This document shows, piece by piece, positions 1 to 64,000 of a stretch of DNA of 64,000 nt. Source of the DNA: Prevotella sp. (GTDB taxonomy: Bacteria > Bacteroidota > Bacteroidia > Bacteroidales > Bacteroidaceae); the NCBI GenBank assembly GCA_017557185.1, contig JAFZAP010000051.1:1-64000 (forward strand), written 5' to 3'. The stretch's first letter is position 1; each line of letters begins with the position of its first letter. The translations under genes were made by a program, and so were the position numbers. The notes under the pieces are model-generated. The model did not search any database, had not been told where the DNA came from, and saw nothing but the letters and a program-made list of their open reading frames with translations.

Positions 1-2
1 AC

Positions 3-2648
3 TTCTACGACCTCTGCGACCGTCTGGGATTCTATGTGCTTGCCGAAGCCAATGTGGAATGTCACGGCAACACTCGTCTGTCCCACCTCGACCTCTTCCG
101 TCAGCCTATGGTGGAGCGCTCTATTCGACAGGTGCTCACGTTGCGCAACCACCCTGCCATCGTGATCTGGAGTGCTGGCAACGAGAGTGGCAACGGAAAT
201 AACTTCGAGACCGTGATGGACAGCATCGGCCGACTTGATGCCACACGCCTCACCCATTATGAAGGCAATAGCCAGTGGAGCTCGGTGACGAGTACGATGT
301 ATGGTAATCTCGGACTGATGGAGAGCATCGGCCGCGACCGCCTGCGTGACTTCGAGCAGGGCAAGACAGGCATTCGTCCTCACGTGCAATGCGAGAATAC
401 CCACGCTATGGGAAATTCGATGGGTAACCAACGGGAGTTTTTCGATATCTATGAGCAATACCCTGCTATGGCTGGTGAGTTTGTATGGGATTGGAAGGAC
501 CAGGGACTGAAGATGAGTGCCACCAATCAACCGCTCACATTCGAGGCATTAGGCCGCCAAGGAAAGACCGACGTACGCTCTACGCTCAACCCGTCGAAAG
601 GAGAATACTGGGCTTATGGCGGTGACTTTGGCGATCTTCCTAACGATAACAACTTCTGTTGCAATGGCGTGGTGCTTGCCGACTGTACGCCCACAGCCAA
701 GAGCTATGCCATGAAGAAGGTGTACCAGCCGCTGGAGTTTACACTCAGCGATGGTCCTAGCGGCACATTTACACTCAAAAGCAAGCTGCAACAGCGCGTG
801 CTGAACGACCTTTCTGTGAGCTATGTGCTTTTGGAAGACGGCATCGAGATTGGTAGCGGAAAGCTTCCTCCTCTGCAACTGGCAGTCGGTGAGACAAGCC
901 AGGTGACAATAGCCGATGCCAAGGCACTTATCACAGCACCGCCACATCCTGAAGCCGAATACTTCATACGCTTCAGTGCTCGCCAGACCGCCAATACCGA
1001 ATGGGCCGACACGGGCTTTGAAGTAGCTGCCGAGGAGATACAGTTGCACAATGCCTCTGGACGTCAGCCTTATGCTACCACAGCACAGAATGAACCTCTG
1101 AAGGTTACTTCTAACGACTCAACAATCACCATCAATGGTCAAAGCTTCAACCTGCGTTTCGCTCATGGACAGTTGGCAGCTTACACCCTAAATGGCAAGG
1201 AATTGCTCGCTGCACCCCTGTCGCTACAGACTTTCCGACTACCCACCGACAACGAACGCGGTAAAACCCGCACCTACGACCAGATGGGCATCCGCAAACT
1301 CACGCCTGGACAAGGAAAAATGAAGGTAACCAAGGAGAAAAACGGACAGAGCGTAGATGTTGAGACGGTCGTCACATATGCCTCAGAGGGCAACTATCAA
1401 TTTGACGTGAAACAACTCTTCAAGGTATTCTCTGATGGAACCGTCGTGGTGAACACGGATGTCACTCCTAATCTCATAGGCGGAGAACTGCCCCGACTGG
1501 GATTGCGAGCAGAGATGCCTCGTGGATTCGAGACCATGCGCTGGTTAGGACGTGGTCCACAGGACAGCTACCGTGACCGCAAGGAAGCCGCTTTCGTAGG
1601 ACTTCACCACAGCCGCGTCAGCGATGAATGGACCAACTACGTCCTGCCGCAAGAGCAAGGCAACAAGGAGGATGTCAGATGGATGGCCATCACCAATGAT
1701 CAGGGGCTGGGACTGCTGGTAACAGCACCCGAACTGATGGCTGCCAGCGCCGCCCATTGGCGACCTGAGGACAACTATCAGGATGCCCGCAACCGCACCA
1801 AGCATCCTTATGAAATGGTATTCTGCGAGGAGACCATCTTGAACATCGATGCTTATAATCGAGCATTGGGCAATGCCAGTTGTGGCCCTGATGTCATCGA
1901 CCGCTATCGCATTGTCAGCGATAAAACCCATTTCACCTTCCTGCTTATGCCCATCGCCAAGCATCAGACTGACCAACAGCTTGCGGAACGTGCTCGTTTC
2001 ACTTCACCTTTCTGCTCGCCGGTAACCATAAAAACAAGCAAAGGCACGGTCAGCCTCTCCTGTCCTACACCTGATGCTACGATCTATTACAGCATCGACG
2101 GCAGTAAGGAAAAGGAATATACCACACCCTTTGAGTTGCTCAAAGGAGGAAAGGTATCGGCTCGTGCTACGGCGAAGGGGTTGCTTTCCAGTTCTACAAA
2201 TGTTGAACAGGTGGGGGCTTATGTGAGCAAGGACGCCTGGCGCGTGGTAAGCGTGAGCAGCGAACAAGGCGGAAATGAGGCGGCCAAGAATGTTATCGAC
2301 GAGAATCCTGCTACCATCTGGCACACGCAGTACAGTCCGCAGACACCACAATGCCCGCACGAAATCATCATCGACATGGGCGAGAGCCATCAGGTGGCCA
2401 GCTTCGTCTATCAGGGACGCGAGGATATGAGTAATGGTCGCATTGCACGTTACGAATTCTATGTCAGCGACTCACCAGACAGCTGGGGCGAGCCTGCACT
2501 GAAAGGACAACTGGAGAACTCCTCTGGCCGGCAGCAAGTCGATGTGCCCGGCAAGCCTCGCGGCCGCTACTTCCGCGTTATCGTACTCTCTACCTACGAC
2601 CGCCGTGGCTATGCATCGGCAGCCGAGTTTGGTATTGTCCCCTTCTAA
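3..2648 (+). CDS. Glycoside hydrolase family 2 (beta-galactosidase-like), 5'-truncated
   Basis: The reading frame is open from the window edge, so the N-terminal sugar-binding domain and signal peptide lie outside. What remains starts in the TIM barrel: the stretch NHPAIVIWSAGNESGNG carries the GH2 acid/base Glu, and CENTHAMGNS carries the nucleophile Glu as in LacZ. A LacZ-like small-chain beta-sandwich follows, then a chitobiase-type domain (TPDATIYYSIDGS) and a C-terminal F5/8-type (discoidin, CBM32-like) module ending RYFRVIVLS. Such extracellular or periplasmic enzymes remove terminal beta-linked sugars from plant or host glycans; the two extra C-terminal domains suggest a glycan-attached or surface role (inference). 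Linkage specificity cannot be read from sequence. It is convergent with the mutarotase gene. Confidence 0.9.
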   Translation, partial: FYDLCDRLGFYVLAEANVECHGNTRLSHLDLFRQPMVERSIRQVLTLRNHPAIVIWSAGNESGNGNNFETVMDSIGRLDATRLTHYEGNSQWSSVTSTMYGNLGLMESIGRDRLRDFEQGKTGIRPHVQCENTHAMGNSMGNQREFFDIYEQYPAMAGEFVWDWKDQGLKMSATNQPLTFEALGRQGKTDVRSTLNPSKGEYWAYGGDFGDLPNDNNFCCNGVVLADCTPTAKSYAMKKVYQPLEFTLSDGPSGTFTLKSKLQQRVLNDLSVSYVLLEDGIEIGSGKLPPLQLAVGETSQVTIADAKALITAPPHPEAEYFIRFSARQTANTEWADTGFEVAAEEIQLHNASGRQPYATTAQNEPLKVTSNDSTITINGQSFNLRFAHGQLAAYTLNGKELLAAPLSLQTFRLPTDNERGKTRTYDQMGIRKLTPGQGKMKVTKEKNGQSVDVETVVTYASEGNYQFDVKQLFKVFSDGTVVVNTDVTPNLIGGELPRLGLRAEMPRGFETMRWLGRGPQDSYRDRKEAAFVGLHHSRVSDEWTNYVLPQEQGNKEDVRWMAITNDQGLGLLVTAPELMAASAAHWRPEDNYQDARNRTKHPYEMVFCEETILNIDAYNRALGNASCGPDVIDRYRIVSDKTHFTFLLMPIAKHQTDQQLAERARFTSPFCSPVTIKTSKGTVSLSCPTPDATIYYSIDGSKEKEYTTPFELLKGGKVSARATAKGLLSSSTNVEQVGAYVSKDAWRVVSVSSEQGGNEAAKNVIDENPATIWHTQYSPQTPQCPHEIIIDMGESHQVASFVYQGREDMSNGRIARYEFYVSDSPDSWGEPALKGQLENSSGRQQVDVPGKPRGRYFRVIVLSTYDRRGYASAAEFGIVPF

Positions 2649-2746
2649 CGGGTGATCAAAGAGAGGAATAGCTTCCTATGAACTCATAGTCGAAACGACC
2701 CAGAGGGGCGACATTGCCATTGATGAGAAAATCAAGGATGTCGCCC

Positions 2747-3109
2747 TTATTCGTACAGATGGAACATCCGCTCCATCATCTGCCACTTCTCATCGCTGGT
2801 GGCGGTGGGGTCGCAGTTCTGGAAGCACGCCATATACTCCTCCCACTCCTGCTGGCGAGGCAGCGTGGCCAGACGTACCATCGCCGAGTCCCAATCGAAG
2901 TCGAGCGGTGTTTCCACGATCATCACCAGCCGAGTGCCGAGAATGTAAATATCCATCTCCAGGATACCCACCTCGCGAATGCCCGCCTGAATCTCAGGCC
3001 AAGCCTCTTCGCGGCTGTGTCGTTTCCTATACTCACGGATGAGTGCCGGCTCATCCTTCAGGTCCATCGTCTGCACATACCGCTTCACCGGACCATCGTA
3101 TTGCTTCAT
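2747..3109 (-). CDS. rhaM: L-rhamnose mutarotase family protein
   Basis: A small single-domain protein of about 120 residues matching the RhaM/DUF718 family, which interconverts alpha and beta anomers of L-rhamnose or related deoxysugars. Visible family features are the N-terminal VKRYVQTMDLKD strand, the REYRKRHS...AWPEI helix, the YILGTRLVMIVE strand and the C-terminal MFHLY. A promoter box TATATTTG lies at 3158-3165, so the ATG at 3160 is inside the promoter and cannot be the start. The ATG at 3109 (preceded by GAAGG) or at 3127 fits. It stands alone, convergent with the GH2 gene. With fucI/fucP 13 kb away the cell clearly uses deoxysugars, but direct linkage is inference. Confidence 0.8.
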   Translation of the reverse strand: MKQYDGPVKRYVQTMDLKDEPALIREYRKRHSREEAWPEIQAGIREVGILEMDIYILGTRLVMIVETPLDFDWDSAMVRLATLPRQQEWEEYMACFQNCDPTATSDEKWQMMERMFHLYE

Positions 3110-3157
3110 CAAATTACCTTCAGTCATTGTCTTTGGCTTGTTTTTGATATCTGTGTG

Positions 3158-3165
3158 CAAATATA
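3158..3165 (-). promoter_or_regulatory. -7 promoter box of the mutarotase gene
   Basis: TATATTTG on the minus strand matches the Bacteroidota sigma-A -7 element TAnnTTTG. Transcription would start near 3151, which fixes the coding start downstream of it. Confidence 0.7.
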
Positions 3166-3241
3166 CTCATTTTTTCTTTATCATCCACCACTTTCGCCAT
3201 ATTAATGCGATATTGAAAGAAAAAACTATTTATTCATCGTA

Positions 3242-3647
3242 TTAGAAATGAATGATATAGTACGTCAATAGGCAGTTCAACCCTAAAATAATTAGAAAGA
3301 ACAGCACAAAAATAATGAGATTGACCATCTGATAAGTTGTCTTCCATCTTCTTGCCAGATGCTGTAAATCAAGCACACAAAGGTCAAAGGCATCATCAAC
3401 AGGAAGATGGTAATGCCTCAGCATCTTGTAAAATGCATAAACATAAACAGTCGCATAAACCAACAAGGGTATGGAAACCGCTATCCATAAGAAGGAACCA
3501 CTATCGGCAAACTTGCATCACATCCCATGCCATATCCAAGAAGCTGCGATAGTAGCCAACCGGATGCTCTAAGATGAATTGCAGCTCCTCTTCTGTCATC
3601 AGATTAAGAGCTTTTTCCCATTCCTCTTTACGCTTGTTCTTCTTCAT
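3242..3647 (-). pseudogene. Small two-helix membrane protein, frameshifted
   Basis: Two short frames read as one broken gene. The first, from ATG 3647, begins MKKNKRKEEWEKALNLMTEE and stops with TAG at 3501 after WDVMQVCR. The second continues without a start codon of its own (FADSGSFLWIAVSIP...) to 3242. The frames overlap by only a few codons around 3500-3515, so one deleted base would restore a protein of about 134 residues with a charged N-terminus, one membrane helix (residues ~55-75), a linker and a second C-terminal helix (VNLIIFVLFFLIILGLNCL). It is the last gene of the LytTR/transpeptidase-like operon, starting 7 bases after the read-through end of its neighbour. I do not recognise the family. 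A sequencing error is the main alternative to genuine decay. Confidence 0.6.
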
Positions 3648-3708
3648 AATAAGTTTACTCAGTATAGTGGTTGGCAACCATCCATTCCACAACATTATGG
3701 AATACCGC

Positions 3709-4839
3709 TCATGCCATACCACCACCGCTGGCGGGAATGCCCCATTTATTCATACTTACAATCATGCTGTATCGGGGGGCATTGGCAGGAAAGTAACCAC
3801 AGAAGCCAACTTGATATTCATTTGCATACATTTCTTCGCCTAAATCATATTCCCCGACCTGTGAGTCACCTGTTTTTCCAGCAACCTGAAAAATTTTTGT
3901 TCCTGCCTTTTTGCCTAAACCTCTGCTAACTACATGCTCTAAGGTTTCTTGCATCAATTTTATATTCGCCTTGCTGGCTATCTGAGGATTGATGATTTCT
4001 ACCTCGCCAGTCTTCAGCGTGGGCTTCACCATCTTTCCATCATTGGCAATAGCATTGTAAAACGTCAGCATCTGAATGGGGGCAATTTTCCGTTCATAAC
4101 CAATGGAACTCCACCAGATTTTCCAGTTAGCCCAGTCTGAGTCCTTTGGAGAACTATAGCTGGATGCTTTCAATCCATCTATCCCTTCCATGCTTTCTGG
4201 TTGGCCAAAACTCATCCTATCCAGAAGGTCGAAGAACTGTTGGTGATTATTAGAAAACGTTTCTGCTACAGTCTTACTTATAGCGACATTCGAGTTAAAG
4301 CATAAAGCTTCATCAAGCGTAATCTCTCCATAGCCACCACGTTTCCAATTGTGATCCTTCATTTCCAATTTGTCTACAGGCCACACGCCCCCCCCGGTAA
4401 ATATGCTATCACTCAGTTTGACCTTTCCTGTTTCTAGAACTGCCAACAGTGATACCGAATGCATTAACGTTCCCAATTCCTGCTGAAAGCCAAAGTTCTT
4501 ACACGATTGGTATTTTCCTTCGAAGTTGCGCTCCAATCCTACCATAGCCAACACCTCACCCGTCTGCACCTCCATGACTATCACTTGACCTTGATGACCA
4601 CCTATCTCAGTCAGCTTCACATTCAGAAGGGAATCAACCGCATTTTGAAGTTCTGGCACTATCGTTGGATCTCCCATCTTCTTACCCGTCTTTATCTTTT
4701 CGGGTTGTTGAGAAGAAAAGGCCAAAAAGCCCCCTGCTCCTATTGCAATTGCTACTAATGCAGTAATTACATATACCCATTTGGTATGCTTTCTGTCCTT
4801 TTGGGGGGATCCCAATACTTGTAATTCGTCATCTCTCAT
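3709..4839 (-). CDS. Transpeptidase-like (PBP) protein with altered active site and early stop
   Basis: A 376-residue protein with a short cytoplasmic tail, one membrane helix (residues ~21-41) and a penicillin-binding transpeptidase fold. The catalytic SxxK of PBPs (context EPGSTFK) is replaced by T124-L-M-H127 in ELGTLMH, and SxN reads N182-S183-N184; only K322-T-G remains in AGKTG. It is therefore probably not an active transpeptidase and may bind peptidoglycan or beta-lactam, or act as a sensor (inference). The frame stops at TGA 3709-3711 inside ASGGGMA. Reading on through that codon gives AVFHNVVEWMVANHYTE and a stop at 3655, which resembles the usual PBP C-terminus, so a GGA-to-TGA nonsense change is likely. 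Its start overlaps the LytTR stop by 4 bases, which suggests coupled translation. Confidence 0.75.
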   Translation of the reverse strand: MRDDELQVLGSPQKDRKHTKWVYVITALVAIAIGAGGFLAFSSQQPEKIKTGKKMGDPTIVPELQNAVDSLLNVKLTEIGGHQGQVIVMEVQTGEVLAMVGLERNFEGKYQSCKNFGFQQELGTLMHSVSLLAVLETGKVKLSDSIFTGGGVWPVDKLEMKDHNWKRGGYGEITLDEALCFNSNVAISKTVAETFSNNHQQFFDLLDRMSFGQPESMEGIDGLKASSYSSPKDSDWANWKIWWSSIGYERKIAPIQMLTFYNAIANDGKMVKPTLKTGEVEIINPQIASKANIKLMQETLEHVVSRGLGKKAGTKIFQVAGKTGDSQVGEYDLGEEMYANEYQVGFCGYFPANAPRYSMIVSMNKWGIPASGGGMA

Positions 4840-5219
4840 AGTTTTGCCTCCTTTCCCACTTTAGATTCCAGATACAACTTCAACTGCTTCAGAGCCTCTT
4901 TCGATGCAGAGAGTGTGAAAGCCTGATTCAGAGCCATGTCCGACATTATCAATGTCTGACGGTTCATGTTTATCTTAAATATGTACTCGCGATTGATGAT
5001 TAGCTGTTTGCCTATACGGATGAATGTTTCGGCCTCTTTGCCTAACTGGTTCTCCATCAACTGCTGACAATGTGCAAGGTTCATCGTGAACAAGTGTTTT
5101 GTCTTGTCGTGCAGCACCATCGTCGAATAATTGCCGTCCGACTCCACATAAACAACTCGTTCAGGCTTCACCCTCACCAGTTCGTTCGCGCTTGAAATGA
5201 TCAGTATCTTGCTGCTCAC
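4836..5219 (-). CDS. LytTR-family DNA-binding regulator without receiver domain
   Basis: A 127-residue protein made almost entirely of a LytTR DNA-binding domain: RVVYVESDGNYSTMVLHDKT, then ETFIRIGKQLIINREYI and a strand/helix end. There is no response-regulator receiver, no membrane segment and no sensor domain, so activity must be set by abundance or by a partner. It sits between a 49-residue membrane protein (9-base gap) and the transpeptidase-like gene (4-base overlap). Small LytTR proteins co-transcribed with membrane proteins often control their own operon and can be held inactive by the membrane partner; that role here is inference. The AT-rich base composition differs from the GC-richer neighbours beyond 13 kb. 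Confidence 0.85.
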   Translation of the reverse strand: MSSKILIISSANELVRVKPERVVYVESDGNYSTMVLHDKTKHLFTMNLAHCQQLMENQLGKEAETFIRIGKQLIINREYIFKINMNRQTLIMSDMALNQAFTLSASKEALKQLKLYLESKVGKEAKL

Positions 5220-5228
5220 AGGAAATAG

Positions 5229-5378
5229 TTACGCCATTAATGATTTAACGATAAACCCTCCAACAACACCTACGATAGCATATACCCATGCCTTCTTATC
5301 AAAGTCATCAAGTTCCAGCATTTTGCAAATTACCTCACAAATCACAACATAAATAATGCAAGAAATAATAAATCCCAT
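5229..5378 (-). CDS. 49-residue small membrane protein
   Basis: A short reading frame starting ATG at 5376-5378 and ending TAA at 5229-5231. The product begins MGFIISCIIYVVICEVICK, has a charged loop ELDDFDKKAW, then a second hydrophobic helix VYAIVGVVGGFIVKSLMA: two membrane segments with an acidic/basic turn. A good promoter box lies 36 bases upstream (5414-5421) and the LytTR gene begins 9 bases downstream, so it is the first gene of that operon. I do not recognise the family. The layout recalls two-gene membrane-inhibitor/LytTR pairs, in which a small membrane protein restrains the regulator, but no homology was tested. Confidence 0.65.
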   Translation of the reverse strand: MGFIISCIIYVVICEVICKMLELDDFDKKAWVYAIVGVVGGFIVKSLMA

Positions 5379-5413
5379 AATTCAAATCATATAAAGTGAA
5401 TAATTCTATGCTG

Positions 5414-5421
5414 CAAATATA
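5414..5421 (-). promoter_or_regulatory. -7 promoter box of the LytTR operon
   Basis: TATATTTG on the minus strand, about 36 bases before the ATG at 5378. The -33 element is weak. It probably drives the whole 5378-to-3242 operon. Confidence 0.65.
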
Positions 5422-5497
5422 CACTATTATTTTGAACTCATAAGCATTTATATTCTTCGTTTGTACAAAATACCCGTTTTAGTGTATGAAATGCATT

Positions 5498-5665
5498 TCA
5501 CTTCTTTCCCAGCACCTTCTTTAAGATGATGCTCCCGATTTTCCGTTGCACCCCGGCCTTAGAGGTTGGGATGCCCGTTTTTCGCGCCATCCGTTGTTTT
5601 AGCTGTGTTATCCCAATTGCCCGCTTCCATGAGAAGCTGAGGCCAGGGATTCCTGTCTTTGCCAT
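5498..5665 (-). CDS. 55-residue basic protein overlapping the end of the signalling operon
   Basis: Starting at ATG 5663-5665, inside the 3' end of the preceding gene in another frame, a 55-codon frame runs to TGA at 5498. The product is strongly basic and holds two related blocks, MAKTGIPGLSFSWKRAIG and MARKTGIPTSKAGVQRKIGS, then ILKKVLGKK. The internal duplication around the KTGIP core and its restart after MAR argue that it is a real protein rather than chance. The charge suggests nucleic-acid or membrane-surface binding (inference). It overlaps the upstream gene by 58 bases. Family not recognised; an alternative is that only the second block, from ATG at about 5590, is translated. Confidence 0.5.
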   Translation of the reverse strand: MAKTGIPGLSFSWKRAIGITQLKQRMARKTGIPTSKAGVQRKIGSIILKKVLGKK

Positions 5666-6192
5666 GCTATACCGATTAGTTCTTTATACAACAAGGTTCT
5701 TTCTATTGAACCACATGAATTTAATTCTTCTTTAAACTGCAAGAATCTACTATTATCACAAAACTTCTCAACCACTTTTGCACTTCCTACCAGAATTTCA
5801 TAGCATGGGCAGAAACTATGAGAACCTTCTTTCCAATATGTATTAACAGCGGCATCAATTATTCCATCTTTATCATCTCCATCAATGAATTTGAACAAAT
5901 CCAATATATTGTCCAGTTTATTCATGTCACCACGGTAATAAATTGGAGACAATGCTTTAACACCATAAACATTTCCTCCATATTTGGAATAAAAGCGTAA
6001 TGCCCCTTGCAAATCTTGAAAGAGGAATAAACATTTGCTCCTTTCTGGGATTCCAGGAATTCTTTTCTTGTTCAACATCTCCTCCATCTTTAGCTTCTCA
6101 TCCTTTAACTGTTCTTCAAAAATAGTTTGAGGTAAGATTATTTCCCCTATTTCATAAGACCTTTTATCTACTCTAAATATCATATTATCCAT
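5608..6192 (-). CDS. Unknown protein, possibly DUF2441/ADP-ribosyltransferase-like
   Basis: A 194-residue soluble protein and the sixth gene of the vWA-phosphatase-kinase operon, 14 bases after the DUF4407 gene. It starts NMIFRVDKRSYEIGEIILPQ and has KCLFLFQDLQGALRFYSKYG followed by NVYGVKALSPIYYRGDMNKL. An 'R/K...Y..G..I', then a 'LF.f.....A..Fy.k..g.vY.V......D...l' arrangement resembles the DUF2441/ADP-ribosyltransferase-like fold. That is a pattern impression only; no catalytic triad can be assigned with confidence. If right, the operon would combine phosphorylation with an ADP-ribosylating effector. The C-terminal tail (ESLASASHGSGQLG) is low complexity and lies over the start of the next small gene. 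Confidence 0.55.
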   Translation of the reverse strand: MDNMIFRVDKRSYEIGEIILPQTIFEEQLKDEKLKMEEMLNKKRIPGIPERSKCLFLFQDLQGALRFYSKYGGNVYGVKALSPIYYRGDMNKLDNILDLFKFIDGDDKDGIIDAAVNTYWKEGSHSFCPCYEILVGSAKVVEKFCDNSRFLQFKEELNSCGSIERTLLYKELIGIAWQRQESLASASHGSGQLG

Positions 6193-6206
6193 ATCTATAG
6201 CATTGT

Positions 6207-7544
6207 TTAGTTGTTAACCTTTATGTATGCTGAAGGATTCACATTGATCTTGGCTAGTTCTTCTTCACGCCATTTCTCAATCGCAGTATTCAACAACTCC
6301 GTCTGAGTCTTGGCAATCTTCTCCATGAGTTCCTTGTTTGCTAAGATTTCGGCTTCACGTCGTTGAAGATTCTTCTCTGTAGAGATTTTTATATCCGTAT
6401 TTATTATATCATTTATATCGGATTCTTGCTTTTTGGCTATCACTTTTGCCCTATGTTTCTCCAAAGCTAATACTGCATCATAGGCTCCATCAATCATCAT
6501 AAGTTTGAATATTGTTGGTATCACCTCGATAGCAATAAATAAACACATTATTAATAACCGAGCAATAAACAGAGCAGGATCTTTCCAGGGGATTGTTATA
6601 GTATTAAGAGCTTTTAGTTCTGCAGCAAAACCTTTCATTGATTTTTCGGCTTCATTATCCTTTATTGTCGAAATATTACGTTCTTTATACTTGCTTTCTA
6701 GTCTTTTATCTATAGAAGAATTTGCTTCACTAACTTCTTTTTCCAACTTCTCTACTTCTAGTTTAAGTCTATTTACATTCCTTTGGAGCATTTTAGCAGC
6801 AGGACCATATCCAAATTTTTGAGTCCCTTTAATACCAACTGTCTCATTATATAAGGATTCTTCAGCATTTGCCAACTCCTCTCTTTTCTTATCTAATCTC
6901 TCATTATTCTTCGACTTATCTGTTTCAATTTTTAAGATTTCACTATCCAAGATAGAATGACCTCTATCCATTTTTTGCTTTTCTGCAATTTGATCCTGTC
7001 TTAATTGGATTTGTATTTTATCTTTAAATAGCCTCAGTTCAACTGGAGTGGAAATCACTATACCAATAAATATGGCAAGTATTAGTCTAGGACGAGCCCC
7101 CTTCCACTCTTCATCTGTTATTTTATGTGTTCCGTCAGAAAACATCGTATTAACCATGAAACGATCAAGATTGAAAATCATTAACCCCCAAATAATACCA
7201 AAAGCAATAGCTATGTAAACAGCATGAATATCTGTAATATACATTTGGGTATCCTCATTTAGAACCTCATCCGCGAAGACTTTATATATAGCATATCCTC
7301 CAGAAAAAGTAGCCAAGATTGCTGTAAATAGTATGGTTCCGCCAATACCTGCATACTTGGCATGTTCAGTTGGGCATTGGCGTAATACTTTCCGATTTGC
7401 GCCAGCACATAACCACAAGAATTCATTTAGTAAGTTTCTCCACTTGAATCCCATTATTTTATCATGATCAAAAATTTCATCTAACCATTTATTGAACCTT
7501 TCATCTTTATGTAAAGATTCCGTTTGAATATTATTATCTTCCAT
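6207..7544 (-). CDS. DUF4407-type membrane protein with central coiled coil
   Basis: A 445-residue protein with three N-terminal membrane helices (about residues 68-92, 110-130 and 150-168, the last ending ISTPVELRLF), a long charged coiled coil (about 175-310, rich in E/K/R), a fourth helix (about 325-350, LLIMCLFIAIEVIPTIFKLM) and a charged C-terminal tail. This layout and the motif FNLDRFMVNTM are typical of DUF4407. The coiled coil lies between helices and may be extracytoplasmic. Within this operon it is the obvious membrane anchor or sensor for the cytoplasmic kinases and phosphatase (inference). It follows the second kinase by 2 bases, so it is probably translated with it. Confidence 0.8.
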   Translation of the reverse strand: MEDNNIQTESLHKDERFNKWLDEIFDHDKIMGFKWRNLLNEFLWLCAGANRKVLRQCPTEHAKYAGIGGTILFTAILATFSGGYAIYKVFADEVLNEDTQMYITDIHAVYIAIAFGIIWGLMIFNLDRFMVNTMFSDGTHKITDEEWKGARPRLILAIFIGIVISTPVELRLFKDKIQIQLRQDQIAEKQKMDRGHSILDSEILKIETDKSKNNERLDKKREELANAEESLYNETVGIKGTQKFGYGPAAKMLQRNVNRLKLEVEKLEKEVSEANSSIDKRLESKYKERNISTIKDNEAEKSMKGFAAELKALNTITIPWKDPALFIARLLIMCLFIAIEVIPTIFKLMMIDGAYDAVLALEKHRAKVIAKKQESDINDIINTDIKISTEKNLQRREAEILANKELMEKIAKTQTELLNTAIEKWREEELAKINVNPSAYIKVNN

Positions 7545-7546
7545 CG

Positions 7547-9196
7547 TTATTTCTTTATTTTATGATTAAACATCCTTTTTATCCTTTTTATCGTACTTAT
7601 AAGATTGACTTTAAGCATAGGAGGTGAAGATTGTAATTTCTGGTATAACCCAGACTCCATAAGTGATGGAACTTTGGGAACTTCCACCTTTATCCAATCT
7701 ATATCAATCTGGGGGAATTTTACATCCACATTATATTTCGGCTGCTGAATGGTAACAGCCATGTTGCTGACGAAATTTGGCATGGGTGCCATAATTGATT
7801 CAATCTGTGGTATCGGCAGCATCTGAATATCAATCTTCTTTTCCTTTTTACCAAATTCATCTTCTGCGGAAAGTGTATAAGTCATTGCTTTCTTTGGCTC
7901 TACTACTTTTGTACCTGAAGCATTTACTTCCTCATTGTCAAGCCAAACCTTCTTCGCATTCGTAACTTTCCATGATAATACGACTGGTATCGTAGGGAAT
8001 ACATTATACTTATCAGCAGAAAAGTCTATCTTACACTCGTCAAAAACTCTTATAGTTAATCTTTTTTCAATGTGTTGCCCATCGTTAGTGTCAACTATCA
8101 ATACATAGTCTGTGTCATCATCCAATTGCGCACTAAAGTTTCCTTTTGAACTACATATATTTGCGGCGTTTGACGTTGTATCTGATAAGGAAACTGATGC
8201 TTTAAACGGCACTTCCCATTTAATCGTGACGCTTTGCTCGTGACGAATTACTTTATCTGAAGATGCTGTAAAAAGGATTTTGTTTTTCAAAAGTGCATCA
8301 GTAAAAGGAAACAAATCATCAACAGATTTAAACTCCAAATATTTCTTTAAGACGGCAAGAAGATCTCTACATTCTTGACTTAGTTTATTTACCTTATTAT
8401 ATATGTCAGAGGCTTCTAATTCGGAAAAGTCTTGTTCAGAAAACAGAAATGAGAAATCAGAATCTTTTGTAATCTCCCACAATTCGAAATCCTCAGATAA
8501 TGCAATTATAGAAAGATAGATTATCAGTTCGGAGAAATAATCTGCCTTTTCGTTAGACAAGATTTGACTTGTAAACCTACTTGGATGCTGATAACCCTTA
8601 TATCCACTTGTTGTTTGAAGATAATTATTGCCTAATGCTGGTGTATAAAAACAGTCGTAGTCGATTACTTTTATTTCTCCATTGCTTGTTATTATGATAT
8701 TCTCATGCTGCAAATCTCCATGGGAAAACTTTAGCTGGTGGAAATATTCAAACATATCCAAAAGTTTCTTGGCTAAGTCTGAAAGTTGGTTCTTTTTTTT
8801 AGATTCACTTTCTTCGCTTTCGATAATGGCTTGAACATATTTCTTTAAAGGCTGACCTTCGACCCAATTCATCACCATTACATCTATCAAAGTTCGATCA
8901 ACAATAAGAGCCCTCTCTATGAATTCCACATCACATAAATAAGGGGCACCATATTTGTGGATATCTGGGGAGATGAGATTATATCTCTGTTTTATATTTC
9001 CAATTTCCTGATGCCATACACGAACTGCTTTTTTCTCATTTCCTTTCATGAATGGGAAAACGATACAGAATCCTCCTGCATAAGATTCTGGCCCTAATAT
9101 TCCATTGATAGGGAGAAAACCTTTTAATTGGGGAACTGATAATGAGCCCGTTCTCTCAATCGCTTGCGATATTTCGTCTTTTGTAGGTAATGCCAT
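7547..9196 (-). CDS. Protein kinase-like protein with C-terminal Ig-like domains
   Basis: A 549-residue protein. Residues 1-300 form a kinase-like domain: glycine-rich GPESYAGGF (35-43), catalytic H159-G-D161-LQHEN166 and D179-Y-D181 in place of DFG. The usual strand-3 lysine appears as arginine (AVRVW, ~57-61), as in its upstream paralogue, so this seems a family trait rather than decay. Residues ~315-460 look like two beta-sandwich (Ig-like) repeats, the second being VVLSWKVTNAKKVWLDNEEV. The C-terminus is basic (IKRIKRMFNHKIKK). It begins with the same MALPTKD as the paralogue 14 bases upstream, so the pair arose by duplication. Probable role: Ser/Thr phosphorylation of the vWA or membrane partner, opposed by the PP2C (inference from TerY-P triads). 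Confidence 0.8.
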   Translation of the reverse strand: MALPTKDEISQAIERTGSLSVPQLKGFLPINGILGPESYAGGFCIVFPFMKGNEKKAVRVWHQEIGNIKQRYNLISPDIHKYGAPYLCDVEFIERALIVDRTLIDVMVMNWVEGQPLKKYVQAIIESEESESKKKNQLSDLAKKLLDMFEYFHQLKFSHGDLQHENIIITSNGEIKVIDYDCFYTPALGNNYLQTTSGYKGYQHPSRFTSQILSNEKADYFSELIIYLSIIALSEDFELWEITKDSDFSFLFSEQDFSELEASDIYNKVNKLSQECRDLLAVLKKYLEFKSVDDLFPFTDALLKNKILFTASSDKVIRHEQSVTIKWEVPFKASVSLSDTTSNAANICSSKGNFSAQLDDDTDYVLIVDTNDGQHIEKRLTIRVFDECKIDFSADKYNVFPTIPVVLSWKVTNAKKVWLDNEEVNASGTKVVEPKKAMTYTLSAEDEFGKKEKKIDIQMLPIPQIESIMAPMPNFVSNMAVTIQQPKYNVDVKFPQIDIDWIKVEVPKVPSLMESGLYQKLQSSPPMLKVNLISTIKRIKRMFNHKIKK

Positions 9197-9210
9197 TAAT
9201 TGCCTATTTG

Positions 9211-10299
9211 TTAGTTCTGAGAATATCTTGCTTGAGCAGCAGCCTCATCAAAGTCAGGAATATCTATAACTTGTTTCTTATATGTAGCTTTAGGCTTCTG
9301 TGGCCCAATTAGATCTGTAATTAAGTCAGAATCCATCTGCATTCCTAAAGGTGCCTCCTCGTAATTATTTCTCAATGCATTCTCTAATGGCTTTATGTTA
9401 CTTGTATCAGAATAAGAGAGATTTTGTTTAAGTTCAGTAAGAAGTTGACGAATTTCAGAATTCTTGAATTGGGACACTCGTTTGTAAAGTTGGCTACTTG
9501 TTATGGAGTTCAAATCAGCCTCTGTAAATAATAGGCTATACTCATCCCTTTCTTCTAAAGGTTCCCACAAAGATAGATCTTCCGCGAAACAAAGCAACGA
9601 CAAATAGATGATTTGCTCTGAGAAATAGTCATCAGAGTGTGAAGCCTTGAAGGTATTATTCTTTCTGCTCGGATGTTGGTAAGCAGCCATACCATAAGTT
9701 ACCTGTTCTTCATCTGTAAATGTTGGAACATATAATGAATCATAGTCTACTAATCTAATCTCATTTTCTGGAGTTATAATAATATTTCCATGCTGTAAGT
9801 CTCCATGCGCAATATTTACACTGTGCAGATGCGAAACCATCTCTTTAAACTGAGATGCGAGATGGAGCAGGCATTGTTTCTTTTCCGAATCAGTTTTACC
9901 CAAACCTAAAACGACAGAATCTATGTAGGATACCAGATTCTTTCCGTTTACCCATTCCATTCTAACTGCATCTATCCTTTGCTCATTCCCATCTTCATCT
10001 ATGACCCGCAATGCATTATCAACATAATCAAACTCAACAAAATACGGTAAAGGATGAGAAGCAAGATAAGCCGATATCTTTTTCATGCGTTCCTTAATTC
10101 CGTCAATTTCTGTATGCCATACACGAAAAGCATATTTGTTAGTACCATTTGTGACAGGGTATACTAAGCAGAATCCTCCACTATAGCATTCTGGTCCGAT
10201 AACACCATCAATCGTATCATAACCCGATAGTTCTGGGTCGAGGATATTTCCACCATTTTCTAGAGCATTACTAATTTGATCTTTAGTTGGAAGTGCCAT
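9211..10299 (-). CDS. TerY-P-type protein kinase-like protein
   Basis: A 362-residue soluble kinase-like protein. Visible motifs are glycine-rich GPECYSGGF (35-43), AFRVW (57-61, Arg where most kinases have the ATP-binding Lys), catalytic H165-G-D167-LQHGN172 and metal-binding D185-Y-D187. The C-lobe runs to about 310, followed by a short tail with KKQVIDIPDFDEAAAQ. Its start overlaps the phosphatase stop by 17 bases, implying coupled translation and matched dosage. The genomic triad of a vWA protein, a PP2C phosphatase and a kinase of this type is the TerY-P module described for Ter-associated stress systems. Targets are not evident. Confidence 0.85.
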   Translation of the reverse strand: MALPTKDQISNALENGGNILDPELSGYDTIDGVIGPECYSGGFCLVYPVTNGTNKYAFRVWHTEIDGIKERMKKISAYLASHPLPYFVEFDYVDNALRVIDEDGNEQRIDAVRMEWVNGKNLVSYIDSVVLGLGKTDSEKKQCLLHLASQFKEMVSHLHSVNIAHGDLQHGNIIITPENEIRLVDYDSLYVPTFTDEEQVTYGMAAYQHPSRKNNTFKASHSDDYFSEQIIYLSLLCFAEDLSLWEPLEERDEYSLLFTEADLNSITSSQLYKRVSQFKNSEIRQLLTELKQNLSYSDTSNIKPLENALRNNYEEAPLGMQMDSDLITDLIGPQKPKATYKKQVIDIPDFDEAAAQARYSQN

Positions 10300-11335
10300 T
10301 TGTTAATTGTTTAATGTATGATAACAATTCTTTTACGCATTCTTTCAAATGGCGTTTGCTGTATTCATGATAACCATTTGATATTTTGTCTATTTCCTGA
10401 GTAATCCTATTTAGAGAAACGACTGATTTGCTGTCCTGTTTTACTATTGTTTGTGGAGGATTCATTTCTGGTTTCTCATTCATAAAATCATTATTGGATA
10501 TGTCTACAGTTATATTGGAAGATGCACCTTCATTTTCTTTTGCAATTAAGGAGTCTATATCATCCACTTGTCCCTGATTTGAACAGAATGAGATGGCCTT
10601 ATCGCCGTTCTCTTTTATCTTTAGAACTATAATTGTTGTGTCATCGTCTTTTAATAACAATTGTTGACGTTCTTTGTCAACGAAAGTTTCGAAATCAGCA
10701 TGACTGCGAATACTTAGCAAATTCTTTCTCTTTTCAATGGTCGTTTCTAAAAACCAATCGGATAAGGCATCGGTCATCAGAACGAAGAATGCAACGTTAT
10801 CATAAGTACCTTCACGTCTGATAAGAGTACCATTATTTTGTTCCTTTTTACTCCCAAAATATTCAGGAAAGTTATCAAAACCTCGGCCATCCATAGAGGC
10901 TACTTTCCTTATTATTTCAAATGATTTATCTACAACGAACAAATAACTGTCACCAATTGCTTGGCATGCCCACCCCTTTTCATCTAAAGATAGACCCACA
11001 AATGTTGATGCGGCAAAATCGGCTTTTTCCAACCCCATCTCATAAATAAACTTCTCGTCGTCTGTAAGATTTGAAATTTTATGACTACGTATTTCCTCCC
11101 ATTTTGAGATTAGCTCATCTTCTCTGACTAATTGGGAATTATCAGAAAAAAGCATGGGATGCTCTATAAAATCTTTACACAACAACGTAGCCCATTCACC
11201 AGGAAAAAGAGAATTGCCAACACCATCAGCTATGGCGAAACATTTATTGGTTTCGCCATAGCCAAATCTGTCAGCACACTGGCTATATTTATCTCCGATA
11301 TGAGGAAGAATGAATGCGGAATACTCTATCTGCAT
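10283..11335 (-). CDS. PP2C-family Ser/Thr protein phosphatase
   Basis: A PP2C (PPM) phosphatase of 350 residues counted from ATG 11335, which lies one base after the vWA stop codon and is a better start than the TTG-type start 36 bases upstream. Metal-binding motifs are present: AIADGVGNS (D37, G38), TFVGLSLDEKGW...QAIGDSY, MTDALSDW and the terminal DDDTTIIVL. After the catalytic domain (about 245 residues) comes a linker rich in N, S and D and a helical, basic C-terminal segment (ISNGYHEYSKRHLKECVKEL) that may dock a partner. It should reverse the action of the two kinases encoded immediately downstream. Soluble, with no signal peptide. Confidence 0.9.
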   Translation of the reverse strand: MQIEYSAFILPHIGDKYSQCADRFGYGETNKCFAIADGVGNSLFPGEWATLLCKDFIEHPMLFSDNSQLVREDELISKWEEIRSHKISNLTDDEKFIYEMGLEKADFAASTFVGLSLDEKGWACQAIGDSYLFVVDKSFEIIRKVASMDGRGFDNFPEYFGSKKEQNNGTLIRREGTYDNVAFFVLMTDALSDWFLETTIEKRKNLLSIRSHADFETFVDKERQQLLLKDDDTTIIVLKIKENGDKAISFCSNQGQVDDIDSLIAKENEGASSNITVDISNNDFMNEKPEMNPPQTIVKQDSKSVVSLNRITQEIDKISNGYHEYSKRHLKECVKELLSYIKQLTNGTSN

Positions 11336-11336
11336 A

Positions 11337-12119
11337 TTATTTCTGAGAAACGGCAGAGCCAAATCGAACAAATCTTACAAGTGTATCTCCTTTGGCATTG
11401 ACAACAAAACCTTTCGCACCAGGGAATATTCCCTCCAACTTTTGTTGTTTAGCAACCTGAATAAACTCAGGCGACATCTCACTAGATATATCAAAAAGGA
11501 ATTCACCTGCTTCGACTCCATTTAATTGTGATTTCTCTGAAGGGAATCTGATTTCTGCAGTTTCCTCAGAATCATCCATGTGAATATTGAATAGCAAAAC
11601 ATTCCCATCAGGAGTATTCATGTTCATTATTTTCTTTGCCTCAATAGTTGCTGAATTCCTATCATCAGGATAGCCATCAGTAATATTAATCACAATCGGT
11701 GCAGGTATTCCAGCTCGAGGGTCGTTAGCACAAATATTCTGCCGGGTAGTTATCCAGGTAGAAAGACATTTATTTGCTAACATAAAAGCTTGTGCCATGG
11801 GTGTTCCTCCGTATGATTTAGGCGCAATAATTGTTGTATTGTTAGCTTTACAGTTCTTCAAGTCTTCGACAAAATCTGTCATCCAACCTTCACGAATAAC
11901 AGAAACGCCCTGTTCGTTTCCATAACCAATAATTGTAATATATACACGATTCCTTATTTCCGTTCCTTGAACACATCCCCGAAACGTATCCATAATTGCC
12001 GCATGTACAGCTTCTGCCGCCTTTACTTCATTTTGTCCACTCATAGAGCCAGACTGATCAATCAAATAAATTAGATGTCCGGGAGATTTACTTCCCCACA
12101 TTAAAGAATAGTTTGCCAT
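11337..12119 (-). CDS. TerY-like von Willebrand factor A domain protein
   Basis: A 260-residue protein that is a single vWA domain with an intact MIDAS: D21-Q-S23-G-S25 (IDQSGSMSG), the Thr in SYGGTPMAQA and the Asp in NITDGYPDD. The length and the SGQNEVKAAEAVHAAI helix fit TerY-type proteins. vWA domains of this kind bind partner proteins through a metal ion and can be regulated by phosphorylation. It is the first gene of the tight operon (1-base gap to the phosphatase). No clear promoter box lies between its ATG and the terminator of the upstream RNA, so transcription may come from a weak local promoter or from read-through of the RNA gene. Confidence 0.9.
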   Translation of the reverse strand: MANYSLMWGSKSPGHLIYLIDQSGSMSGQNEVKAAEAVHAAIMDTFRGCVQGTEIRNRVYITIIGYGNEQGVSVIREGWMTDFVEDLKNCKANNTTIIAPKSYGGTPMAQAFMLANKCLSTWITTRQNICANDPRAGIPAPIVINITDGYPDDRNSATIEAKKIMNMNTPDGNVLLFNIHMDDSEETAEIRFPSEKSQLNGVEAGEFLFDISSEMSPEFIQVAKQQKLEGIFPGAKGFVVNAKGDTLVRFVRFGSAVSQK

Positions 12120-12188
12120 ATTAATTAAAGTATGTTCTGCCTAGCTCCCTCTGGCAGATGTTATTGCTTAGGTTAGATACATACATAC

Positions 12189-12222
12189 AAAAACGTGGAG
12201 CCAGTTCTGTGCCCGGTCCACG
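12189..12222 (-). terminator. Intrinsic terminator of the structured RNA
   Basis: On the minus strand CGTGGA (12217-12222 side) pairs with TCCACG (12194-12199 side), followed by TTTTT. Three bases of the 5' arm are shared with the outer stem of the rod (12220-12228), so rod closure and terminator compete. Confidence 0.75.
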
Positions 12223-12484
12223 ATGTAAAGGCCTTCGCATTGCCCTGTCTGTCTAACCGAGCAACGATGAAAGCCCCACGCCGATGTATGCTTCATAACA
12301 CATTATAATACTAATGTGCAAAGTGCTACACCTCTAAGGGGCGTTCCCGTTGCTTTGTTTTTGACAGACAGTTTGAAGTTGCGAAGTTCTTACATCGTCA
12401 AAACCAAAGCGTTCAGAAAACGCCTTTAATATGTATGTGTCCCACCCTGTCTGATTTATTCAAATATCAGCATCGGGGTTTGGA
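12189..12484 (-). ncRNA. Structured non-coding RNA, 6S-like rod
   Basis: Between a promoter box (12490-12497) and a terminator (12189-12222) lies an RNA of about 295 nt with perfectly nested pairings: 12390-12398 with 12220-12228, 12380-12386 with 12233-12239, 12363-12371 with 12245-12253, 12348-12354 with 12260-12266, 12338-12342 with 12273-12277, and the tip 12313-12318 with 12299-12304. This gives a 179-nt rod with a large bubble (about 20 nt on each side: 12319-12337 and 12278-12298) below a short terminal hairpin, the overall shape and length of 6S RNA. An outer pairing ACATACATA/TATGTATGT (12430-12440 with 12179-12187) and a 5' hairpin (GCGTT/AACGC) add to it. Structure is well supported. 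Identity as 6S is inference, and a regulatory leader of the operon is the alternative. Confidence 0.7.
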
Positions 12485-12489
12485 CGTTG

Positions 12490-12497
12490 CAAATATA
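12490..12497 (-). promoter_or_regulatory. -7 promoter box of the structured RNA
   Basis: TATATTTG matches TAnnTTTG. A TTTG lies only 16 bases upstream (12514-12517), a shorter spacing than usual. Confidence 0.6.
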
Positions 12498-12719
12498 CAA
12501 ATAAATCCGTAAACAAAAAAGAAATCAGCGAAATATTTGTATGAAATATCCCACTGATTGTATGAAATTGTAAAAAGGAGTTGTTTTTTACACTCTAGAA
12601 ACAATTTTAGTTCAAAATCCTGCATTTCCTACACCAGTCCTGCAAGCAGGAAATGGAAAATGGAGAATGGAGAATGGAGAATCATGATAAAATCCTGCAT
12701 ATCCTGCACTTCCTACACC

Positions 12720-12800
12720 TAAAAGTGCTGCGCACGTTCAAATGGTTCAAGGCGCAAGCGCGTTCAAATAGTTCAAGACAGCAAGCTGTTGTGTAAGGAG
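12720..12800. repeat. GTTCAA-linked variable hairpins, cluster 1
   Basis: Three different small palindromes (GTGCTGCGCAC, GGCGCAAGCGCG, ACAGCAAGCTGT) are separated by GTTCAA(A) linkers, the pattern repeated at many intergenic sites of this window. Confidence 0.75.
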
Positions 12801-12836
12801 CCCCACCCCTAACCCTCCCCCATAGGGAGGGAGAAA
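12796..12836. repeat. GC-rich palindromic repeat
   Basis: CCCTCCCCCATAGGGAGGG palindrome preceded by GAGCCCCACCCCTAAC. Same family as copies at 13379, 28771, 30955, 35797, 47515, 51245, 52976, 54828, 55198 and 57948. Confidence 0.8.
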
Positions 12837-13182
12837 GGTTGCCGAGCTGTGTTCCAAAGGTTCAAAGTTCAATAGCACCTTCGGCGCGTGCAAAGTGCTT
12901 ACGGCACATGCAAGTCAACTGCCATTTTATTCATTTATCAAAATGTATTGCATAAAAAAGTACTTATTTTATGCAGTAAGAGATTAAAACTGCATAAAAA
13001 CCACCAATATATTGAAGAATTTTTGGGGAACTATATACAATTAGACCCTCCGAACCTTTTAGACATACGAGACAGACGGACAGATGATTTTAAATATATC
13101 GCCTTCGGCGAGAAATCTTACAAAATCTTATTCAAAATTAGACAGAGAGACAAAGAGTCGAACACGAATGTCACGAATTGCA

Positions 13183-13234
13183 CGAAGGAAATGGGACAAT
13201 GGAGGGCCATTCGTTGAATTCGAATCATTAGCAG
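13183..13234. repeat. Internally deleted copy of the MITE-like element
   Basis: The left end resembles the terminal repeat at 32723 (about 20 of 24 positions) and is joined directly to the right flank CATTCGTTGAATTCG...ATTAGCAG seen at 32868. The central ~120 bases are missing. Confidence 0.5.
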
Positions 13235-13378
13235 ATGAAATAATGTTGTTTTATGTTCTTTCTCCGCTTCGCTATGAAAGCGGCAAAGCCGAGCGGTTTA
13301 TGTTGTTTTCGAAATCCTGCTTAGGGGTCAAAAAGTATATAATTACCATTTATTTTGCCGAAGCCTGCGCCTCGGGTA

Positions 13379-13426
13379 AGGGAGCCCCACCCCTAGCCCT
13401 CCCCCATAGGGAGGGAGGAGTCTGAA
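13379..13426. repeat. GC-rich palindromic repeat
   Basis: Near-identical to the copy at 12796: GAGCCCCACCCCTAGCCCTCC followed by CCATAGGGAGGGAGG. Confidence 0.8.
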
Positions 13427-13446
13427 ACTGGGTAAAGGGCATCTAC

Positions 13447-15459
13447 TCATGATTCTTCATGTGGTTGTCGTGAGGTGAGGTAATAGCCGCGAATGCCATT
13501 CAGAGCACCTTCGGGATAACGCATGCGCTTAAGGGCCCGGCCGAGTTTGGCAAGGGTGGGAACATCGGCAGCGGGAAGTTGACGGCGCAACTGCTGCTGG
13601 ATGGCGGTGGTGGTCATGAAGTGATCCTTGTCGCGAGGGACGGGTTCATAGAGGGAAGTGAGGACTTCCTCGACCGTTGTGCGCATCTGGTAGGAAGCGT
13701 TATGTGCCGTAATAGCCTGCTCATCATCGTTGTCGAACCAGTACTGGACACCGTGTTCTATCTCCCAGACGGCCTGCGCATACATCTGCTTGTAGTTCAC
13801 TCGTTCGGGAATCACAGCCTGCCCCGTCATCTCGACACACAAATAGCGGCGACTACCCGTAGGATCGGTGAGCGGATGGCGGTCGTTGGTGGTGGCGATG
13901 AACGAGCACAGGCGCGGGGTCATCGTGTACTGATCCGAGCGCATCTTCCGCATCTGTACATCTTTTTCCGTGAGCAACCGCTTGATCTTCGCCTGCTCGC
14001 GCTCGGTTTTGCTGTTGTATTCGTCGATGTTCACGAGCCACATGCGCCCCATCACCCTTTCCACCTGTTCGGCATTATCCATCTTGATGTCGTCCATATA
14101 GTATTCACGCAGAGAATAAGGCAGGATGTTCTTACAGAAAGTGGACTTCTTCATGGCCTGTGAGCCAATGAGCAGCGGAACCATCGAGTTGCCGTGATCG
14201 CGATTCTTGTCGAGTGCCTGCGCCACCATCGCGAGGAACCAGCGATGGAAGTACTTCGGCCAGTCGGCATAGTCAGTCTTCAGACAGCGCGCATACTCCT
14301 CGATATAATCATGCTGCCGATCCCACTGCCCTACCCCGGCGAGGAATTCGTGGATGGGATTGTACCGCTCGACAAGCGATGAGTTGACATACAGTTCGAT
14401 GTCAATCATCCAACCCTGCCCACCATCCAACATCTCTTCGAAGGCGATGCGCTTCAGGTCGCGATCGGTCAACGGCTGCCACGAGGCGAGAGACTGGTCA
14501 TTGGGCCGGAACTCCGTCACTTGTTTCACCTCATTGTAGCGCAGTTGGTAGCGGCGGTCGAAGAAGTCGCGGATGGTACGGGCGATGCGCTCCTTCTGGT
14601 TCATCTGCGAAATGGTCTTGCCCTGATACCTGCGGACGTATGCCGTGCGGAAGATCTTTCGCACGAGGTCTTCGTGCTGGCGGAAACGCTGTTGACGGAG
14701 GGTTCGCTTCACACAGACTTCCTCCCCCAGCTTCGCCTTACGGCAGTAGTCGGCAAGCATCACCAGCGCCTGTTCCACGTCTTCTTCGTCGGGATAGTCT
14801 TCGAGGGCACGGCGCAGACAGGTGTAATACTCCAGGCGCAACTGGTCGTAGGCCTCCTCATCAGACACACTTTCCACAAAGCCGTTCGTACTCACCTCCA
14901 CGCCCTGATACCTCGCCAGCGGATTCTCGTCTTTGATGACCACAGGAAACGCCTGGGCATCAGCATGATAGTAAACCTGCGGATCGTAACACAGCCTACA
15001 CCCCGACTCCAACGACAGTTCTTGCGGCTGCAACTGGCAATCTGTCATCGACTGGTAGTAAGCAGCTACGGAGTGTTGTGCCTGCTGCAATAGCTGCAGG
15101 TATTCGTCGACGTCCTTCGGTTCATGACCGTCGGCAAAGGCCACACGGACAACCACGTAAAACTCCTTGGCAAGGTCATCGAGGAAGGCAAGAACCGTAT
15201 ATGGCACCTGTCTCGCCCTTTGCTGCCACAAGCGCGCCTGCTGTTCGCTGCTGGCCTCAGCCTTCATCAACAGCAAACCCGTCATGCGACGCACGTCGGC
15301 AAAACCCTTCTGGCCGAACGTCGCGCTGAACAACAAGTGCGGCAGCTCCTGCATCTCAAGGGTTTTCGCACTACGCATTTTCTCTACTACGGCACTGAGC
15401 TCGGTGGTTACCGGCTTCCGAAACGTGCCATTCTTTTCAGTTACCTTTGATATCTTCAT
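13447..15459 (-). CDS. VirE/VapE-type P-loop protein
   Basis: A 670-residue protein of the kind annotated in Bacteroidales as VirE N-terminal domain protein. Residues ~55-125 resemble the BT4734-like N-terminal domain (GLLLMKAEA...VVVRVAFADG). Residues ~410-560 form the VapE-like ATPase: LLIGSQAMKKSTFCKNILP as Walker A (about 431-441), MWLVNIDEYN as Walker B and FIATTNDRHPLTDPTGSRR as the sensor region. The P-loop reads GSQAMKKS, with Lys where classical GxxxxGKS has Gly. These proteins are found in mobile or phage-derived islands and as isolated chromosomal genes; here no integrase or other phage gene is near. The C-terminus (VPTLAKLGRALKRMRYPEGA) looks like a small DNA-binding module. Biochemical role unproven; primase/helicase-like activity is inference. 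Confidence 0.8.
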   Translation of the reverse strand: MKISKVTEKNGTFRKPVTTELSAVVEKMRSAKTLEMQELPHLLFSATFGQKGFADVRRMTGLLLMKAEASSEQQARLWQQRARQVPYTVLAFLDDLAKEFYVVVRVAFADGHEPKDVDEYLQLLQQAQHSVAAYYQSMTDCQLQPQELSLESGCRLCYDPQVYYHADAQAFPVVIKDENPLARYQGVEVSTNGFVESVSDEEAYDQLRLEYYTCLRRALEDYPDEEDVEQALVMLADYCRKAKLGEEVCVKRTLRQQRFRQHEDLVRKIFRTAYVRRYQGKTISQMNQKERIARTIRDFFDRRYQLRYNEVKQVTEFRPNDQSLASWQPLTDRDLKRIAFEEMLDGGQGWMIDIELYVNSSLVERYNPIHEFLAGVGQWDRQHDYIEEYARCLKTDYADWPKYFHRWFLAMVAQALDKNRDHGNSMVPLLIGSQAMKKSTFCKNILPYSLREYYMDDIKMDNAEQVERVMGRMWLVNIDEYNSKTEREQAKIKRLLTEKDVQMRKMRSDQYTMTPRLCSFIATTNDRHPLTDPTGSRRYLCVEMTGQAVIPERVNYKQMYAQAVWEIEHGVQYWFDNDDEQAITAHNASYQMRTTVEEVLTSLYEPVPRDKDHFMTTTAIQQQLRRQLPAADVPTLAKLGRALKRMRYPEGALNGIRGYYLTSRQPHEES

Positions 15460-15485
15460 AAGCTTGTATTCTTAAATTACAACTG

Positions 15486-15516
15486 CAAAGATACAAAAAA
15501 AATGCATACGCTGCAA
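15486..15516 (-). promoter_or_regulatory. Promoter of the VirE-like gene
   Basis: TTGC (15513-15516), 19 bases, then TATCTTTG (15486-15493), about 27 bases before the ATG. A full match to the Bacteroidota promoter pattern. Confidence 0.8.
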
Positions 15517-15527
15517 TACCCAAATCG

Positions 15528-15643
15528 TGTACAAATTGTACATGTACGGGGGATTTAATATACATGCCGTCCGTACAAAAAGTACACAATAAAGGTATTC
15601 GGAATCCGGCTGACCCGGACTCCGAATACCAAGCACATGTACC
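15528..15643. promoter_or_regulatory. GTAC-motif cluster and 10-bp inverted repeat upstream of the VirE-like gene
   Basis: Just upstream of the promoter are TGTACAAATTGTACA (15528-15542), TGTACGGG, GTACAAAAAGTAC (15573-15585) and ATGTACCCG (near 15636). Between the last two lies a perfect 10-bp inverted repeat (15594-15603 with 15621-15630) with inner CCGG pairs. Repeated GTAC half-sites suggest binding of a dimeric regulator; the hairpin could be a terminator or operator (inference). Confidence 0.5.
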
Positions 15644-15689
15644 CGTTTTTGGAATTCTAGTTAATCTTTCTTAATAACCTGTTAAATTG

Positions 15690-16080
15690 CGCAGAAGCGC
15701 TGTTCAAAGCTGCTACGCAGCGTTCAATGCGGCAAAGCCGCAGTTCAAATATCGCTACTCGACGTTCAATGCCCTTCGGGCGTTCAAAAGTTATCTCCCT
15801 CGCTGATTCGTGCACCACGCTTCGCGTGACAGCACTGCTTCAGTCGATGACCTTCGGTTCAATGTGGCTTCGCCACGTCCAAGAGTTCAATACTTGTAGG
15901 GGCCTAATTCTACATGTTTCCAAAACTTTTCCATAAAAACAAGGGCGACAGAATGCCGATAATGATATTCTGTCCCCCCTTTTTGGATAGCAGCAAACCG
16001 CCTAAACCCTTTGAACGCGACGCAGTCGTCATTGAACCATTTGAACGTGCGTAGCACTTTCGGGTGTAGGAAATGCAGGA
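15690..16080. repeat. GTTCAA-linked variable hairpins, cluster 2
   Basis: A run of at least eight different short palindromes (for example GCTGCTACGCAGC, GCGGCAAAGCCGC, GCCCTTCGGGC, GTGGCTTCGCCAC) joined by GTTCAA or TTGAAC linkers fills this gap; several have TTCG loops. An AATTAGGCCCCTAC motif at ~15897 recalls 13040 and 51113. No gene is supported here. Confidence 0.75.
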
Positions 16081-16091
16081 AATGCTGGATT

Positions 16092-16535
16092 TTAACGATT
16101 AAAGTCGTAGACATACGCATAGTGATCGAAGGTCAGTCCCTCGGTATAGCCATAGCGGCGAAAGAGGTTGACAATCCATTCCTGCTGTTCAGGATTCAGC
16201 AGCCGCTCTCCGTTATGATAGCGGTAGTAGTTGCTGTGTCCGTTCAGATACTGCTTCATGGCGAGGCGCAATCCCTGTTCATGCTTGCTCTTGACCTCTG
16301 CAAAGATCGTGCGGAAGCCCCATGCCATGCGTTTCGGCTCGCCAGTCGTGAAGAAGCGGCAGCCGTCTTCACCTATTTGAATATTCGGATAGATGGCCGG
16401 TCCGAAGTCACGATCCTCGGGCAGATGGCTGGCTGCCAACTGTCGCAGACATTCTTCCTTCTTCGGACACTCGTGCATGAAACACAACATCCAGTTGTGC
16501 GGCACGTTTCTGAAATCGAATCTTACTTCTTCCAT
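16092..16535 (-). CDS. DUF6078-like conserved protein
   Basis: A 147-residue soluble protein beginning MEEVRFDFRNVPHNWMLCFM, with a cysteine pair region HECPKKEECLRQLA and a C-terminal GYTEGLTFDHYAYVYDF. The combination 'C....CP....C.R' near the N-terminus followed by FFTTGEPKRMAWG fits the DUF6078 family seen in Bacteroidales; function unknown. The cysteines could bind a metal. It follows fucP by 12 bases and may be co-transcribed, but nothing in the sequence ties it to fucose use. A repeat-rich gap lies downstream. Confidence 0.7.
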   Translation of the reverse strand: MEEVRFDFRNVPHNWMLCFMHECPKKEECLRQLAASHLPEDRDFGPAIYPNIQIGEDGCRFFTTGEPKRMAWGFRTIFAEVKSKHEQGLRLAMKQYLNGHSNYYRYHNGERLLNPEQQEWIVNLFRRYGYTEGLTFDHYAYVYDFNR

Positions 16536-16547
16536 ATCGGTTCGCCC

Positions 16548-17861
16548 CTACCCTTGTAATTTGTGGCTGCGCCAGCCGTAGATCATGACGACGAGGAAGC
16601 AGAGGAAGGGCAGGATGAACGAGGCGTTGGTGGCGGGATAGCCGCCCAGCACTGTGCCCTGATCGATAATCATAGCCTGCAGCGGGGGCAGCACGGAACC
16701 ACCGAGGATGGCCATAATCAGGCCGGCTGCACCGAACTTGGCATCATCGCCGAGCCCCTTCAAAGCAATGCCGTAGATGGTGGGGAACATGAGCGACATA
16801 CAACCGCTGACGCATACCAGACAGTATACGCCCATTCGATTCTGGAACAGGATGACGCCGAGGGTGAACACCATTGCCAGCACGGCGAAAATGGCGAGCA
16901 ACTTGGCTGGCTTCAACCACTTCATGAGATAGGTGGCGATGAAGCGCGAGCAGATGAAGAACAGCATCGCAAAGATATTGAAGCGCTGCGACAGCACCTC
17001 AGCACTCTGCTCGTCCATGCCTTCCGCCATGAACACGCGCGTACCATACTGAATAATGAACGTCCAGCACATAATCTGTGCACCCACATAAAAGAACTGG
17101 GCAATGACGCCTTCGCGATAGTACTTCAGCGAGAAGATGCGCTTCAGCGTGGACAGGAAGTTGATGTCGTGACTCTGGTCGCCGTTCTTAGGCATCTTGG
17201 CAAAGAAGATGATGAGAAACATCACGACGATGACCAGTCCGATGATGAGATATGGCGAGATGAGCACACTCAGGTCGGCGTTCTTCAGCGCATCAAACTC
17301 TGCATCGCTCAGCGTGGCTCGCTCGGCGCTGCTCAACGGATTGAGCTTGGCCTGTATGAAGTTCATCGCGACGAACATGCCGATGATAGAGCCGCAGGGG
17401 TTGAAGCACTGAGCCATATTCAATCGGCGCGTAGCGGTCTCCTCAGGTCCCATCGTGAGGATGTAGGGATTACAGCTGGTCTCGAGGAACGACAGTCCGC
17501 AGGTCATGATGAAGTAGGCGATGAGGAAGCATCCATAGATGCCCACAGCCTTCGCCGGGAAGAACAGGAGCGCACCTGTGGCATAGAGTCCCAGTCCCAT
17601 CAGCACACCTGCCTTGTAGGAGAACTTACGGATGAAGATGGCAGCGGGGAATGCCATACAGAAATAGCCGCCGTAGAAGGCCACCTGCACCAGAGTGCCG
17701 TCGGTGACGCTCATACGGAAGATCTTCGAGAATGCTTTCACCATAGGGTTTGTGATGTCGTTCGCAAATCCCCACAGGGCGAAGCAGAACGTGACGAGGA
17801 TGAACGGGATGAGGAAGCTCACGCCATCCTTGGTAATCAATGATGTTTGTTGCTTTTCCAT
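16548..17861 (-). CDS. fucP: L-fucose:H+ symporter, MFS family
   Basis: A 437-residue membrane protein with twelve predicted helices. FucP features are the N-terminal LVTFCFALWGFANDITNPMVKAF loop (ND and NP motifs), QVAFYGGYFCMAFPAA, GLSFLETSCNPYI and the C-terminal PPLQAMIIDQ. It imports L-fucose with protons across the inner membrane. The gene lies 170 bases downstream of fucI on the same strand, so fucI-fucP form one uptake-and-isomerisation unit. The ATG at 17861 (MEKQQTS) is preferred to the one two codons upstream. Galactose/glucose transporters of the same family are the main alternative, but the adjacent fucI favours fucose. Confidence 0.9.
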   Translation of the reverse strand: MEKQQTSLITKDGVSFLIPFILVTFCFALWGFANDITNPMVKAFSKIFRMSVTDGTLVQVAFYGGYFCMAFPAAIFIRKFSYKAGVLMGLGLYATGALLFFPAKAVGIYGCFLIAYFIMTCGLSFLETSCNPYILTMGPEETATRRLNMAQCFNPCGSIIGMFVAMNFIQAKLNPLSSAERATLSDAEFDALKNADLSVLISPYLIIGLVIVVMFLIIFFAKMPKNGDQSHDINFLSTLKRIFSLKYYREGVIAQFFYVGAQIMCWTFIIQYGTRVFMAEGMDEQSAEVLSQRFNIFAMLFFICSRFIATYLMKWLKPAKLLAIFAVLAMVFTLGVILFQNRMGVYCLVCVSGCMSLMFPTIYGIALKGLGDDAKFGAAGLIMAILGGSVLPPLQAMIIDQGTVLGGYPATNASFILPFLCFLVVMIYGWRSHKLQG

Positions 17862-18031
17862 TATCAATTATTTATTTAATTCCCAAGGCCTTGAAGGGCT
17901 TAAAGAGGAGTGAAAGGGTTTAAGGGACGTATGCATTTACTGTTAGGAGATGTCGGCAGAAAGACTATTGTCACTTTATGCTCTTTTCTCCCTTTTTATA
18001 CCCTTTATTCTTCCAAACTGCGAAAGTTGAA

Positions 18032-19852
18032 TTATTTATAGATCGGTCCGAAATTCTGGCAGGCACGATAGTCGGCGCCCTCCTTGTCCATTCCGAAGGC
18101 ATTCCAGGCGGCTGGACGGAAGATTTCTTTGTCGTCGATGTTGTGCATGCAGACCGGGATGCGCAAGATGGAACAGAGCGTCAGCATGTCGGCACCGATG
18201 TGGCCGTAGGCAATGGCCCCGTGATTGGCACCCCAGCAGTTCATGACGCTATAGACATCCTTGAAGCAGTCCTTCTTCTCGTCGAGACGCGGCACGAACC
18301 ACGTGGTGGGCCAAGTGGGGTCAGTACGGCGGTCGAGGGTGTCATGCATCTTGGCAGGCAGTTCAACGGTCCACCCCTCAGCGAGCTGTAGCACGGGACC
18401 GAGGCCTTCTACCATATTCAGGCGCATCATCGTCATCGGCATACCGCCACGGGTGACGAAGTGGCTGGAGTAGCCTCCACCGCGGAAGTAGTCGCGGTCG
18501 GCAGGCATCCAATTGGTGGCCTTCAAGCAGGCTTCCATATCTGCGTTGGTCAGTTCCCAATGCGGTTTCATCGTGGGCTGGCCGTCCTTGTCTGTAGCAG
18601 CGCCCGTTGCATCGAGCGTGGTGGCACCGCTATTGATGAGGTGGATGAATCCGCCTGCCGCCATTCCTTCAGGACGAAGACCCGTGACGCGCTCTACGGC
18701 ATCGGGGCTCCAATAGGTTCGGATGTCCGAGAACATCACGCCGCGATTGGTGAGCAGATGTCCGAATAGCATTGTCATGCCGTTGAGGAAGTCGTTCTCG
18801 GTGGCGAGCGTCAACGCTTCGCGTGGTCCGTTCCAGTCGAAACTGGTGCAGAGCATCGACTCGGGGAAGTCGAAGTTCGGCTTGTAGTCGGTCCACTGGC
18901 GCTGTCCCTGCACACCGGCGGCGATGGCGTTGTGGCCCAGTGCCTCTTCCTTGTAGCCCATATCCTTCAGGCGGGCGTTGCCCTGCATGAGGTCGCGGAT
19001 GATCATCATCGTCTTCACGGTGAACTCCCAATCCTGGTCCTTCTCCTCGCGGTTCTTACCCTTGCCCTTTCCGTTGAACGTGGTCATCGGCGTACCCGGG
19101 AAGAGAGGACGGTCCTCGTTGTAGTCGTGGCCTTCCTGCGGCTTGCAGAATTTCTCCACCCACTCCATTGCCTTCTTGAACTCCTCGGGGTCGAAGATGT
19201 TGAAGTCGACACGGCGCAGGATTTCTACCAGCGACACATACTCGGTGCGCATGCCGAGGTAGTGCTGCAGGAAGTCGGCATTGACGATACTGCCAGCGAT
19301 GCCCATACAGGTATTGCCGAGACTCAGATAACTCTTGCCGCGCATCGTGGCAACAGCCTGTGCGGCACGGGCGAAGCGCAGCAGCTTCTCAGCTACATCG
19401 GCAGGAATAGTGTTGTCATCGAGGTCCTGCACATCGTGGCCGTAGATGCCAAAGGCAGGCAGGCCCTTCTGGGCGTGGGCGGCTAAAACGGCAGCCAGAT
19501 AGACAGCGCCGGGACGCTCTGTTCCGTTGAAGCCCCAAACTGCTTTCGGGTAGTGGGGATTCATGTCCATCGTCTCCGAGCCGTAGCACCAGCAGGAAGT
19601 CACGGTGATAGTGCTTCCCACCCCTTCGCGCTCAAACTTCTCGGCGCAGGCGGCACTCTCGGCCACACGGCCTATGGTTCCATCGGCGATGACGCACTCC
19701 ACGGGCGAGCCGTCACCGTTTTTGAGGTTGCCCTCGATGAGGTTCTTCACTGCTTTGGCCAGAGCCATCGTCTTTTCTTCTAAACACTCACGCACACCGC
19801 CCTGACGGCCATCGATGGTCGGGCGTATGCCAATCTTCGGATATTTTGTCAT
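18032..19852 (-). CDS. fucI: L-fucose isomerase
   Basis: A 606-residue cytoplasmic enzyme converting L-fucose to L-fuculose (also D-arabinose), slightly longer than the usual ~590. Family hallmarks run through the whole length: [18 protein letters not shown] at the start, [45 protein letters not shown], and [18 protein letters not shown] with the C-terminal metal-binding His. The start MTKYPKIG (19852) matches the family better than the ATG three codons upstream. A promoter box lies at 19946-19953. The fuculose kinase and aldolase needed to finish the pathway are not in the window. Confidence 0.95.
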
Positions 19853-19945
19853 TGTATTCAATTATTTAGGAATTAAAGGGTTTCTTGGGTATAGAGGGTT
19901 TATAGGTTCATTGGGTATCGAGCCCTTCTTGGCTCTTTTCATCTG

Positions 19946-19978
19946 CAAAAATAATGAAATAAAACGAAACGCGTGCAA
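19946..19978 (-). promoter_or_regulatory. Promoter of fucI
   Basis: TTGC (19975-19978), 21 bases, TATTTTTG (19946-19953), giving a leader of about 85 bases before fucI. It is divergent from the dnaJ-like gene promoter. Confidence 0.65.
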
Positions 19979-20029
19979 GTGTTTGCATTTTTTAAGGGAA
20001 AAAAAATGGGTTATCTCGTCTTTTCTTCG

Positions 20030-20037
20030 TAACTTCG
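20030..20037 (+). promoter_or_regulatory. -7 box of the TerB-DnaJ gene
   Basis: TAACTTCG, a one-base variant of TAnnTTTG, 30 bases before the ATG. The same TTCG variant is seen at mfd. Confidence 0.55.
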
Positions 20038-20067
20038 CAAATTATAACGTAAAACAGTAAATCGAAA

Positions 20068-20892
20068 ATGGCAATAGCAAAATGGATTGGAGGCTTTCTG
20101 GGCTTCATCACCACAGGAAGCATACTGGGTGCTCTAGCCGGCTATGCGCTGGGCGCACTCTTCGACGGAGGTCTGGAAGCCTTGAGCGGTCCCGACACCA
20201 ACAACTATAACAACCGCGAATATGACGATGGCGATGCATACCGCCGCTACCAGGAGTATCGGCAACGGCAGACCTATGAGGGTCAGCGCAACTCGTTCCT
20301 CTTCTCGCTGCTGGTGTTGGCAGCCTATGTGATTCGCGCTGACGGCAAAGTGATGCATTCTGAGATGAATGTCCTCCGCAACTTCCTGCGCCAGAACTTC
20401 GGTGAGCAGTCGGTGAGCCAGGGTGAAGAGATTGTGAAGAAGCTGTTCGAACGGCAGAAGCAGGAGGGGACAAGCTACAACTCAACCATCCGCAATGCGT
20501 GCCAGCAGATTGCCATGAATATGGAGTACTCGCAGCGGCTGCAGTTGGTAAGCTTCCTCGTGATGATTGCTCAGGCCGATGGAAATGTGGTGCAGGCAGA
20601 GATACAGGCGCTGCGCGACGTAGCAGCCAATCTGGGCATCTCGGCAGCCGACGTGGAGTCAATGTTGAACCTGCGGTCATCGAAGGACGACCTTGAAGCA
20701 GCGTATAAGGTGCTGGGCATCTCGCCTTCAGCCACCGACGAGGAAGTGAAGGCCGCCTATCGCCAGATGGCATTGAAGCACCACCCCGACAAGGTAGCCA
20801 CGCTGGGCGACGACGTCAGGAAAGCTGCGGAAAAGAAGTTCCAGGAAATCAACGACGCAAAGGATAAGATCTATAAGGCAAGAGGGCTGTAG
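20068..20892 (+). CDS. TerB-DnaJ domain protein (DjlA-like)
   Basis: A 274-residue protein with an N-terminal glycine-rich membrane-proximal segment (WIGGFLGFITTGSILGALAG), a TerB-like helical domain (about residues 85-205, with VIRADGKVMHSEM and AQADGNVVQAEIQALR, the paired acidic ADG turns of TerB) and a C-terminal J domain (about 210-274) with the HPD motif in LKHHPDKV. The architecture equals E. coli DjlA: a membrane-anchored co-chaperone stimulating DnaK. It is monocistronic and ends at a bidirectional terminator shared with the zinc-ribbon gene. TerB also occurs in Ter systems, but there is no sign it works with the vWA operon 8 kb away. Confidence 0.85.
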   Translation: MAIAKWIGGFLGFITTGSILGALAGYALGALFDGGLEALSGPDTNNYNNREYDDGDAYRRYQEYRQRQTYEGQRNSFLFSLLVLAAYVIRADGKVMHSEMNVLRNFLRQNFGEQSVSQGEEIVKKLFERQKQEGTSYNSTIRNACQQIAMNMEYSQRLQLVSFLVMIAQADGNVVQAEIQALRDVAANLGISAADVESMLNLRSSKDDLEAAYKVLGISPSATDEEVKAAYRQMALKHHPDKVATLGDDVRKAAEKKFQEINDAKDKIYKARGL

Positions 20893-21312
20893 CGCGCTTC
20901 GCGCAGTTCAATGCGCCGAAGGCGCGTTCAAGTGTCGCTGCGCGACGTTCAAGAGGTTCAATGCTGCTATGCAGCGTTCAAAAGGTTCAAATGGTTCAAT
21001 GCGGCAAAACCGCGGTTCAAGTGTCGCTACGCGACGTTCAAAAGGTTCAAATGGTTCAATGCGGCAAGCCGCGGTTCAAGTGTCGCTAAGCGACGTTCAA
21101 TGCCTTCGGGCGTTCAAGAGTCTAATGCGCTACGCGCTGTTCAAAAGTTCAAGAGTTCAATTATTCCCAACATAAAAGAAGTCCTCACGCATATAAAAAC
21201 GTGGGGACTTCTTTTCTTGAACCTTTGAACGCTGCGAAGCAGCATTAAACTCTTGAACCGCTGCAAAGCAGCATTGAACGCACCTTCGGCGCCTTGAACC
21301 TCGGCTCTGCCG
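20893..21312. repeat. GTTCAA-linked variable hairpins, cluster 3
   Basis: The densest cluster: at least ten short palindromes (CGCGCTTCGCGC, GCGCCGAAGGCGC, GTCGCTACGCGAC, GCGGCAAGCCGC, GCCTTCGGGC and others), each followed by GTTCAA, with a ~60-base unit repeated nearly intact (20990-21048 and 21048-21100). Right of the terminator at 21174-21215 the motifs continue in the opposite orientation (TTGAAC). Confidence 0.8.
21174..21215. terminator. Bidirectional intrinsic terminator
   Basis: AAAAGAAGTCC...CAC pairs with GTGGGGACTTCTTTT around a ~13-base loop, with A/T runs at both ends. It serves the plus-strand TerB-DnaJ gene and the minus-strand zinc-ribbon gene. Confidence 0.8.
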
Positions 21313-21313
21313 C

Positions 21314-22180
21314 TTATGCCTCTGCCTCCGGAACGGGAGTTTCCTCAGAAGCAGCCTTTTTCTTGGTCGTGGTTTTGCGGATGGCGCGCTTGCGCTTGGG
21401 CTTCTCCTCGCCAGTGAGGCTGTCGATCTTCACGCCAGCGAGCTCGGGATCGATCATGATGCGGCCGCAATACTCGCAAACGATGATCTTCTTGTGCATC
21501 TTGATATCCAGCTGACGCTGTGGCGGAATCTTGTTGAAGCAGCCACCGCAGGCATCACGCTGCACATAGACGATACCCAGACCGTTACGGGCATTCTTGC
21601 GGATTCGCTTGAAGCTGCTGAGCAGACGCTCCTCGATCTTCGTCTCGTAGTCCTTGGCCTTTGCCTTCAGCTTGTCTTCCTCCTCGCGCGTCTCTTGCAT
21701 AATCTCATCAAGCTCGCTCTTCTTGTCGGCAAGTGCCACAAGGCGGTCGGCCTTCAGTTCTTCAGCATGCTCGAGGTCGTGTGAACGCTCGTCAATACGG
21801 ATCAGGGCTTCACGAATCTTCTTCTCGCAAAGCTGAATCTCCAGTGTCTGGAACTCGATTTCCTTTGTCAGCGTGTCGTACTCGCGGTTATTCTTCACTT
21901 CGTCGAGCTGTCTCTGATAGCGGTCTACATAAGACTGAGCCTCGCTGATCTCACCCTTCTTCATGGTGATAGCGGTCTGGTAGTCCTTGATTTCGTTCTG
22001 AATCTTCTCGATACGAGTGTCCAGACCGGCAATCTCGTCTTCCAGGTCCTGTACTTCCAGCGGCAGTTCACCACGCAGGGCACGCTTCTCGTCAATGCTC
22101 GACAGTGTTGTCTGCAGCTGATACAACGTCTTCAGTTTCTCCTCTACTGAGAGATCTGTAGGGTCTTTCTTTGTTGCCAT
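21314..22180 (-). CDS. Coiled-coil protein with C4 zinc ribbon
   Basis: A 288-residue protein from ATG 22180 (MATKKDPTDLSVEEKL); the longer frame upstream would read repeat sequence and is rejected. Residues ~8-190 are a continuous charged coiled-coil hairpin, followed by a zinc ribbon with two cysteine pairs (RDACGGC and VCEYC, ~residues 207-235) and a lysine-rich disordered tail. This is the CT398/HP0958-like zinc-ribbon family, found as a scaffold near Nif3-type proteins; HP0958 binds RNA and flagellar proteins, but no flagellar genes are here. It lies 81 bases after the Nif3-like gene and is probably co-transcribed. The function in Bacteroidota is unknown. Confidence 0.85.
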   Translation of the reverse strand: MATKKDPTDLSVEEKLKTLYQLQTTLSSIDEKRALRGELPLEVQDLEDEIAGLDTRIEKIQNEIKDYQTAITMKKGEISEAQSYVDRYQRQLDEVKNNREYDTLTKEIEFQTLEIQLCEKKIREALIRIDERSHDLEHAEELKADRLVALADKKSELDEIMQETREEEDKLKAKAKDYETKIEERLLSSFKRIRKNARNGLGIVYVQRDACGGCFNKIPPQRQLDIKMHKKIIVCEYCGRIMIDPELAGVKIDSLTGEEKPKRKRAIRKTTTKKKAASEETPVPEAEA

Positions 22181-22261
22181 AATATCAACTCCCCAATTTT
22201 CCCCCGAGGGGGAGGACCAATCTGGGAGCATGGGTCTCTTCGTTATTCTATTGTTTCGATT

Positions 22262-23041
22262 TTACAAATAAACAATCGGATTGGTGATTGTCTCAGCAAT
22301 ACAGGTTTTCACACCAGGACACTCGCGGCAGATGATATCGCGGAAGATCTCTGTCGTGAACTGCTCGCTCTCGTAATGGCCGATGACACAGATCTGCAGC
22401 TGCTGCTCGTGACCGAAGAACTCGTGGTAGCCCATCTCGCCCGTGACGAATGCATCGGCACCCGCACGAAGGGCATCGCCCAACATGAATGAGCCGGCAC
22501 CGCCACACAACGCCACACAGCTGACAGGACGACGCAACAATTCGTTCGCACGCACCGACGCCACACCGAAGCGCTGCTTCAGCATCTTTACGAAATCCTC
22601 GGCCGACATAGGTGCAGGCAGCGTTCCCACTACCCCACTCCACTTGCCATCCTCAACAGGCGCCTGCAGCGGTTGCAGGTCTGCGAGTTCCATCTTCGCC
22701 GCCATCTTGAAGTTCACGCCGTCGAGGGCGTTGTCCAAGTTCGTGTGCATCGCGACGATGACCACATCGTTCTTGATGGCTTTGATCACAGCACGCTCCA
22801 CATAGCTGCCGTCGCTGATGTGAGCCAGCTTACGGAAGATCAACGGATGGTGGGCTACAATGAGATTGCAGCCTCTGCGGATGGCCTCGTCGACCACAGC
22901 CTCCGTCACGTCTAAACACAACAATGCCCCTGAAATCTCCGTCTCTGTTAGTCCAACCTGCAGGCCAGCATTATCGTAGCTCTCCTGAAGGGGCAAAGGC
23001 GCGAATCGTTCAAGGGCATCAATCACCTCTTTTATTTTCAC
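22262..23041 (-). CDS. Nif3-like dinuclear metal centre protein
   Basis: A 259-residue protein of the Nif3/DUF34 family (E. coli YbgI-like). Metal-binding segments are LIVAHHPLIF (two His), AMHTNLDNALDGVN (His, Asp) and the C-terminal VIGHYESEQFT (His, Glu). It lacks the middle PII-like insertion present in longer family members, giving the compact form. Proposed roles in the family include GTP cyclohydrolase-like or nucleotide-salvage activity, none certain. The start codon is GTG at 23041, only four bases from the promoter box (23046-23053), so the message is probably leaderless. The zinc-ribbon gene follows, a pairing common in Bacteroidota. Confidence 0.88.
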   Translation of the reverse strand: MKIKEVIDALERFAPLPLQESYDNAGLQVGLTETEISGALLCLDVTEAVVDEAIRRGCNLIVAHHPLIFRKLAHISDGSYVERAVIKAIKNDVVIVAMHTNLDNALDGVNFKMAAKMELADLQPLQAPVEDGKWSGVVGTLPAPMSAEDFVKMLKQRFGVASVRANELLRRPVSCVALCGGAGSFMLGDALRAGADAFVTGEMGYHEFFGHEQQLQICVIGHYESEQFTTEIFRDIICRECPGVKTCIAETITNPIVYL

Positions 23042-23045
23042 GCTG

Positions 23046-23053
23046 CAAAGTTA
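23046..23053 (-). promoter_or_regulatory. -7 box of the Nif3-like gene
   Basis: TAACTTTG on the minus strand. The GTG start codon lies four bases downstream, leaving essentially no 5' leader. Confidence 0.65.
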
Positions 23054-23117
23054 CGCATTTCCTTTGAGAAACTGGCAACAGACCCGATGCGTTTAAACTT
23101 TTTTAAGTCTTTTCGCC

Positions 23118-24026
23118 TTACCAATAGCGCAAACTCGCATGTGCCTCGATGCGGTTCTCGACATCGTCGGCCAGCAACGGGTAGAAGTCGATACCCGTGA
23201 TGCGTTCCACATCGTCGACCGAGCACATGCAGTCGCTCATGCGCTGCTGACCGCCTCGGTTCTCGTAGATGAAGCCGATGGCCTTGGGGGCACGTCCGCG
23301 ACAGAGCACTACCTTGAAGAACGCATCGGGAACCCACACCTTGTTACGTCCGATGAAGCGCTGCAACGATGATGCCTGCATTTTTCCATTGGTGCACGTC
23401 GCTGTGCGATACACCGGTCCGCAGACGATGTCAACAAAATTGTATTCACGAGCCCAGTCGCGGCATTGTATCTCGAGGTCGTTCCACGCATTCTTGTTCA
23501 GTCCGTGGTTCTGCGGACAGATATTCGTGAGCAGGAACGTCTGGCTCATCGCCTCTTCGCTCCACTTGTTGTCGCCGGCCGGACACATGTGGCCGCGGTC
23601 GTAGCGTGAGTTGTAATAGTCGTCGAGGGTGGCCCGTGGAGCTGCTACACTGGGATCTTCGTCGAAGGCATACGTCTCGCGCTGTATGCGACCATACGTG
23701 TGGTTCTTAGTCAGATGCCAAGCCACCCAGTTCGGGGTTTTCGTCGTCTTGTTATACGAAATCGTGAAGCCTTGTCGATGCAGAATCTGCTCCGGGCGGT
23801 CGGTGAGCGGTGCCGGCAACTCGTACATCTTGAACGACCCGTCCTTCCCTTGGGCAGCGGGCGCCTCTGCCGCTTCCGTTTCACCGACAGCGTTGTTTGA
23901 CGCCTGTTGGTCGTAGAATTCTTCAACATCCTCTTCGGCAGGTCGGTTTTTCGACTGTGGGTTGCAGGCTGTGAGCAGAGTCACAGCAAAAACAAATAGT
24001 ATGAGTTTCTTCATCAGTTGTTTCAT
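23118..24026 (-). CDS. DNA/RNA non-specific endonuclease, lipoprotein
   Basis: A 302-residue secreted nuclease from ATG 24026. MKQLMKKLILFVFAVTLLTAC is a lipoprotein signal with C21 as the lipidated cysteine. After an acidic, Ala-rich linker comes the NUC1/EndA-type domain with the catalytic DRGHMCPAGDN (His general base; the Asn that binds Mg lies further on in NHGLNKNAWNDLE). Such enzymes cut DNA and RNA without sequence preference; surface or periplasmic placement suggests nutrient scavenging or competitor/extracellular DNA degradation. Promoter box TATATTTG at 24049-24056, so the longer upstream start is excluded. Monocistronic. Confidence 0.9.
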   Translation of the reverse strand: MKQLMKKLILFVFAVTLLTACNPQSKNRPAEEDVEEFYDQQASNNAVGETEAAEAPAAQGKDGSFKMYELPAPLTDRPEQILHRQGFTISYNKTTKTPNWVAWHLTKNHTYGRIQRETYAFDEDPSVAAPRATLDDYYNSRYDRGHMCPAGDNKWSEEAMSQTFLLTNICPQNHGLNKNAWNDLEIQCRDWAREYNFVDIVCGPVYRTATCTNGKMQASSLQRFIGRNKVWVPDAFFKVVLCRGRAPKAIGFIYENRGGQQRMSDCMCSVDDVERITGIDFYPLLADDVENRIEAHASLRYW

Positions 24027-24048
24027 TGTCAGTTCGTTATTTCGTCTG

Positions 24049-24056
24049 CAAATATA
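24049..24056 (-). promoter_or_regulatory. -7 box of the endonuclease gene
   Basis: TATATTTG on the minus strand, about 22 bases before the ATG at 24026. Confidence 0.65.
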
Positions 24057-24104
24057 CAAAAAAGCGGACACACCGGAAAGAAATTTGCCGAAAAACGCAT
24101 ACAG

Positions 24105-25388
24105 CTACTTGATTTTTGCTACGAGCACATCTTCAATGTTGGTCGTGTATTGTCGGGAGAGATATTCGTGCTGCAAGCCGAAGCGGATATCGGTGCCCTG
24201 CGTAGCGATGCGCACGGTGTCGTGACCGTTGTGGCGGTTGATTTCGTCGATGGCCTCCAGCAGGGCTTTCTGCTTCGTGCGGTCCACAGTGTCGAAGAGA
24301 TCTTGCTGCACAACCCTTGCCGACGTGATGTTCCAGATGATGACCCCCGCCTTCTTGAAGAGGGGCATCTCGGGCATCGCTTTCAGGTTTTCCCGCAGCA
24401 TCCCGACAGCAGCCGTGATGATTTCCGACGTGTCCTGCGTAGGCACGGAAAGCTGCACCGACTGCTGGATGAAGCGGGGCGGCACACCCTCGCGGAAAAG
24501 ACTCGTATGGGCAAACATCGTGATACCCTGACAGCACGACCGCTGGCGACGCAGCTTTGCGGCACAACGGGCTGCGAAATTGGCTACCGCCTCCTCGAGC
24601 ATACCGACATCATTGATGCCTTGTCCGGAAAAGCTGCGGCTGGTACAGATCGACTTCTTCTCGCCGGTGTCGCTGAGCACGATGCAGCTCTCGCCATTGA
24701 GCTCCTTCCACGTGCGAACAGCGGTCACGCTGAACCTGCTGCGCACCCAGCTCTCCTTCTGGCGGGCGAAGTCAGCAGCGGTGGTGATGCCTTCGCAGGC
24801 CAGTTGTTTGGCGATGCGCCTGCCGATTCCCCACACGTCTTCCACAGGAAAGAGCCGTAGCGCCTTCTGCCGGCGCTCGTAGTTATCGATAAGGCAACAG
24901 CCGTGATAGCCCTTATACTTCTTTGCGAACTTACTGCCCATCTTCGCCAGCGTCTTGGTGGGAGCGATGCCTATAGAGATGGGGATGCCCGTAGCCTTAT
25001 GGACACGAGAGGCTATCGTCTCGCCATATTTCTTGATGTAGCTGCTGTCGCCCATATCGCTCAGGTCGAGAAACGCCTCGTCGATGGAATAGACGTCAAG
25101 CGACGGGGTGTACTGACTGAGCAACGACATCACCCGTCCCGACATCGAACCATACAGCGTATAGTTGCTCGAAAACACCGCAACGCGTTCACGCTCAAGC
25201 AGTTCGCGCACCTGGAAGAACGGATCGCCCATCTTCAGTCCCAGCTTCTTCGCCTCCTCCGAGCGTGCGATGACGCAGCCGTCGTTGTTACTCAGAACAA
25301 CGACGGGCTTGCCTACGAGTTCGGGATGGAACACCCGCTCGCACGAACAATAGAAATTGTTGCAGTCGGCTACGGCGAACAGTTGCAT
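24105..25388 (-). CDS. umuC: Y-family DNA polymerase, UmuC subunit
   Basis: A 427-residue translesion polymerase. The N-terminal FAVADCNNFYCSCERVFHPEL carries the first catalytic Asp with the cysteine-rich UmuC signature, and YSIDEAFLDLSDM holds the DE pair. Fingers, thumb (WGIGRRIAKQLACEGITT helix-hairpin-helix) and little-finger regions follow, ending with a clamp-binding-like QQDLFD near residue 370. Together with UmuD' it forms DNA polymerase V for damage bypass in the SOS response. It is the third gene of umuD-X-umuC, 18 bases after X. Confidence 0.93.
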   Translation of the reverse strand: MQLFAVADCNNFYCSCERVFHPELVGKPVVVLSNNDGCVIARSEEAKKLGLKMGDPFFQVRELLERERVAVFSSNYTLYGSMSGRVMSLLSQYTPSLDVYSIDEAFLDLSDMGDSSYIKKYGETIASRVHKATGIPISIGIAPTKTLAKMGSKFAKKYKGYHGCCLIDNYERRQKALRLFPVEDVWGIGRRIAKQLACEGITTAADFARQKESWVRSRFSVTAVRTWKELNGESCIVLSDTGEKKSICTSRSFSGQGINDVGMLEEAVANFAARCAAKLRRQRSCCQGITMFAHTSLFREGVPPRFIQQSVQLSVPTQDTSEIITAAVGMLRENLKAMPEMPLFKKAGVIIWNITSARVVQQDLFDTVDRTKQKALLEAIDEINRHNGHDTVRIATQGTDIRFGLQHEYLSRQYTTNIEDVLVAKIK

Positions 25389-25406
25389 CTCGTTTCCAAA
25401 TAATTA

Positions 25407-25781
25407 CTACCAGTTGGGCGGCAATACGACGTTCGGCAGCTGATGGGCCTCCTTGAACAACGGTGCTATCTGCTCATCGCGGAATCCGGCGATGCCGCAC
25501 CCGATGCGCGTCACGAGGAAGGTCAGCTCAGCATGTTCGCGGGCAAACGCAATGAATTCGTCGACATAGGGCTTGATGGTCTCCACACCGCCCTGCATCG
25601 TGGGAATCGCGTAGCTCTGCCCCTGCAGGCCCACACCCTGCCCCATGATAGCGCCAAACTTGCGGTAGGCAGCATAGGCAGCGCCGCCGCCGTGCATCCC
25701 TGCCAGATTACTTCCGAAGACGAAGATCTCGCCCGGCTGCAATTCTGTGATCAACTCAGGAGTTGTACGTTTCTGTTCCAT
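25407..25781 (-). CDS. Macro-domain-like protein between umuD and umuC
   Basis: A 124-residue protein from ATG 25781 (MEQKRTTPELITELQPGEIF), 11 bases after the umuD stop. Motifs FVFGSNLAGMHGGGAAYAA, YAIPTMQGG and TRIGCGIAGFRDEQIAPLF are the nucleotide-binding loops expected of a small macro-like fold (A1S_2505-type phage proteins): the GSN...HGGGAA loop replaces the usual N-x-GGGVAG. It could bind ADP-ribose or a related nucleotide. Its fixed place in an SOS mutagenesis operon suggests a function during DNA damage, possibly sensing or removing ADP-ribose (inference). No catalytic activity can be assigned. Confidence 0.7.
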   Translation of the reverse strand: MEQKRTTPELITELQPGEIFVFGSNLAGMHGGGAAYAAYRKFGAIMGQGVGLQGQSYAIPTMQGGVETIKPYVDEFIAFAREHAELTFLVTRIGCGIAGFRDEQIAPLFKEAHQLPNVVLPPNW

Positions 25782-25792
25782 AAGTCTTTCTG

Positions 25793-26251
25793 TTACATTT
25801 TCTTTGCTGCATGAATGATATAGGTGACTACTCCCCAAATGACGAAATCGTTGGAGGCATCGACACGAATAGCAGGATAATGGTCGTTCCAGGGTTGGAG
25901 CCAGCCGAAGGAGCCGCTCTTGTCGAGCCGGAACTGCTTGATGGTGAACTCGCCGTCGACGTAGGCAATGACGAAGTCGCCGTCGCTGGCCTCCAGTTCC
26001 TTGTCGACCACAGCGAGGTCACCGTCGAGGATGCCGGCATCGGTCATCGAGTCGCCCGAGATTCGCACGTAGAATGTTGCCTCGCGATGCCGCACGATGA
26101 GTTTGTTCAGGTCGATCTCTTCACCCATATAGTCCTGAGCAGGCGAAGGGAAGCCTGCCCGCACACTACTCTGTGCGAGCGGTATAGCCAGTTCCAATTC
26201 GGTATTGGCCTTGTGGAATGTCAGTCGGATGTTATTTGGTTCTGATTTCAT
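25793..26251 (-). CDS. umuD: UmuD-like LexA/S24 self-cleaving protein
   Basis: A 152-residue S24-family protein. RAGFPSPAQDYMGEEIDLN gives an A32-G33 cleavage bond (C-G in E. coli UmuD, A-G in LexA); S68 in SGDSM and K105 in GEFTIKQF form the Ser-Lys dyad. RecA-stimulated autocleavage would yield UmuD', the accessory subunit of polymerase V. First gene of the cassette. Upstream the sequence TAAAGTTTCG gives only a poor promoter match and no obvious SOS box, so damage control cannot be read from sequence. Confidence 0.93.
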   Translation of the reverse strand: MKSEPNNIRLTFHKANTELELAIPLAQSSVRAGFPSPAQDYMGEEIDLNKLIVRHREATFYVRISGDSMTDAGILDGDLAVVDKELEASDGDFVIAYVDGEFTIKQFRLDKSGSFGWLQPWNDHYPAIRVDASNDFVIWGVVTYIIHAAKKM

Positions 26252-26685
26252 GATGATTCAAACTCGAAACTTTACAAAGAGCAAGAACTCTTGAACCGCG
26301 CCATAGCCGCAATTGAACAGCGACAAGTCGCAATTGAACAGAAGGTCATCGACCGAAGCCGTGCTATCACGCAAGCGCGGTGCACGAATCAGCGAGGGAG
26401 GTCGCTCGGCTAAGCCGCTTTAGTAGCGGAGCGGAGAAAGAACTTTTTGAACGCCCGAAGGGCATTTGAAGAAAGGGAGCAGCCCCAGAGGAATACAGTT
26501 AGCTAAGCGGTAGTGCTACATGCGATATGAACCTTGCGACATGCTGTTGTGCTGAACATGCGCCGTGAGTTGGTCCCAGACCAATCCCAGCCGTTCCGTG
26601 CTGGCGATCGCGATATGAATCAGACGATTCGGTTTTTAGCTCACCCTGCACCCAATGAACACTGCTCCCCGAAAGTATTGCGGCA
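26252..26685. other. Intergenic stretch: hairpin repeats and unique sequence
   Basis: 26275-26470 holds inverted-orientation TTGAAC-linked hairpins and a copy of the TCTCCGCTCCGCTA-type repeat (compare 33180 and 13260). 26471-26685 is unique and GC-rich, with one clean hairpin TTGGTCCCAGACCAA (26571-26585). A 76-codon plus-strand frame here has no recognisable features and is not accepted. Confidence 0.55.
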
Positions 26686-27183
26686 TCAGCGACGTCTGCC
26701 TGGCGAACCCGTCTGCCTGACGACGGGCTTCTCTTCCAGCGTCGTCGCGAAGTTCAATGCCTGAATCTCCATATCGAGCTCACGCAGTTGCTGCGAGTAA
26801 GTGTCGATTTGCTTCCGCAGGGCGGGCACGTCAATCGTGGTGACATAACGGATTTCGTTGCGCCCGTAACGGTCTTGCGACTGCGAAGCCCGATCGAAGA
26901 CATCGCGCAACACGTGTAGGCGCTTGCCCAGCACGTCGCGCTGTGCCATCATCTCCGTAAGCGTCTTGCCATCCTTCACCGTTTTCATATTGGTGGCATT
27001 GATGCGGTAGATCATTTCCTCGAGCTGCACCAGACAGCTATCGAGTTCCTTCAACAAGTCGGCAGGCTGTTCCGATGGTTGGTCGCCTTCCTGCACTTTC
27101 ATGTTGTTCAGCAGGCGCACCTTCAATTGGTCGATGCGCGTCTGCAAATCCTTGCGGATGCTAAGTCCTTCAGCCAGTTTCAT
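26686..27183 (-). CDS. DIP1984-family protein
   Basis: A 165-residue helical protein: MKLAEGLSIRKDLQTRIDQL, a central INATNMKTVKDGKTLTEMMA motif, then RDVLGKRLHVLRDVFDRASQ and a C-terminal coiled coil with LDMEIQALNF. The motif NxTN...DG.tL...la.RD.L fits the DIP1984 (septicolysin-like) family; no function is established. The last ~12 residues (VVRQTGSPGRRR) look unlike the rest and may have been gained by loss of the original stop. It follows the FetB-like gene by 24 bases and probably ends that operon. Confidence 0.75.
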   Translation of the reverse strand: MKLAEGLSIRKDLQTRIDQLKVRLLNNMKVQEGDQPSEQPADLLKELDSCLVQLEEMIYRINATNMKTVKDGKTLTEMMAQRDVLGKRLHVLRDVFDRASQSQDRYGRNEIRYVTTIDVPALRKQIDTYSQQLRELDMEIQALNFATTLEEKPVVRQTGSPGRRR

Positions 27184-27207
27184 AAGTTTTGGGGTTATTG
27201 TTTATAG

Positions 27208-27969
27208 TTATGATTTCAGGCGGTTGAATCCGTCGAAGTTATAGTGACGAGCCACGAAGAGTGCGACGACGAGTGCGACGACCGACGCCGTGAAGCCAGC
27301 CACAAGCAAGAGCAACTGCACCGCAATAGCCTCGACGACACTGCTGCCACTGAGCAACATCGCCCAGACCACGAGTGGCGACACCGTGAGCACCATCGCC
27401 GACATCTGTTTCACGTGGGGCAGTACGGTGGCCTCAAGCGAACGGCGCACATACCACGACAGCGCTTCTGCCTGCGAGGCGCCGTTGCCAATCAGATAGT
27501 AATACAACTGGTCGTGGTGTATCAGACTGCGGTAATACACGGAGAGCGCATGCGAGAGCGTCTGCGTCATACTGCCGACGAGGAGTCCTGCTACGGGAAG
27601 CAGATACCGTGCTTCGAGCGGACGGCGCACGCCCAGCGCCAATAGCAGCAGCCACGCGCCCACAACGACGAGGGCCGCCAACAGTCCGGCACCGATGGGA
27701 ACGTACATGCGGGAGCCCAGGCGGGCCTGTTTTACGACCGTCATCATGCCTACAGCCGCCATAAGCAATACGGCAAGCAGGTTGATGGCCCAGTGATTCC
27801 AGCAGAACACCAAATACAGACAGAGGCCGAGCGCCACAAGGGCTACTGCCGCACGCACGAATGCCCGCAGCGCCTTGCCTACCAAAGGCACCTGCAACGC
27901 TTTGAGCAGATAGAGCGGTGCAGCTAAGAGCAACAAGCCCAATAGGATGCTAATGATGGTGATGTTCAT
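27208..27969 (-). CDS. FetB-like ABC transporter permease (UPF0014)
   Basis: A 253-residue membrane protein with about seven hydrophobic helices. Family-specific segments are AAVGMMTVVKQARL, the loop PVAGLLVGSMTQTLSHALS and the cytoplasmic LEATVLPHVKQM coupling region, with VLTVSPLVVWAMLLSGSSVVEAI following. Homologues (FetB/YbbM) are permeases paired with a small ATPase and linked in E. coli to iron homeostasis under peroxide stress. Here it lies 62 bases after the ATPase-like gene, from which it is separated by a hairpin repeat (27975-28037). Substrate not proven. Confidence 0.82.
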   Translation of the reverse strand: MNITIISILLGLLLLAAPLYLLKALQVPLVGKALRAFVRAAVALVALGLCLYLVFCWNHWAINLLAVLLMAAVGMMTVVKQARLGSRMYVPIGAGLLAALVVVGAWLLLLALGVRRPLEARYLLPVAGLLVGSMTQTLSHALSVYYRSLIHHDQLYYYLIGNGASQAEALSWYVRRSLEATVLPHVKQMSAMVLTVSPLVVWAMLLSGSSVVEAIAVQLLLLVAGFTASVVALVVALFVARHYNFDGFNRLKS

Positions 27970-27974
27970 CGATT

Positions 27975-28037
27975 AAAGGTTCAATGCTGCTACGCAGCGG
28001 TTCAAATGTTTTAATGCGCCTGCGGCGCGGTTCAAAG
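27975..28037. repeat. GTTCAA-linked hairpins between transporter genes
   Basis: GCTGCTACGCAGC and GCGCCTGCGGCGC palindromes with GTTCAA linkers, inside the ATPase/permease operon and just overlapping the ATPase stop. Confidence 0.75.
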
Positions 28038-28526
28038 GTTTGAGGTAATCTGAAAGGCGAGGGTTGTAGAGGGTGTGAAGCGGACGGCATCGAAGGGCGA
28101 ACATGCCACGGCGACGGCTTTCCCGTCGGCAGCTATCGCCTGCAAACGATTCGTCAGTTCGGCTGCCCGCTCGTCATCGAGGTTTCTATACGGGTCGTCG
28201 ACAATCACACAGCATTTTCCTTTCTCCTCTCGCCACTCATCGAGTACATCAAGGGCATCGGTGAACGGATCCGGCAACTGCTGTGGCACATACGCCATCA
28301 GGCGACGCAGCCACGAGGCAGAGCGCAGCGTCACGGGTTCGCCCCTCAACGTGACATATCCCCGTTCCAACGGCCACAACCCCAGCAGCGCCCGCACCAG
28401 CAGCGTCTTCCCACTGCCCTGCACGCCTGTCAGACAAGTCACCTTGCCTGCAGGAGCCACGAACGAGAGGTTATCAATCAACACCCGTCCGCCTGCTACG
28501 ATTCGTCCGTCTTTCAGTTCTAGCAC
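28032..28526 (-). CDS. Truncated ABC ATPase (FetA-like) lacking the signature motif
   Basis: A 164-residue ATP-binding protein, clearly shorter than the ~210-230 residues of normal ABC subunits. Walker A is intact (GVQGSGKTLL, about residues 34-43), as is the Q-loop (YVPQQLPDPF). Then only about 22 residues (TDALDVLDEWREEKGKC) precede Walker B (CVIVDDPYRNLD). The helical subdomain with the LSGGQ signature is missing and the catalytic Glu after Walker B is Asp. A switch-like VACSPFD follows. With no signature, a canonical ATP sandwich cannot form. Either the permease uses another ATPase, or this is a reduced regulatory subunit (inference). Preceded by the ACTAT-type repeat. Confidence 0.75.
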   Translation of the reverse strand: MLELKDGRIVAGGRVLIDNLSFVAPAGKVTCLTGVQGSGKTLLVRALLGLWPLERGYVTLRGEPVTLRSASWLRRLMAYVPQQLPDPFTDALDVLDEWREEKGKCCVIVDDPYRNLDDERAAELTNRLQAIAADGKAVAVACSPFDAVRFTPSTTLAFQITSNL

Positions 28527-28558
28527 TTAACTATCAACTATTAACTATCAACTATAAA
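28527..28558. repeat. ACTAT-type short repeat
   Basis: Tandem AACTATTAACTATCAACTAT-like sequence between aguA and the ATPase gene. Same family as 50471-50516 (inside a gene), 54117, 58511 and 60325. Confidence 0.7.
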
Positions 28559-29643
28559 TTCACCTGCATCGTCATACAATGCACGGACCCATGTTGGCGG
28601 ATGATAGTTCGCGCGTCGATGGGCACGATTTCGCGGTCAGGGAACGCCTGTCCGACGATGCGCAGAGCCTCGCCATCCTTCTCCGGCTGACCGTAGGTCG
28701 GCACAAGCACCGCTCCATTGATCACGAGGAAGTTGGCATAGGTGGCCGGCAACCGCTCCCCATGTTCTTTCCCCCTTCCCTTTAGGGAGGGGTCGGGGGT
28801 AGGCTCTTCGTAAGTAGCTTCCGGCATTGGCAGTCGGAGCAGTCTGTAGGGCTGTCCGTCGGCAGTACGCAGAGCCTTCAGTTGTTCCTCCAACAGGCGA
28901 AAGTCCTCATACTGTTCGTCGTCGCGGTCGTCGCAGCCCATATAGACAAGCGTGTTGTCGGGAGCACAGCGCACAATCGTGTCGATGTGTCCATCGGTGT
29001 CGTCACCCACAAGGTTCCCGTAGTCGAGCCACACCACACGGCTGACGCGTAGCCGCCGTTTCAGCTCCTCCTCTATCTCCTGCTGCGTGAGCGGCTGGTT
29101 GCGGTGCGGAGCCAGCAGACACTGCGAAGTGGTGAACAGCGTGCCACAGCCATCGGTATCGATGCTGCCGCCCTCGAGCACGAAGTCCTCGTGGTCCTCG
29201 AAGCCCACGGCACCATCACCGTTTCGCTGCAGCCACAGCTTTCGGGGAATCATATTATCCCACGCCGCCTCGAACTTCTCACCCCAGCCGTTGAAGCGGA
29301 AGTCGAGCCACAGCGCCCTGCTCCCCTCGCCTCTCTCTTCCGGCAAGAGCACGATCGGTCCGTGGTCGCGGGCCCAAGTGTCGTTGGTCGGCATCTCCAC
29401 CACCTGTACACGCTCCAACTGCCGCAGCTCCTCGGGTACGAGTTCCTGCTGCGGAGTCACGATGACCACCTGTTCGCGCCGCGCAATCTCACGCGCCATC
29501 AGCGTCATCGTGCGGGTGATGTCGTCGAGGTAGGGAGCCCAGTCGGTGCCGGCGTGCGGCCACGTCAGCAACACGAACTCCTGTGGTTCCCATTCGGCAG
29601 GGAGGCGATAGCCCCTCTCTACTCGTTCACTTGTAGTTCTCAT
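28552..29643 (-). CDS. aguA: Agmatine deiminase with repeat-derived insertion
   Basis: A 363-residue enzyme converting agmatine to N-carbamoylputrescine in polyamine synthesis. GME-family motifs are visible: YRLPAEWEPQEFVLLTWPH, TNDTWARDHGPI, LDFRFNGWG, LEGGSIDTDG and, at the end, the catalytic Cys in SVHCMTMQ. Start ATG 29643 lies eight bases from the promoter box, so the mRNA is nearly leaderless. Between ATYEE and ERLPATYANF sits PTPDPSLKGRGKEHG, encoded by a copy of the GC-rich palindrome (28771-28806) absent from typical family members. The frame is kept, so the enzyme is probably still functional. The partner amidohydrolase AguB is not in the window. Confidence 0.9.
   Translation of the reverse strand: MRTTSERVERGYRLPAEWEPQEFVLLTWPHAGTDWAPYLDDITRTMTLMAREIARREQVVIVTPQQELVPEELRQLERVQVVEMPTNDTWARDHGPIVLLPEERGEGSRALWLDFRFNGWGEKFEAAWDNMIPRKLWLQRNGDGAVGFEDHEDFVLEGGSIDTDGCGTLFTTSQCLLAPHRNQPLTQQEIEEELKRRLRVSRVVWLDYGNLVGDDTDGHIDTIVRCAPDNTLVYMGCDDRDDEQYEDFRLLEEQLKALRTADGQPYRLLRLPMPEATYEEPTPDPSLKGRGKEHGERLPATYANFLVINGAVLVPTYGQPEKDGEALRIVGQAFPDREIVPIDARTIIRQHGSVHCMTMQVNL
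28771..28806. repeat. GC-rich palindrome inside aguA
   Basis: CCCCTTCCCTTTAGGGAGGGG followed by TCGGGGGTAGGCTC, the intergenic repeat unit placed in frame inside a gene. Confidence 0.75.
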
Positions 29644-29651
29644 TCCGACTG

Positions 29652-29683
29652 CAAAAGTAATGAAAAACATTTCATCCTGCAAA
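29652..29683 (-). promoter_or_regulatory. Promoter of aguA (near-leaderless)
   Basis: TTTG (29680-29683), 20 bases, TACTTTTG (29652-29659), then the ATG eight bases further. Confidence 0.8.
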
Positions 29684-29734
29684 CTTTTGCGCACCATTTT
29701 TTCAGTAACTGCAAATCATTGCGAACCCATTTCC

Positions 29735-29765
29735 TTGCATAGTTGCCGAAAAACCCCTACCTTTG
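29735..29765 (+). promoter_or_regulatory. Promoter of the 304-residue secreted protein
   Basis: TTGC (29735-29738), 19 bases, TACCTTTG (29758-29765), about 48 bases before the ATG. Divergent from the aguA promoter. Confidence 0.8.
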
Positions 29766-29813
29766 CCGCCAGAAAACATTTTCAAACATCAATAACAACA
29801 AAAAACTGAGACA

Positions 29814-30728
29814 ATGAAAAAAGTAATGACAACCCTGGTGCTCCTGCTCACGACAGTCGTGATGAGCGCACAAGTAACAGGCGTGAAGATCGCGCCTAAG
29901 TATCAAAAAGGTGACAACAAGCTTTACCGCACCGTTGGCACAATGACCGTTGGCGGCGAGATCATTAACGTGCTGTCCGAAACCCGCTATGTCGTCACCG
30001 AGGCCAATGCTGACGGCTACGTTATCGAGACCACGTTGGAGAAAATGGACACCGACTCCAAGGACCTCACGGGAAAAGTCATGCAGCTCATGCAGGGAGC
30101 CATGAAGGGTGTGAAGACCGCCTTCACGACCGATGCCGACGGTAAGATCACGGGCATCAAGAACTTCGACGAGGTGAAGGAGAATGCGCTGAAAATGGTC
30201 GACGAGCTGTTCCAGACCATCTCAGCTGAGCTACCCGATGCGACTTCTGCCGCTCTGCCCATCGACATGCTGAAGCAACAGGTGGGCAGCAGGCTCACCC
30301 AGGAGACCGTTATCGCACAGAGCGCCACCTCCCCTGGTCCGCTGTCGCTCAACGGCAAGACCATCTCGACCGGTACGATGGATGAGTCGGTCGACCAGAA
30401 CGGTCGCAAGGTGAAGAACATGTACTTCCTCTCGGCTCCCGACGGCAGCAAGGTGAAGGCCACGACCACGCTCAACATGACGAAGGAGGACATGAAGAAG
30501 ATGATCGTTGACCAGCTGAAGTCCATGATGCCCGACCAGGTGTCGATGGTCGAGCAGAACATAGACCAGATCATGGACAGCGGTATGCTGAAGATGGAGT
30601 CCACACAGACCGCCGACTACGAGTTCCTGCCCAACGGCTGGCTGAAGAGCCTGCGCGTGGAACAGAAACAGGAGACGATGGGACAGACCACCGAGATGAA
30701 CACGAAGACCGAACTCGTAGAGGAATAG
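29814..30728 (+). CDS. Secreted protein of unknown function
   Basis: A 304-residue protein with a clear signal peptide (MKKVMTTLVLLLTTVVMSAQ, cleavage after the Ala-Gln region). The mature part is rich in Thr, Lys, Asp and Met, alternating beta strands (YRTVGTMTVGGEIINVLSET; YVVTEANADGYVIETTLE) with an amphipathic helical middle (VMQLMQGAMKGVKTAF). The C-terminal LPNGWLKSLRVEQKQE resembles the closing part of periplasmic DUF6263-like proteins, a weak impression only. It has a strong promoter of its own and no operon partner. Probably periplasmic or outer-membrane associated; function not recognised. Confidence 0.7.
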   Translation: MKKVMTTLVLLLTTVVMSAQVTGVKIAPKYQKGDNKLYRTVGTMTVGGEIINVLSETRYVVTEANADGYVIETTLEKMDTDSKDLTGKVMQLMQGAMKGVKTAFTTDADGKITGIKNFDEVKENALKMVDELFQTISAELPDATSAALPIDMLKQQVGSRLTQETVIAQSATSPGPLSLNGKTISTGTMDESVDQNGRKVKNMYFLSAPDGSKVKATTTLNMTKEDMKKMIVDQLKSMMPDQVSMVEQNIDQIMDSGMLKMESTQTADYEFLPNGWLKSLRVEQKQETMGQTTEMNTKTELVEE

Positions 30729-30740
30729 ACAGCCATTTGA

Positions 30741-30790
30741 GACATACGAAACAGACGAACAGAAGTTTTTTTCACAACGGAAATAAACGG
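30741..30790. repeat. GACATACGA-type repeat
   Basis: GACATACGAAACAGACGAAC, then a T-run and CACAACGGAAAT. A second copy is at 32593-32640 and a partial one at 13062-13086. Followed by a hairpin GGCAGGGTGT...ACACCCTGCC (30848-30880) that could terminate the upstream gene. Confidence 0.65.
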
Positions 30791-30954
30791 AATACACGAA
30801 AATCTTTTTAACGGCGCCCCAAGTCCCGAGGGGCATTAAGATTACAGGCAGGGTGTGAAGTGCGCAGCAAGACACCCTGCCTGTGTTCTGTTTTCAGGCC
30901 GACCATTTCACTCTTGAACCGCTGCGAAGCAGCATTAAACTTTTGAACGCCTGC

Positions 30955-30988
30955 TCCCTCTCCTAGGAGAGGGCGGGGGTGAGGCTCA
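30955..30988. repeat. GC-rich repeat at the end of azlD
   Basis: CTCCCTCTCCTAGGAGAGGGCGGGGGTGAGGCTC, a palindromic repeat copy that supplies the last codons (LTPALS) and stop of azlD. Confidence 0.65.
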
Positions 30989-31292
30989 TTAAACTATCCA
31001 TCAGATACACGATGGCGCAACAGATGGCGGCTACGGGGAACAGGCCCATACCCCGCCATGCAGCAACGATGCCGATGATCAGCGCGACAATGCCCGAGAG
31101 GGGCGACATCGTGGTCTGAACCATGCTGGGAAACGTCATCACGGCCAGCGTGACGTAGGGCACATAATACAGGAAGCTGCGCAGGAAACGATTGCTGATC
31201 TGTCCCTTGATCAACAGCATCGGCACCACCCGAATCAGATTCGTGGTGATAATAGCCAACAGGATGCAGACAACGATGCTATGCTTGTCCAT
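30963..31292 (-). CDS. azlD: Branched-chain amino acid exporter small subunit AzlD
   Basis: A 109-residue membrane protein with three to four hydrophobic segments (CILLAIITTNLIRVVPMLLI; FLYYVPYVTLAVMTFP; GIVALIIGIVAAWRGMG; FPVAAICCAIVYLMDSL). Length, the RVVPMLLIKG motif and its 14-base overlap with azlC identify the small partner of the AzlCD exporter of branched-chain or related hydrophobic amino acids. Its C-terminal residues (SLTPALS) are encoded by a GC-rich repeat, so the original end may have been replaced. Confidence 0.85.
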   Translation of the reverse strand: MDKHSIVVCILLAIITTNLIRVVPMLLIKGQISNRFLRSFLYYVPYVTLAVMTFPSMVQTTMSPLSGIVALIIGIVAAWRGMGLFPVAAICCAIVYLMDSLMSLTPALS

Positions 31293-31998
31293 ACTTCTCC
31301 TCCTCTATTTGAACAGGTTTCAACCAGGCAGCAGCCGCCGAAATCACGATGGTGAGCACGATGGTTCGCGTGCCGCTGCTCCAGTTGCCGACCACAGGCG
31401 CCACGCTGCACACTCCGCTCAGCACGAAGCTGGCAATGATGGCATAGAGCACATAGCGGTCGTTACGCGCAGGAGGCATGATCACTGCGAGGAACATCCC
31501 GTAGAGCGCTACGCTCAGGGCAGCGACAATCTTTGTAGGCAGCATGCCTCCAGCCACGATGCCTGCCGCACATCCCGATGCCCAGAGCACGCCGGAGATG
31601 AGTGCAGCCGAATAGGTGTAGGCAGGCGGACAGTACCCCTGTCGGGCTATAGAGATGCCGAAAATCTCATCGGTCACACAGCATGCCATCAGCACGCGGT
31701 GCAGCCACGAGGTGCCAGGCGCAATCTTCTGCGAGAGCGCGGCACTCATCAGCATATAGCGCAGATTCACCACCAGACACATCGCGACAATCTCCACATA
31801 AGCCGCCTGCGCAGCAATGAGCATATAGACGCCATACTCACCCGCCGACGCACGGGTGAAGAAGCTGCTCACGAAGCCGATGGCAGCAGTCAGCCCCGCC
31901 TGCTTGGCGATGATGCCCAGCGAGAAGGCAACGGCAAAATATCCCATACCAATGGGGATTCCGTCGCGAAGACCTTGTAATATGTTACTATGTCGCAT
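31279..31998 (-). CDS. azlC: Branched-chain amino acid exporter large subunit AzlC
   Basis: A 239-residue membrane protein with about six helices. AzlC-family motifs include GIPIGMGYFAVAFSLGIIAKQAG near the start, VNLRYMLMSAALSQKI, and VTDEIFGIS. It pairs with AzlD to export branched-chain amino acids or analogues. The ATG at 31998 is preceded by GGAG and lies only about 11 bases beyond the T-run of the ssrA terminator. No separate promoter fits there except possibly TATTTTCG in the terminator loop, so azlCD may depend on read-through from ssrA. Confidence 0.87.
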   Translation of the reverse strand: MRHSNILQGLRDGIPIGMGYFAVAFSLGIIAKQAGLTAAIGFVSSFFTRASAGEYGVYMLIAAQAAYVEIVAMCLVVNLRYMLMSAALSQKIAPGTSWLHRVLMACCVTDEIFGISIARQGYCPPAYTYSAALISGVLWASGCAAGIVAGGMLPTKIVAALSVALYGMFLAVIMPPARNDRYVLYAIIASFVLSGVCSVAPVVGNWSSGTRTIVLTIVISAAAAWLKPVQIEEEKYGQA

Positions 31999-32008
31999 AA
32001 TAGACTCC

Positions 32009-32061
32009 AAAAAAGATGGCCGGCCACTAGCGAAAATAAGGGGAGAATGCTATGGCCGGCC
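32009..32061 (-). terminator. Probable terminator of ssrA
   Basis: Two GGCCGGCC octamers (32018-32025 and 32054-32061) can pair as a GC-only stem around a ~28-base loop, followed on the minus strand by AT and a run of six T (32009-32014). Confidence 0.65.
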
Positions 32062-32073
32062 GGGGGAAGGAGG

Positions 32074-32473
32074 AGGTGGAGCTGGTGGGAGTCGAACCCA
32101 CGTCCGAACAAGGAAATCATACGCTTTCTACACGCTTATTCCAGACTTCATTTTCGAGCGACGGCAAGACCTGGACCACCAACCGGCGCCTTATCCTCTA
32201 AAGTTTCATCATTGCGTCGAGGCCCACAACGACTATTTCCGATTTTCCTGCGCCGCCGGTTCCTCAGATTCGGAACAACATCCTTGGGGCGACGTCTCGT
32301 TCCCTCACCTAGTGAAGGAATTAAGCTCGTAATCTACTGTGCTTCGATTAAGCAGCGAGAGCATACTGTGTGTTGCCAATTATTTTGTTGAAAGCTCAGA
32401 TTATGGTGGAAACCCTCGAGCCACCGCGTGCTTACGTACCATTTCATCTCGCCGTCAAATCCAGTCAACCCCA
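32074..32473 (-). ncRNA. ssrA: Transfer-messenger RNA
   Basis: tmRNA rescues stalled ribosomes and tags the nascent chain for proteolysis. The 5' end GGGGTTGACTGGATTTGAC and the 3' end with the T-arm GGGTTCGACTCCCACCAGC, then TCCACC, pair as the acceptor stem (32467-32473 with 32078-32084, including G-U pairs); length is about 400 nt. The tag frame (32348-32377) reads GNTQYALAA and then TAA, with the YALAA degradation signal typical of this phylum. The 3' CCA is only partly encoded (CCT), so the terminal A would be added by tRNA nucleotidyltransferase. Pseudoknot arms are not mapped base by base. The promoter is at 32511-32540 and RNase P would trim a ~30-nt 5' leader. Confidence 0.95.
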
Positions 32474-32510
32474 TGACAAAGAAAAGACCGCTCGGGTCGT
32501 TTGCGGGTGC

Positions 32511-32540
32511 AAAGATAGTAATAAGTTTTGAAACCCAAAA
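32511..32540 (-). promoter_or_regulatory. Promoter of ssrA
   Basis: TATCTTTG at 32511-32518 with a TTTG about 18 bases upstream (32537-32540). Confidence 0.7.
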
Positions 32541-32592
32541 ACAATTTCCCATTTTTTTTCATTTTTCTAAGGAACAAAGGAATCTTAGGAAA

Positions 32593-32640
32593 GACATACG
32601 TAACAGACGAACAATATTTTTTTACAACGGAAATATTCGG
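32593..32640. repeat. GACATACG-type repeat, second copy
   Basis: GACATACGTAACAGACGAAC, a T-run and ACAACGGAAAT, matching 30741-30790. Confidence 0.65.
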
Positions 32641-32722
32641 AAATAACTGAAATCTATTTGCCCGCAGTTGACACGGATTTTTAAAGAAACAAATTAGAAC
32701 AAATTTTTTTTAAGAGAATGAT

Positions 32723-32874
32723 GCGAATGAAATAGGATAATGGAGGGTGATTCCGCTGCGGAATCTAACGTTTGACAGAGCCGACATTGACAAACTCGTT
32801 TGTCATGACGGTCTCCATCAGACGTGTAACGATGGTGAGATACACCATCTCCTCCATTATCCAATTTCATTCGT
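32723..32874. mobile_element. MITE-like element with 24-bp terminal inverted repeats
   Basis: The ends (32723-32746 and 32851-32874) are inverted repeats matching at 22 of 24 positions. The 104-base interior has no frame but several perfect hairpins: GATTCCGC/GCGGAATC, TGACAAAC/GTTTGTCA and GATGGTG/CACCATC variants. No transposase is present in the window. A shortened relative sits at 13183-13234. A structured RNA or bidirectional terminator is an alternative reading. Confidence 0.55.
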
Positions 32875-33049
32875 TGAATTCGCTAAATTAGCAGAAAAAA
32901 AATTAATGATAATTTGTGGTTAATTTATGGAAAATAGTGTTGAAAAGAATCAGTGGAATTCGTGGAAAAAAAACTCTTTGTCTCTATGTCAGAAAAGCGT
33001 GGAGCCGTATTTTTTCGCCGCAGATGCTTTTTTTTCAATAAAAATTGTG

Positions 33050-33057
33050 TACCTTTG
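33050..33057 (+). promoter_or_regulatory. -7 box of the exopolysaccharide export gene
   Basis: TACCTTTG in the plus direction. The -33 element is weak (T-rich). It implies a leader of about 180 bases before ATG 33241. Confidence 0.65.
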
Positions 33058-33240
33058 CAACAATTTTGCGATTTTTGAGTTATTAAGAAAGAAGAATGAG
33101 CTACGCTCAGGAATTAAAAGATTTAGAAAGTTAAGAAAGTTAAGAGAGTAAAGAAAGTAAAGAAAGTAAAGAAGGTTCTTTCTCCGCTTCGCTACGAAAG
33201 CGCCCCTGCGGGTCGAGCGGAGAAGGAAAAGGTAGAGAAT

Positions 33241-35796
33241 ATGAGAAAAACTATCCTATACATCCTGATCGGGCTGCTGTTGCCGCTGTCGGCTGCGGCC
33301 CAGTCGTCGATGACCGACGACCAGGTGATGCGCTTCGTGTTGAAGGAGCACGAGGCGGGTACGACGCAAGAGCAGATTGTGACGAAGCTGATGCAACGTG
33401 GTGTTGACATTCAGCAGATTCGCCGTGTGAAGAAGATTGCCGAACGCCAGAAGAACGAGTCGGGTCTGGGCATGGTGCAGGACGAAACCATGAGCAAGGC
33501 CAATGACCGTACGCGTAAGACGCAGACCGAGAAGAAGGCTGCTGAGATGACGAATCTGCGTATGCAGGGTGAGCGCAACCAGAAGCACACCTACGACGAG
33601 GACGATGACGACTTCCTGCAGATGCAGCTGGAGCTGGGTGGTCTGATGCCTGTTGACTCGATTGCGCTACTGGAGAAGATTCTGGCCGAGCGCGAGAAGG
33701 AGAAGCAGAAGGTGTTCGGTCGCGACATCTTCGACAACGAGGACCTGACGTTTGAGCCGAGCGTGAACATCCCCACCCCGCAGAACTACGTGCTCGGTCC
33801 CGGCGATGCCGTCTATATCGACATCTACGGTGCTTCGGCCAAGCAGATAGAGACCTCGGTGAGCCCCGACGGCTACATCAACATCGAGGGCTTCGGTCCT
33901 GTGCAGGTGAGCGGACTAACGGTATCGCAGGCCAATGCGCGTGTGCGCTCGACGCTCGGAGCGCGCTACCAGAGCAGCCAGATCAAGCTTACGCTGGGCG
34001 AGACGCGCTCGATCACCGTGAACGTGATGGGCGAGGTGAAGGCTCCCGGCACCTATACGATTTCAGCCTTCTCGACCGTGTTCCACGCCCTCTACATGGC
34101 AAAGGGCATCAGCGACATCGGTACGCTGCGTAACATCAAGGTGTACCGCCGCAACAAGCTGATTTCGACCGTCGACATCTACGACTATATCCTCAACGGC
34201 AAGCAGACGGGCAACATCCGACTGGCCGACAACGACTTCATCGTGGTGGAGGCCTACGACTGTCTGGTGAACCTCACGGGAAAGGTGAAGCGCCCGATGT
34301 TCTACGAGATGCGGAAAGACGAGAGCGTGAGCACGCTGCTGAAATACTCCGGCGGATTCACGGGCGACGCCTATAAGAAGTCGGTGCGCGTGTTCCGCAA
34401 GACGGGCCGCCAGTTCTCGGTGTTCAACGTGGGTGAGTTCGATATGACCACATTCCATGTGGCCGACGGCGACTCGGTGACCGTCGACAGCATCCTCGAC
34501 CGCTTTGAGAACACTGTCGAGCTGAAGGGTGCCGTGTTCCGTGAGGGTATGTACCAACTGGGCGGCAACATCACCACCGTGCGCACGCTCATCGAAGCTG
34601 CCGAAGGAGTGACCGAGGAGGCCTTCCTGAACCGCGCGGTGATGCACCGCATGAAAGCCGACCGCACGCTGGAAGTGCTGAGCATCGACCTGAAAGGTGT
34701 GCTCGACGGAACTGTTGCCGACATCCCGCTACGCGAGAACGACGTGCTGTTCGTGCCCACGAAGCAAGAGGCACAGATAGAACGCACCATCACCATTCAC
34801 GGTGAGGTGATGTATCCGGGTATCTACCAGTATGCCGACAACGAGACGCTGGAGGACTTCATCCTGCAGGCAGGCGGTCTGAAGGAGAGTGCCTCGACAA
34901 TCAAGGTGGATGTGGCGCGCCGCATCGTCGATCCGCAGGCGCTGGTGGCCGACACAGTGATTGCACATACCTATAGTTTCGCGCTGAAGGATGGCTTCGT
35001 GGTGGACGGCGAGCCCGGCTTCACGCTCATGCCCTTCGACGAGGTGTATGTGCGCCAGAGCCCGGGATACAACAAGCAGCAGAACGTCACCATCGAGGGC
35101 GAGGTGATGTTTGCAGGTACCTACACCCTCTCGCGGAAGAACCAGCGACTGAGCGACCTCATCAAGATGGCAGGCGGCGTGAACGACCGCGCCTTCGCTC
35201 AGGGTGCCCGTCTGGAACGCAAATACACGCAGCAGGAGCGCCAGCGCGCCGAGGCTGTGCTGAAGAAGACGCGTGAGGACTTAGAGGCGAGTATGCAGGA
35301 ACAGGCAGCCCGTACGGGTAATGCGAGCCTGGCGAACCTGAGCAACACGGAACAGCTGAAGAAATACCAGGTGGGCGAGACCTACCCAGTGGGTATCGAG
35401 CTCGACAAGGCATTGGCCAATCCCGGCGGCACCGAGGACATCGTGCTGCGCGAGGGCGACCGCATCTACGTGCCGCAGTATGAGGCTACTGTGAAGATCA
35501 ACGGTGAGGTGCTCTACCCGAACACCGTCGGCTACGTGAAGGGAAAGACGGTGAGCTACTACATCGATCAGGCCGGTGGATTCTCGAGCAAGGCCAAGAA
35601 GCGCCAGACGTATATCATCTTCATGAACGGTACGGTGGCGAAGGTCGGTCACAACGCGAAGCCGATGCCGGGCTGCGAAATCGTGGTGCCGTCGAAGTCG
35701 ATCAACAAAACGTCGATTGCCGAGACGCTGAGCATCGCAACGGGCGTAGGCTCGCTGGCAGCCATCATCGCTACGCTGGCGAATTTATTGAAATAG
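33241..35796 (+). CDS. Outer-membrane polysaccharide export protein with SLBB repeats
   Basis: An 851-residue secreted protein with signal peptide MRKTILYILIGLLLPLSAAAQ, a charged helical region (~30-150) and a poly_export domain starting NYVLGPGDAVYIDIYGAS (~180). Several SLBB-type repeats follow (for example VNVMGEVKAPGTYTIS, VNLTGKVKRPMFYEM, VELKGAVFREGMYQL, ITIHGEVMYPGIYQY, VTIEGEVMFAGTYTL, VKINGEVLYPNTVGY), then a C-terminal hydrophobic segment (LSIATGVGSLAAIIATLANLL). It is a large Wza-like pore for exopolysaccharide or capsule. First gene of the locus; the chain-length gene follows after a 139-base repeat gap. The high number of SLBB repeats is typical of Bacteroidota versions. Confidence 0.92.
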   Translation: MRKTILYILIGLLLPLSAAAQSSMTDDQVMRFVLKEHEAGTTQEQIVTKLMQRGVDIQQIRRVKKIAERQKNESGLGMVQDETMSKANDRTRKTQTEKKAAEMTNLRMQGERNQKHTYDEDDDDFLQMQLELGGLMPVDSIALLEKILAEREKEKQKVFGRDIFDNEDLTFEPSVNIPTPQNYVLGPGDAVYIDIYGASAKQIETSVSPDGYINIEGFGPVQVSGLTVSQANARVRSTLGARYQSSQIKLTLGETRSITVNVMGEVKAPGTYTISAFSTVFHALYMAKGISDIGTLRNIKVYRRNKLISTVDIYDYILNGKQTGNIRLADNDFIVVEAYDCLVNLTGKVKRPMFYEMRKDESVSTLLKYSGGFTGDAYKKSVRVFRKTGRQFSVFNVGEFDMTTFHVADGDSVTVDSILDRFENTVELKGAVFREGMYQLGGNITTVRTLIEAAEGVTEEAFLNRAVMHRMKADRTLEVLSIDLKGVLDGTVADIPLRENDVLFVPTKQEAQIERTITIHGEVMYPGIYQYADNETLEDFILQAGGLKESASTIKVDVARRIVDPQALVADTVIAHTYSFALKDGFVVDGEPGFTLMPFDEVYVRQSPGYNKQQNVTIEGEVMFAGTYTLSRKNQRLSDLIKMAGGVNDRAFAQGARLERKYTQQERQRAEAVLKKTREDLEASMQEQAARTGNASLANLSNTEQLKKYQVGETYPVGIELDKALANPGGTEDIVLREGDRIYVPQYEATVKINGEVLYPNTVGYVKGKTVSYYIDQAGGFSSKAKKRQTYIIFMNGTVAKVGHNAKPMPGCEIVVPSKSINKTSIAETLSIATGVGSLAAIIATLANLLK

Positions 35797-35932
35797 GGGG
35801 CCTCCCCCGGCCCCTCCGAAGGAGGGGAGTAGGCGGTTCAATGCGACTGCGTCGCGTTCAAATAGTTCAATGCTGCTTTGCAGCGGTTCAAGAGTTCAAT
35901 GCGACATCGTCGCGTTCAAATAGTTCAAGAAA
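35797..35932. repeat. GC-rich palindrome and GTTCAA hairpins
   Basis: GGCCTCCCCCGGCCCCTCCG followed by AAGGAGGGGAG, then GCGACTGCGTCGC, GCTGCTTTGCAGC and GCGACATCGTCGC hairpins with GTTCAA linkers, lying between two genes of one locus. Confidence 0.75.
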
Positions 35933-35935
35933 TCA

Positions 35936-36994
35936 ATGGAAGAAAAGAAGAATAAGGACATTATCGACCTGAGAGAATTATGGAAGAAGGTCAAGGAGCG
36001 CAAGCGCCTATTCCTCATCACGCTGCCCGTCACATTCGTGCTGTCGTGCCTCTACATCATCTGCTTCCCGCGCTACTATGACACCGATGTGAAGCTAGCG
36101 CCGGAGATGGAGAATTCGATGTCGGGAGGAACGCTGGGATCGCTGGCCGCATCGTTCGGCTTCGATTTGTCGAACATGGAATCGAGCGATGCCATCTCGC
36201 CGATGCTCTACCCCGACCTGATGGAAGACAACGGCTTCGTGTCGAAGTTCTTTGATTTCAAGGTGGTGAGCGCCGACGGAACCATCAACACCAACTACCA
36301 CGAATACCTGCAGAAGCTGCAGAAGCACCCGTGGTGGGACAGCGTCATCGACTGGATCAAGACGCTGCTGCCGAAGAAGGAGGAGCAGCTGGTGACGGGT
36401 GCCGGCGGCGACGGACAGTACAACCCCTACATCCTCTCGCGTCGTGAGAACAGCCTCATCAAGAAGATTCAGGACAACGTGCAGTTCAGCATGGACAAGA
36501 AGACAGGCGTTATCACCATCAATGTGCGCGACCAGGATAAGCTCATTTGCAAGACCGTTGCCGACTCGGTGTGCTCGCTGCTGCAGCAGTTCATCACCGA
36601 CTACCGCACAAACAAAGCCCGCAACGACCTGAAATACTACACGAAACTCGCCTCTGACGCCAAGCATGACTACGAGCGTGCCCGCCAGCTCTACGGCAGC
36701 TACAGCGACCGTAACATGGACGTGGTGCTCGAGAGCTACCGCGCCAAGCAGGAAGACCTGGAGAACGACATGCAATTGAAGTTCAACACCTATACCGCCA
36801 TGCAGACTCAACTGCAGCAGGCAAAGGCGAAGGTGCAGGAGCGCACGCCCGCCTTCACACTGCTGAAAGGAGCCTCCGTGCCCATCAGGCCCACAGGTCC
36901 GAAGCGCATGATCTTCGTCATCGGTATGGTGTTCCTGGCATTCTTCGCCACCATCGCCTGGATTCTGAAAGATGAGTTGAAGAAGACAATATGA
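35936..36994 (+). CDS. Wzz-type polysaccharide chain-length determinant
   Basis: A 352-residue inner-membrane protein. The cytoplasmic N-terminus (DIIDLRELWKKVKERKRLF) leads to helix 1 (~28-48). A periplasmic domain rich in coiled coil (~190-310) and helix 2 (MIFVIGMVFLAFFATIAWIL, ~325-344) follow, with a proline-rich GASVPIRPTGPKR just before it, the PCP signature. There is no tyrosine-kinase domain. It sets polymer length together with the Wzy polymerase. Its stop overlaps the flippase start by 4 bases. Confidence 0.88.
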   Translation: MEEKKNKDIIDLRELWKKVKERKRLFLITLPVTFVLSCLYIICFPRYYDTDVKLAPEMENSMSGGTLGSLAASFGFDLSNMESSDAISPMLYPDLMEDNGFVSKFFDFKVVSADGTINTNYHEYLQKLQKHPWWDSVIDWIKTLLPKKEEQLVTGAGGDGQYNPYILSRRENSLIKKIQDNVQFSMDKKTGVITINVRDQDKLICKTVADSVCSLLQQFITDYRTNKARNDLKYYTKLASDAKHDYERARQLYGSYSDRNMDVVLESYRAKQEDLENDMQLKFNTYTAMQTQLQQAKAKVQERTPAFTLLKGASVPIRPTGPKRMIFVIGMVFLAFFATIAWILKDELKKTI

Positions 36995-38517
36995 ATCCAA
37001 CCAAGCGCATCATCGTCAACACCATCGCGCAGTATGTGAAGGCCATCATCAACATCGGCCTTTCACTCTACTCCACACGACTGGTCCTGGAAATCCTGAA
37101 CGAAGACAACTACGGCATCTACGCCTTGGTTGCCGGCGTTGTAGGAATTCTGGGCTATCTGACGAACGCGCTTGTAGTGACCACACAACGCTACCTGTCG
37201 TTCTATCACGGGGCTGGCGAGATACACAACGTGCGGAAGATGTTCGCCAACAGCCTGCTGCTGCACCTCGCCATTGGAGCACTTATCGGGCTGATACTGT
37301 TCTGCATCAAGTCGTTCGTCATGCACGAACTGAACATCGAAACCGCTCGTCTGCAGGCAGCCATGTTTGTGTTCGACATCACGGTGTTGATGCTGATCAT
37401 CACTATTCTGACTTCGCCTTTCAAGGCTTTGCTCGTAGCACGCGAAAACATCGTCTATATCTCCATCGTCGAGGTGTTCGACGGCGTTCTACGACTTTTG
37501 CTTGCCTTCAGCCTCTTCTTCATCGGGACCGACAAACTGATTGTCTATGCGATTGGAATGGGCATCATCCTGGCCATCAACTTCGTCGCTTATGTTGCCT
37601 ACGTGCTCCTGTGCTACGAAGAGAGCCATTTCAAGTTGAGGAAGGAAACATTCGATATGGAGAGTCAGAAGAAGTTGCTGGGCTTTGCCGGCTGGACCAC
37701 TTACGGAATGATTTCGACAGTCTGCCAGACGCAGGGCACCTCGATTGCCCTGAACCACTTCTTCGGCACAGCCATCAATGCCGCCTATGGGTTGGCTTCG
37801 CAAGTGAACGGTGCCATTCGTTTTGTCTCCACATCGGTGCTCAACGCCATGAACCCGCAGATCATGAAGGAGGAAGGCAACGGCGACCGACAGCGCATGC
37901 TTGCCCTTGCCGGGAAGGAGAGCAAGTTCTCAACGGCCTTGATGATGATTCTCGCTATACCGATGATGGCTGAGATGCCCGCCATACTGGAGTTTTGGCT
38001 GAAGAGCGTGCCACAATACACGTGTCTATTCTGCCGGGCTCTGTTGCTGGCATTCCTCATCGACCAGTTCACACTGGGCTTGCACGCCGCCAACCAGGCT
38101 ACGGGCGTCATCAGAACCTATTCGCTGCTGATGTTCACCCCCAAGATCCTATACGTCTTCGTGGCTTGGGCAATGCTGAGCTACGGGTGCAAAGTGAGCA
38201 CCGTCATGCTGCTCTACGTCTTCGTGGAGTTGGCGGTTGCCATCGGGCGCATCCCGTTCCTGCACTACACCGCCGACCTGAACGTCTCGCAATTCATGCA
38301 CAGCGTCATCTATCCGCTCATACCCCTTGGGCTGGTTGTAAGCGTTGCCTGTCTCTTGATGATCGGCATCCTCCCTGCAACTCCCCTGCGCTTTCTCATC
38401 AGCATACCCGTAGCAATAGCGATAGGAATCCTTGTATTCTGGCGGCGTACGCTGACAACAGAGGAGAGGAGTTATGTTAACAACATCATACGTTCACGGC
38501 TATGCAACAGACAATAG
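36991..38517 (+). CDS. Wzx-type polysaccharide flippase (MATE/MOP superfamily)
   Basis: A 508-residue membrane protein with about twelve to fourteen helices. It begins NPTKRIIVNTIAQYVKAIINIGLSLYSTRL (shown here only to locate the first helix) and has LEILNEDNYGIYALVAGVVG and TQRYLSFYHGAGE, typical of O-antigen/teichoic-acid flippases. It would carry undecaprenyl-linked repeat units across the inner membrane. It overlaps wzz upstream by 4 bases and the polymerase gene downstream by 16 bases, a translationally coupled set. Confidence 0.88.
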   Translation: MNPTKRIIVNTIAQYVKAIINIGLSLYSTRLVLEILNEDNYGIYALVAGVVGILGYLTNALVVTTQRYLSFYHGAGEIHNVRKMFANSLLLHLAIGALIGLILFCIKSFVMHELNIETARLQAAMFVFDITVLMLIITILTSPFKALLVARENIVYISIVEVFDGVLRLLLAFSLFFIGTDKLIVYAIGMGIILAINFVAYVAYVLLCYEESHFKLRKETFDMESQKKLLGFAGWTTYGMISTVCQTQGTSIALNHFFGTAINAAYGLASQVNGAIRFVSTSVLNAMNPQIMKEEGNGDRQRMLALAGKESKFSTALMMILAIPMMAEMPAILEFWLKSVPQYTCLFCRALLLAFLIDQFTLGLHAANQATGVIRTYSLLMFTPKILYVFVAWAMLSYGCKVSTVMLLYVFVELAVAIGRIPFLHYTADLNVSQFMHSVIYPLIPLGLVVSVACLLMIGILPATPLRFLISIPVAIAIGILVFWRRTLTTEERSYVNNIIRSRLCNRQ

Positions 38518-39752
38518 ACATCAGCAAGTTCTACCTGATCAGGAAGGAATCTATTGTCAAGTTCCTGTTCTATGCAGGGGTGTTGACCGCATATTTCTGT
38601 TCGCTGAACGCATGGTTCCTGTGGCCCATAGTACCTTATTACCCTGTTATCGCGGGCTTCTTCTTCCTGGCTGCGATGTATGTCGCGGGGACGATGTCGG
38701 AATCGGTTTTCAAACGTAGCGATTTCATCATTCCCCTGTTTGCCTTCGTGCTGCTGGGATTCTACCAACGACTGGTGAACGGCGACAACTTCAACGGATT
38801 CGTTACGACTTTCTTTCATGCTATCTGCTTCTATGCGCTCTTCCGATATGACGTCACGCTATTGAACAAGGTGGCGACGTTCCTTGCGAAGACGATGGCG
38901 ATGCTGCTGGTCGTGTCGATACCGATGTTCGTCCTTTACATCCTGGGATTCCCCCTCCCCTATCGGGACCTGCAATATCAGGATGCCTTCTACACGTTCT
39001 CCAACTACTTCTTCTTCCTCATCGATGACCGCCAACTGCTCGTGTTCATACCGCGCTTTCAGGCGGTGTTCCTCGAGCCTGCCCATCTGGCTACGGCCAT
39101 CGCCGTGTTGCTCCTGGCGCAAAGGGGGAAGTGGCGCAAGTGGTACAACATCGTTTTGCTGACAGGACTCCTGATATCGTTCTCGCTGGGCGGCTATGTC
39201 TATCTGGTTGTCGTTATGTTCCTGAACCAGTGGATCAACCGTAAGAAGTTTCTTGCGAAGGTCATCGTCACATCGGTTGTCATTGCTGCCGTTGTCACGG
39301 GTTCCTTCTTCTATAACCAGGGAGAGAACCTCATCCATCAGCTCATCGTGCTGCGACTGGAGATCGACGACGGCGAGATGGCCGGCAATCAGCGAACGAC
39401 CGTTGGCTTCGATGCCGACTTCGAGAACTTCCTGTCGTCGTCGGACATCCTGTTCGGGCGAGAGAAAGAGAACACCTTCGGCGATTCTGGCTACAAGGTG
39501 TTCATCTACGACTATGGATTTGTCGGCACATTCCTCCTGCTGTTGTTCTATGTCGCCGCCGTCTATAAGGCCCGCAACAAACGGGCGATGCTGGCGGCAC
39601 TCTTCATTGCCCTGCTCATCTTCGGCGTAGATGCTTTCCTGCTTTGGTATAACCGGTTCATACCGCTCTATTGCGCGGCCTATTCCGATGAATTGCCGCC
39701 AGTGGAATCCGAACCCCAACCCCTTATCGACTATGCTGAACCTGTTACTTGA
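38502..39752 (+). CDS. Wzy-like polysaccharide polymerase
   Basis: A 416-residue membrane protein with about ten helices and a large extracytoplasmic loop (~280-340, containing NQRTTVGFDADFENFLSSSD) that precedes the last helices, the layout of O-antigen/exopolysaccharide polymerases. Sequence similarity in this family is low, so the call rests on topology plus position between flippase and glycosyltransferases. A motif FIPRFQAVFLEPAHLATAIA resembles the conserved G/E-P region of Wzy-like proteins. The end of the gene overlaps the next start by 20 bases. Confidence 0.75.
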   Translation: MQQTIDISKFYLIRKESIVKFLFYAGVLTAYFCSLNAWFLWPIVPYYPVIAGFFFLAAMYVAGTMSESVFKRSDFIIPLFAFVLLGFYQRLVNGDNFNGFVTTFFHAICFYALFRYDVTLLNKVATFLAKTMAMLLVVSIPMFVLYILGFPLPYRDLQYQDAFYTFSNYFFFLIDDRQLLVFIPRFQAVFLEPAHLATAIAVLLLAQRGKWRKWYNIVLLTGLLISFSLGGYVYLVVVMFLNQWINRKKFLAKVIVTSVVIAAVVTGSFFYNQGENLIHQLIVLRLEIDDGEMAGNQRTTVGFDADFENFLSSSDILFGREKENTFGDSGYKVFIYDYGFVGTFLLLLFYVAAVYKARNKRAMLAALFIALLIFGVDAFLLWYNRFIPLYCAAYSDELPPVESEPQPLIDYAEPVT

Positions 39753-40896
39753 CTTCCTGCCGTTCCAGAAAGGCGGCGGTGTTGGTGGAGCAGCCAGCTT
39801 CACAAAGACAATCACCGACGAGGTGTTACGGCAATGCGGCGACACCACGAAGTTGTTTGCCATCTACGACTCAACCTTGCCTGTCGGACGCCAGTACGAC
39901 TATATGGAAATGGCCGAACGCAACCAGATCACGTTGCTCGACATTGCCTCGAAGCCGCTGGCAGAACTCATCAGACAACACGCAATCGACACTTTCTTCA
40001 TAGCTATCGGGCAACAGTATGCAGGCTACGACCTCACGGGAATCAGTTGCCGGACCATCATGTTTATTCACGACATCTTCGATGTGGAGAGCAGCGACAA
40101 CCGCATCGATCTCGCCATAACCGACCAACATGGAGAATCAAGATGGCAACGCTTCAAGCGCATCACAAATCTGCTGACTGGAAGATGGGAGAAGCGCAAA
40201 CAACGCGTATATGGCCGCATCATGCCACTTTTCACAGCACCGAACACATTAGCCTACACCGTTTCGGATTATACGGCGAATGCGCTGAAATACTACTTCC
40301 CCGACATTGCGAAGGATATCCACGTGTGCTACTCGCCACTGAAAGAGAACAGCAGGCTGGCAGAGGTCGAGAACCCGCAGCTGGCCACACTCATCAACAG
40401 CGGCAAACCGTATCTGCTCATGATAGCCGCCAACCGCGTCTACAAGAATGCCGCCATCCTGACAAAGGTGTTCCGACGCCTGCAGGCAGAGCATCCGGAA
40501 CTGCATCTGCTCACTCTGAAATACGGGAAGAGGATTTCCGACCGCCACATCGACATCAGCTATCTTTCGGACTCTGATCTCGAGCATGCCTACAAACATG
40601 CCCACGCCCTCGTGTTCGGTTCCTTCTTCGAAGGATTCGGCTATCCCCCCATCGAGGCAGCCCGCTACAGTACGCCAACGGTAGCCTCCAACGTCACGAG
40701 CATACCCGAGATACTGGGCGATGCAGGCATTTACTTCTCTCCCTTCTATCCAGCCGGTCTCTATCAAGCATTGAATCAAGTCCTGGCTGACCGGAACTGT
40801 CGTGCCGATGCCATCAGTAGGCGTTATCAAGAAATATGCGAACGTCAGCAGAGAGATCTGAACGAGCTGGTCAGCGTGATACTAAATAAAGAGTAA
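39733..40896 (+). CDS. Glycosyltransferase family 1 (GT4-like)
   Basis: A 387-residue cytoplasmic glycosyltransferase. ATG 39733 (MLNLLLDFLPFQKGGGVGGA) gives the conserved N-terminal G-rich loop; the longer upstream frame lies inside the polymerase gene and is rejected. The C-terminal half has the family motif HALVFGSFFEGFGYPPIEAA with the catalytic E-x7-E region, then TPTVASNVTSIPEILGDAGI. It transfers a sugar from a nucleotide donor to the growing lipid-linked repeat. Sugar specificity unknown. Downstream is the 8-bp tandem repeat that runs into the next start codon. Confidence 0.88.
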   Translation: MLNLLLDFLPFQKGGGVGGAASFTKTITDEVLRQCGDTTKLFAIYDSTLPVGRQYDYMEMAERNQITLLDIASKPLAELIRQHAIDTFFIAIGQQYAGYDLTGISCRTIMFIHDIFDVESSDNRIDLAITDQHGESRWQRFKRITNLLTGRWEKRKQRVYGRIMPLFTAPNTLAYTVSDYTANALKYYFPDIAKDIHVCYSPLKENSRLAEVENPQLATLINSGKPYLLMIAANRVYKNAAILTKVFRRLQAEHPELHLLTLKYGKRISDRHIDISYLSDSDLEHAYKHAHALVFGSFFEGFGYPPIEAARYSTPTVASNVTSIPEILGDAGIYFSPFYPAGLYQALNQVLADRNCRADAISRRYQEICERQQRDLNELVSVILNKE

Positions 40897-40943
40897 ATCG
40901 GATTCGGCTCTGCCGCTTTCGTAATAAAATGGAGAAAGAAATC

Positions 40944-41026
40944 CGTAAATCGTAAATCCGTAAATTCGTAAATCCGTAAATTCGTAAATCCGTAAATTCG
41001 TAAATCCGTAAATTCGTAAATCGTAA
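40944..41026 (+). repeat. 8-bp tandem repeat running into a start codon
   Basis: Ten copies of CGTAAAT plus a partial eleventh. From 40959 they are spaced exactly 8 bases apart (40959, 40967, ... 41015), alternating CGTAAATT and CGTAAATC. The last partial unit CGTAA overlaps the ATG at 41026. Copy-number change would alter the spacing between any promoter or ribosome site and the start codon. Confidence 0.9.
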
Positions 41027-42189
41027 TGAAAGCCCGAGTAATAGCATATTATCTTCCACAATTCCATCCTATCCCCGAAAACGATGCCGTTTGGGGGAAA
41101 GGGTTCACGGAGTGGACCAATGTAGCACAGGCGCGTCCGCTCTTCCGCGGCCACTATCAGCCACGCATCCCTGCTGACTTGGGCTTCTACGACCTGCGTA
41201 TGGCTGAGGTGCGTGAGCAGCAGGCAGAGATGGCACGCGAAGCCGGCATCGAGGGTTTCTGTTATTGGCACTACTGGTTCGGAAACGGCAAGCAATTGCT
41301 GGAACGACCTTTCAATGAGGTGCTTCAGAGTGGCAAACCTGATTTCCCGTTCTGCCTGGCATGGGCGAACCACGACTGGACGACAAAGACCTGGAACCGA
41401 GGAAAGGATATTGTCCGCAAGATAGATAATCATTATATTGCCAAGCAGGATTATCCTGGCGATGAAGATCATATAGCTCATTTCAACCAGTTGTTGCCTG
41501 CCTTCCGAGACCACCGTTACATCAAGGTCGACGGCAAGCCTTTGTTCCTTATCTTCGATCCGTATCATTTTCCTGATATTACTCATTTTATTGAACTTTG
41601 GCGGCAATTGGCAGAACAGAATGATTTGCCAGGCATCTATTTCGTGGCTATCTGCAATTCCACCACGACCGTGACAAGGAAAGACGACGGAGGAATTGAA
41701 AGGGTGTTGCCAAACCTCGAGAGCAGTGCCGACGTCTATCAGAATATGCTGAGACTGGGGTTCGACGGTGTCAACTCTTTCGGGAAAGCGCGAGCAGAGA
41801 TGATCAGCCAAGGAAAATATTACCGGCTCATTCGGCAGAAAATCAATAAGACGTTCCCCTTCCTTCCTACAAGCCGTCTGAATTATCCTAAGGTCATTAA
41901 GCACTTCTATGCACCTGAAGACAGTTGGGAGAACGTCTTCCCCACCCTGCTGCCCCAGTGGGATCGTTCTCCGCGTGCCAACGTTGCCGACGGCATTTAC
42001 GTAAATGCCACACCCGAGAACTTCAGAAAACACATCGAACAGGCATTGGAGGTGATTGCAGGCAAGGCCGACGAACACAAAATACTTTTCCTGCGCTCCT
42101 GGAACGAATGGGGAGAAGGCAACTATGTGGAACCCGACCTGAAATACGGACACGGATTCTTGGACGCACTAAAAGATACCATCCTATGA
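41026..42189 (+). CDS. WbsX-like protein (GH99-like domain)
   Basis: A 387-residue cytoplasmic protein starting MKARVIAYYLPQFHPIPEND. Hallmarks are WGKGFTEWTNVAQARPLF, GHYQPRIPADLGFYDLR, REAGIEGFCYWHYWFGNGK and a C-terminal FLRSWNEWGEGNYVEPDLKYG. These define the WbsX/glycoside-hydrolase-99-like family common in O-antigen and capsule loci; members act as glycan-processing or transferase-associated enzymes of unsettled activity. The start codon sits at the end of an 8-bp tandem repeat array, suggesting variable expression. The stop overlaps the next gene by 4 bases (ATGA). Confidence 0.88.
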   Translation: MKARVIAYYLPQFHPIPENDAVWGKGFTEWTNVAQARPLFRGHYQPRIPADLGFYDLRMAEVREQQAEMAREAGIEGFCYWHYWFGNGKQLLERPFNEVLQSGKPDFPFCLAWANHDWTTKTWNRGKDIVRKIDNHYIAKQDYPGDEDHIAHFNQLLPAFRDHRYIKVDGKPLFLIFDPYHFPDITHFIELWRQLAEQNDLPGIYFVAICNSTTTVTRKDDGGIERVLPNLESSADVYQNMLRLGFDGVNSFGKARAEMISQGKYYRLIRQKINKTFPFLPTSRLNYPKVIKHFYAPEDSWENVFPTLLPQWDRSPRANVADGIYVNATPENFRKHIEQALEVIAGKADEHKILFLRSWNEWGEGNYVEPDLKYGHGFLDALKDTIL

Positions 42190-42995
42190 ATATGGAAGTG
42201 TTGTTGTCATGTATGAACCAGCCAGATACTGGTATCGTTAAGCAGATCAATGCACAAAGTGATATTGTGATAGTCAATCAATGCGATACGAATGGTTCTT
42301 CTTTAGAGACATTTGTGAATGAAAAGGGAAATCCTTGCCGTATTCTTTTCATTTCAACCACCGAGCGTGGACTTTCGCGGAGCAGAAACATGGCGATTAG
42401 AAACGCTCAAGCGGACATCTGCCTGATTTCGGATGACGACGAACTTTTAGAGCCCGATTACAGAGAGAACATCCTTCAATCATTCGAGCAACATCCAGAA
42501 GCCGACTTGATAGCATTTAATCTCTTGGTGAATGGAAAACATCAAAAAGAATATGGTAACCAAGTGAAGAAAGTCGGGAAACTGATGGCTTTGCGTATCT
42601 CAAGTGTACAGATAGCGTTCCGCCGTCAAGTGATTTTGGAGAAAGGACTGTTCTTTGACGAGGAGATGGGGGCCGGAACCGGTCATGGAGCTGGCGAAGA
42701 GAACAAGTTCCTCTATGATTGCATCGACAAAGGTCTTCATATCATTTTCGTTCCTATAGATATCACCAATCTTCAAGAACGACATCCTTCTACATGGTTT
42801 AATGGATTCAATGAAACCTTTTATTTGCAAAAAGGATGGGCAACAAAGCGGTATATGGGTAAGTTCTATGCGACATTGTTTGCATTTTATACAACTCTTG
42901 CCAAACGTCGTCTCTATCAAGAGAACTGCTCAAGTTTTTGTGTTTTGAAAGCCATGCTACGTGGCATCTATTCCAAGAATGTTTTTAAATCATAA
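42186..42995 (+). CDS. Glycosyltransferase family 2-like
   Basis: A 269-residue protein from ATG 42186 (MNMEVLLSCMNQPDTG), overlapping the previous stop by 4 bases. It has a GT-A-like N-terminal fold with TTERGLSRSRNMAIRNA and the acidic metal-binding DDDE in CLISDDDELLEPDY, followed by a C-terminal part with GAGEENKFLYDCID, as in family-2 transferases that decorate exopolysaccharides. The N-terminus is shorter than the classical 'VSVIIPTYN' start. AT-richer than the genes before it, which suggests separate acquisition of this part of the locus (inference). Confidence 0.78.
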   Translation: MNMEVLLSCMNQPDTGIVKQINAQSDIVIVNQCDTNGSSLETFVNEKGNPCRILFISTTERGLSRSRNMAIRNAQADICLISDDDELLEPDYRENILQSFEQHPEADLIAFNLLVNGKHQKEYGNQVKKVGKLMALRISSVQIAFRRQVILEKGLFFDEEMGAGTGHGAGEENKFLYDCIDKGLHIIFVPIDITNLQERHPSTWFNGFNETFYLQKGWATKRYMGKFYATLFAFYTTLAKRRLYQENCSSFCVLKAMLRGIYSKNVFKS

Positions 42996-42999
42996 GGGT

Positions 43000-44010
43000 A
43001 TGCTGAGAATAGTTGGTGACATCAATTTGGCTGATGGTTATTTTGATACAGGCATCGGTACGGGTAGTAGAATCAAACAGGGGATGAATCCTTTTGCTCA
43101 TCTTCAGAGAATTCCTGATGACTATTGGATTGGAAACATGGAATGCGTCTGCGCTGATGTTTCTAATCAGCAAGGACTGAAAGCCCGCCAGTTCAGAATC
43201 TCGCCCCAATATCTTGAAACCATCAAACATCTGGATTGCTACGGGGTAGCTAATAATCATGTGATGCAACATGGGCCTGAAGCCTATCAGTCGATGCTTG
43301 CCTATCTTGAACAGAACGGCGTTGCCTATGCAGGAGCCGACGCGAAAAAGACACATGTGTTTGAGCATCAAGTGAAGCGTGTCGCCGTAATAGCATTCAG
43401 TCAGAGACCTGATAATTTCACCCCGTCGCCTCTCTATTGGAGTCTGCCTGAGTATGAGGAAATAAGGGCGGAACTGAATGCCCACAAAGATTGCGACTAT
43501 CGCATCGTGTTTGTCCATTGGGGAAATGAGTTCATCAACTACCCCTACATTGATCAAAAGCTGTTCGCACATGAACTCATCGACAACGGAGCAAATCTCG
43601 TTATAGGTATGCATCCTCATGTCACGCAGGGATGCGAGCAATATAAAGGTCAATGGATTTTCTATTCGCTTGGCAACTTCGTTTTCAACATGCCTTGGAC
43701 ACCTGCGGAGTTTGGGCTGGTTGTAAATGTCAATCTTATTGGTGAACCGCGAGTCAGTTATGATTACATTCGGATTGGAAAGGATTATTGTCCCCAAATA
43801 ACCAATGATGTTCCTCATGATTTCCAGATGGAGACTCTGAACGACCGGCTAGGCATCAACGAAGAGAATGAAAAATACTATGCCCACGTTCGACAATGCA
43901 ACAAACGATATCGAAAAACAAACAGGAAAGCCATCCTTATGAATTTCCTACACATGAAACCAACTGACTCGTTGGGCATCATAGCAGAATTCATCAAGAA
44001 AAGAATTTGA
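43000..44010 (+). CDS. CapA/PgsA-family metallophosphatase-like protein
   Basis: A 336-residue protein from ATG 43000 (MLRIVGDINLADGYFDTGIG), preceded by AAGGGT; the ORF start 39 bases earlier lies inside the previous gene. CapA motifs are GDINLADG (metal-binding Asp), NMECVCADV, GVANNHVMQHG, FVHWGNE and GMHPHVTQGCEQYKG with IFYSLGNFVFN. CapA-type proteins take part in poly-gamma-glutamate capsule synthesis, and relatives occur in polysaccharide loci with unclear activity. No CapB/PgsB ligase is nearby, so a poly-glutamate product is unlikely; processing of the locus polysaccharide is more plausible (inference). No signal peptide seen. Confidence 0.8.
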   Translation: MLRIVGDINLADGYFDTGIGTGSRIKQGMNPFAHLQRIPDDYWIGNMECVCADVSNQQGLKARQFRISPQYLETIKHLDCYGVANNHVMQHGPEAYQSMLAYLEQNGVAYAGADAKKTHVFEHQVKRVAVIAFSQRPDNFTPSPLYWSLPEYEEIRAELNAHKDCDYRIVFVHWGNEFINYPYIDQKLFAHELIDNGANLVIGMHPHVTQGCEQYKGQWIFYSLGNFVFNMPWTPAEFGLVVNVNLIGEPRVSYDYIRIGKDYCPQITNDVPHDFQMETLNDRLGINEENEKYYAHVRQCNKRYRKTNRKAILMNFLHMKPTDSLGIIAEFIKKRI

Positions 44011-44013
44011 TAG

Positions 44014-44808
44014 TTATCTTTTTTGATAAACCCTTATCCAATCGAACTGCGTCTCGTAGGTAGTCTTGAGGTTGGGAATGAGCAACTGATGACTTCCGTT
44101 GCCAACACTTTGGTTGAGAATCAGATAGAAAGGCCGGTCAAAGGTCCACTGTCCTTCTTCTTGCAGCTGCCTTGCTTCCGACCGAAGATAGCGAAACACT
44201 TCACGGCCGTCAACGGTCCAGATGATGCGGTTTTTATCCCATTCCACTCCATAGACGTGCCATTTCTTCACATTCAGGTCAATCTTTCTTTCGCGTTCAA
44301 GTCCTTCTTTTTTGAGTATGAACGACCGATGGGTGTGAATCGTATGAGCTGACTTCCCTTGATTACCAAACATTTCAACGATATCGATTTCTCCATAGCG
44401 TTTATCGGTGCCTGGTATGGGAACCATCCATGCTGCAGGGAAGTTGCCCACCTTCATATTGGTTTTCATTCGCACTTCCACCTTTCCATATTGAAACGAG
44501 AATTTCCCTTTCGTGTCAATAGCGCCTGTCAGCATTTCCTCTTTGTTCGAACGATTGGGAATGGCGCGACAAATGAGTTTTCCGTTTTTGACATAGACGA
44601 CATCATTTGAACTGCTATTAACCCAACGGTTCCAAGTGCTGGTACCGCGATTTGTGCGATTCCATTTCCCTGCATCTGGCTGACTGCCGTCAGGTTGGTT
44701 GAACTCATCGCTGAACACCAGTTTCCATTCAGCTTCTTGTGCAGCCACTTCTGACGTATCGGCAGCAATAGTCAGAAGCATTATTAAAGCCAAAATACCT
44801 TTATTCAT
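44014..44808 (-). CDS. Glycoside hydrolase family 16 (laminarinase/lichenase-like)
   Basis: A 264-residue secreted enzyme with a signal peptide (MNKGILALIMLLTIAADTSEVAA) and one GH16 domain. E140-I-D142-IVE145 in RYGEIDIVEMFG is the catalytic E-x-D-x-x-E set; FPAAWMVPIPG and WHVYGVEWDKNRIIWTVDG are the flanking conserved strands. It should cut beta-1,3 or mixed-linked beta-glucans or galactans. Its place inside the exopolysaccharide locus, on the opposite strand and convergent with the CapA-like gene, suggests trimming or release of the organism's own polymer (inference). It follows the ATP-grasp gene by 14 bases and is probably co-transcribed with it. Confidence 0.88.
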   Translation of the reverse strand: MNKGILALIMLLTIAADTSEVAAQEAEWKLVFSDEFNQPDGSQPDAGKWNRTNRGTSTWNRWVNSSSNDVVYVKNGKLICRAIPNRSNKEEMLTGAIDTKGKFSFQYGKVEVRMKTNMKVGNFPAAWMVPIPGTDKRYGEIDIVEMFGNQGKSAHTIHTHRSFILKKEGLERERKIDLNVKKWHVYGVEWDKNRIIWTVDGREVFRYLRSEARQLQEEGQWTFDRPFYLILNQSVGNGSHQLLIPNLKTTYETQFDWIRVYQKR

Positions 44809-44822
44809 AGTCGTCCCGTTTG

Positions 44823-45731
44823 TTATTTTACCTCAAAGCATTGCCCCATCTCGTTCATATAATCGTCAGTAAAGAAATCTGTCAGTCCGCCTAGACAAGT
44901 GAACGTCAGCTCTCCGAACCACACTTGTCCCTCTGCCTCATATAAATCTACACGCACTTGCGGAAAGGGTTTTGATAAGATACGTCCCACTTCCAGCATC
45001 CGTTGAAGACACTCGGGGCGTGGGAGTGGTTTGTCTTCAGCTGAAAAATGACTTGTCAACACCATACGCTCAGGACGGCTGGTCCAATCAAGATCATAAC
45101 ATCCAAACTGAGCCTGATAACCATTTTCCTTACGATTTGAACAGACAAAGAACGAATGGGGTTCACCATTGAAACACCATAATTTATAATCGACTAGCGA
45201 GCTCTGTCCTTCTGGCGAGGGCAACAATTTTTCCGCAAGGATCATAGGCTTGATGTCTCGATATTGTGGTTCGGCAGACAAGGCGCCAACATGTTTCCGT
45301 GAGAGCCACTCTTGCAACGTTTTTCGTAGTCGAGCCCAATCCTCATCGTTCATTTTCGCCTTTTCTATCTTCAGATTCGTTCCCTTTCCGTCACCATTAT
45401 TGGCTTTCAAGATAAATCGGTCGGGCAACGTGTCGAAAGGAATATCCTCCACACGTTCCCATGCGCCATAAAGAGGAACCAAGATGTCTTCCAGACCACA
45501 TTCACGAACATAATCACGAACACGATACTTATCGGCAAGACGCGTCCATTCGGATGTATCAGTAAATAATTTCTGATAGAGAATCTTCTCATTCAGATTT
45601 TGGGGATTCTTGAAGTTGGGCAACTTATGGAAACGGGCGAGGTAGCGCAACCTTACCAGTGTGACGGGAAAATGCTCTCCAAACCATTCCAGCGGAGGAG
45701 TGACACATTTCTTAATAATATCTGTAAGCAT
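44823..45731 (-). CDS. TupA-like ATP-grasp protein
   Basis: A 302-residue cytoplasmic protein of the TupA-like ATP-grasp group found in polysaccharide loci. Recognisable parts are NEKILYQKLF, RLADKYRVRDYVRECG, DRFILKANNGDGKG (nucleotide-binding loop), MILAEKLL, VDYKLWCFNGEP and the C-terminal acidic metal site RVDLYEAEGQVWFGELTFT. ATP-grasp enzymes join carboxyl groups to amines or similar; here an amino acid or polyol addition to the glycan is likely (inference). Promoter box at 45760-45767; divergent from the glycosyltransferase gene at 45968. Confidence 0.85.
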   Translation of the reverse strand: MLTDIIKKCVTPPLEWFGEHFPVTLVRLRYLARFHKLPNFKNPQNLNEKILYQKLFTDTSEWTRLADKYRVRDYVRECGLEDILVPLYGAWERVEDIPFDTLPDRFILKANNGDGKGTNLKIEKAKMNDEDWARLRKTLQEWLSRKHVGALSAEPQYRDIKPMILAEKLLPSPEGQSSLVDYKLWCFNGEPHSFFVCSNRKENGYQAQFGCYDLDWTSRPERMVLTSHFSAEDKPLPRPECLQRMLEVGRILSKPFPQVRVDLYEAEGQVWFGELTFTCLGGLTDFFTDDYMNEMGQCFEVK

Positions 45732-45759
45732 TCGTGTCCTATTTTCTTTTAATTGTTTG

Positions 45760-45767
45760 CAAAGATA
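45760..45767 (-). promoter_or_regulatory. -7 box of the ATP-grasp/GH16 operon
   Basis: TATCTTTG on the minus strand, about 29 bases before ATG 45731. The -33 element is not clear. Confidence 0.65.
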
Positions 45768-45919
45768 CGAATTTCTTTAGAATTTTGCATCAGAAAATGA
45801 AGATATGGGCAAAAAATACACCTTCTTTAACTTCTTTAACTTCTATAAAAATGTACCTCTGGCTCACGCCGAAGGTACTCTCGCTCGACAATAAAAATGA
45901 AAATTTTCCTTTTTTCATT

Positions 45920-45950
45920 TTGTATTGTGCTCACTTATTTGTACCTTTGC
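45920..45950 (+). promoter_or_regulatory. Promoter of the GT2 gene
   Basis: TTTG (45920-45923), 19 bases, TACCTTTG (45943-45950): a full consensus match, 18 bases before ATG 45968. Confidence 0.85.
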
Positions 45951-45967
45951 AGCCGCTATCTCAAAAA

Positions 45968-46795
45968 ATGAGCAATATGAACAAGGAATTAGTGTCTGTA
46001 ATCATGCCAACGTATAATGCCGGAAAGTACCTTTCCGACAGTATCGGCAGCATCCTTGCACAGACCTACGAGAACCTGGAACTGCTCATCACCGACGATA
46101 GCTCCACAGAAGAGAAGACACTGCAGCTGTTGAAGGAATTCTGCGAACGCGACCCACGCGTGAAAGTGGAATACCTCAACGAGAATCTCGGATCTGGTCA
46201 TTCGCGAAACAACGCCATAGAGCGTGCCCAGGGCCGCTACATCGCCTTCTGCGACTGCGATGACCGCTGGATGCCTGACAAGCTGGAACGGCAGATTGCC
46301 TATATGCAGGAGAAGGACTGCGCACTCGTCTGCTCGTCGTACCTCATCTGCGATGAAGACAACGAGATCACCGGCATCAACATCGCACCCGAGAAGGTGA
46401 CGTTCGCGATGGAGAAGCGTGACAACAAGATTGGATGCCTCACGGCAGTTTACGACACGAAGCGCTTGGGCCGCAAGTTCCTGATGCCGCACATCCGCAA
46501 GCGCCAGGACTGGGGATTGTTCCTGAACATCCTGAAGGAATGTGGTGTGTGCTATGCTATCACCGAGCCGCTCGCCGTCTATCGCAACCGCACGGGTTCC
46601 ATCTCCAGCCGGAAGTTCCCGCTCGTGAAGTACAACGTCCGCATCTATCACGACATCCTCGGCTACAGCTGGCCAAAGTCACTCTTCTATTTCCTGTTCT
46701 GCTTCCTGCCCACCTATGGTACGAAAGTGCTGAAGCGCAAGATTGACAGCTGCCATCTGCTGGCACAAATCAAGAAGGGTAAGAAGCTGTTTTAA
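45968..46795 (+). CDS. Glycosyltransferase family 2
   Basis: A 275-residue glycosyltransferase starting at ATG 45968 (or 45977); the promoter at 45920-45950 excludes the longer frame. It has the classical GT-A pattern: LVSVIMPTYNAGKYLSDSIG, SILAQTYENLELLITDDSS, NEGS-like ENLGSGHSRNNAIERAQG and the metal-binding FCDCDDRWMPDKL. The C-terminal third (RKRQDWGLFLNILK, then basic helices) fits WcaA/EpsE-like transferases. It would add a sugar to the lipid-linked unit started by the downstream sugar-phosphate transferase, 90 bases further on. Confidence 0.88.
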   Translation: MSNMNKELVSVIMPTYNAGKYLSDSIGSILAQTYENLELLITDDSSTEEKTLQLLKEFCERDPRVKVEYLNENLGSGHSRNNAIERAQGRYIAFCDCDDRWMPDKLERQIAYMQEKDCALVCSSYLICDEDNEITGINIAPEKVTFAMEKRDNKIGCLTAVYDTKRLGRKFLMPHIRKRQDWGLFLNILKECGVCYAITEPLAVYRNRTGSISSRKFPLVKYNVRIYHDILGYSWPKSLFYFLFCFLPTYGTKVLKRKIDSCHLLAQIKKGKKLF

Positions 46796-46884
46796 AAAGT
46801 ATAAAATACCACAAACTTTTTTCCTCTTTTATGCAATAAATTCCGTACGTATGCGTTTATAGAATATAAAACGCTATACGACGC

Positions 46885-47514
46885 ATGACAACACTTGAGA
46901 ACGGATATGTGCTTGACGGAATGAATGAGCTAGAACGCAACACAAAGCGTATCTTCGACTTTTTCATTGCCCTGTTTTGCCTTATCATATTTTCACCTCT
47001 CTTCTTGGTTTGCTACCTCGCCGTGAAGCGTGAGGATGGCGGACCTGCCATCTTCAAACAGGAACGCATCGGACGTTTCGGACGACCTTTCAACATCTAC
47101 AAGTTCCGCTCTATGCGCATGGATGCCGAGAAAGACGGACCTGCACTCTATCAGCACGAGAACGAAACGCGTATGACCAAAGTCGGAAAGTTCCTGCGTG
47201 GCCATCACCTCGACGAGCTGCCACAGTTGTGGAACGTGCTGAAAGGCGAGATGTCGTTTGTCGGTCCTCGTCCCGAGCGCGAATATTTCATCAAGCAAAT
47301 CATGGAGCACGACCACCGCTACACCTATCTCTATCAGGTTCGTCCCGGTGTCACTTCCTATGCCACACTCTACAACGGCTACACCGACACGATGGAGAAG
47401 ATGTTGCGCCGCCTTGAACTCGACCTGTATTATCTGGAGCACCGCTCCTGGTGGTTCGACTTCAAGATCCTTTTCAACACCTTCACAAACATCGCCATCG
47501 GCAAGAAGTTTTAA
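46885..47514 (+). CDS. Undecaprenyl-phosphate sugar-1-phosphate transferase
   Basis: A 209-residue membrane-anchored priming transferase of the bacterial sugar transferase family: one hydrophobic segment (FDFFIALFCLIIFSPLFLVC, ~25-45), then FKQERIGRFGRPFNIYKFRSM, LRGHHLDELPQLWNVLKGEM and SFVGPRPEREYF, which form the catalytic D/E-P core, and RPGVTSYATLY. It starts the repeat unit by loading sugar-1-phosphate onto undecaprenyl phosphate. It is the short, WcaJ-C-terminus-like form without the N-terminal four helices. ATG 46921 (MNELERNTK) is an equally good start. Confidence 0.9.
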   Translation: MTTLENGYVLDGMNELERNTKRIFDFFIALFCLIIFSPLFLVCYLAVKREDGGPAIFKQERIGRFGRPFNIYKFRSMRMDAEKDGPALYQHENETRMTKVGKFLRGHHLDELPQLWNVLKGEMSFVGPRPEREYFIKQIMEHDHRYTYLYQVRPGVTSYATLYNGYTDTMEKMLRRLELDLYYLEHRSWWFDFKILFNTFTNIAIGKKF

Positions 47515-47690
47515 TGCCTCACCCCCAGCCCCTCTCCAAAGGGCGAGGGGAGCAAGAAGCCTACCCCCCTACCCCCTCCCTGAAGGGAGGGGGAGTTAAA
47601 GGGACAATGCCAGACTAATGTCTACACTCCTATACTCCTGCACTACTACACTTCTTTTTCCTCATTCCTCGCTCGGCTCAGTCGCTAGCG
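47515..47690. repeat. GC-rich palindromes and minor repeats
   Basis: Two adjacent GC-rich units (CCCCTCTCCAAAGGGCGAGGGG; CCCCCTCCCTGAAGGGAGGGGG) after the sugar transferase stop, then ACTCCTATACTCCTGCACTAC-like direct repeats. They may double as the operon terminator. Confidence 0.7.
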
Positions 47691-47768
47691 TAATAAAATG
47701 GAGCAAGAATGAGGAAAGAGTAATCATTACCTATTACCTATTACCTATAACCTACGCGAAGCGTTCTC

Positions 47769-48254
47769 TTAGTGTTTCTTAAACACCAGCCGCAACGCAT
47801 CACCTCTGAGTGTCATATTACCGCCCGTCAGTTCCTCGATCACGAACGACTCACCAGCCAACTGGTTGATGCCGAAGGGCTGCAGCAAATCTAGTCTATC
47901 AAGAATAGGATCACCTTCCTCGCGTCGGTCGTGGTAGAACTGCTGGAAAGAGATTTTCTCGTTTTCATAAGAGAAATGGCAGACGAAGCGTTGACCTAAG
48001 CCATTGGAGAGATCGGGGCAGAAGAGTTGGAACACCGTTCCCTGCACAATCCAGAAGTAGCGTTCCTGCCGCATGTCGAGTTGTCCGCCTGTGTCGAGTG
48101 TATCGACCGTCACCAGATGCCAATAGCCGTCGAGCTTCCCGTTTTCCGAGTGCTCAATCTCCACCAGTCCACACGAGGCCAGCAATGCCAAGAGGCACAG
48201 CGGAAGCATCTTCCGCCACACCTGTTTCAATTGATGATATATAATTCTTCTCAT
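47769..48254 (-). CDS. Lipocalin-like lipoprotein
   Basis: A 161-residue lipoprotein: signal MLPLCLLALLASC with lipobox LASC (ATG at 48209 gives the usual short signal; the ORF start at 48254 is 15 residues earlier). The mature part begins LVEIEHSENGKLDGYWHLVTVDT, the GxW start of lipocalin-like beta-barrels in Bacteroidota, and ends in beta strands (MTLRGDALRLVFKKH). Probably outer-membrane anchored. It lies 7 bases after the Wzi-like gene, so a role in capsule assembly or surface structure is plausible but unproven. Confidence 0.75.
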   Translation of the reverse strand: MRRIIYHQLKQVWRKMLPLCLLALLASCGLVEIEHSENGKLDGYWHLVTVDTLDTGGQLDMRQERYFWIVQGTVFQLFCPDLSNGLGQRFVCHFSYENEKISFQQFYHDRREEGDPILDRLDLLQPFGINQLAGESFVIEELTGGNMTLRGDALRLVFKKH

Positions 48255-48261
48255 TTCCTTG

Positions 48262-49872
48262 TTACTTTGCTACTTTGAAAAATCCCTGCTTCGACACCGT
48301 CAGCTGTGCACCGTAATTATGGCCGAGCAGTCCACCCATATCCATTCCGTAGGCACCCTTCACCTTCCATCCTTGTGGCAACTGGTAGGCGGCTTCGAGC
48401 ATCGCACTCACGTTGTGGTGTTTCTTTGTGTAGGGCTGGTCGTAGGTGCCGAGGCCTTCCTGATAGGTTGCCATGAGGCGATAGGAAAGGCGCGTAGAAG
48501 GCTGACCGCTCACACCCAGATGCAACGCCATGAAGCGATTATCCTTGAAGTCGATTGCGCCATCAGTGTTGTAGATAGGCGAGCGATAGAGCGGATTACC
48601 TATGGTCTGTCCCCAGTGCTGCCAACCGGTATAGATGTAGTGGTTGTAGAAGTTGTCCTTACCGCTGATATGATCCGACAACGAGGGCGTATGGTCGTGA
48701 TAGACAGGGCCGCTCTGATACTTCGTGTAGATGTATTCGAACACCACATTGCGCAACCATGTGCCATATTTCATGTTCAGCTCCATGCCCAGCAGCATGT
48801 CCTTCAGGTCATAGAGGAAGTAGCGACGCTTCTTGCGGACGCTCCACTCATCGCCCGTACCATAGCCGTTGTAGTCGAGTTGCAGCATCGACGAGTGATC
48901 CTCGAAGTATTTCTCGGCATAAAAGCCAAGCTTCCATGAGTCTTCGTCGTAGTTCACACGCATCAGGAACGAACCCAGCTGGTTGCCCTCGGCATTCTGA
49001 TACTCCGTACCTTCTTCTGGAACATCGGCTCCACCAGGCATGAAGGCATGCCACAGACCGCTCAATCCGTTGTTGCCCTTATACACGCGCATCTCGTCGC
49101 CATAGGGTACATGGGCTGTACCACCAAACTGGGCAGCCATCTCCAAACCCACCTCCACCGAGAGCGGGAAGAAGCGCTCGGGATAGCCAACCATCAGATA
49201 ACCGGCCTTCGAGTGATAGAGGGCGCCATCGGTATATTTCTTCATGCAATTCGTGAAGTCGTGCTGCCAATTCTGATCGGTGGTTTTTCCGTAAGCCACA
49301 TGACCTTTCAGCCTCAGCCAGCCATTGGTATATGGTAGCACCCAGTACTCGGGCAGCGCCAGTCGCACCTGCGGCACAGGCCGTGCATTGATGCCCAGCG
49401 TCTGCGAACCGCTGCTCAGCTGGTTGTTCTTCATCTCCATGGGAAACTCCTTCGCTCCCACCGTCAGCACACCATGCAGCCAGCGCATCTCGCCAAAGGC
49501 CTGCTGCACCACCAGACGACTCGTATAGTGATGAGCCACTGCCACATCCAAGCCGTAGCCGAAACCCCAGTGGCGCAGCGAGTCCTCACCCAGCGGGCGC
49601 ACCAGACTTCCGCGCAGATAGCCGTTAGTGCTCTCCAGCGAACTCAGTCCGTGCTTGTTGGCATTCAGCCAAAGCGGTGTGGTGCCATCCGACATTGAGG
49701 CTTGTGCCTCCAACTTGTATTCCAGTCCGTTCAGCAGGTGCAACGGCTCTTTCTCGTTGTACCTCTGTTGCGACATTCCCACAGTAGTGGCAGAGCAGCA
49801 AAGCAGCAAAGTGAGAAACCTTGCTAAGCTGTCACTGACTTTGGGATGTATCCTATTCTTTCTTCTTATCAT
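48262..49872 (-). CDS. Wzi-like capsule assembly outer-membrane protein
   Basis: A 536-residue outer-membrane beta-barrel of the Caps_assemb_Wzi family, with a signal sequence ending VGMSQQ (~residue 35). Barrel strands with alternating aromatic residues run throughout: HWGFGYGLDVAVAH, RLVVQQAFGEMRWLHGVLTVGAKEF, NGWLRLKGHVAYGK and the C-terminal VKGAYGMDMGG...QLTVSKQGFFKV. Wzi proteins bind nascent capsular polysaccharide at the cell surface. It lies between the aminotransferase (8-base gap) and the lipocalin-like lipoprotein (7-base gap) on one strand, a three-gene operon. Confidence 0.88.
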   Translation of the reverse strand: MIRRKNRIHPKVSDSLARFLTLLLCCSATTVGMSQQRYNEKEPLHLLNGLEYKLEAQASMSDGTTPLWLNANKHGLSSLESTNGYLRGSLVRPLGEDSLRHWGFGYGLDVAVAHHYTSRLVVQQAFGEMRWLHGVLTVGAKEFPMEMKNNQLSSGSQTLGINARPVPQVRLALPEYWVLPYTNGWLRLKGHVAYGKTTDQNWQHDFTNCMKKYTDGALYHSKAGYLMVGYPERFFPLSVEVGLEMAAQFGGTAHVPYGDEMRVYKGNNGLSGLWHAFMPGGADVPEEGTEYQNAEGNQLGSFLMRVNYDEDSWKLGFYAEKYFEDHSSMLQLDYNGYGTGDEWSVRKKRRYFLYDLKDMLLGMELNMKYGTWLRNVVFEYIYTKYQSGPVYHDHTPSLSDHISGKDNFYNHYIYTGWQHWGQTIGNPLYRSPIYNTDGAIDFKDNRFMALHLGVSGQPSTRLSYRLMATYQEGLGTYDQPYTKKHHNVSAMLEAAYQLPQGWKVKGAYGMDMGGLLGHNYGAQLTVSKQGFFKVAK

Positions 49873-49880
49873 CGTTTGTG

Positions 49881-51017
49881 TTACTTTGTTACTTTGAAAC
49901 GGTTGACCAACATAATGACTTCACTCACCTCGTCGTCGGTCATCACTGGACTTATCGGCAACGACAGCTCCTCGCGACTGAGCCGTTCGGTGACAGGCAG
50001 CGAGAGCGAATGCCACTCTACATAGCACGCCTGCCGATGGGGCGGAACGGGATAATGGATGAGCGTCTGCACACCATGTTCCCACAGATAGGCTTGCAGC
50101 GCATCGCGCTCAGCCGAGAACACCGGGAACAGATGATAGACGTTCTCGCCGTCGGCCATCGGGCGCGGCAGCCAAACGAGGGGATTGCTGATTTCCTGCT
50201 CGTAGCGACGACCGATCTGCTGGCGACGGGCATTGTCGGCATCGAGGTGGCGCAACTTCACACTCAGCATAGCTGCCTGCAACTCATCCATGCGCGAATT
50301 GCGTCCCTTGTAGTCGAACACGTACTTCTCGCTAGAACCGTAGTTGCCCATCGCGCGAATCACGGCTGCCAACTGTTCGTCGTCGGTGGTCACGGCACCG
50401 CTATCGCCCATAGCCCCGAGGTTCTTCCCCGGATAGAAGCTATGGCCGGCCGCATGTCCCAGCGAGCCAGTCCTTCTTAGTTTAGAGTGCATAGTGAATA
50501 GTTCATAGTTAGGCTGCACTCCATGCGCTTGTGCATTGTCCTCGACGAGCAGCAGGTTGTGACGACGGCAGATGTCGGCGATGCGTTCCGTCCACGCACA
50601 ACGGCCGTAGAGGTGGACGAGGAGCAGTGAGCGGGTGCGAGGTGTGATGTGCGCCTCGATCTGTTCTTCATCAATCTCCAGTGTGTCGGCACGCGGCTCC
50701 ACGAGCACTGCCCGCAGTCCGTTCTCCGTGATAGCCAGCATCGAGGCGATGAACGTGTTGGCAGGCACCAGCACTTCGTCACCCGTCTGAAGCAGTCCCA
50801 TCTCGATATAGGCACGATAGATCAGCGTCAGCGCATCGAGGCCGTTGGCAACGCCGATGCAGTGACGCGAACCGATGAACGACGCATAAGCCGACTCGAA
50901 CGCCCGTGTCTGCTCACCTTGCAGATAGCGGCCCGAGTCGACCACCTGCCTCATTGCCTCATGATACTCATCGGCGTAGCAGGCCGTCACCTTCTGTAAA
51001 TCCAGAAACTTAATCAC
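49881..51017 (-). CDS. DegT/DnrJ/EryC1 sugar aminotransferase with repeat-derived insertion
   Basis: A 378-residue PLP enzyme of the DegT/DnrJ/EryC1 family that aminates keto-sugar nucleotides (FdtB/QdtB-like by overall pattern). Motifs are IKFLDLQKV...YADEY, GVANGLDALTLIYRA, ANTFIASMLAI, LLVEDNAQAHG and HSFYPGKNLGAMGDSGAV with the PLP-binding Lys. Between AQAHG and RRTGSLGHAAG lies about 15 extra residues, VQPNYELFTMHSKL, encoded by a copy of the ACTAT-type repeat (50471-50516). The insertion is close to the active-site lysine loop, so activity may be affected. The product is an amino sugar for the surface glycan. First gene of the aminotransferase-Wzi-lipocalin operon. Confidence 0.88.
   Translation of the reverse strand: MIKFLDLQKVTACYADEYHEAMRQVVDSGRYLQGEQTRAFESAYASFIGSRHCIGVANGLDALTLIYRAYIEMGLLQTGDEVLVPANTFIASMLAITENGLRAVLVEPRADTLEIDEEQIEAHITPRTRSLLLVHLYGRCAWTERIADICRRHNLLLVEDNAQAHGVQPNYELFTMHSKLRRTGSLGHAAGHSFYPGKNLGAMGDSGAVTTDDEQLAAVIRAMGNYGSSEKYVFDYKGRNSRMDELQAAMLSVKLRHLDADNARRQQIGRRYEQEISNPLVWLPRPMADGENVYHLFPVFSAERDALQAYLWEHGVQTLIHYPVPPHRQACYVEWHSLSLPVTERLSREELSLPISPVMTDDEVSEVIMLVNRFKVTK
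50471..50516. repeat. ACTAT-type repeat inside the aminotransferase gene
   Basis: Minus strand AACTATGAACTATTCACTAT followed by GCACTCTAAACTAAG, the same unit as the intergenic copies at 28527, 54110 and 58511, here translated in frame. Confidence 0.7.
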
Positions 51018-51293
51018 TTTTCTTAATTAACGTGCGCGCGCAGGTTTTATTATATACACCACCCAACTTTTCTTACATCTCACACCATCTTTTTGGCAAC
51101 TATGTAGAATTAGACCCTAAAACATTTTTATCCCGAAAACCATTTATTATGTAAAGACAATCTGGGTAGTGGATTCATGAAGACAACATAGACAACTTTA
51201 CGTTGTCCCTTGTTGTTCGTGTTGTTTTAAATAATTATTGCTTCTCCCTCTCCCTTTGGAGAGGGCTGGGGTGAGGCTCCTTTTTAATTGTAG

Positions 51294-51328
51294 GGATTTT
51301 CCCCTCTTACTTTAGGGAAAATCCTTTT
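51294..51328 (+). promoter_or_regulatory. Perfect 10-bp hairpin abutting a promoter
   Basis: GGATTTTCCC (51294-51303) and GGGAAAATCC (51315-51324) are perfect inverted repeats followed by TTTT that merges with the -33 TTTG of the next promoter. It is terminator-like, but no plus-strand gene lies upstream, so an operator is an alternative. Confidence 0.6.
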
Positions 51329-51356
51329 GGAGGCATAATTATTCATCGTATCTTTG
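51326..51356 (+). promoter_or_regulatory. Promoter of the 377-residue secreted protein
   Basis: TTTG (51326-51329), 19 bases, TATCTTTG (51349-51356): full consensus, giving a leader of about 75 bases. Confidence 0.85.
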
Positions 51357-51437
51357 CAACGTGAAAAGGTAGATAACACCAATTTGCAACCGAGAACAAC
51401 GAAATTGAATAATAAACAACTTAAAACAAAAAAGAAT

Positions 51438-52571
51438 ATGAAGAAGATGATGACCGCCCTCGTGGCACTGTTCGCATTCGTAGCATCGGCAAACGCCATG
51501 AGCTACGAGCAGGCCCGCCAGCAGGCTCTGTTCCTGACCGACAAGATGGCCTATGAGCTCAACCTCACGGAAGAGCAGTATGAAGCAGCTTACGAGGTGA
51601 ACCTCGATTACCTCATGGGCGTAAACACACAGGACGACCTCTACGGCATCTATTGGGAGCGCCGTAACCTCGACCTGAGCTATATCCTCCTCGACTGGCA
51701 GTACCGCATGTACCTCGATGCCACCTACTTCTATCGTCCCCTCTACTGGAGCGCAGGCTACTGGCACTTCGGCATCTATGCCCGCTATCCGCACCGCGAC
51801 TACTTCTTCTTCGGAAGACCTCACTTCTACTCTGTCTATCGCGGCGGACACGCTTGGCACATGAATGGCGGACGCTCCTGGTATCATGGACGCACCTTCG
51901 CTCCCGCTGGACGCAGCCGCAACGAGCACTTCGGCATGCACAACAGCTTTGAGCGTGGCGACTACGGACGCGGAAACCGCGGCATGGACAATCGCAACAA
52001 TCGTGGCTACAACAACAACCGTCCCGGCAATGACAACCGTGGATTCGGAAGTCGTGGCAACAACCGCGGCAACGACAACCGTAGCTTCGATCAGAACCGT
52101 GGACAGCGCAATATAGGCTCATCCGTACAGAGCAAGCCCAGCAATGTACAGCCCGGACGTTCCTCACAGCCCGGCTACAGCAACCAGAACGGCAACTTCG
52201 GAAGCTCGCGTCAGAGCAGCACCCGCACCACTGTCGGCCGCCAGCTGAATGGCTCCAACCGTAGCGAGAGCACCGCTCCGCGCAGCACGTTCACTCCTTC
52301 GCAGAAGCCTTCTGTTCAGAGCGCAACTCCCAGCCGTTCCGTCGAACGTCCCAGCAGCTCTACGGTGAACCGTCCCAGCAGCTCTGCTCCTTCGCGCAGC
52401 ATCAGCACACCTAGCCGCAGCAATTCATCGATGAGCTCGCACTCCTCCTCTCCCAGCCGTTCCGTCAGCAGCGGTTCGCGCGGTGGCTCCAGCCACAGCA
52501 GCATGAGCGGTGGCAGTCGTGGCGGTGGTTCGCACGGCGGTGGTGGCGGACACTTCGGAGGTCGTCGCTAA
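51438..52571 (+). CDS. Secreted protein with disordered N/G/R/S-rich tail, paralogue A
   Basis: A 377-residue protein from ATG 51438 with signal peptide MKKMMTALVALFAFVASANA. The mature N-terminus MSYEQARQQALFLTDKMAYE continues as a helical domain of about 120 residues (NLTEEQYEAAYEVNLDYL, WERRNLDLSYILLDWQYRMY). Then comes a long low-complexity tail rich in Asn, Gly, Arg and Ser with repeated NNRGxDNR and PSRS blocks, ending GGHFGGRR. It shares its start, helical domain and end with the gene at 53292-54104 (minus strand), so the two are paralogues facing each other. The tail suggests polysaccharide, nucleic-acid or self-association binding (inference). Family not recognised. Confidence 0.8.
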   Translation: MKKMMTALVALFAFVASANAMSYEQARQQALFLTDKMAYELNLTEEQYEAAYEVNLDYLMGVNTQDDLYGIYWERRNLDLSYILLDWQYRMYLDATYFYRPLYWSAGYWHFGIYARYPHRDYFFFGRPHFYSVYRGGHAWHMNGGRSWYHGRTFAPAGRSRNEHFGMHNSFERGDYGRGNRGMDNRNNRGYNNNRPGNDNRGFGSRGNNRGNDNRSFDQNRGQRNIGSSVQSKPSNVQPGRSSQPGYSNQNGNFGSSRQSSTRTTVGRQLNGSNRSESTAPRSTFTPSQKPSVQSATPSRSVERPSSSTVNRPSSSAPSRSISTPSRSNSSMSSHSSSPSRSVSSGSRGGSSHSSMSGGSRGGGSHGGGGGHFGGRR

Positions 52572-52641
52572 TCACAAACGACACAATTATATTACATTCT
52601 CTCTAATTTGTACATTACACACAATTCCATTGCGAAAGAAG

Positions 52642-52674
52642 AAGAATCCCAGGCCGTGACGGTCTGGGATTCTT
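52642..52674. terminator. Intrinsic terminator
   Basis: AAGAATCCCAG pairs with CTGGGATTCTT, inner CCGT/ACGG also paired. It lies between convergent genes and may act in both directions. Confidence 0.8.
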
Positions 52675-52695
52675 AATAGAGCCTCACCCCAGCCC

Positions 52696-53268
52696 CTATA
52701 ATTCTAGCACTCTTACCTCGCAGTTCGTCATCTTCGGGATCTCGTTCATCGGCTTACCCGTATAGACGCTCTGGATAGCCTTGTTGATGATGCCGTGCCC
52801 CACCGCGAGCACGGTCTTTCCCTGATAGTGGGTGCGCACATAGTCCAGGAACTGGCGCGAACGCGCTTTCATCGCGTCGAGCGATTCTATATCGTCTGGC
52901 CACACCTCATCCTGCAAATCAGGAATATAGCGACCGGTGAACGAGCCCCAGTCGCGCTCGCGGAGGAGAGGGAGACCCACCCCCCTGCCCTCGCAGTCCT
53001 CTACTTCTTTCTCCCTCTCCCTTTGGAGAGGGCTGGGGTGAGGCGTTAGGGAGTTGCACTCCCCTATTATTATCTCCATCGTCTCCACTGCCCGTTGCAG
53101 GTCGCTGGAGAGGAATACGTCGATCTTCTCGCCACGCAGCTTCCTGCCCAGTTCGCGAGCCTGCTCAATACCATTCAGGGTCAGACGTCCGTGCGTCTGA
53201 CCCTGCATGATTTTGTTTACGTTGTCCACTGTTTCACCGTGGCGCACCAGCAATAACCTACAAGACAT
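52696..53268 (-). CDS. Histidine phosphatase (phosphoglycerate mutase-like) with repeat insertion
   Basis: A 190-residue cytoplasmic phosphatase of the branch-1 histidine phosphatase superfamily: LLLVRHGETVDN (R9-H10-G-E, nucleophile His), LSSDLQRAVETMEI, LRERDWGSFTG and VLAVGHGIINKAI (second His). Substrate unknown; relatives act on phosphoglycerate, alpha-ribazole phosphate or other sugars. In place of the usual short loop before LRERDWG there is a ~30-residue segment (NSLTPHPSPLQREREKEVED and on) encoded by a GC-rich palindromic repeat (52976-53045), kept in frame. It lies between the two secreted paralogues; 23 bases separate it from the second. Confidence 0.85.
   Translation of the reverse strand: MSCRLLLVRHGETVDNVNKIMQGQTHGRLTLNGIEQARELGRKLRGEKIDVFLSSDLQRAVETMEIIIGECNSLTPHPSPLQREREKEVEDCEGRGVGLPLLRERDWGSFTGRYIPDLQDEVWPDDIESLDAMKARSRQFLDYVRTHYQGKTVLAVGHGIINKAIQSVYTGKPMNEIPKMTNCEVRVLEL
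52976..53045. repeat. GC-rich palindrome inside the histidine phosphatase gene
   Basis: CTCCCTCTCCCTTTGGAGAG then GGCTGGGGTGAGGC, plus a partial unit ACCCACCCCCCTGCCC, read in frame as extra residues. Confidence 0.75.
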
Positions 53269-53291
53269 AACTTATAGCGACTTCGTCGCGT

Positions 53292-54104
53292 TCAACGCTT
53301 ACCTCCGAAGTGGCCACTGTTGTTCGACGTTGTAGCCTGACGCGTCGACTGCTGGGTAGTCGTCTGCTGAGGAGCCTTGTTGGTATTCGGGCGATTCCCG
53401 CCGTTCTGCTGCGGAGGATTATTCGGCTTCTGGTTGTTCATACCCGGCTGACCATTGTTCTGCGTGCCTGTGCCGAAGTGGCGCGTACCCGTGTTCGAGT
53501 TGTTCTGCCGGTTGTTCGTGCCAGGCTGGTAGCCATTACCGTTCGGCCGGCCATTATTAGGCTGGTTGTAGTTGCCGTTGCCACGATTGGCAGGTCCACC
53601 GGGCTGGCTGTTCCACGAGCGGCCCGAGCCCACATGGCGGTCGGCAGGCTTCGCGATGGTGCGATTCTCGTAGAAGCTGATGGTACCGCGGTTGCGGCCA
53701 CCGCGATAGGTGCCAAAGATCGTTGGCGGCTGACGGAAGTGGTTGCCACGATCGTAGCGTGTGTAGATGCTGAACACCCACGAGCCGCGGCGCCAGATGG
53801 CGGGCTGGTAGAAATCAACGGTGGTGATATACCTGCGATACTGCCACGTATTCAGCACAAAGCGCAGGTCGGTGTTGCGGCGGTTCCAATAGATGCCGAA
53901 CACATCCTCTTCATAGCGGATAGAGAGGAAGTAGTCGAGGTTGATCTCGTAGACTGCCTCATACTGATCCATCGTCAGGCGCAGTTCGTACGCCATCTTG
54001 TCGGAGAGGAACAGAGCTTCCTGTCGTGCCTGGTTGAAGCTCATTGCCTGGGCGGCGACGACTATCGTCGTCAGCACTGCCGTCATCATCATCTTCTTCA
54101 TCAT
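53292..54104 (-). CDS. Secreted protein with disordered N/G/Q-rich tail, paralogue B
   Basis: A 270-residue protein with signal peptide MMKKMMMTAVLTTIVVAAQA. Mature start MSFNQARQEALFLSDKMAYE and helical domain LTMDQYEAVYEINLDYFL...WNRRNTDLRFVLNTWQYRRY match paralogue A closely. The tail differs in sequence but not in style: NRGNGNYNQPNNGRPNGNGY, Gln/Pro-rich blocks, then the same ending SGHFGGKR. So the helical domain and the C-terminal GHFGG(K/R)R are conserved while the linker drifts. The C-terminal basic motif may be a binding or sorting signal (inference). The stop is next to a GCGACTTCGTCGC/GTTCAA repeat. Confidence 0.8.
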   Translation of the reverse strand: MMKKMMMTAVLTTIVVAAQAMSFNQARQEALFLSDKMAYELRLTMDQYEAVYEINLDYFLSIRYEEDVFGIYWNRRNTDLRFVLNTWQYRRYITTVDFYQPAIWRRGSWVFSIYTRYDRGNHFRQPPTIFGTYRGGRNRGTISFYENRTIAKPADRHVGSGRSWNSQPGGPANRGNGNYNQPNNGRPNGNGYQPGTNNRQNNSNTGTRHFGTGTQNNGQPGMNNQKPNNPPQQNGGNRPNTNKAPQQTTTQQSTRQATTSNNSGHFGGKR

Positions 54105-54217
54105 GGCTTTCTATAGTTTAGAGTGAATAGTGAATTTTGTATTCTGACTGCAAAGATAGTGCAAATCGAGAGAAATACAAAATAAAATCAGTTTTATTTT
54201 TATTTTCGAGATGCAGC

Positions 54218-54619
54218 CTACTTCCAGCGTTCGAAGTCGACGGCGGTGCAGAAGGGCCGGTCGAGGGTGCGGTTGTAGAGGTTGCGCGTGCCCCAGGGCG
54301 TGAACTTGCAGAGCACCCGCTTCACGTGTTTGCGTAGATCGTAGTCCTCTTTGCGCTCCACCATCTCACTCTGAATGGTGAGGTGGAAGCGTCCGAAGCC
54401 GTCGAGTACTACCGTCTGGCCGTCGCGCAGATGGTGCTTCATCTCCTGTACCAATGCGATAATCACCGCATGCACGTCCGATTCCGTCACGGAGTTGTTG
54501 GCGCTGATGATGCGCGCCAGGTCTTTTGTTGTCACTTCGCCTGCCTTCACGGCACGTCCGTACCACTTTCCCTGCAGGTCTTTGCGTTTGTGCTGATAGA
54601 GTTTAATCTTGATTGACAT
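54218..54619 (-). CDS. HU-HIG family DNA-binding protein
   Basis: A 133-residue protein with the HU/IHF-like fold as found in Bacteroidales: MSIKIKLYQHKRKDLQGKWY (the N-terminal extension), GEVTTKDLARIISANNSVTESDVHAVIIAL, HHLRDGQTVVLDGFGRFHLT and a positively charged arm region (RKHVKRVLCKFTPWG). The 'DGFGRF' turn is the HU beta-arm signature. It binds DNA without strict sequence preference and may shape nucleoid or mobile-element DNA. The upstream region holds a phased array of four AT-rich palindromes (54698-54781) that could be its own or a neighbour's control site. Confidence 0.85.
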   Translation of the reverse strand: MSIKIKLYQHKRKDLQGKWYGRAVKAGEVTTKDLARIISANNSVTESDVHAVIIALVQEMKHHLRDGQTVVLDGFGRFHLTIQSEMVERKEDYDLRKHVKRVLCKFTPWGTRNLYNRTLDRPFCTAVDFERWK

Positions 54620-54697
54620 GTCTTTGATTGTTTAAGATGTATGCTCTAATAACGCTAAAAGCATCCTTTTATTGTGCAATAATTCATATTTTATAAA

Positions 54698-54781
54698 GTA
54701 ATATATCATATATTGCAAGGTAATATATAATATATTGCTCAGTAATATATGATATATTGGTCGGTAATATATGATATATTA
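54698..54781. repeat. Four AT-rich palindromes at exact 22-bp spacing
   Basis: GTAATATATCATATATTG (54698), GTAATATATAATATATTG (54720), GTAATATATGATATATTG (54742) and GTAATATATGATATATTA (54764): each 18 bases and near-palindromic, with starts exactly 22 apart (about two helical turns). They sit between the divergent HU-like gene and mfd. The layout suggests cooperative binding of a dimeric protein, as in iterons or stacked operators; no CRISPR features. Confidence 0.85.
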
Positions 54782-54827
54782 CTTGATCAAAGCTATGCTT
54801 AGGAACTATTGGAGCAATGCTTAGGGC

Positions 54828-54868
54828 CCACCCCCTGCCCCTCCCAAAGGGGAGGGGAGAAAGGAGGA
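54828..54868. repeat. GC-rich palindromic repeat before mfd
   Basis: CCCCCTGCCCCTCCCAAAGG then GGAGGGGAGAAAGGAGG, in the gap upstream of the mfd promoter. Confidence 0.75.
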
Positions 54869-54936
54869 GGGGACTACGCTGGGCTATCCGTTGCTGAGCT
54901 ATATCATTACCAAGGACAAAATAAATTGGGGAATTA

Positions 54937-54968
54937 TTTGGTGTTTCGCCCGATTTTTGTTACCTTCG
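54937..54968 (+). promoter_or_regulatory. Promoter of mfd (near-leaderless)
   Basis: TTTG (54937-54940), 20 bases, TACCTTCG (54961-54968, one mismatch to TAnnTTTG). The first plausible ATG lies only eight bases further. Confidence 0.75.
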
Positions 54969-54976
54969 CAGACAGT

Positions 54977-57900
54977 ATGGAAATACGGGACATTGCGAAA
55001 CTCTATGCGATGCTGCCGCAGGTCGGGGCATTGCGCCATGTACTGGGAAACAAATCGAAGGGAGACGTTTTCCTGCAGGGACTCGTGGGCTCTGCCGCCC
55101 CGATGGCCTTTGCGGCTCTGATGGGCAAGGGGAAAGGACTGTTCCTTTTCATCATGCAGGATGCCGACGAAGCAGGATATTTCTATAGCGACTTAAAGAG
55201 AAGCCTACCCCCTGCCCCTCCCAAAGGGGAGGGGGGAAGCCCCACCCCAACCCTCCCCCGTAGGGAGGGGGGAAATAAGGGGGATGGAGAGGAGAGGATT
55301 CTGTTCTTCCCATCGTCGTATCGCCGGGCGGTGAAGTTCGGACAGCGCGATGCCGCCAACGAGATTCTGCGCACGGAGGTGCTGGCAAGGCTTGCTGCCC
55401 CTGACAACCTGCCCGAGGGGAGGCAGGGAGGGATGTGCATCGTCACCTATCCCGAGGCATTGGCGGAGCTGGTGCCCTCGCCGAAGACCATCGACGACCG
55501 GCTCATCAGGCTTTCGACAGGTCAGACGGCGGATATCGTGGAGTTGGAGAAGCGACTGCGCGAACTGGGATTCCGGGAGGAGGACTACGTCTATGAGCCA
55601 GGCCAGTTTGCTGTGCGCGGCAGCATCGTCGATGTGTATAGCTTCTCGTGCGAGCTGCCCTACCGCATCGACTTCTTCGGCGACGAAATCGACACCATCC
55701 GCACGTTTGAGGTGGAGGACCAGCTGTCGAAGGAGCGCCGCGAGTCGATAGAGATTGTGCCGGAGTTGGCTGCCGTGCAGGCCGAGAAGGTGCCGTTCCT
55801 GGAGATGCTGCCTGCCGACTGCGTACTGGTGACGAAGGATGTTGCCTTTGTTGCCGAGACGGTGGAGCGCATCTATGAGGAAGGGTTCTCGTCGCAGGCT
55901 GCTACGGAACGGCTTGCTGCCGCCACGGAGATGGAGCGACAGCAGGTGATGGACGAGCTGCGCCGCGAATTGCAGCTGGTCCGTCCGTCGCAGTTCAGCG
56001 AGCTGTTGTCGCAATTCCGGCATGTCATCTTGAGTGGAAGCCCCTCGCCGGGCAGAGAGGGGAAGAAGAGCGCAGCCATCGCCTTCCACACCGTTGGCCA
56101 GCCGCTGTTCCATAAGAATGTGGAGTTGCTGAAGCGGTCGGTCGACGACTACCAGCTGCAGGGCTACCGCCTGTATGTGCTGGCCGACAGTCCGAAGCAG
56201 CAGGAGCGACTGAAGGAGATGATCGAGGTTCCTTTCACCCCCGTTGACCACACGTTGCACGAGGGGTTCGTGGACCACGACTTGAAGGCTTGCTTCTTCA
56301 CCGACCATCAGATTTTCGACCGCTTCCATAAGTTCACGCTGAAGAGCGAGAAGGCGCGGTCGGGCAAGATGGCGCTGACGATGAAGGAGCTGCAGGAGCT
56401 GGAGATCGGCGACTACCTGGTGCATGTGGACTACGGCATCGGCAAGTTCGGCGGACTGGTGCGCATACCGCAGGGCGACGCCTACCAAGAGGTGATCCGC
56501 ATCGTCTATCAGCACAACGACAAGGTGGATGTGTCGATACACTCGCTATACAAAATCAGTAAGTATCGGCGCAGCGACACGGGCGAGCCGCCACGACTGA
56601 GCATACTGGGCTCGGGTGCATGGGACAGGCTGAAGGAGCGCACGAAGAAGCGCATTAAGGACATCGCCCGCGACCTGATACGCCTCTATGCACGACGCCA
56701 GAAGGAGAAAGGCTTCGCCTACTCGCCCGACACATATCTGCAGAACGAACTGGAGGCCTCGTTCCTCTATGAGGACACGCCCGACCAGCTGCGCGCCACA
56801 CAGGAGGTGAAGGCCGATATGGAAGCCACAAAGCCCATGGACCGACTGGTGTGCGGCGATGTGGGCTTCGGAAAGACCGAGGTGGCCATCCGTGCAGCCT
56901 TCAAGGCCGCCTGCGACTCGAAGCAGGTGGCGCTGATGGTGCCGACGACGGTGCTTGCCTTCCAGCACTTCCAGACGTTCCGCGACCGACTGAAGGACAT
57001 GCCCGTGCGCGTGGAATACCTCTCGCGAGCCCGCTCGGCGAAGCAGACGAAGCAGATTCTGGCCGACCTCGCCGAAGGAAAGATTGATATCCTGATCGGT
57101 ACGCATAAGCTCATCGGGAAGCAGGTGGTGTGGAAAGACCTGGGATTGCTGATCATCGACGAGGAGCAGAAGTTCGGTGTGTCGGTGAAGGAGAAGCTGC
57201 GCCAGCTGAAAGCCAATGTCGACACGCTGACGATGTCGGCAACGCCCATCCCGCGAACGCTGCAGTTCTCGCTGATGGGAGCACGCGACATGAGCATCAT
57301 CCGCACTCCCCCACCCAACCGCTATCCTATCTACACCGAGCTGGGCACCTACGGCAGCGACCTTATCACTGACGCCATCAACTTCGAGATGTCGCGAAAC
57401 GGACAGGTGTTCTTCGTCAACGACCGCATCTCGAATCTGGAAGAGATCAAGCGACTGATAGAGAAACACGTGCCCGACTGCCGCGTGGCCATCGGACACG
57501 GACAGATGAAGCCCGAGGAACTGGAGAAAATCGTGCTGGGGTTCATCAACTACGACTACGACGTGCTGCTGTCGACAACGATTGTGGAGAACGGCATCGA
57601 CATCCCGAATGCCAATACCATCATCATCAACGATGCCCACCGATTCGGACTGAGCGACCTGCACCAGATGCGCGGACGTGTGGGACGCTCGAACCGCAAG
57701 GCATTCTGCTACCTGCTCGCACCGCCGAAGAGTGTGCTCACACCCGAGGCGCGCCGCCGACTGGAAGCGCTGGAGACGTTCTCGGAGTTGGGCAGTGGCT
57801 TCAACCTCGCGATGCAGGACCTCGACATCCGCGGCGCCGGCAACCTGCTCGGTGCTGAGCAGAGCGGCTTCATGGAAGACCTGGGCTACGAAACCTACCT

Positions 57901-58525
57901 GAAGATCATCAAGCAGGCGATGGCGGAGCTGAGGAATGAAGTACCCGACAAACCCACCCCCAACCCCTCCCGAGGGGAGGGGAGTCTAATTACTCCTGCT
58001 ATAGATAATTCTACCTCAAATGCTATTCAATCCCCCCTCCCCTCGGGAGGGGCTGGGGGTGGGTATTTTATTGCCGACTGCACCGTGGAAAGCGATTTGG
58101 CGATGTACTTCCCCGATACCTACGTGCCAGGCTCGTCGGAGCGCATGCTGCTCTATCGCGAACTCGACGCCATCGAGGACGACCGCTCGCTGCAAGCCTA
58201 CCGCCAGCGGCTGGAGGACCGCTTCGGCCCCGTGCCTCACGAGGGCGAGGAGCTCATGCAGGTGGTCGTGCTGCGCCGCATCGGCAAGCGCCTCGGCTGT
58301 GAGAAGATCATTCTGCGACAGGGACTGATGATTATGCAGTTCGTTGGCAACGGCGACAGTCCGTACTACCAGAGCGATGCCTTCACCCGCATCATCAACT
58401 ATGCTACCTCGAACCTGCGCCGCTGTCAGCTGAAAGAAATAAAAAGCCGCCGACTGATGCACGTGCGTGACGTTCCAACAGTCGGCGAGGCCGTAAGGGT
58501 ATTGAAAGAAGTTTATAGTTTATAG
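54977..58525 (+). CDS. mfd: Transcription-repair coupling factor with repeat-derived insertions
   Basis: A 1,182-residue DNA translocase that removes stalled RNA polymerase and recruits UvrA. Start MEIRDIAKLYAML at 54977 is fixed by the promoter. The N-terminal UvrB-like module (GLVGSAAPMAFAALMGKGKG), the RNA-polymerase interaction domain (GDYLVHVDYGIGKFGGLVRI), the helicase with Walker A GDVGFGKTEVAIRAA and DEEQ (LIIDEEQKFGV), the QMRGRVGRSNRKAFCYLL motif VI and the C-terminal TRCF domain are all present. Three stretches look foreign: residues ~75-105 (SLPPAPPKGEGG...PTLPRREGG), ~355 (SPSPGREGKKS) and ~990-1030 (TPNPSRGEG...PLPSGGAGGG). All are encoded by GC-rich palindromes that keep the frame, making the protein longer than most homologues. 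Confidence 0.95.
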   Translation: MEIRDIAKLYAMLPQVGALRHVLGNKSKGDVFLQGLVGSAAPMAFAALMGKGKGLFLFIMQDADEAGYFYSDLKRSLPPAPPKGEGGSPTPTLPRREGGNKGDGEERILFFPSSYRRAVKFGQRDAANEILRTEVLARLAAPDNLPEGRQGGMCIVTYPEALAELVPSPKTIDDRLIRLSTGQTADIVELEKRLRELGFREEDYVYEPGQFAVRGSIVDVYSFSCELPYRIDFFGDEIDTIRTFEVEDQLSKERRESIEIVPELAAVQAEKVPFLEMLPADCVLVTKDVAFVAETVERIYEEGFSSQAATERLAAATEMERQQVMDELRRELQLVRPSQFSELLSQFRHVILSGSPSPGREGKKSAAIAFHTVGQPLFHKNVELLKRSVDDYQLQGYRLYVLADSPKQQERLKEMIEVPFTPVDHTLHEGFVDHDLKACFFTDHQIFDRFHKFTLKSEKARSGKMALTMKELQELEIGDYLVHVDYGIGKFGGLVRIPQGDAYQEVIRIVYQHNDKVDVSIHSLYKISKYRRSDTGEPPRLSILGSGAWDRLKERTKKRIKDIARDLIRLYARRQKEKGFAYSPDTYLQNELEASFLYEDTPDQLRATQEVKADMEATKPMDRLVCGDVGFGKTEVAIRAAFKAACDSKQVALMVPTTVLAFQHFQTFRDRLKDMPVRVEYLSRARSAKQTKQILADLAEGKIDILIGTHKLIGKQVVWKDLGLLIIDEEQKFGVSVKEKLRQLKANVDTLTMSATPIPRTLQFSLMGARDMSIIRTPPPNRYPIYTELGTYGSDLITDAINFEMSRNGQVFFVNDRISNLEEIKRLIEKHVPDCRVAIGHGQMKPEELEKIVLGFINYDYDVLLSTTIVENGIDIPNANTIIINDAHRFGLSDLHQMRGRVGRSNRKAFCYLLAPPKSVLTPEARRRLEALETFSELGSGFNLAMQDLDIRGAGNLLGAEQSGFMEDLGYETYLKIIKQAMAELRNEVPDKPTPNPSRGEGSLITPAIDNSTSNAIQSPLPSGGAGGGYFIADCTVESDLAMYFPDTYVPGSSERMLLYRELDAIEDDRSLQAYRQRLEDRFGPVPHEGEELMQVVVLRRIGKRLGCEKIILRQGLMIMQFVGNGDSPYYQSDAFTRIINYATSNLRRCQLKEIKSRRLMHVRDVPTVGEAVRVLKEVYSL
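55198..55287. repeat. GC-rich palindromes inside mfd, site 1
   Basis: CCTGCCCCTCCCAAAGGGGA and CCCTCCCCCGTAGGGAGGGG side by side, translated in frame between the first helicase-like domain segments. Confidence 0.85.
57948..58064. repeat. Inverted pair of GC-rich palindromes inside mfd, site 2
   Basis: CCCCTCCCGAGGGGAGGGG and, about 80 bases later, CCCCTCCCCTCGGGAGGGGC in the opposite sense around a short AT-rich spacer, inserted in frame in the TRCF region. Confidence 0.85.
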
Positions 58526-58626
58526 TGAAGAGTGAATAGGTTATGATTTGCTTTTGTGCCAGTAATCGCGAGCAACAAGAGTAATCATAACCTATTACCT
58601 ATATCCTATTACCTATTCTCTAAAAG

Positions 58627-59400
58627 TCAGACGCAAGTATATCCTCCATCCACGGGCAGCGCGATGCCGTTGACATAGGCAGAGGCGGGCGATGCGAGGA
58701 AGAGGGTTGCGGTGTCGAGTTCGCCCTCGTTGCCATAACGCTCAACGGGGATGGTGCTCTTTGCATAGTTGGCAAACCACTCGGTTTCGAGCATGTCCTT
58801 CGTCAGCGGTGTCCAGAAGTAGCCCGGGCAGATGGTGTTCACCGTGATGCCGTACTTTCCCCACTCGGCAGCCAGGCCGCGCGAGAGATTCACGACACCA
58901 CCCTTCGCAGCGTGATAGGGCGAGCAGGGAGCAACCTTGTTGCCCACCATTCCATACATCGAAGCGATGTTGATGATTCGGCCGTACTTCGCGGGAATCA
59001 TAGCTTGCTTCGCCACAGCACGCGCCATCTTGAACGTACCGAACAGGTCGATCTGCATCTCGTTGTCGAACTGCTCGTCGGTGATGTCCTCAGCCGGAGC
59101 AACAGCACCCGTTCCAGCATTGTTGATGAGGATATCGATGCGTCCGAAGTGCTCCATCGTCTGGCGTACCACATCGTCGCACATCTCAGTATTTGTCACA
59201 TCGCAGCGTATCGGCAGCACCTCTACTCCATACGCTTCGCGCAGTTCGGCTGCCACTTCTTCCAGTTTCTCCATACGGCGTGCAATAGGTACGATGTTGC
59301 AACCCTGATTGGCCAGAGCCTTTGCCATCTGCACTCCCAGTCCGCCTGAGCAACCCGTAACGATTGCCACGTGTCCTTTCAAATCGAAATAGTTTTTCAT
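58627..59400 (-). CDS. SDR-family oxidoreductase (gluconate 5-dehydrogenase-like)
   Basis: A 257-residue NAD(P)-dependent dehydrogenase from ATG 59400 (MKNYFDLKGHVAIVTG). Classical SDR motifs: TGCSGGLG (cofactor-binding GxxxGxG), NNAG in DILINNAGTGAV, the catalytic S...YxxxK in ASMYGMVG...SPYHAAKGG, and CPGYFWTPLT. The C-terminal LPVDGGYTCV is typical of gluconate 5-dehydrogenase/3-oxoacyl reductase-like members. Substrate cannot be deduced from sequence. Monocistronic by spacing, convergent with mfd; an ACTAT-type repeat (58511-58545) and CCTATTACCT repeats lie in the gap. Confidence 0.85.
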   Translation of the reverse strand: MKNYFDLKGHVAIVTGCSGGLGVQMAKALANQGCNIVPIARRMEKLEEVAAELREAYGVEVLPIRCDVTNTEMCDDVVRQTMEHFGRIDILINNAGTGAVAPAEDITDEQFDNEMQIDLFGTFKMARAVAKQAMIPAKYGRIINIASMYGMVGNKVAPCSPYHAAKGGVVNLSRGLAAEWGKYGITVNTICPGYFWTPLTKDMLETEWFANYAKSTIPVERYGNEGELDTATLFLASPASAYVNGIALPVDGGYTCV

Positions 59401-59516
59401 AAGTCGTCGGTTTTTAATAGTAATCAATTAACAGCATGCAAAGGTACAACAAAAAATTTGAAGCACAAACTTTTTGAAGGGAAAAATTGAACGATAAGAA
59501 AAGAAGACAGGTGGTG

Positions 59517-60317
59517 TCAGATGCCGGCACCGTCGCTGAATCCCACATGTTTGATGGGGCGCGACTGGCGAATTTGCGAATAGGGCTCTACGTCGTGTGT
59601 GATCCAGAGGTTACCACCGATGACGGAATGATGGCCGATGCGGACGCGGCCGAGTACGGACGTATTGGAATAGATGGTGACGTGGTCTTCGATGATGGGA
59701 TGACGGGGCAGGTTGGCAAGCCGTCCGTCGGCATCGTGCTGGAAGTTCTTCGCTCCGAGCGTAACACCCTGATACAGCATGACATGATGGCCGATGATGG
59801 TGGTGGCACCGATGACGATGCCTGTGCCGTGATCGATGCCAAACGAGGCTCCGATGCTCGCGGCAGGATGGATGTCGATGCCCGTGAGCGAGTGGGCGCG
59901 CTCGGTGATCATTCGTGGCAGTAACGGCAGTCCCAGCTTGTGTAGCGCATGTGCCACACGATAGTGCAACATCACTGTGATGGCGGGATAGCAGCTAATG
60001 ACCTCGAGGCGTGAGTCGACGGCGGGGTCGTTGTCGGTGATAGCATCGACATCAGTGGTGAGCAGGCGGTCGATCTCCGGCAGCTGGCTCATAAACTCCC
60101 CGACAATCGCCTGGGCACGTTGTTCCATTGACTCGGTAGTGTCTTGGCTGCATGCCGTGAGAACCTTGAGTGCATGCTTCTCTAAAAGCATGGCAATGTG
60201 TTGATGATTGTGTTGCCGAGCCATAGCGTCTTGCTGCCCGTAGACCGTGGGGAACATGGCCTCGCGCAACAAGCCCATCAGCTCGTCGAAATCCTGCAAA
60301 GTGGGGAGGGGAAGCAT
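59517..60317 (-). CDS. cysE: Serine O-acetyltransferase
   Basis: A 266-residue enzyme making O-acetyl-L-serine from L-serine and acetyl-CoA, the first committed step of cysteine synthesis. Residues ~1-130 are the helical N-terminal domain. The left-handed beta-helix (hexapeptide repeats) follows with GIDIHPAASIGASFGIDHG (catalytic Asp and His), GVTLGAKN, RHPIIEDHVTIYSNTSVLG and HHSVIGGNLWITHDV. The C-terminal tail (IRQSRPIKHVGFSDGAGI) is the part that usually binds CysK. It lies 39 bases after cysK in the trpB2-cysK-cysE operon. Confidence 0.9.
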   Translation of the reverse strand: MLPLPTLQDFDELMGLLREAMFPTVYGQQDAMARQHNHQHIAMLLEKHALKVLTACSQDTTESMEQRAQAIVGEFMSQLPEIDRLLTTDVDAITDNDPAVDSRLEVISCYPAITVMLHYRVAHALHKLGLPLLPRMITERAHSLTGIDIHPAASIGASFGIDHGTGIVIGATTIIGHHVMLYQGVTLGAKNFQHDADGRLANLPRHPIIEDHVTIYSNTSVLGRVRIGHHSVIGGNLWITHDVEPYSQIRQSRPIKHVGFSDGAGI

Positions 60318-60356
60318 TTTAGTTGAGAGTTGATAATTGATAGTTATTTTACGCTA

Positions 60357-61271
60357 CTAAAACAGGCCGGTGGAGAGATAGCGCTCGCCGGTGTCAGGCA
60401 GCAGAACAACGATGGTCTTGCCGGCATTCTCGGGCAGTCGTGACAACCGCAGGGCAGCAGCATAGGCGGCTCCCGACGAGATGCCGGCCAGCAATCCGTT
60501 GTCGCGCGCCAGCAGACGGGCATGCTCCTTGGCGTCATCATTGCTCACGGTGAGCACTTCGTCGACGACTGTAGCATCGTAATTATCGGGAACGAAGCCG
60601 GCACCGATGCCTTGAATGGCGTGCTTGCCGGCGATGCCAGTGGAGAGCACTGCCGACGACAACGGCTCTACTGCCACCGCCTTCACGGCTGCCTTGTGCT
60701 TCTTCAGCGCCCGCGCGGTGCCACTCAGCGTGCCGCCGGTGCCCACGCCAGCCACGAAAATATCGACGCTGCCATCGGTGTCGGCCCATATCTCCTCGCC
60801 GGTGGTGCGTTCATGGACTGCCGGGTTGGCGGGATTCACGAACTGTCCCAGAATCACCGCATCGGGAATCTGCTGCTGCAGCTCAGTGGCTTTGGCGATA
60901 GCGCCCTTCATGCCTTCACTTCCGGGTGTCAGCACGAGTTCTGCGCCATAGGCTTTCAACAGATTCCGGCGTTCTTCGCTCATGCTGTCGGGCATCGTCA
61001 GAATGACACGATAGCCCATCACGGTGCCCACCCAGGCCAGTCCGATACCGGTATTGCCGCTGGTGGGCTCGATGATCGTGGCACCAGCGTTGAGGACGCC
61101 CCGTTGCCGGGCATCCTCAATCATGGCTAATGCTATGCGATCCTTCACACTGCCACCGGGGTTCTGGCATTCCAGCTTTGCAACGATGGTGGCTTGCTGG
61201 CCTTCCTGCTGCTGCAGTCGCAACAGCGGTGTGTGGCCGATCAGTTCTGTGAGACGATTGCTGATTCTCAT
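60357..61271 (-). CDS. cysK: Cysteine synthase A
   Basis: A 304-residue PLP enzyme making cysteine from O-acetylserine and sulfide. [15 protein letters not shown]-type context holds K43, the PLP lysine; [14 protein letters not shown] binds the carboxylate; [16 protein letters not shown] binds the phosphate of PLP; PEN AGK at the end closes the fold. Start ATG 61271 ([16 protein letters not shown]) matches the family better than the ATG two codons upstream. It begins 13 bases after trpB2 and precedes cysE, so the operon joins two serine-consuming PLP enzymes with the acetyltransferase that feeds CysK. Confidence 0.93.
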
Positions 61272-61284
61272 TATCAATTTTCAA

Positions 61285-62640
61285 TTACTGTGGTACGCTC
61301 TTGAGGTTCTCCTTGATATCGGAATCGGAGAGCTGGTAGTTCATCAGATCACCGTTGAGGAACTGCTCGTAGGCGGTCATGTCGATGAGTCCGTGACCGG
61401 AGAGGTTGAAGAGGATGACCTTCTCCTCGCCTGTCTCCTTGCACTTCTCAGCCTCGCGAATAGCTGCGGCGATAGCGTGGCTCGACTCGGGAGCGGGGAT
61501 GATGCCCTCAGTGCGGGCGAAGAGCATACCTGCCTCGAAGGTCTCAAGCTGCGGGATGTCGACACCGTGCATCAGGCCGTCCTTGATGAGCTGTGAGACA
61601 ATCATGCCGGCACCGTGATAGCGGAGACCGCCAGCGTGGATGTTGGCAGGCTTGAAGCCATGACCCAGCGTGTACATCGGTAGCAGGGGCGTGTAGCCGG
61701 CCTCGTCGCCGAAGTCGTAGCGGAACTCGCCGCGTGTGAGCTTCGGACAGCTCTCGGGCTCGGCAGCGATGAACTCCGTCTTCTTTCCGTCGAGGATGTT
61801 GTGGCGCATGAAGGGGAAGGCGATGCCGCCGAAGTTCGAACCACCACCGAAGCAGGCGATGACGACGTCGGGATATTCGCCGGCTTTCTCCATCTGCTTC
61901 TCTGCCTCAAGGCCGATAATCGACTGATGGATGGCCACGTGGTTGAGCACCGAGCCCAGCGTGTACTTACAGTTCGGCGTGGTGGTAGCGAGCTCTACGG
62001 CCTCACTGATGGCTGTGCCGAGCGAACCGGGATGACGCGGATCGCGGGTGATGATATCCTTACCGGCACGTGTCGACATCGACGGCGAACCTGTTACGGC
62101 AGCTCCGAACGTGCGCATGATGCTCGAACGGTAGGGCTTCTGCTGCATCGAGATCTTCACCTGATAGACGGCAGCCTCCAGGCCAAACACCGAGGCGGCA
62201 TAGCTCAGGGCGGCACCCCACTGGCCGGCACCCGTCTCAGTGGTGACGTTGGTGGTGCCTTCCATCTTGGCATAGTAGCACTGCGGCAGAGCGGAGTTGA
62301 TCTTATGCGAGCCCAGCGGGTTCACGCTCTCGTTCTTGAAGTAGATGTGGGCAGGTGTTCCCAGTGCCTCCTCCAGCGCGTAGGCACGCACCAGCGGTGT
62401 TGAACGATAGTACTTGTACTTCTCCAACACCTCTTCGGGGATGGGGATGAACGCATGTTCCTGGTCGAGTTCCTGCACACAACACTCACGCGGGAAGATG
62501 TGGGCGAGATCGTCTACGCCGAGCGGCTGCTTCGTAGCGGGATGAATAGGCGGCATCGGCTTGTTGGGCATGTCGGCCTGAATGTTGTACCATGCTGTGG
62601 GCAGCTCATTTTCCTGAAGGATAAATCTTTTCTGTTTCAT
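61285..62640 (-). CDS. trpB: Tryptophan synthase beta chain, type 2 (TrpB2)
   Basis: A 451-residue PLP enzyme condensing indole with serine to give tryptophan, of the longer TrpB2 type that works without the usual alpha-subunit partner. Marks are the extended N-terminus (WYNIQADMPNKPMPPIHP), RSTPLVRAYALEEAL, NESVNPLGSHKINSALPQ with PLP-binding K113, TTETGAGQWGAAL, CFGGGSNFGGIA and HGLIDMTAYEQF. No other trp gene is in the window. It is the first gene of trpB2-cysK-cysE and is preceded by a 260-base leader with promoter, a Trp/Cys-rich peptide and a terminator. TrpB2 may recycle indole or salvage it from neighbours (inference). Confidence 0.93.
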   Translation of the reverse strand: MKQKRFILQENELPTAWYNIQADMPNKPMPPIHPATKQPLGVDDLAHIFPRECCVQELDQEHAFIPIPEEVLEKYKYYRSTPLVRAYALEEALGTPAHIYFKNESVNPLGSHKINSALPQCYYAKMEGTTNVTTETGAGQWGAALSYAASVFGLEAAVYQVKISMQQKPYRSSIMRTFGAAVTGSPSMSTRAGKDIITRDPRHPGSLGTAISEAVELATTTPNCKYTLGSVLNHVAIHQSIIGLEAEKQMEKAGEYPDVVIACFGGGSNFGGIAFPFMRHNILDGKKTEFIAAEPESCPKLTRGEFRYDFGDEAGYTPLLPMYTLGHGFKPANIHAGGLRYHGAGMIVSQLIKDGLMHGVDIPQLETFEAGMLFARTEGIIPAPESSHAIAAAIREAEKCKETGEEKVILFNLSGHGLIDMTAYEQFLNGDLMNYQLSDSDIKENLKSVPQ

Positions 62641-62732
62641 ACTGTTTAAAAGTTTTATGGTTGAATTGTTATTTGCGTTGGATGATCACTTAACCATTTT
62701 CCATTATCCATTTTGCATTTTCCAATGAAAGG

Positions 62733-62766
62733 AAAAGGGCCTGTCGTAAGAACGGCAGACCCTTTT
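62733..62766 (-). terminator. Leader terminator (attenuator) of trpB2-cysK-cysE
   Basis: On the minus strand AAAAGGGTCTGCCGTT pairs with ACGACAGGCCCTTTT around a TCTT-centred loop: about 14 pairs, including one G-U and with one mismatch. It lies 93 bases before the trpB2 ATG and 34 bases after the leader-peptide stop. The 3' arm (62743-62750) can instead pair with 62800-62807. Confidence 0.85.
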
Positions 62767-62807
62767 GATGGTTATGTAATACTCCACACGGTCAAGCGAC
62801 TCACGAC
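62743..62807 (-). promoter_or_regulatory. Antiterminator pairing in the trpB2 leader
   Basis: GTCGTGAG (62800-62807, overlapping the leader stop codon TGA) is complementary over 8 positions, one a G-U pair, to CTTACGAC (62743-62750) in the loop and 3' arm of the terminator. The two pairings exclude each other, as in classical attenuators. Confidence 0.75.
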
Positions 62808-62851
62808 TTTTCAGATCTTGAGCAACGCCAGCACCAACATGTAGCATTCAT
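62801..62851 (-). CDS. Leader peptide rich in Trp, Cys and Ser codons
   Basis: A 16-codon frame, MNATCWCWRCSRSEKS then TGA, starts at ATG 62849-62851; an in-frame ATG at 62858-62860 would add MIT. It begins about 30 bases after the promoter and ends 34 bases before the terminator hairpin. Cys-Trp-Cys-Trp-Arg-Cys-Ser-Arg-Ser gives two Trp, three Cys and three Ser codons in sixteen, exactly the amino acids made or used by the downstream TrpB2, CysK and CysE. Ribosome stalling here would free 62800-62807 for the antiterminator; ribosomes reaching the stop codon would cover it. A tryptophan leader peptide upstream of trp genes in Bacteroidota is consistent with the known Bacteroid-trp RNA motif; the cysteine part is new to me. 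Confidence 0.75.
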   Translation of the reverse strand: MNATCWCWRCSRSEKS

Positions 62852-62886
62852 TGTAATCATATTCGTTGTATTTTTGATAACGGTGG

Positions 62887-62918
62887 CAAAATTATAACAT
62901 TTTCCCGAATCCACCAAA
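62887..62918 (-). promoter_or_regulatory. Promoter of the trpB2-cysK-cysE leader
   Basis: TTTG (62915-62918), 20 bases, TAATTTTG (62887-62894): full consensus. Transcription would start near 62880. Confidence 0.8.
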
Positions 62919-62985
62919 CAAATTGAAAGAAATTTTCGCTTTTAGCTTCATTTTTCTTATTTTCCAGCGTTTTTCCGCACAAAAT

Positions 62986-63023
62986 GGCAGCACGAAGGGC
63001 TATAGAGAAGCCCCCGTGCTGCC
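62986..63023 (-). terminator. Terminator of the susD operon
   Basis: GGCAGCACG and CGTGCTGCC with an inner GGGCTT/AAGCCC stem, followed on the minus strand by ATTTT (62981-62985). It lies 19 bases after the susD stop. Confidence 0.8.
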
Positions 63024-63041
63024 ATCATCATCAAGAAGGGA

Positions 63042-64000
63042 TTACCACCCCTCGTGTTGTTTCAGTTGCGGATTGCTGTCGATTTCGTCAGTCGGAATCG
63101 GCCACTTGTAGTCGCGCTCGCCATTATAGACACGCGTCTCGTAAGCCAGACCATAGGTGATGCGCTCATTGTTCACGGCATCAATGGCTTCCTTGAGCTG
63201 GTGCCAGCGATACTCGTCGTAGAGACGCAGACCCTCGAAGGCCAACTCGACGCGGCGTTCATGCTTGATGACCTTCAGCAGCTGGTCCTTGCTCAGACCC
63301 GTTCCCTCTACGTCTTCAACCTTCGGCATGCCTACACGCTGGCGCAGCTGATTGACGAGTCCAAGAACTGTCGACTCGTTGTAGCCGCCCTTCTCGACGA
63401 GAGCCTCGGCTAACGAGATCAGCACCTCGGGATAGCGAACCACGTAGAAATCCTGTCCGTTGTCCCACGAATTACCTGTGTCGGTAGGATCGAAGTACTT
63501 CATGACATAGATCGTGGAGAGCGATGCGGCAGCCCCTCCATAGGGAGCCTCAGCTCCACCACGCCCGTTCCAGTACATGCCAGGCACGAAGAGTGTGGCA
63601 TAGAGACGCGGGTCGCGGCCTACCCAGTAGTCGAAGTTCGGCTGGTCCACATTGAGCGAGCCATTATCCTTCTTGGCTGCATAGTCGTGCTCGGTGGCAG
63701 GCTTACCATCCAGACGATAGTAGTCGTCGGCGAGGTTCAGCGTACCGTTCATTGCTTCGAGCGGTGTGTTCCAGTGTGCATTGAACTGTGTTCCCTCGTC
63801 GAGTCCGGGGCCTTCGAAGCGTACGGCGAAGATAATCTCCGACTCCTTCTCGCCAGCAGGCGTGAAGAGCTTACCATAATCAGCAGCGAGCGTGTAGCCC
63901 AACTTCATGACTTCCTGATAAGCGCTGATGGCCTCGTCCCACATCTTATTATAAAGAGCCAGTCGGCCCAGCAGAGCGTAGCAGGCACCACGCGTGATGC
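63042..64000 (-). CDS. SusD/RagB-family outer-membrane lipoprotein, 5'-truncated by the window
   Basis: The frame is open to the window edge (reading ITRGACYALLGRLALYNKMWDEAI from the right end), so the signal peptide and N-terminal TPR part lie outside. The visible 318 residues are the SusD C-terminal region: GRLALYNKMWDEAISAYQE (the end of the TPR-like helices), YWVGRDPRLYATLF, DFYVVRYPEVLISLAEALVEKGG and VIKHERRVELAFEGLRLYDEYRW, ending in IPTDEIDSNPQLKQHEGW. SusD proteins cover a SusC transporter and bind glycan at the cell surface; a susC should lie upstream, beyond 64000. The substrate cannot be told from this part. Confidence 0.93.
   Translation of the reverse strand, partial: ITRGACYALLGRLALYNKMWDEAISAYQEVMKLGYTLAADYGKLFTPAGEKESEIIFAVRFEGPGLDEGTQFNAHWNTPLEAMNGTLNLADDYYRLDGKPATEHDYAAKKDNGSLNVDQPNFDYWVGRDPRLYATLFVPGMYWNGRGGAEAPYGGAAASLSTIYVMKYFDPTDTGNSWDNGQDFYVVRYPEVLISLAEALVEKGGYNESTVLGLVNQLRQRVGMPKVEDVEGTGLSKDQLLKVIKHERRVELAFEGLRLYDEYRWHQLKEAIDAVNNERITYGLAYETRVYNGERDYKWPIPTDEIDSNPQLKQHEGW

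Follow-up and report, generated by a model that had tools for sequence, protein, structure and literature searches.

A Trp-type leader carrying Trp and Cys codons upstream of trpB2-cysK-cysE in Prevotella sp., a probable recoded attenuator

In the 64,000-nt stretch of Prevotella sp. DNA analysed here (called the window), the genes trpB2, cysK and cysE follow one another on the minus strand, and the leader upstream of them contains a short reading frame with both Trp and Cys codons. The question raised by this locus is whether a single attenuator may answer to the supply of several amino acids, which the original prediction had proposed for tryptophan, cysteine and serine together. The comparisons reported below make it quite probable that the leader is a Bacteroid-trp-like, ribosome-mediated transcription attenuator, recoded from YWWW to CWCW (Trp plus Cys) where cysK-cysE lies in the trpB2 operon. 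The multi-amino-acid proposal is retained for Trp and Cys and abandoned for Ser.

The operon, its promoter and the leader reading frame

The gene identities that had been proposed agree with matches to NCBIfam models. trpB2, encoding a TrpB-like PLP enzyme (61285..62640, minus strand), scored 588.6 bits against TIGR01415 and 688.7 bits against NF009057, cysK (60357..61277, minus strand, with ATG 61271 as the likely start) scored 432.6 bits against TIGR01139, and the gene for a cysE-type serine O-acetyltransferase (59517..60317, minus strand) scored 147.2 bits against TIGR01172, below the cut-off of 210.65. The gaps of 13 and 39 bases are likewise as predicted, that between trpB2 and cysK being 13 nt if cysK begins at ATG 61271 and 7 nt if it begins at TTG 61277, and that between cysK and cysE being 39 nt. 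It should be noted that a second cysK, 62% identical to that of the operon, is found in the window's genome, so that the operon is not the sole source of CysK there. Within the 350 nt upstream of this second cysK lies a 44-codon frame in which five Cys codons are scattered. The genome also contains a second trpB2-like gene (L002, G000:C35:7212-8546), 54% identical to trpB2, with no Trp-type leader found upstream of it. Elsewhere in the window, an open frame upstream of the leader (63042-63998) resembles by eye the C-terminal part of a SusD/RagB-type protein, and a tmRNA gene is located at 32074-32472 on the minus strand.

The promoter claimed upstream of the leader was found by pattern matching as TTTG-N20-TAATTTTG, read from 62918 to 62887 on the minus strand (62887..62918). 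It has a -33 TTTG and a -7 TAnnTTTG element, which we take to be the promoter type known for Bacteroidota, and the same pattern occurs at most 150 nt upstream of the leader in 93 of 106 distinct leaders. The predicted frame of 16 to 19 codons is present as well. The predicted leader peptide MITMNATCWCWRCSRSEKS is encoded by 19 codons at 62801..62860 (minus strand, from ATG 62860 to TGA 62801), or by 16 if the alternative start ATG 62851 is used, and this frame is conserved in homologues. Comparison of the 106 leaders identifies codons 8-11, TGT (Cys) TGG (Trp) TGC (Cys) TGG (Trp), at 62828..62839 (minus strand) as the putative regulatory codons; two Trp and two Cys codons thus stand at these positions, with trpB2 and cysK-cysE downstream. 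The Ser codons of the window's leader are at positions 14, 16 and 19. By predicted translation, a short leader with codons for the product is conserved, in reading frame and in codons, across the 106 distinct leaders. That so many distinct homologous frames recur, and that the pairings described below hold in an alignment of 100 leaders, argues that the leader is not a product of chance.

A genus-wide leader related to Bacteroid-trp RNA

Relatives of trpB2 were collected from 200 congeneric genomes as well as named genome records, and part of them carry the same leader, usually reading (Y/N/F)WWWRxSRxKKS. A covariance model (R1) built from 18 leaders finds matches in 308 of the 398 genomes sampled from the genus; the window matches it with 3.8e-32, being itself one of the 18 rows. 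Among the R1 matches listed and read, the leader precedes trpB2, trpD (named by motif) or a different trpB sharing about 28% identity with trpB2, apart from a few other cases, and the first gene behind it was named except at L125, L186 and L218. In assembling the distinct leaders, nhmmer matches with E above 1e-15 (antisense and weak, for example L102) were dropped.

Against Bacteroid-trp RNA (RF01692), the window's leader reaches 28.8 bits, below the gathering cut-off of 49, and the model aligns with it from end to end. Nine other trp-leader loci were compared with Rfam, of which three pass the RF01692 cut-off (L135 with 59.4, L118 with 56.4 and L131 with 54.7 bits), three appear with scores under it and three are absent from the listing; the window's leader was not listed in this comparison at E 1 or better. 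As L118, L131 and L135 also match R1, they represent intermediates linking the window to the family. Judged by these alignments, the window's leader is a divergent homologue of Bacteroid-trp and not a member by score. It shares with Bacteroid-trp, a leader RNA of Bacteroidota named a tryptophan peptide leader by Rfam, the end-to-end alignment, and differs from it by the score, by the Cys codons among the Trp codons and by preceding trpB2-cysK-cysE. The family figures as a table entry in Weinberg et al. 2010 (PMC2864571). A match to Thr_leader (RF00506; 20.8 bits, gathering cut-off 55) was rejected, as were the other sub-threshold Rfam matches of the window's leader, on account of their low scores.

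Competing pairings and the proposed switch

An intrinsic terminator, composed of a hairpin and a U tract, is predicted at about 62733..62766 (minus strand; -18.6 kcal/mol folded alone) and precedes the first gene. In an alignment of 100 leaders, which left out L186, the nine loci L214-L222 and repeat loci from a genome already represented, 97.1% of the terminator cells are paired and 8 of its 13 pairs show two-sided changes. The 8-bp antiterminator pairing of 62800-62807 with 62743-62750, as claimed originally, is present, GTCGTGAG (segment 2a, 62807..62800, minus strand) being able to pair with CTTACGAC (62750..62743) of the terminator 3' arm with -11.7 kcal/mol as a duplex. The structure is, however, larger than described. 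When the nascent RNA is folded to 62743, two nested antiterminator helices are obtained, GTCGTGAG:CTTACGAC and a second in which GACC (segment 2b, 62793..62790, minus strand) pairs with GGTC (62761..62758) of the terminator 5' arm, so that parts of both terminator arms would be held before the 3' arm is complete. A pairing with the 3' arm alone was accordingly replaced by the two-helix form, on the basis of the fold and of the pair counts. Segment 2a, which holds the leader stop codon, has another partner in segment 1 (CTCAAGAT, 62815..62822, minus strand), and the resulting protector hairpin (62822..62815 with 62807..62800), lengthened by an extension using a UGG codon, is conserved, the arm having 95.4% of cells paired in the 100 leaders; this hairpin was absent from the original prediction.

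The stored structure of the whole leader shows 105 two-sided cells in the 100 leaders, mainly in the terminator, compared to 30.5 in shuffles, the alignment having been fitted to the stored structure of R1, which favours that structure. The antiterminator, which is absent from the R1 model, has 95.6% of cells paired over 11 counted pairs, and 12 two-sided cells compared to 3.1 in shuffles; it pairs far better than slid versions of itself. The 11 pairs were taken from 14 candidates, leaving out L001 positions 66, 67 and 71, at which one side is variable, and the 95.6% therefore holds for the better part of the antiterminator. Two of its pairs show two-sided changes, a number reached by 107 of 500 shuffles, and the 8-bp arm is nearly invariant. 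In the 2b helix, three inner pairs were counted, with 91.3% paired and 10 two-sided GC/AU changes in one pair. The protector helix is mostly invariant and hence shows little covariation. The single-strand fold of the window's leader has a z of -2.8. At the level of the aligned sequences, the antiterminator and the terminator exclude each other by pairing, with modest covariation for the former. Regarding the compensating changes that the alignment had been expected to reveal, they are found in the terminator, whereas the antiterminator and the protector are conserved with little covariation. Both the leader frame and the antiterminator are conserved in the relatives, and the prediction was in this respect not refuted.

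Under the proposed mechanism, a lack of charged tRNA-Trp or tRNA-Cys in the cell would cause the leader ribosome to stall at codons 8-13 and thereby to block the protector hairpin (segment 1 and its extension). The freed segment 2 would then pair across the terminator, 2a binding the 3' arm and 2b the 5' arm, and RNA polymerase, once this antiterminator has formed, would read into trpB2-cysK-cysE. With both tRNAs charged, the ribosome would reach the stop codon within segment 2 and mask that segment, and the terminator would form. For a leader carrying no ribosome, the hairpin of segments 1 and 2, being the first to form, is assumed to favour termination.

Stalling was modelled by an equilibrium calculation in which the ribosome edge lies 13 nt past the start of the A-site codon. 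With the A-site at codons 8-14, the antiterminator amounts to at least 0.98 in the nascent RNA; it amounts to about 0.6 at codon 15 and to about 0 at codon 16 or later. The 'on' range of this model includes Cys 8, Trp 9, Cys 10, Trp 11 and Cys 13, and Ser 14 is the sole Ser codon inside it, Ser 16, Ser 19 and the stop codon being outside. The calculation agrees with the proposed mechanism for stalled and for completing ribosomes and not for the no-ribosome state, in which the antiterminator still amounts to 0.77. With a completed 3' arm, this equilibrium model retains no antiterminator at any stall position, which implies that the switch must be kinetic. Known attenuators are kinetic switches.

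Cys codons, cysK-cysE and the origin of the operon

Among the 106 distinct leader frames, 4 precede trpB2-cysK-cysE, namely those of the window, of RUG178 (L032), of G047 and RUI067 (L003/L033) and of G203 (L143). The other 102 have no cysK in the stretch read, which extends 1.5 kb or more past the leader except in group L186 (204 nt); cysK begins 1.5 to 2.0 kb behind the leader in the four operons, and a more distant cysK could escape this count. G324 is identical to L032 over the 2 kb compared. Codons 8-11 of the four operon leaders read CWCW in three cases and CWWW in one (G203). Cys is thus present at codon 8 in 4/4 leaders with trpB2-cysK-cysE versus 0/102 of those without cysK, and at codon 10 in 3/4 versus 1/102, the cysK-less leaders reading WWW at codons 9-11 in 92 cases, WW in 8, WRW in one and WCW in one. 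The proposal that an attenuator containing Trp and Cys codons precedes an operon for both amino acids is therefore borne out at the level of sequence, in that Cys 8 and Cys 10 track the presence of cysK-cysE. By contrast, Cys at codon 13 (in RCS), which had been counted as evidence, loses this value, since the same residue is found in 22/102 cysK-less leaders; codon 12, also within the 'on' range, is Cys in 3/102 of them. At L207:3509-3647, before trpD, WRW stands in the place of WWW. Codon 10 is unpaired in the consensus fold, so that pairing there does not explain its change.

A control within single genomes gives the same picture, the leaders of the main trp operon reading WWW in G047 (before trpD) and in G324 (before trpB) beside trpB2-cysK leaders that read CWCW; it covers these two genomes, the trp operon of the window's genome being cut by the contig end. 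In the close relative G199 the leader reads YWWW and no cysK was found in the genome at E 1e-30 or better, and at this threshold G203, G047 and G324 have one cysK each. A leader reading YWCW was found at L046 (3308-3455) without an adjacent cysK; it is followed by trpB2 and then by a dehydrogenase-like gene (named by eye), which in the window is also found after cysE, suggesting that cysK-cysE was placed between old neighbours. In G259, a CWCW leader whose frame is identical in DNA to that of L032 lies at the end of contig 178 (L248), and the contig ends within trpB2. This assembly has 6% contamination, another trpB2 (86%) and, elsewhere, only a 63% cysK, and it may be mixed. When 399 genomes of the family were searched for the leader pattern with Cys codons, as a check of specificity and not as a census, the window alone was found (1/399); these genomes overlap only partly with the 398 sampled from the genus.

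In a tree of 40 trpB2 genes, the four genes with operon leaders form one clade (support 86/87), which points to probably one fusion or acquisition and not to independent repeats. Inside it, G203 (CWWW) groups with G047 (CWCW; support 87/91), so codon 10 changed more than once or reverted. The operon clade together with its stem makes up 9% of the length of a tree of 30 leaders, and the Cys changes inside the clade give P values of 0.023 (2 of 3) or 0.0027 (3 of 4), which are based on few changes, assume equal rates and come from a test chosen after the pattern was seen.

These data bear on a simpler explanation, which we regard as unlikely, that the leader is a plain Trp attenuator in which the Cys codons arose by neutral drift and the two remaining Trp codons suffice. 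Single-base changes (TAT to TGT and TGG to TGC) would be enough for such drift, and only two Trp codons are present in 8/102 cysK-less leaders; yet apart from these eight WW deletions the cysK-less leaders deviate from WWW at codons 9-11 by one WRW and one WCW only, and codon 8 is never Cys among them. The YWCW leader of L046 and the Cys residues at codons 12 and 13 show that Cys can occur without an adjacent cysK, and the grouping of the four operon leaders in one clade would also be compatible with drift. It is nevertheless in the sole clade with cysK-cysE and no visible cysK promoter that two different codons became Cys, with CWCW in 3/4 species. Far less probable is a three-way sensor that would respond to Ser as well as to Trp and Cys. 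TrpB2 and CysE both use serine as a substrate, and Ser codons stand at positions 14, 16 and 19; in the Trp-only leaders of relatives, however, Ser is encoded at these positions too, and the codons there coincide in part with the pairing segments CTCAAGAT and GTCGTGAG. In the stall model, moreover, the antiterminator is lost when the ribosome stalls at Ser 16 or Ser 19, leaving Ser 14 alone in the 'on' range. Sensing of serine is therefore not retained.

How could a Trp leader have acquired Cys codons? cysK was detected at E 1e-120 or better in 43 of the 398 genomes. Of the best 12 loci, which were read, 4 have trpB2 upstream, and four of the other eight (L227-L234), those of G360, G172, G070 and G283, have a Cys-rich (CCC) leader attenuator; no Cys-rich leader was seen at the remaining four of these eight loci. 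In the stand-alone leaders, the hairpin and the terminator share the repeat CGCTAATC/GATTAGCG in three cases and a changed version of it in G283, and the TTTG/TAnnTTTG promoter is present at 4/4 of these loci. In G203, G324 and G047, trpB2 and cysK are separated by a Cys attenuator, and no matching promoter was found within 250 nt upstream of it (0/3). In the window this internal attenuator is gone and cysK follows trpB2 directly.

A separate Cys attenuator before cysK-cysE was read at L224, L225, L226, L227, L228, L230 and L232, where several Cys codons follow one another and the competing repeats, CGCTAATC/GATTAGCG or a changed version of them, make up the terminator as well. One folded Cys leader upstream of cysK has a z of -5.0, and no Rfam family matched the cysK Cys leader of L237, the single locus tested. 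A model of the cysK attenuator (R2), for which five of the seven leaders served as input, was matched nine times across 8 of 299 genomes, three of the matches being strong and located at cysK (G203, G070, G172) and six weak. R2 gave no match in the window's genome nor at the cysK leader of G047, whose R2 match is on another contig; G047 has a divergent internal Cys leader, which escaped a model built from the others.

The history that we favour, with somewhat less assurance than the recoding itself, is that a cysK-cysE module arrived downstream of trpB2 together with a Cys attenuator of its own and lost its promoter, that two base changes then turned the Trp attenuator into a Trp/Cys OR-gate, and that the internal Cys attenuator was subsequently lost in the window's species. 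Selection may have driven the recoding, because cysK-cysE seem promoterless in the operon. If they can be reached only through the trpB2 leader, a Trp-only leader would shut them off when Cys is lacking and Trp is present, which would give a reason for the change. That the leader is by now mainly a Cys sensor, with the Trp codons as a remnant, is very improbable, for although the window lost the internal Cys attenuator kept by three relatives and Cys 8 is present in 4/4 operon leaders, Trp codons 9 and 11 are kept in 4/4 and trpB2 still heads the operon.

In enteric bacteria, the leader peptides of ilvGMEDA, thr and ilvBN contain control codons for several amino acids, a feature that the recoded leader proposed here would share. 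It would differ from these enteric attenuators, which serve connected pathways, in joining the separate Trp and Cys pathways in one operon. Passages of PMC1183508 describe ilvGMEDA, thr and ilvBN as attenuated operons. With regard to Cys, uORFC-8-2, a Cys-codon leader before cysS in Rhodobacterales, is taken to act via ribosome stalling in passages of PMC8632094, and for Actinobacteria passages of PMC1262725 report Trp attenuators as well as Cys leaders without terminators, the leaders of the Mycobacterium cys operon having no conserved terminator. The window's leader is similar to the Rhodobacterales cysS and Mycobacterium cys leaders, as portrayed in these passages, in having Cys codons within a short leader frame, whereas theirs are Cys-only control codons in other phyla and the window's combine Trp and Cys. 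Further background was taken from passages of PMC4833913, PMC7366714 and PMC13236596. No Trp plus Cys attenuator appeared in literature searches limited to open-licence PMC papers.

Taken together, if the proposed reading is true, the leader would be an attenuator joining tryptophan and cysteine supply and, as an OR-gate, would place two separate pathways under one combined leader. Its sensory input would have been rewired by one or two base changes after the fusion of an operon, and ancestral-type, intermediate and derived forms of this leader would be alive in related species.
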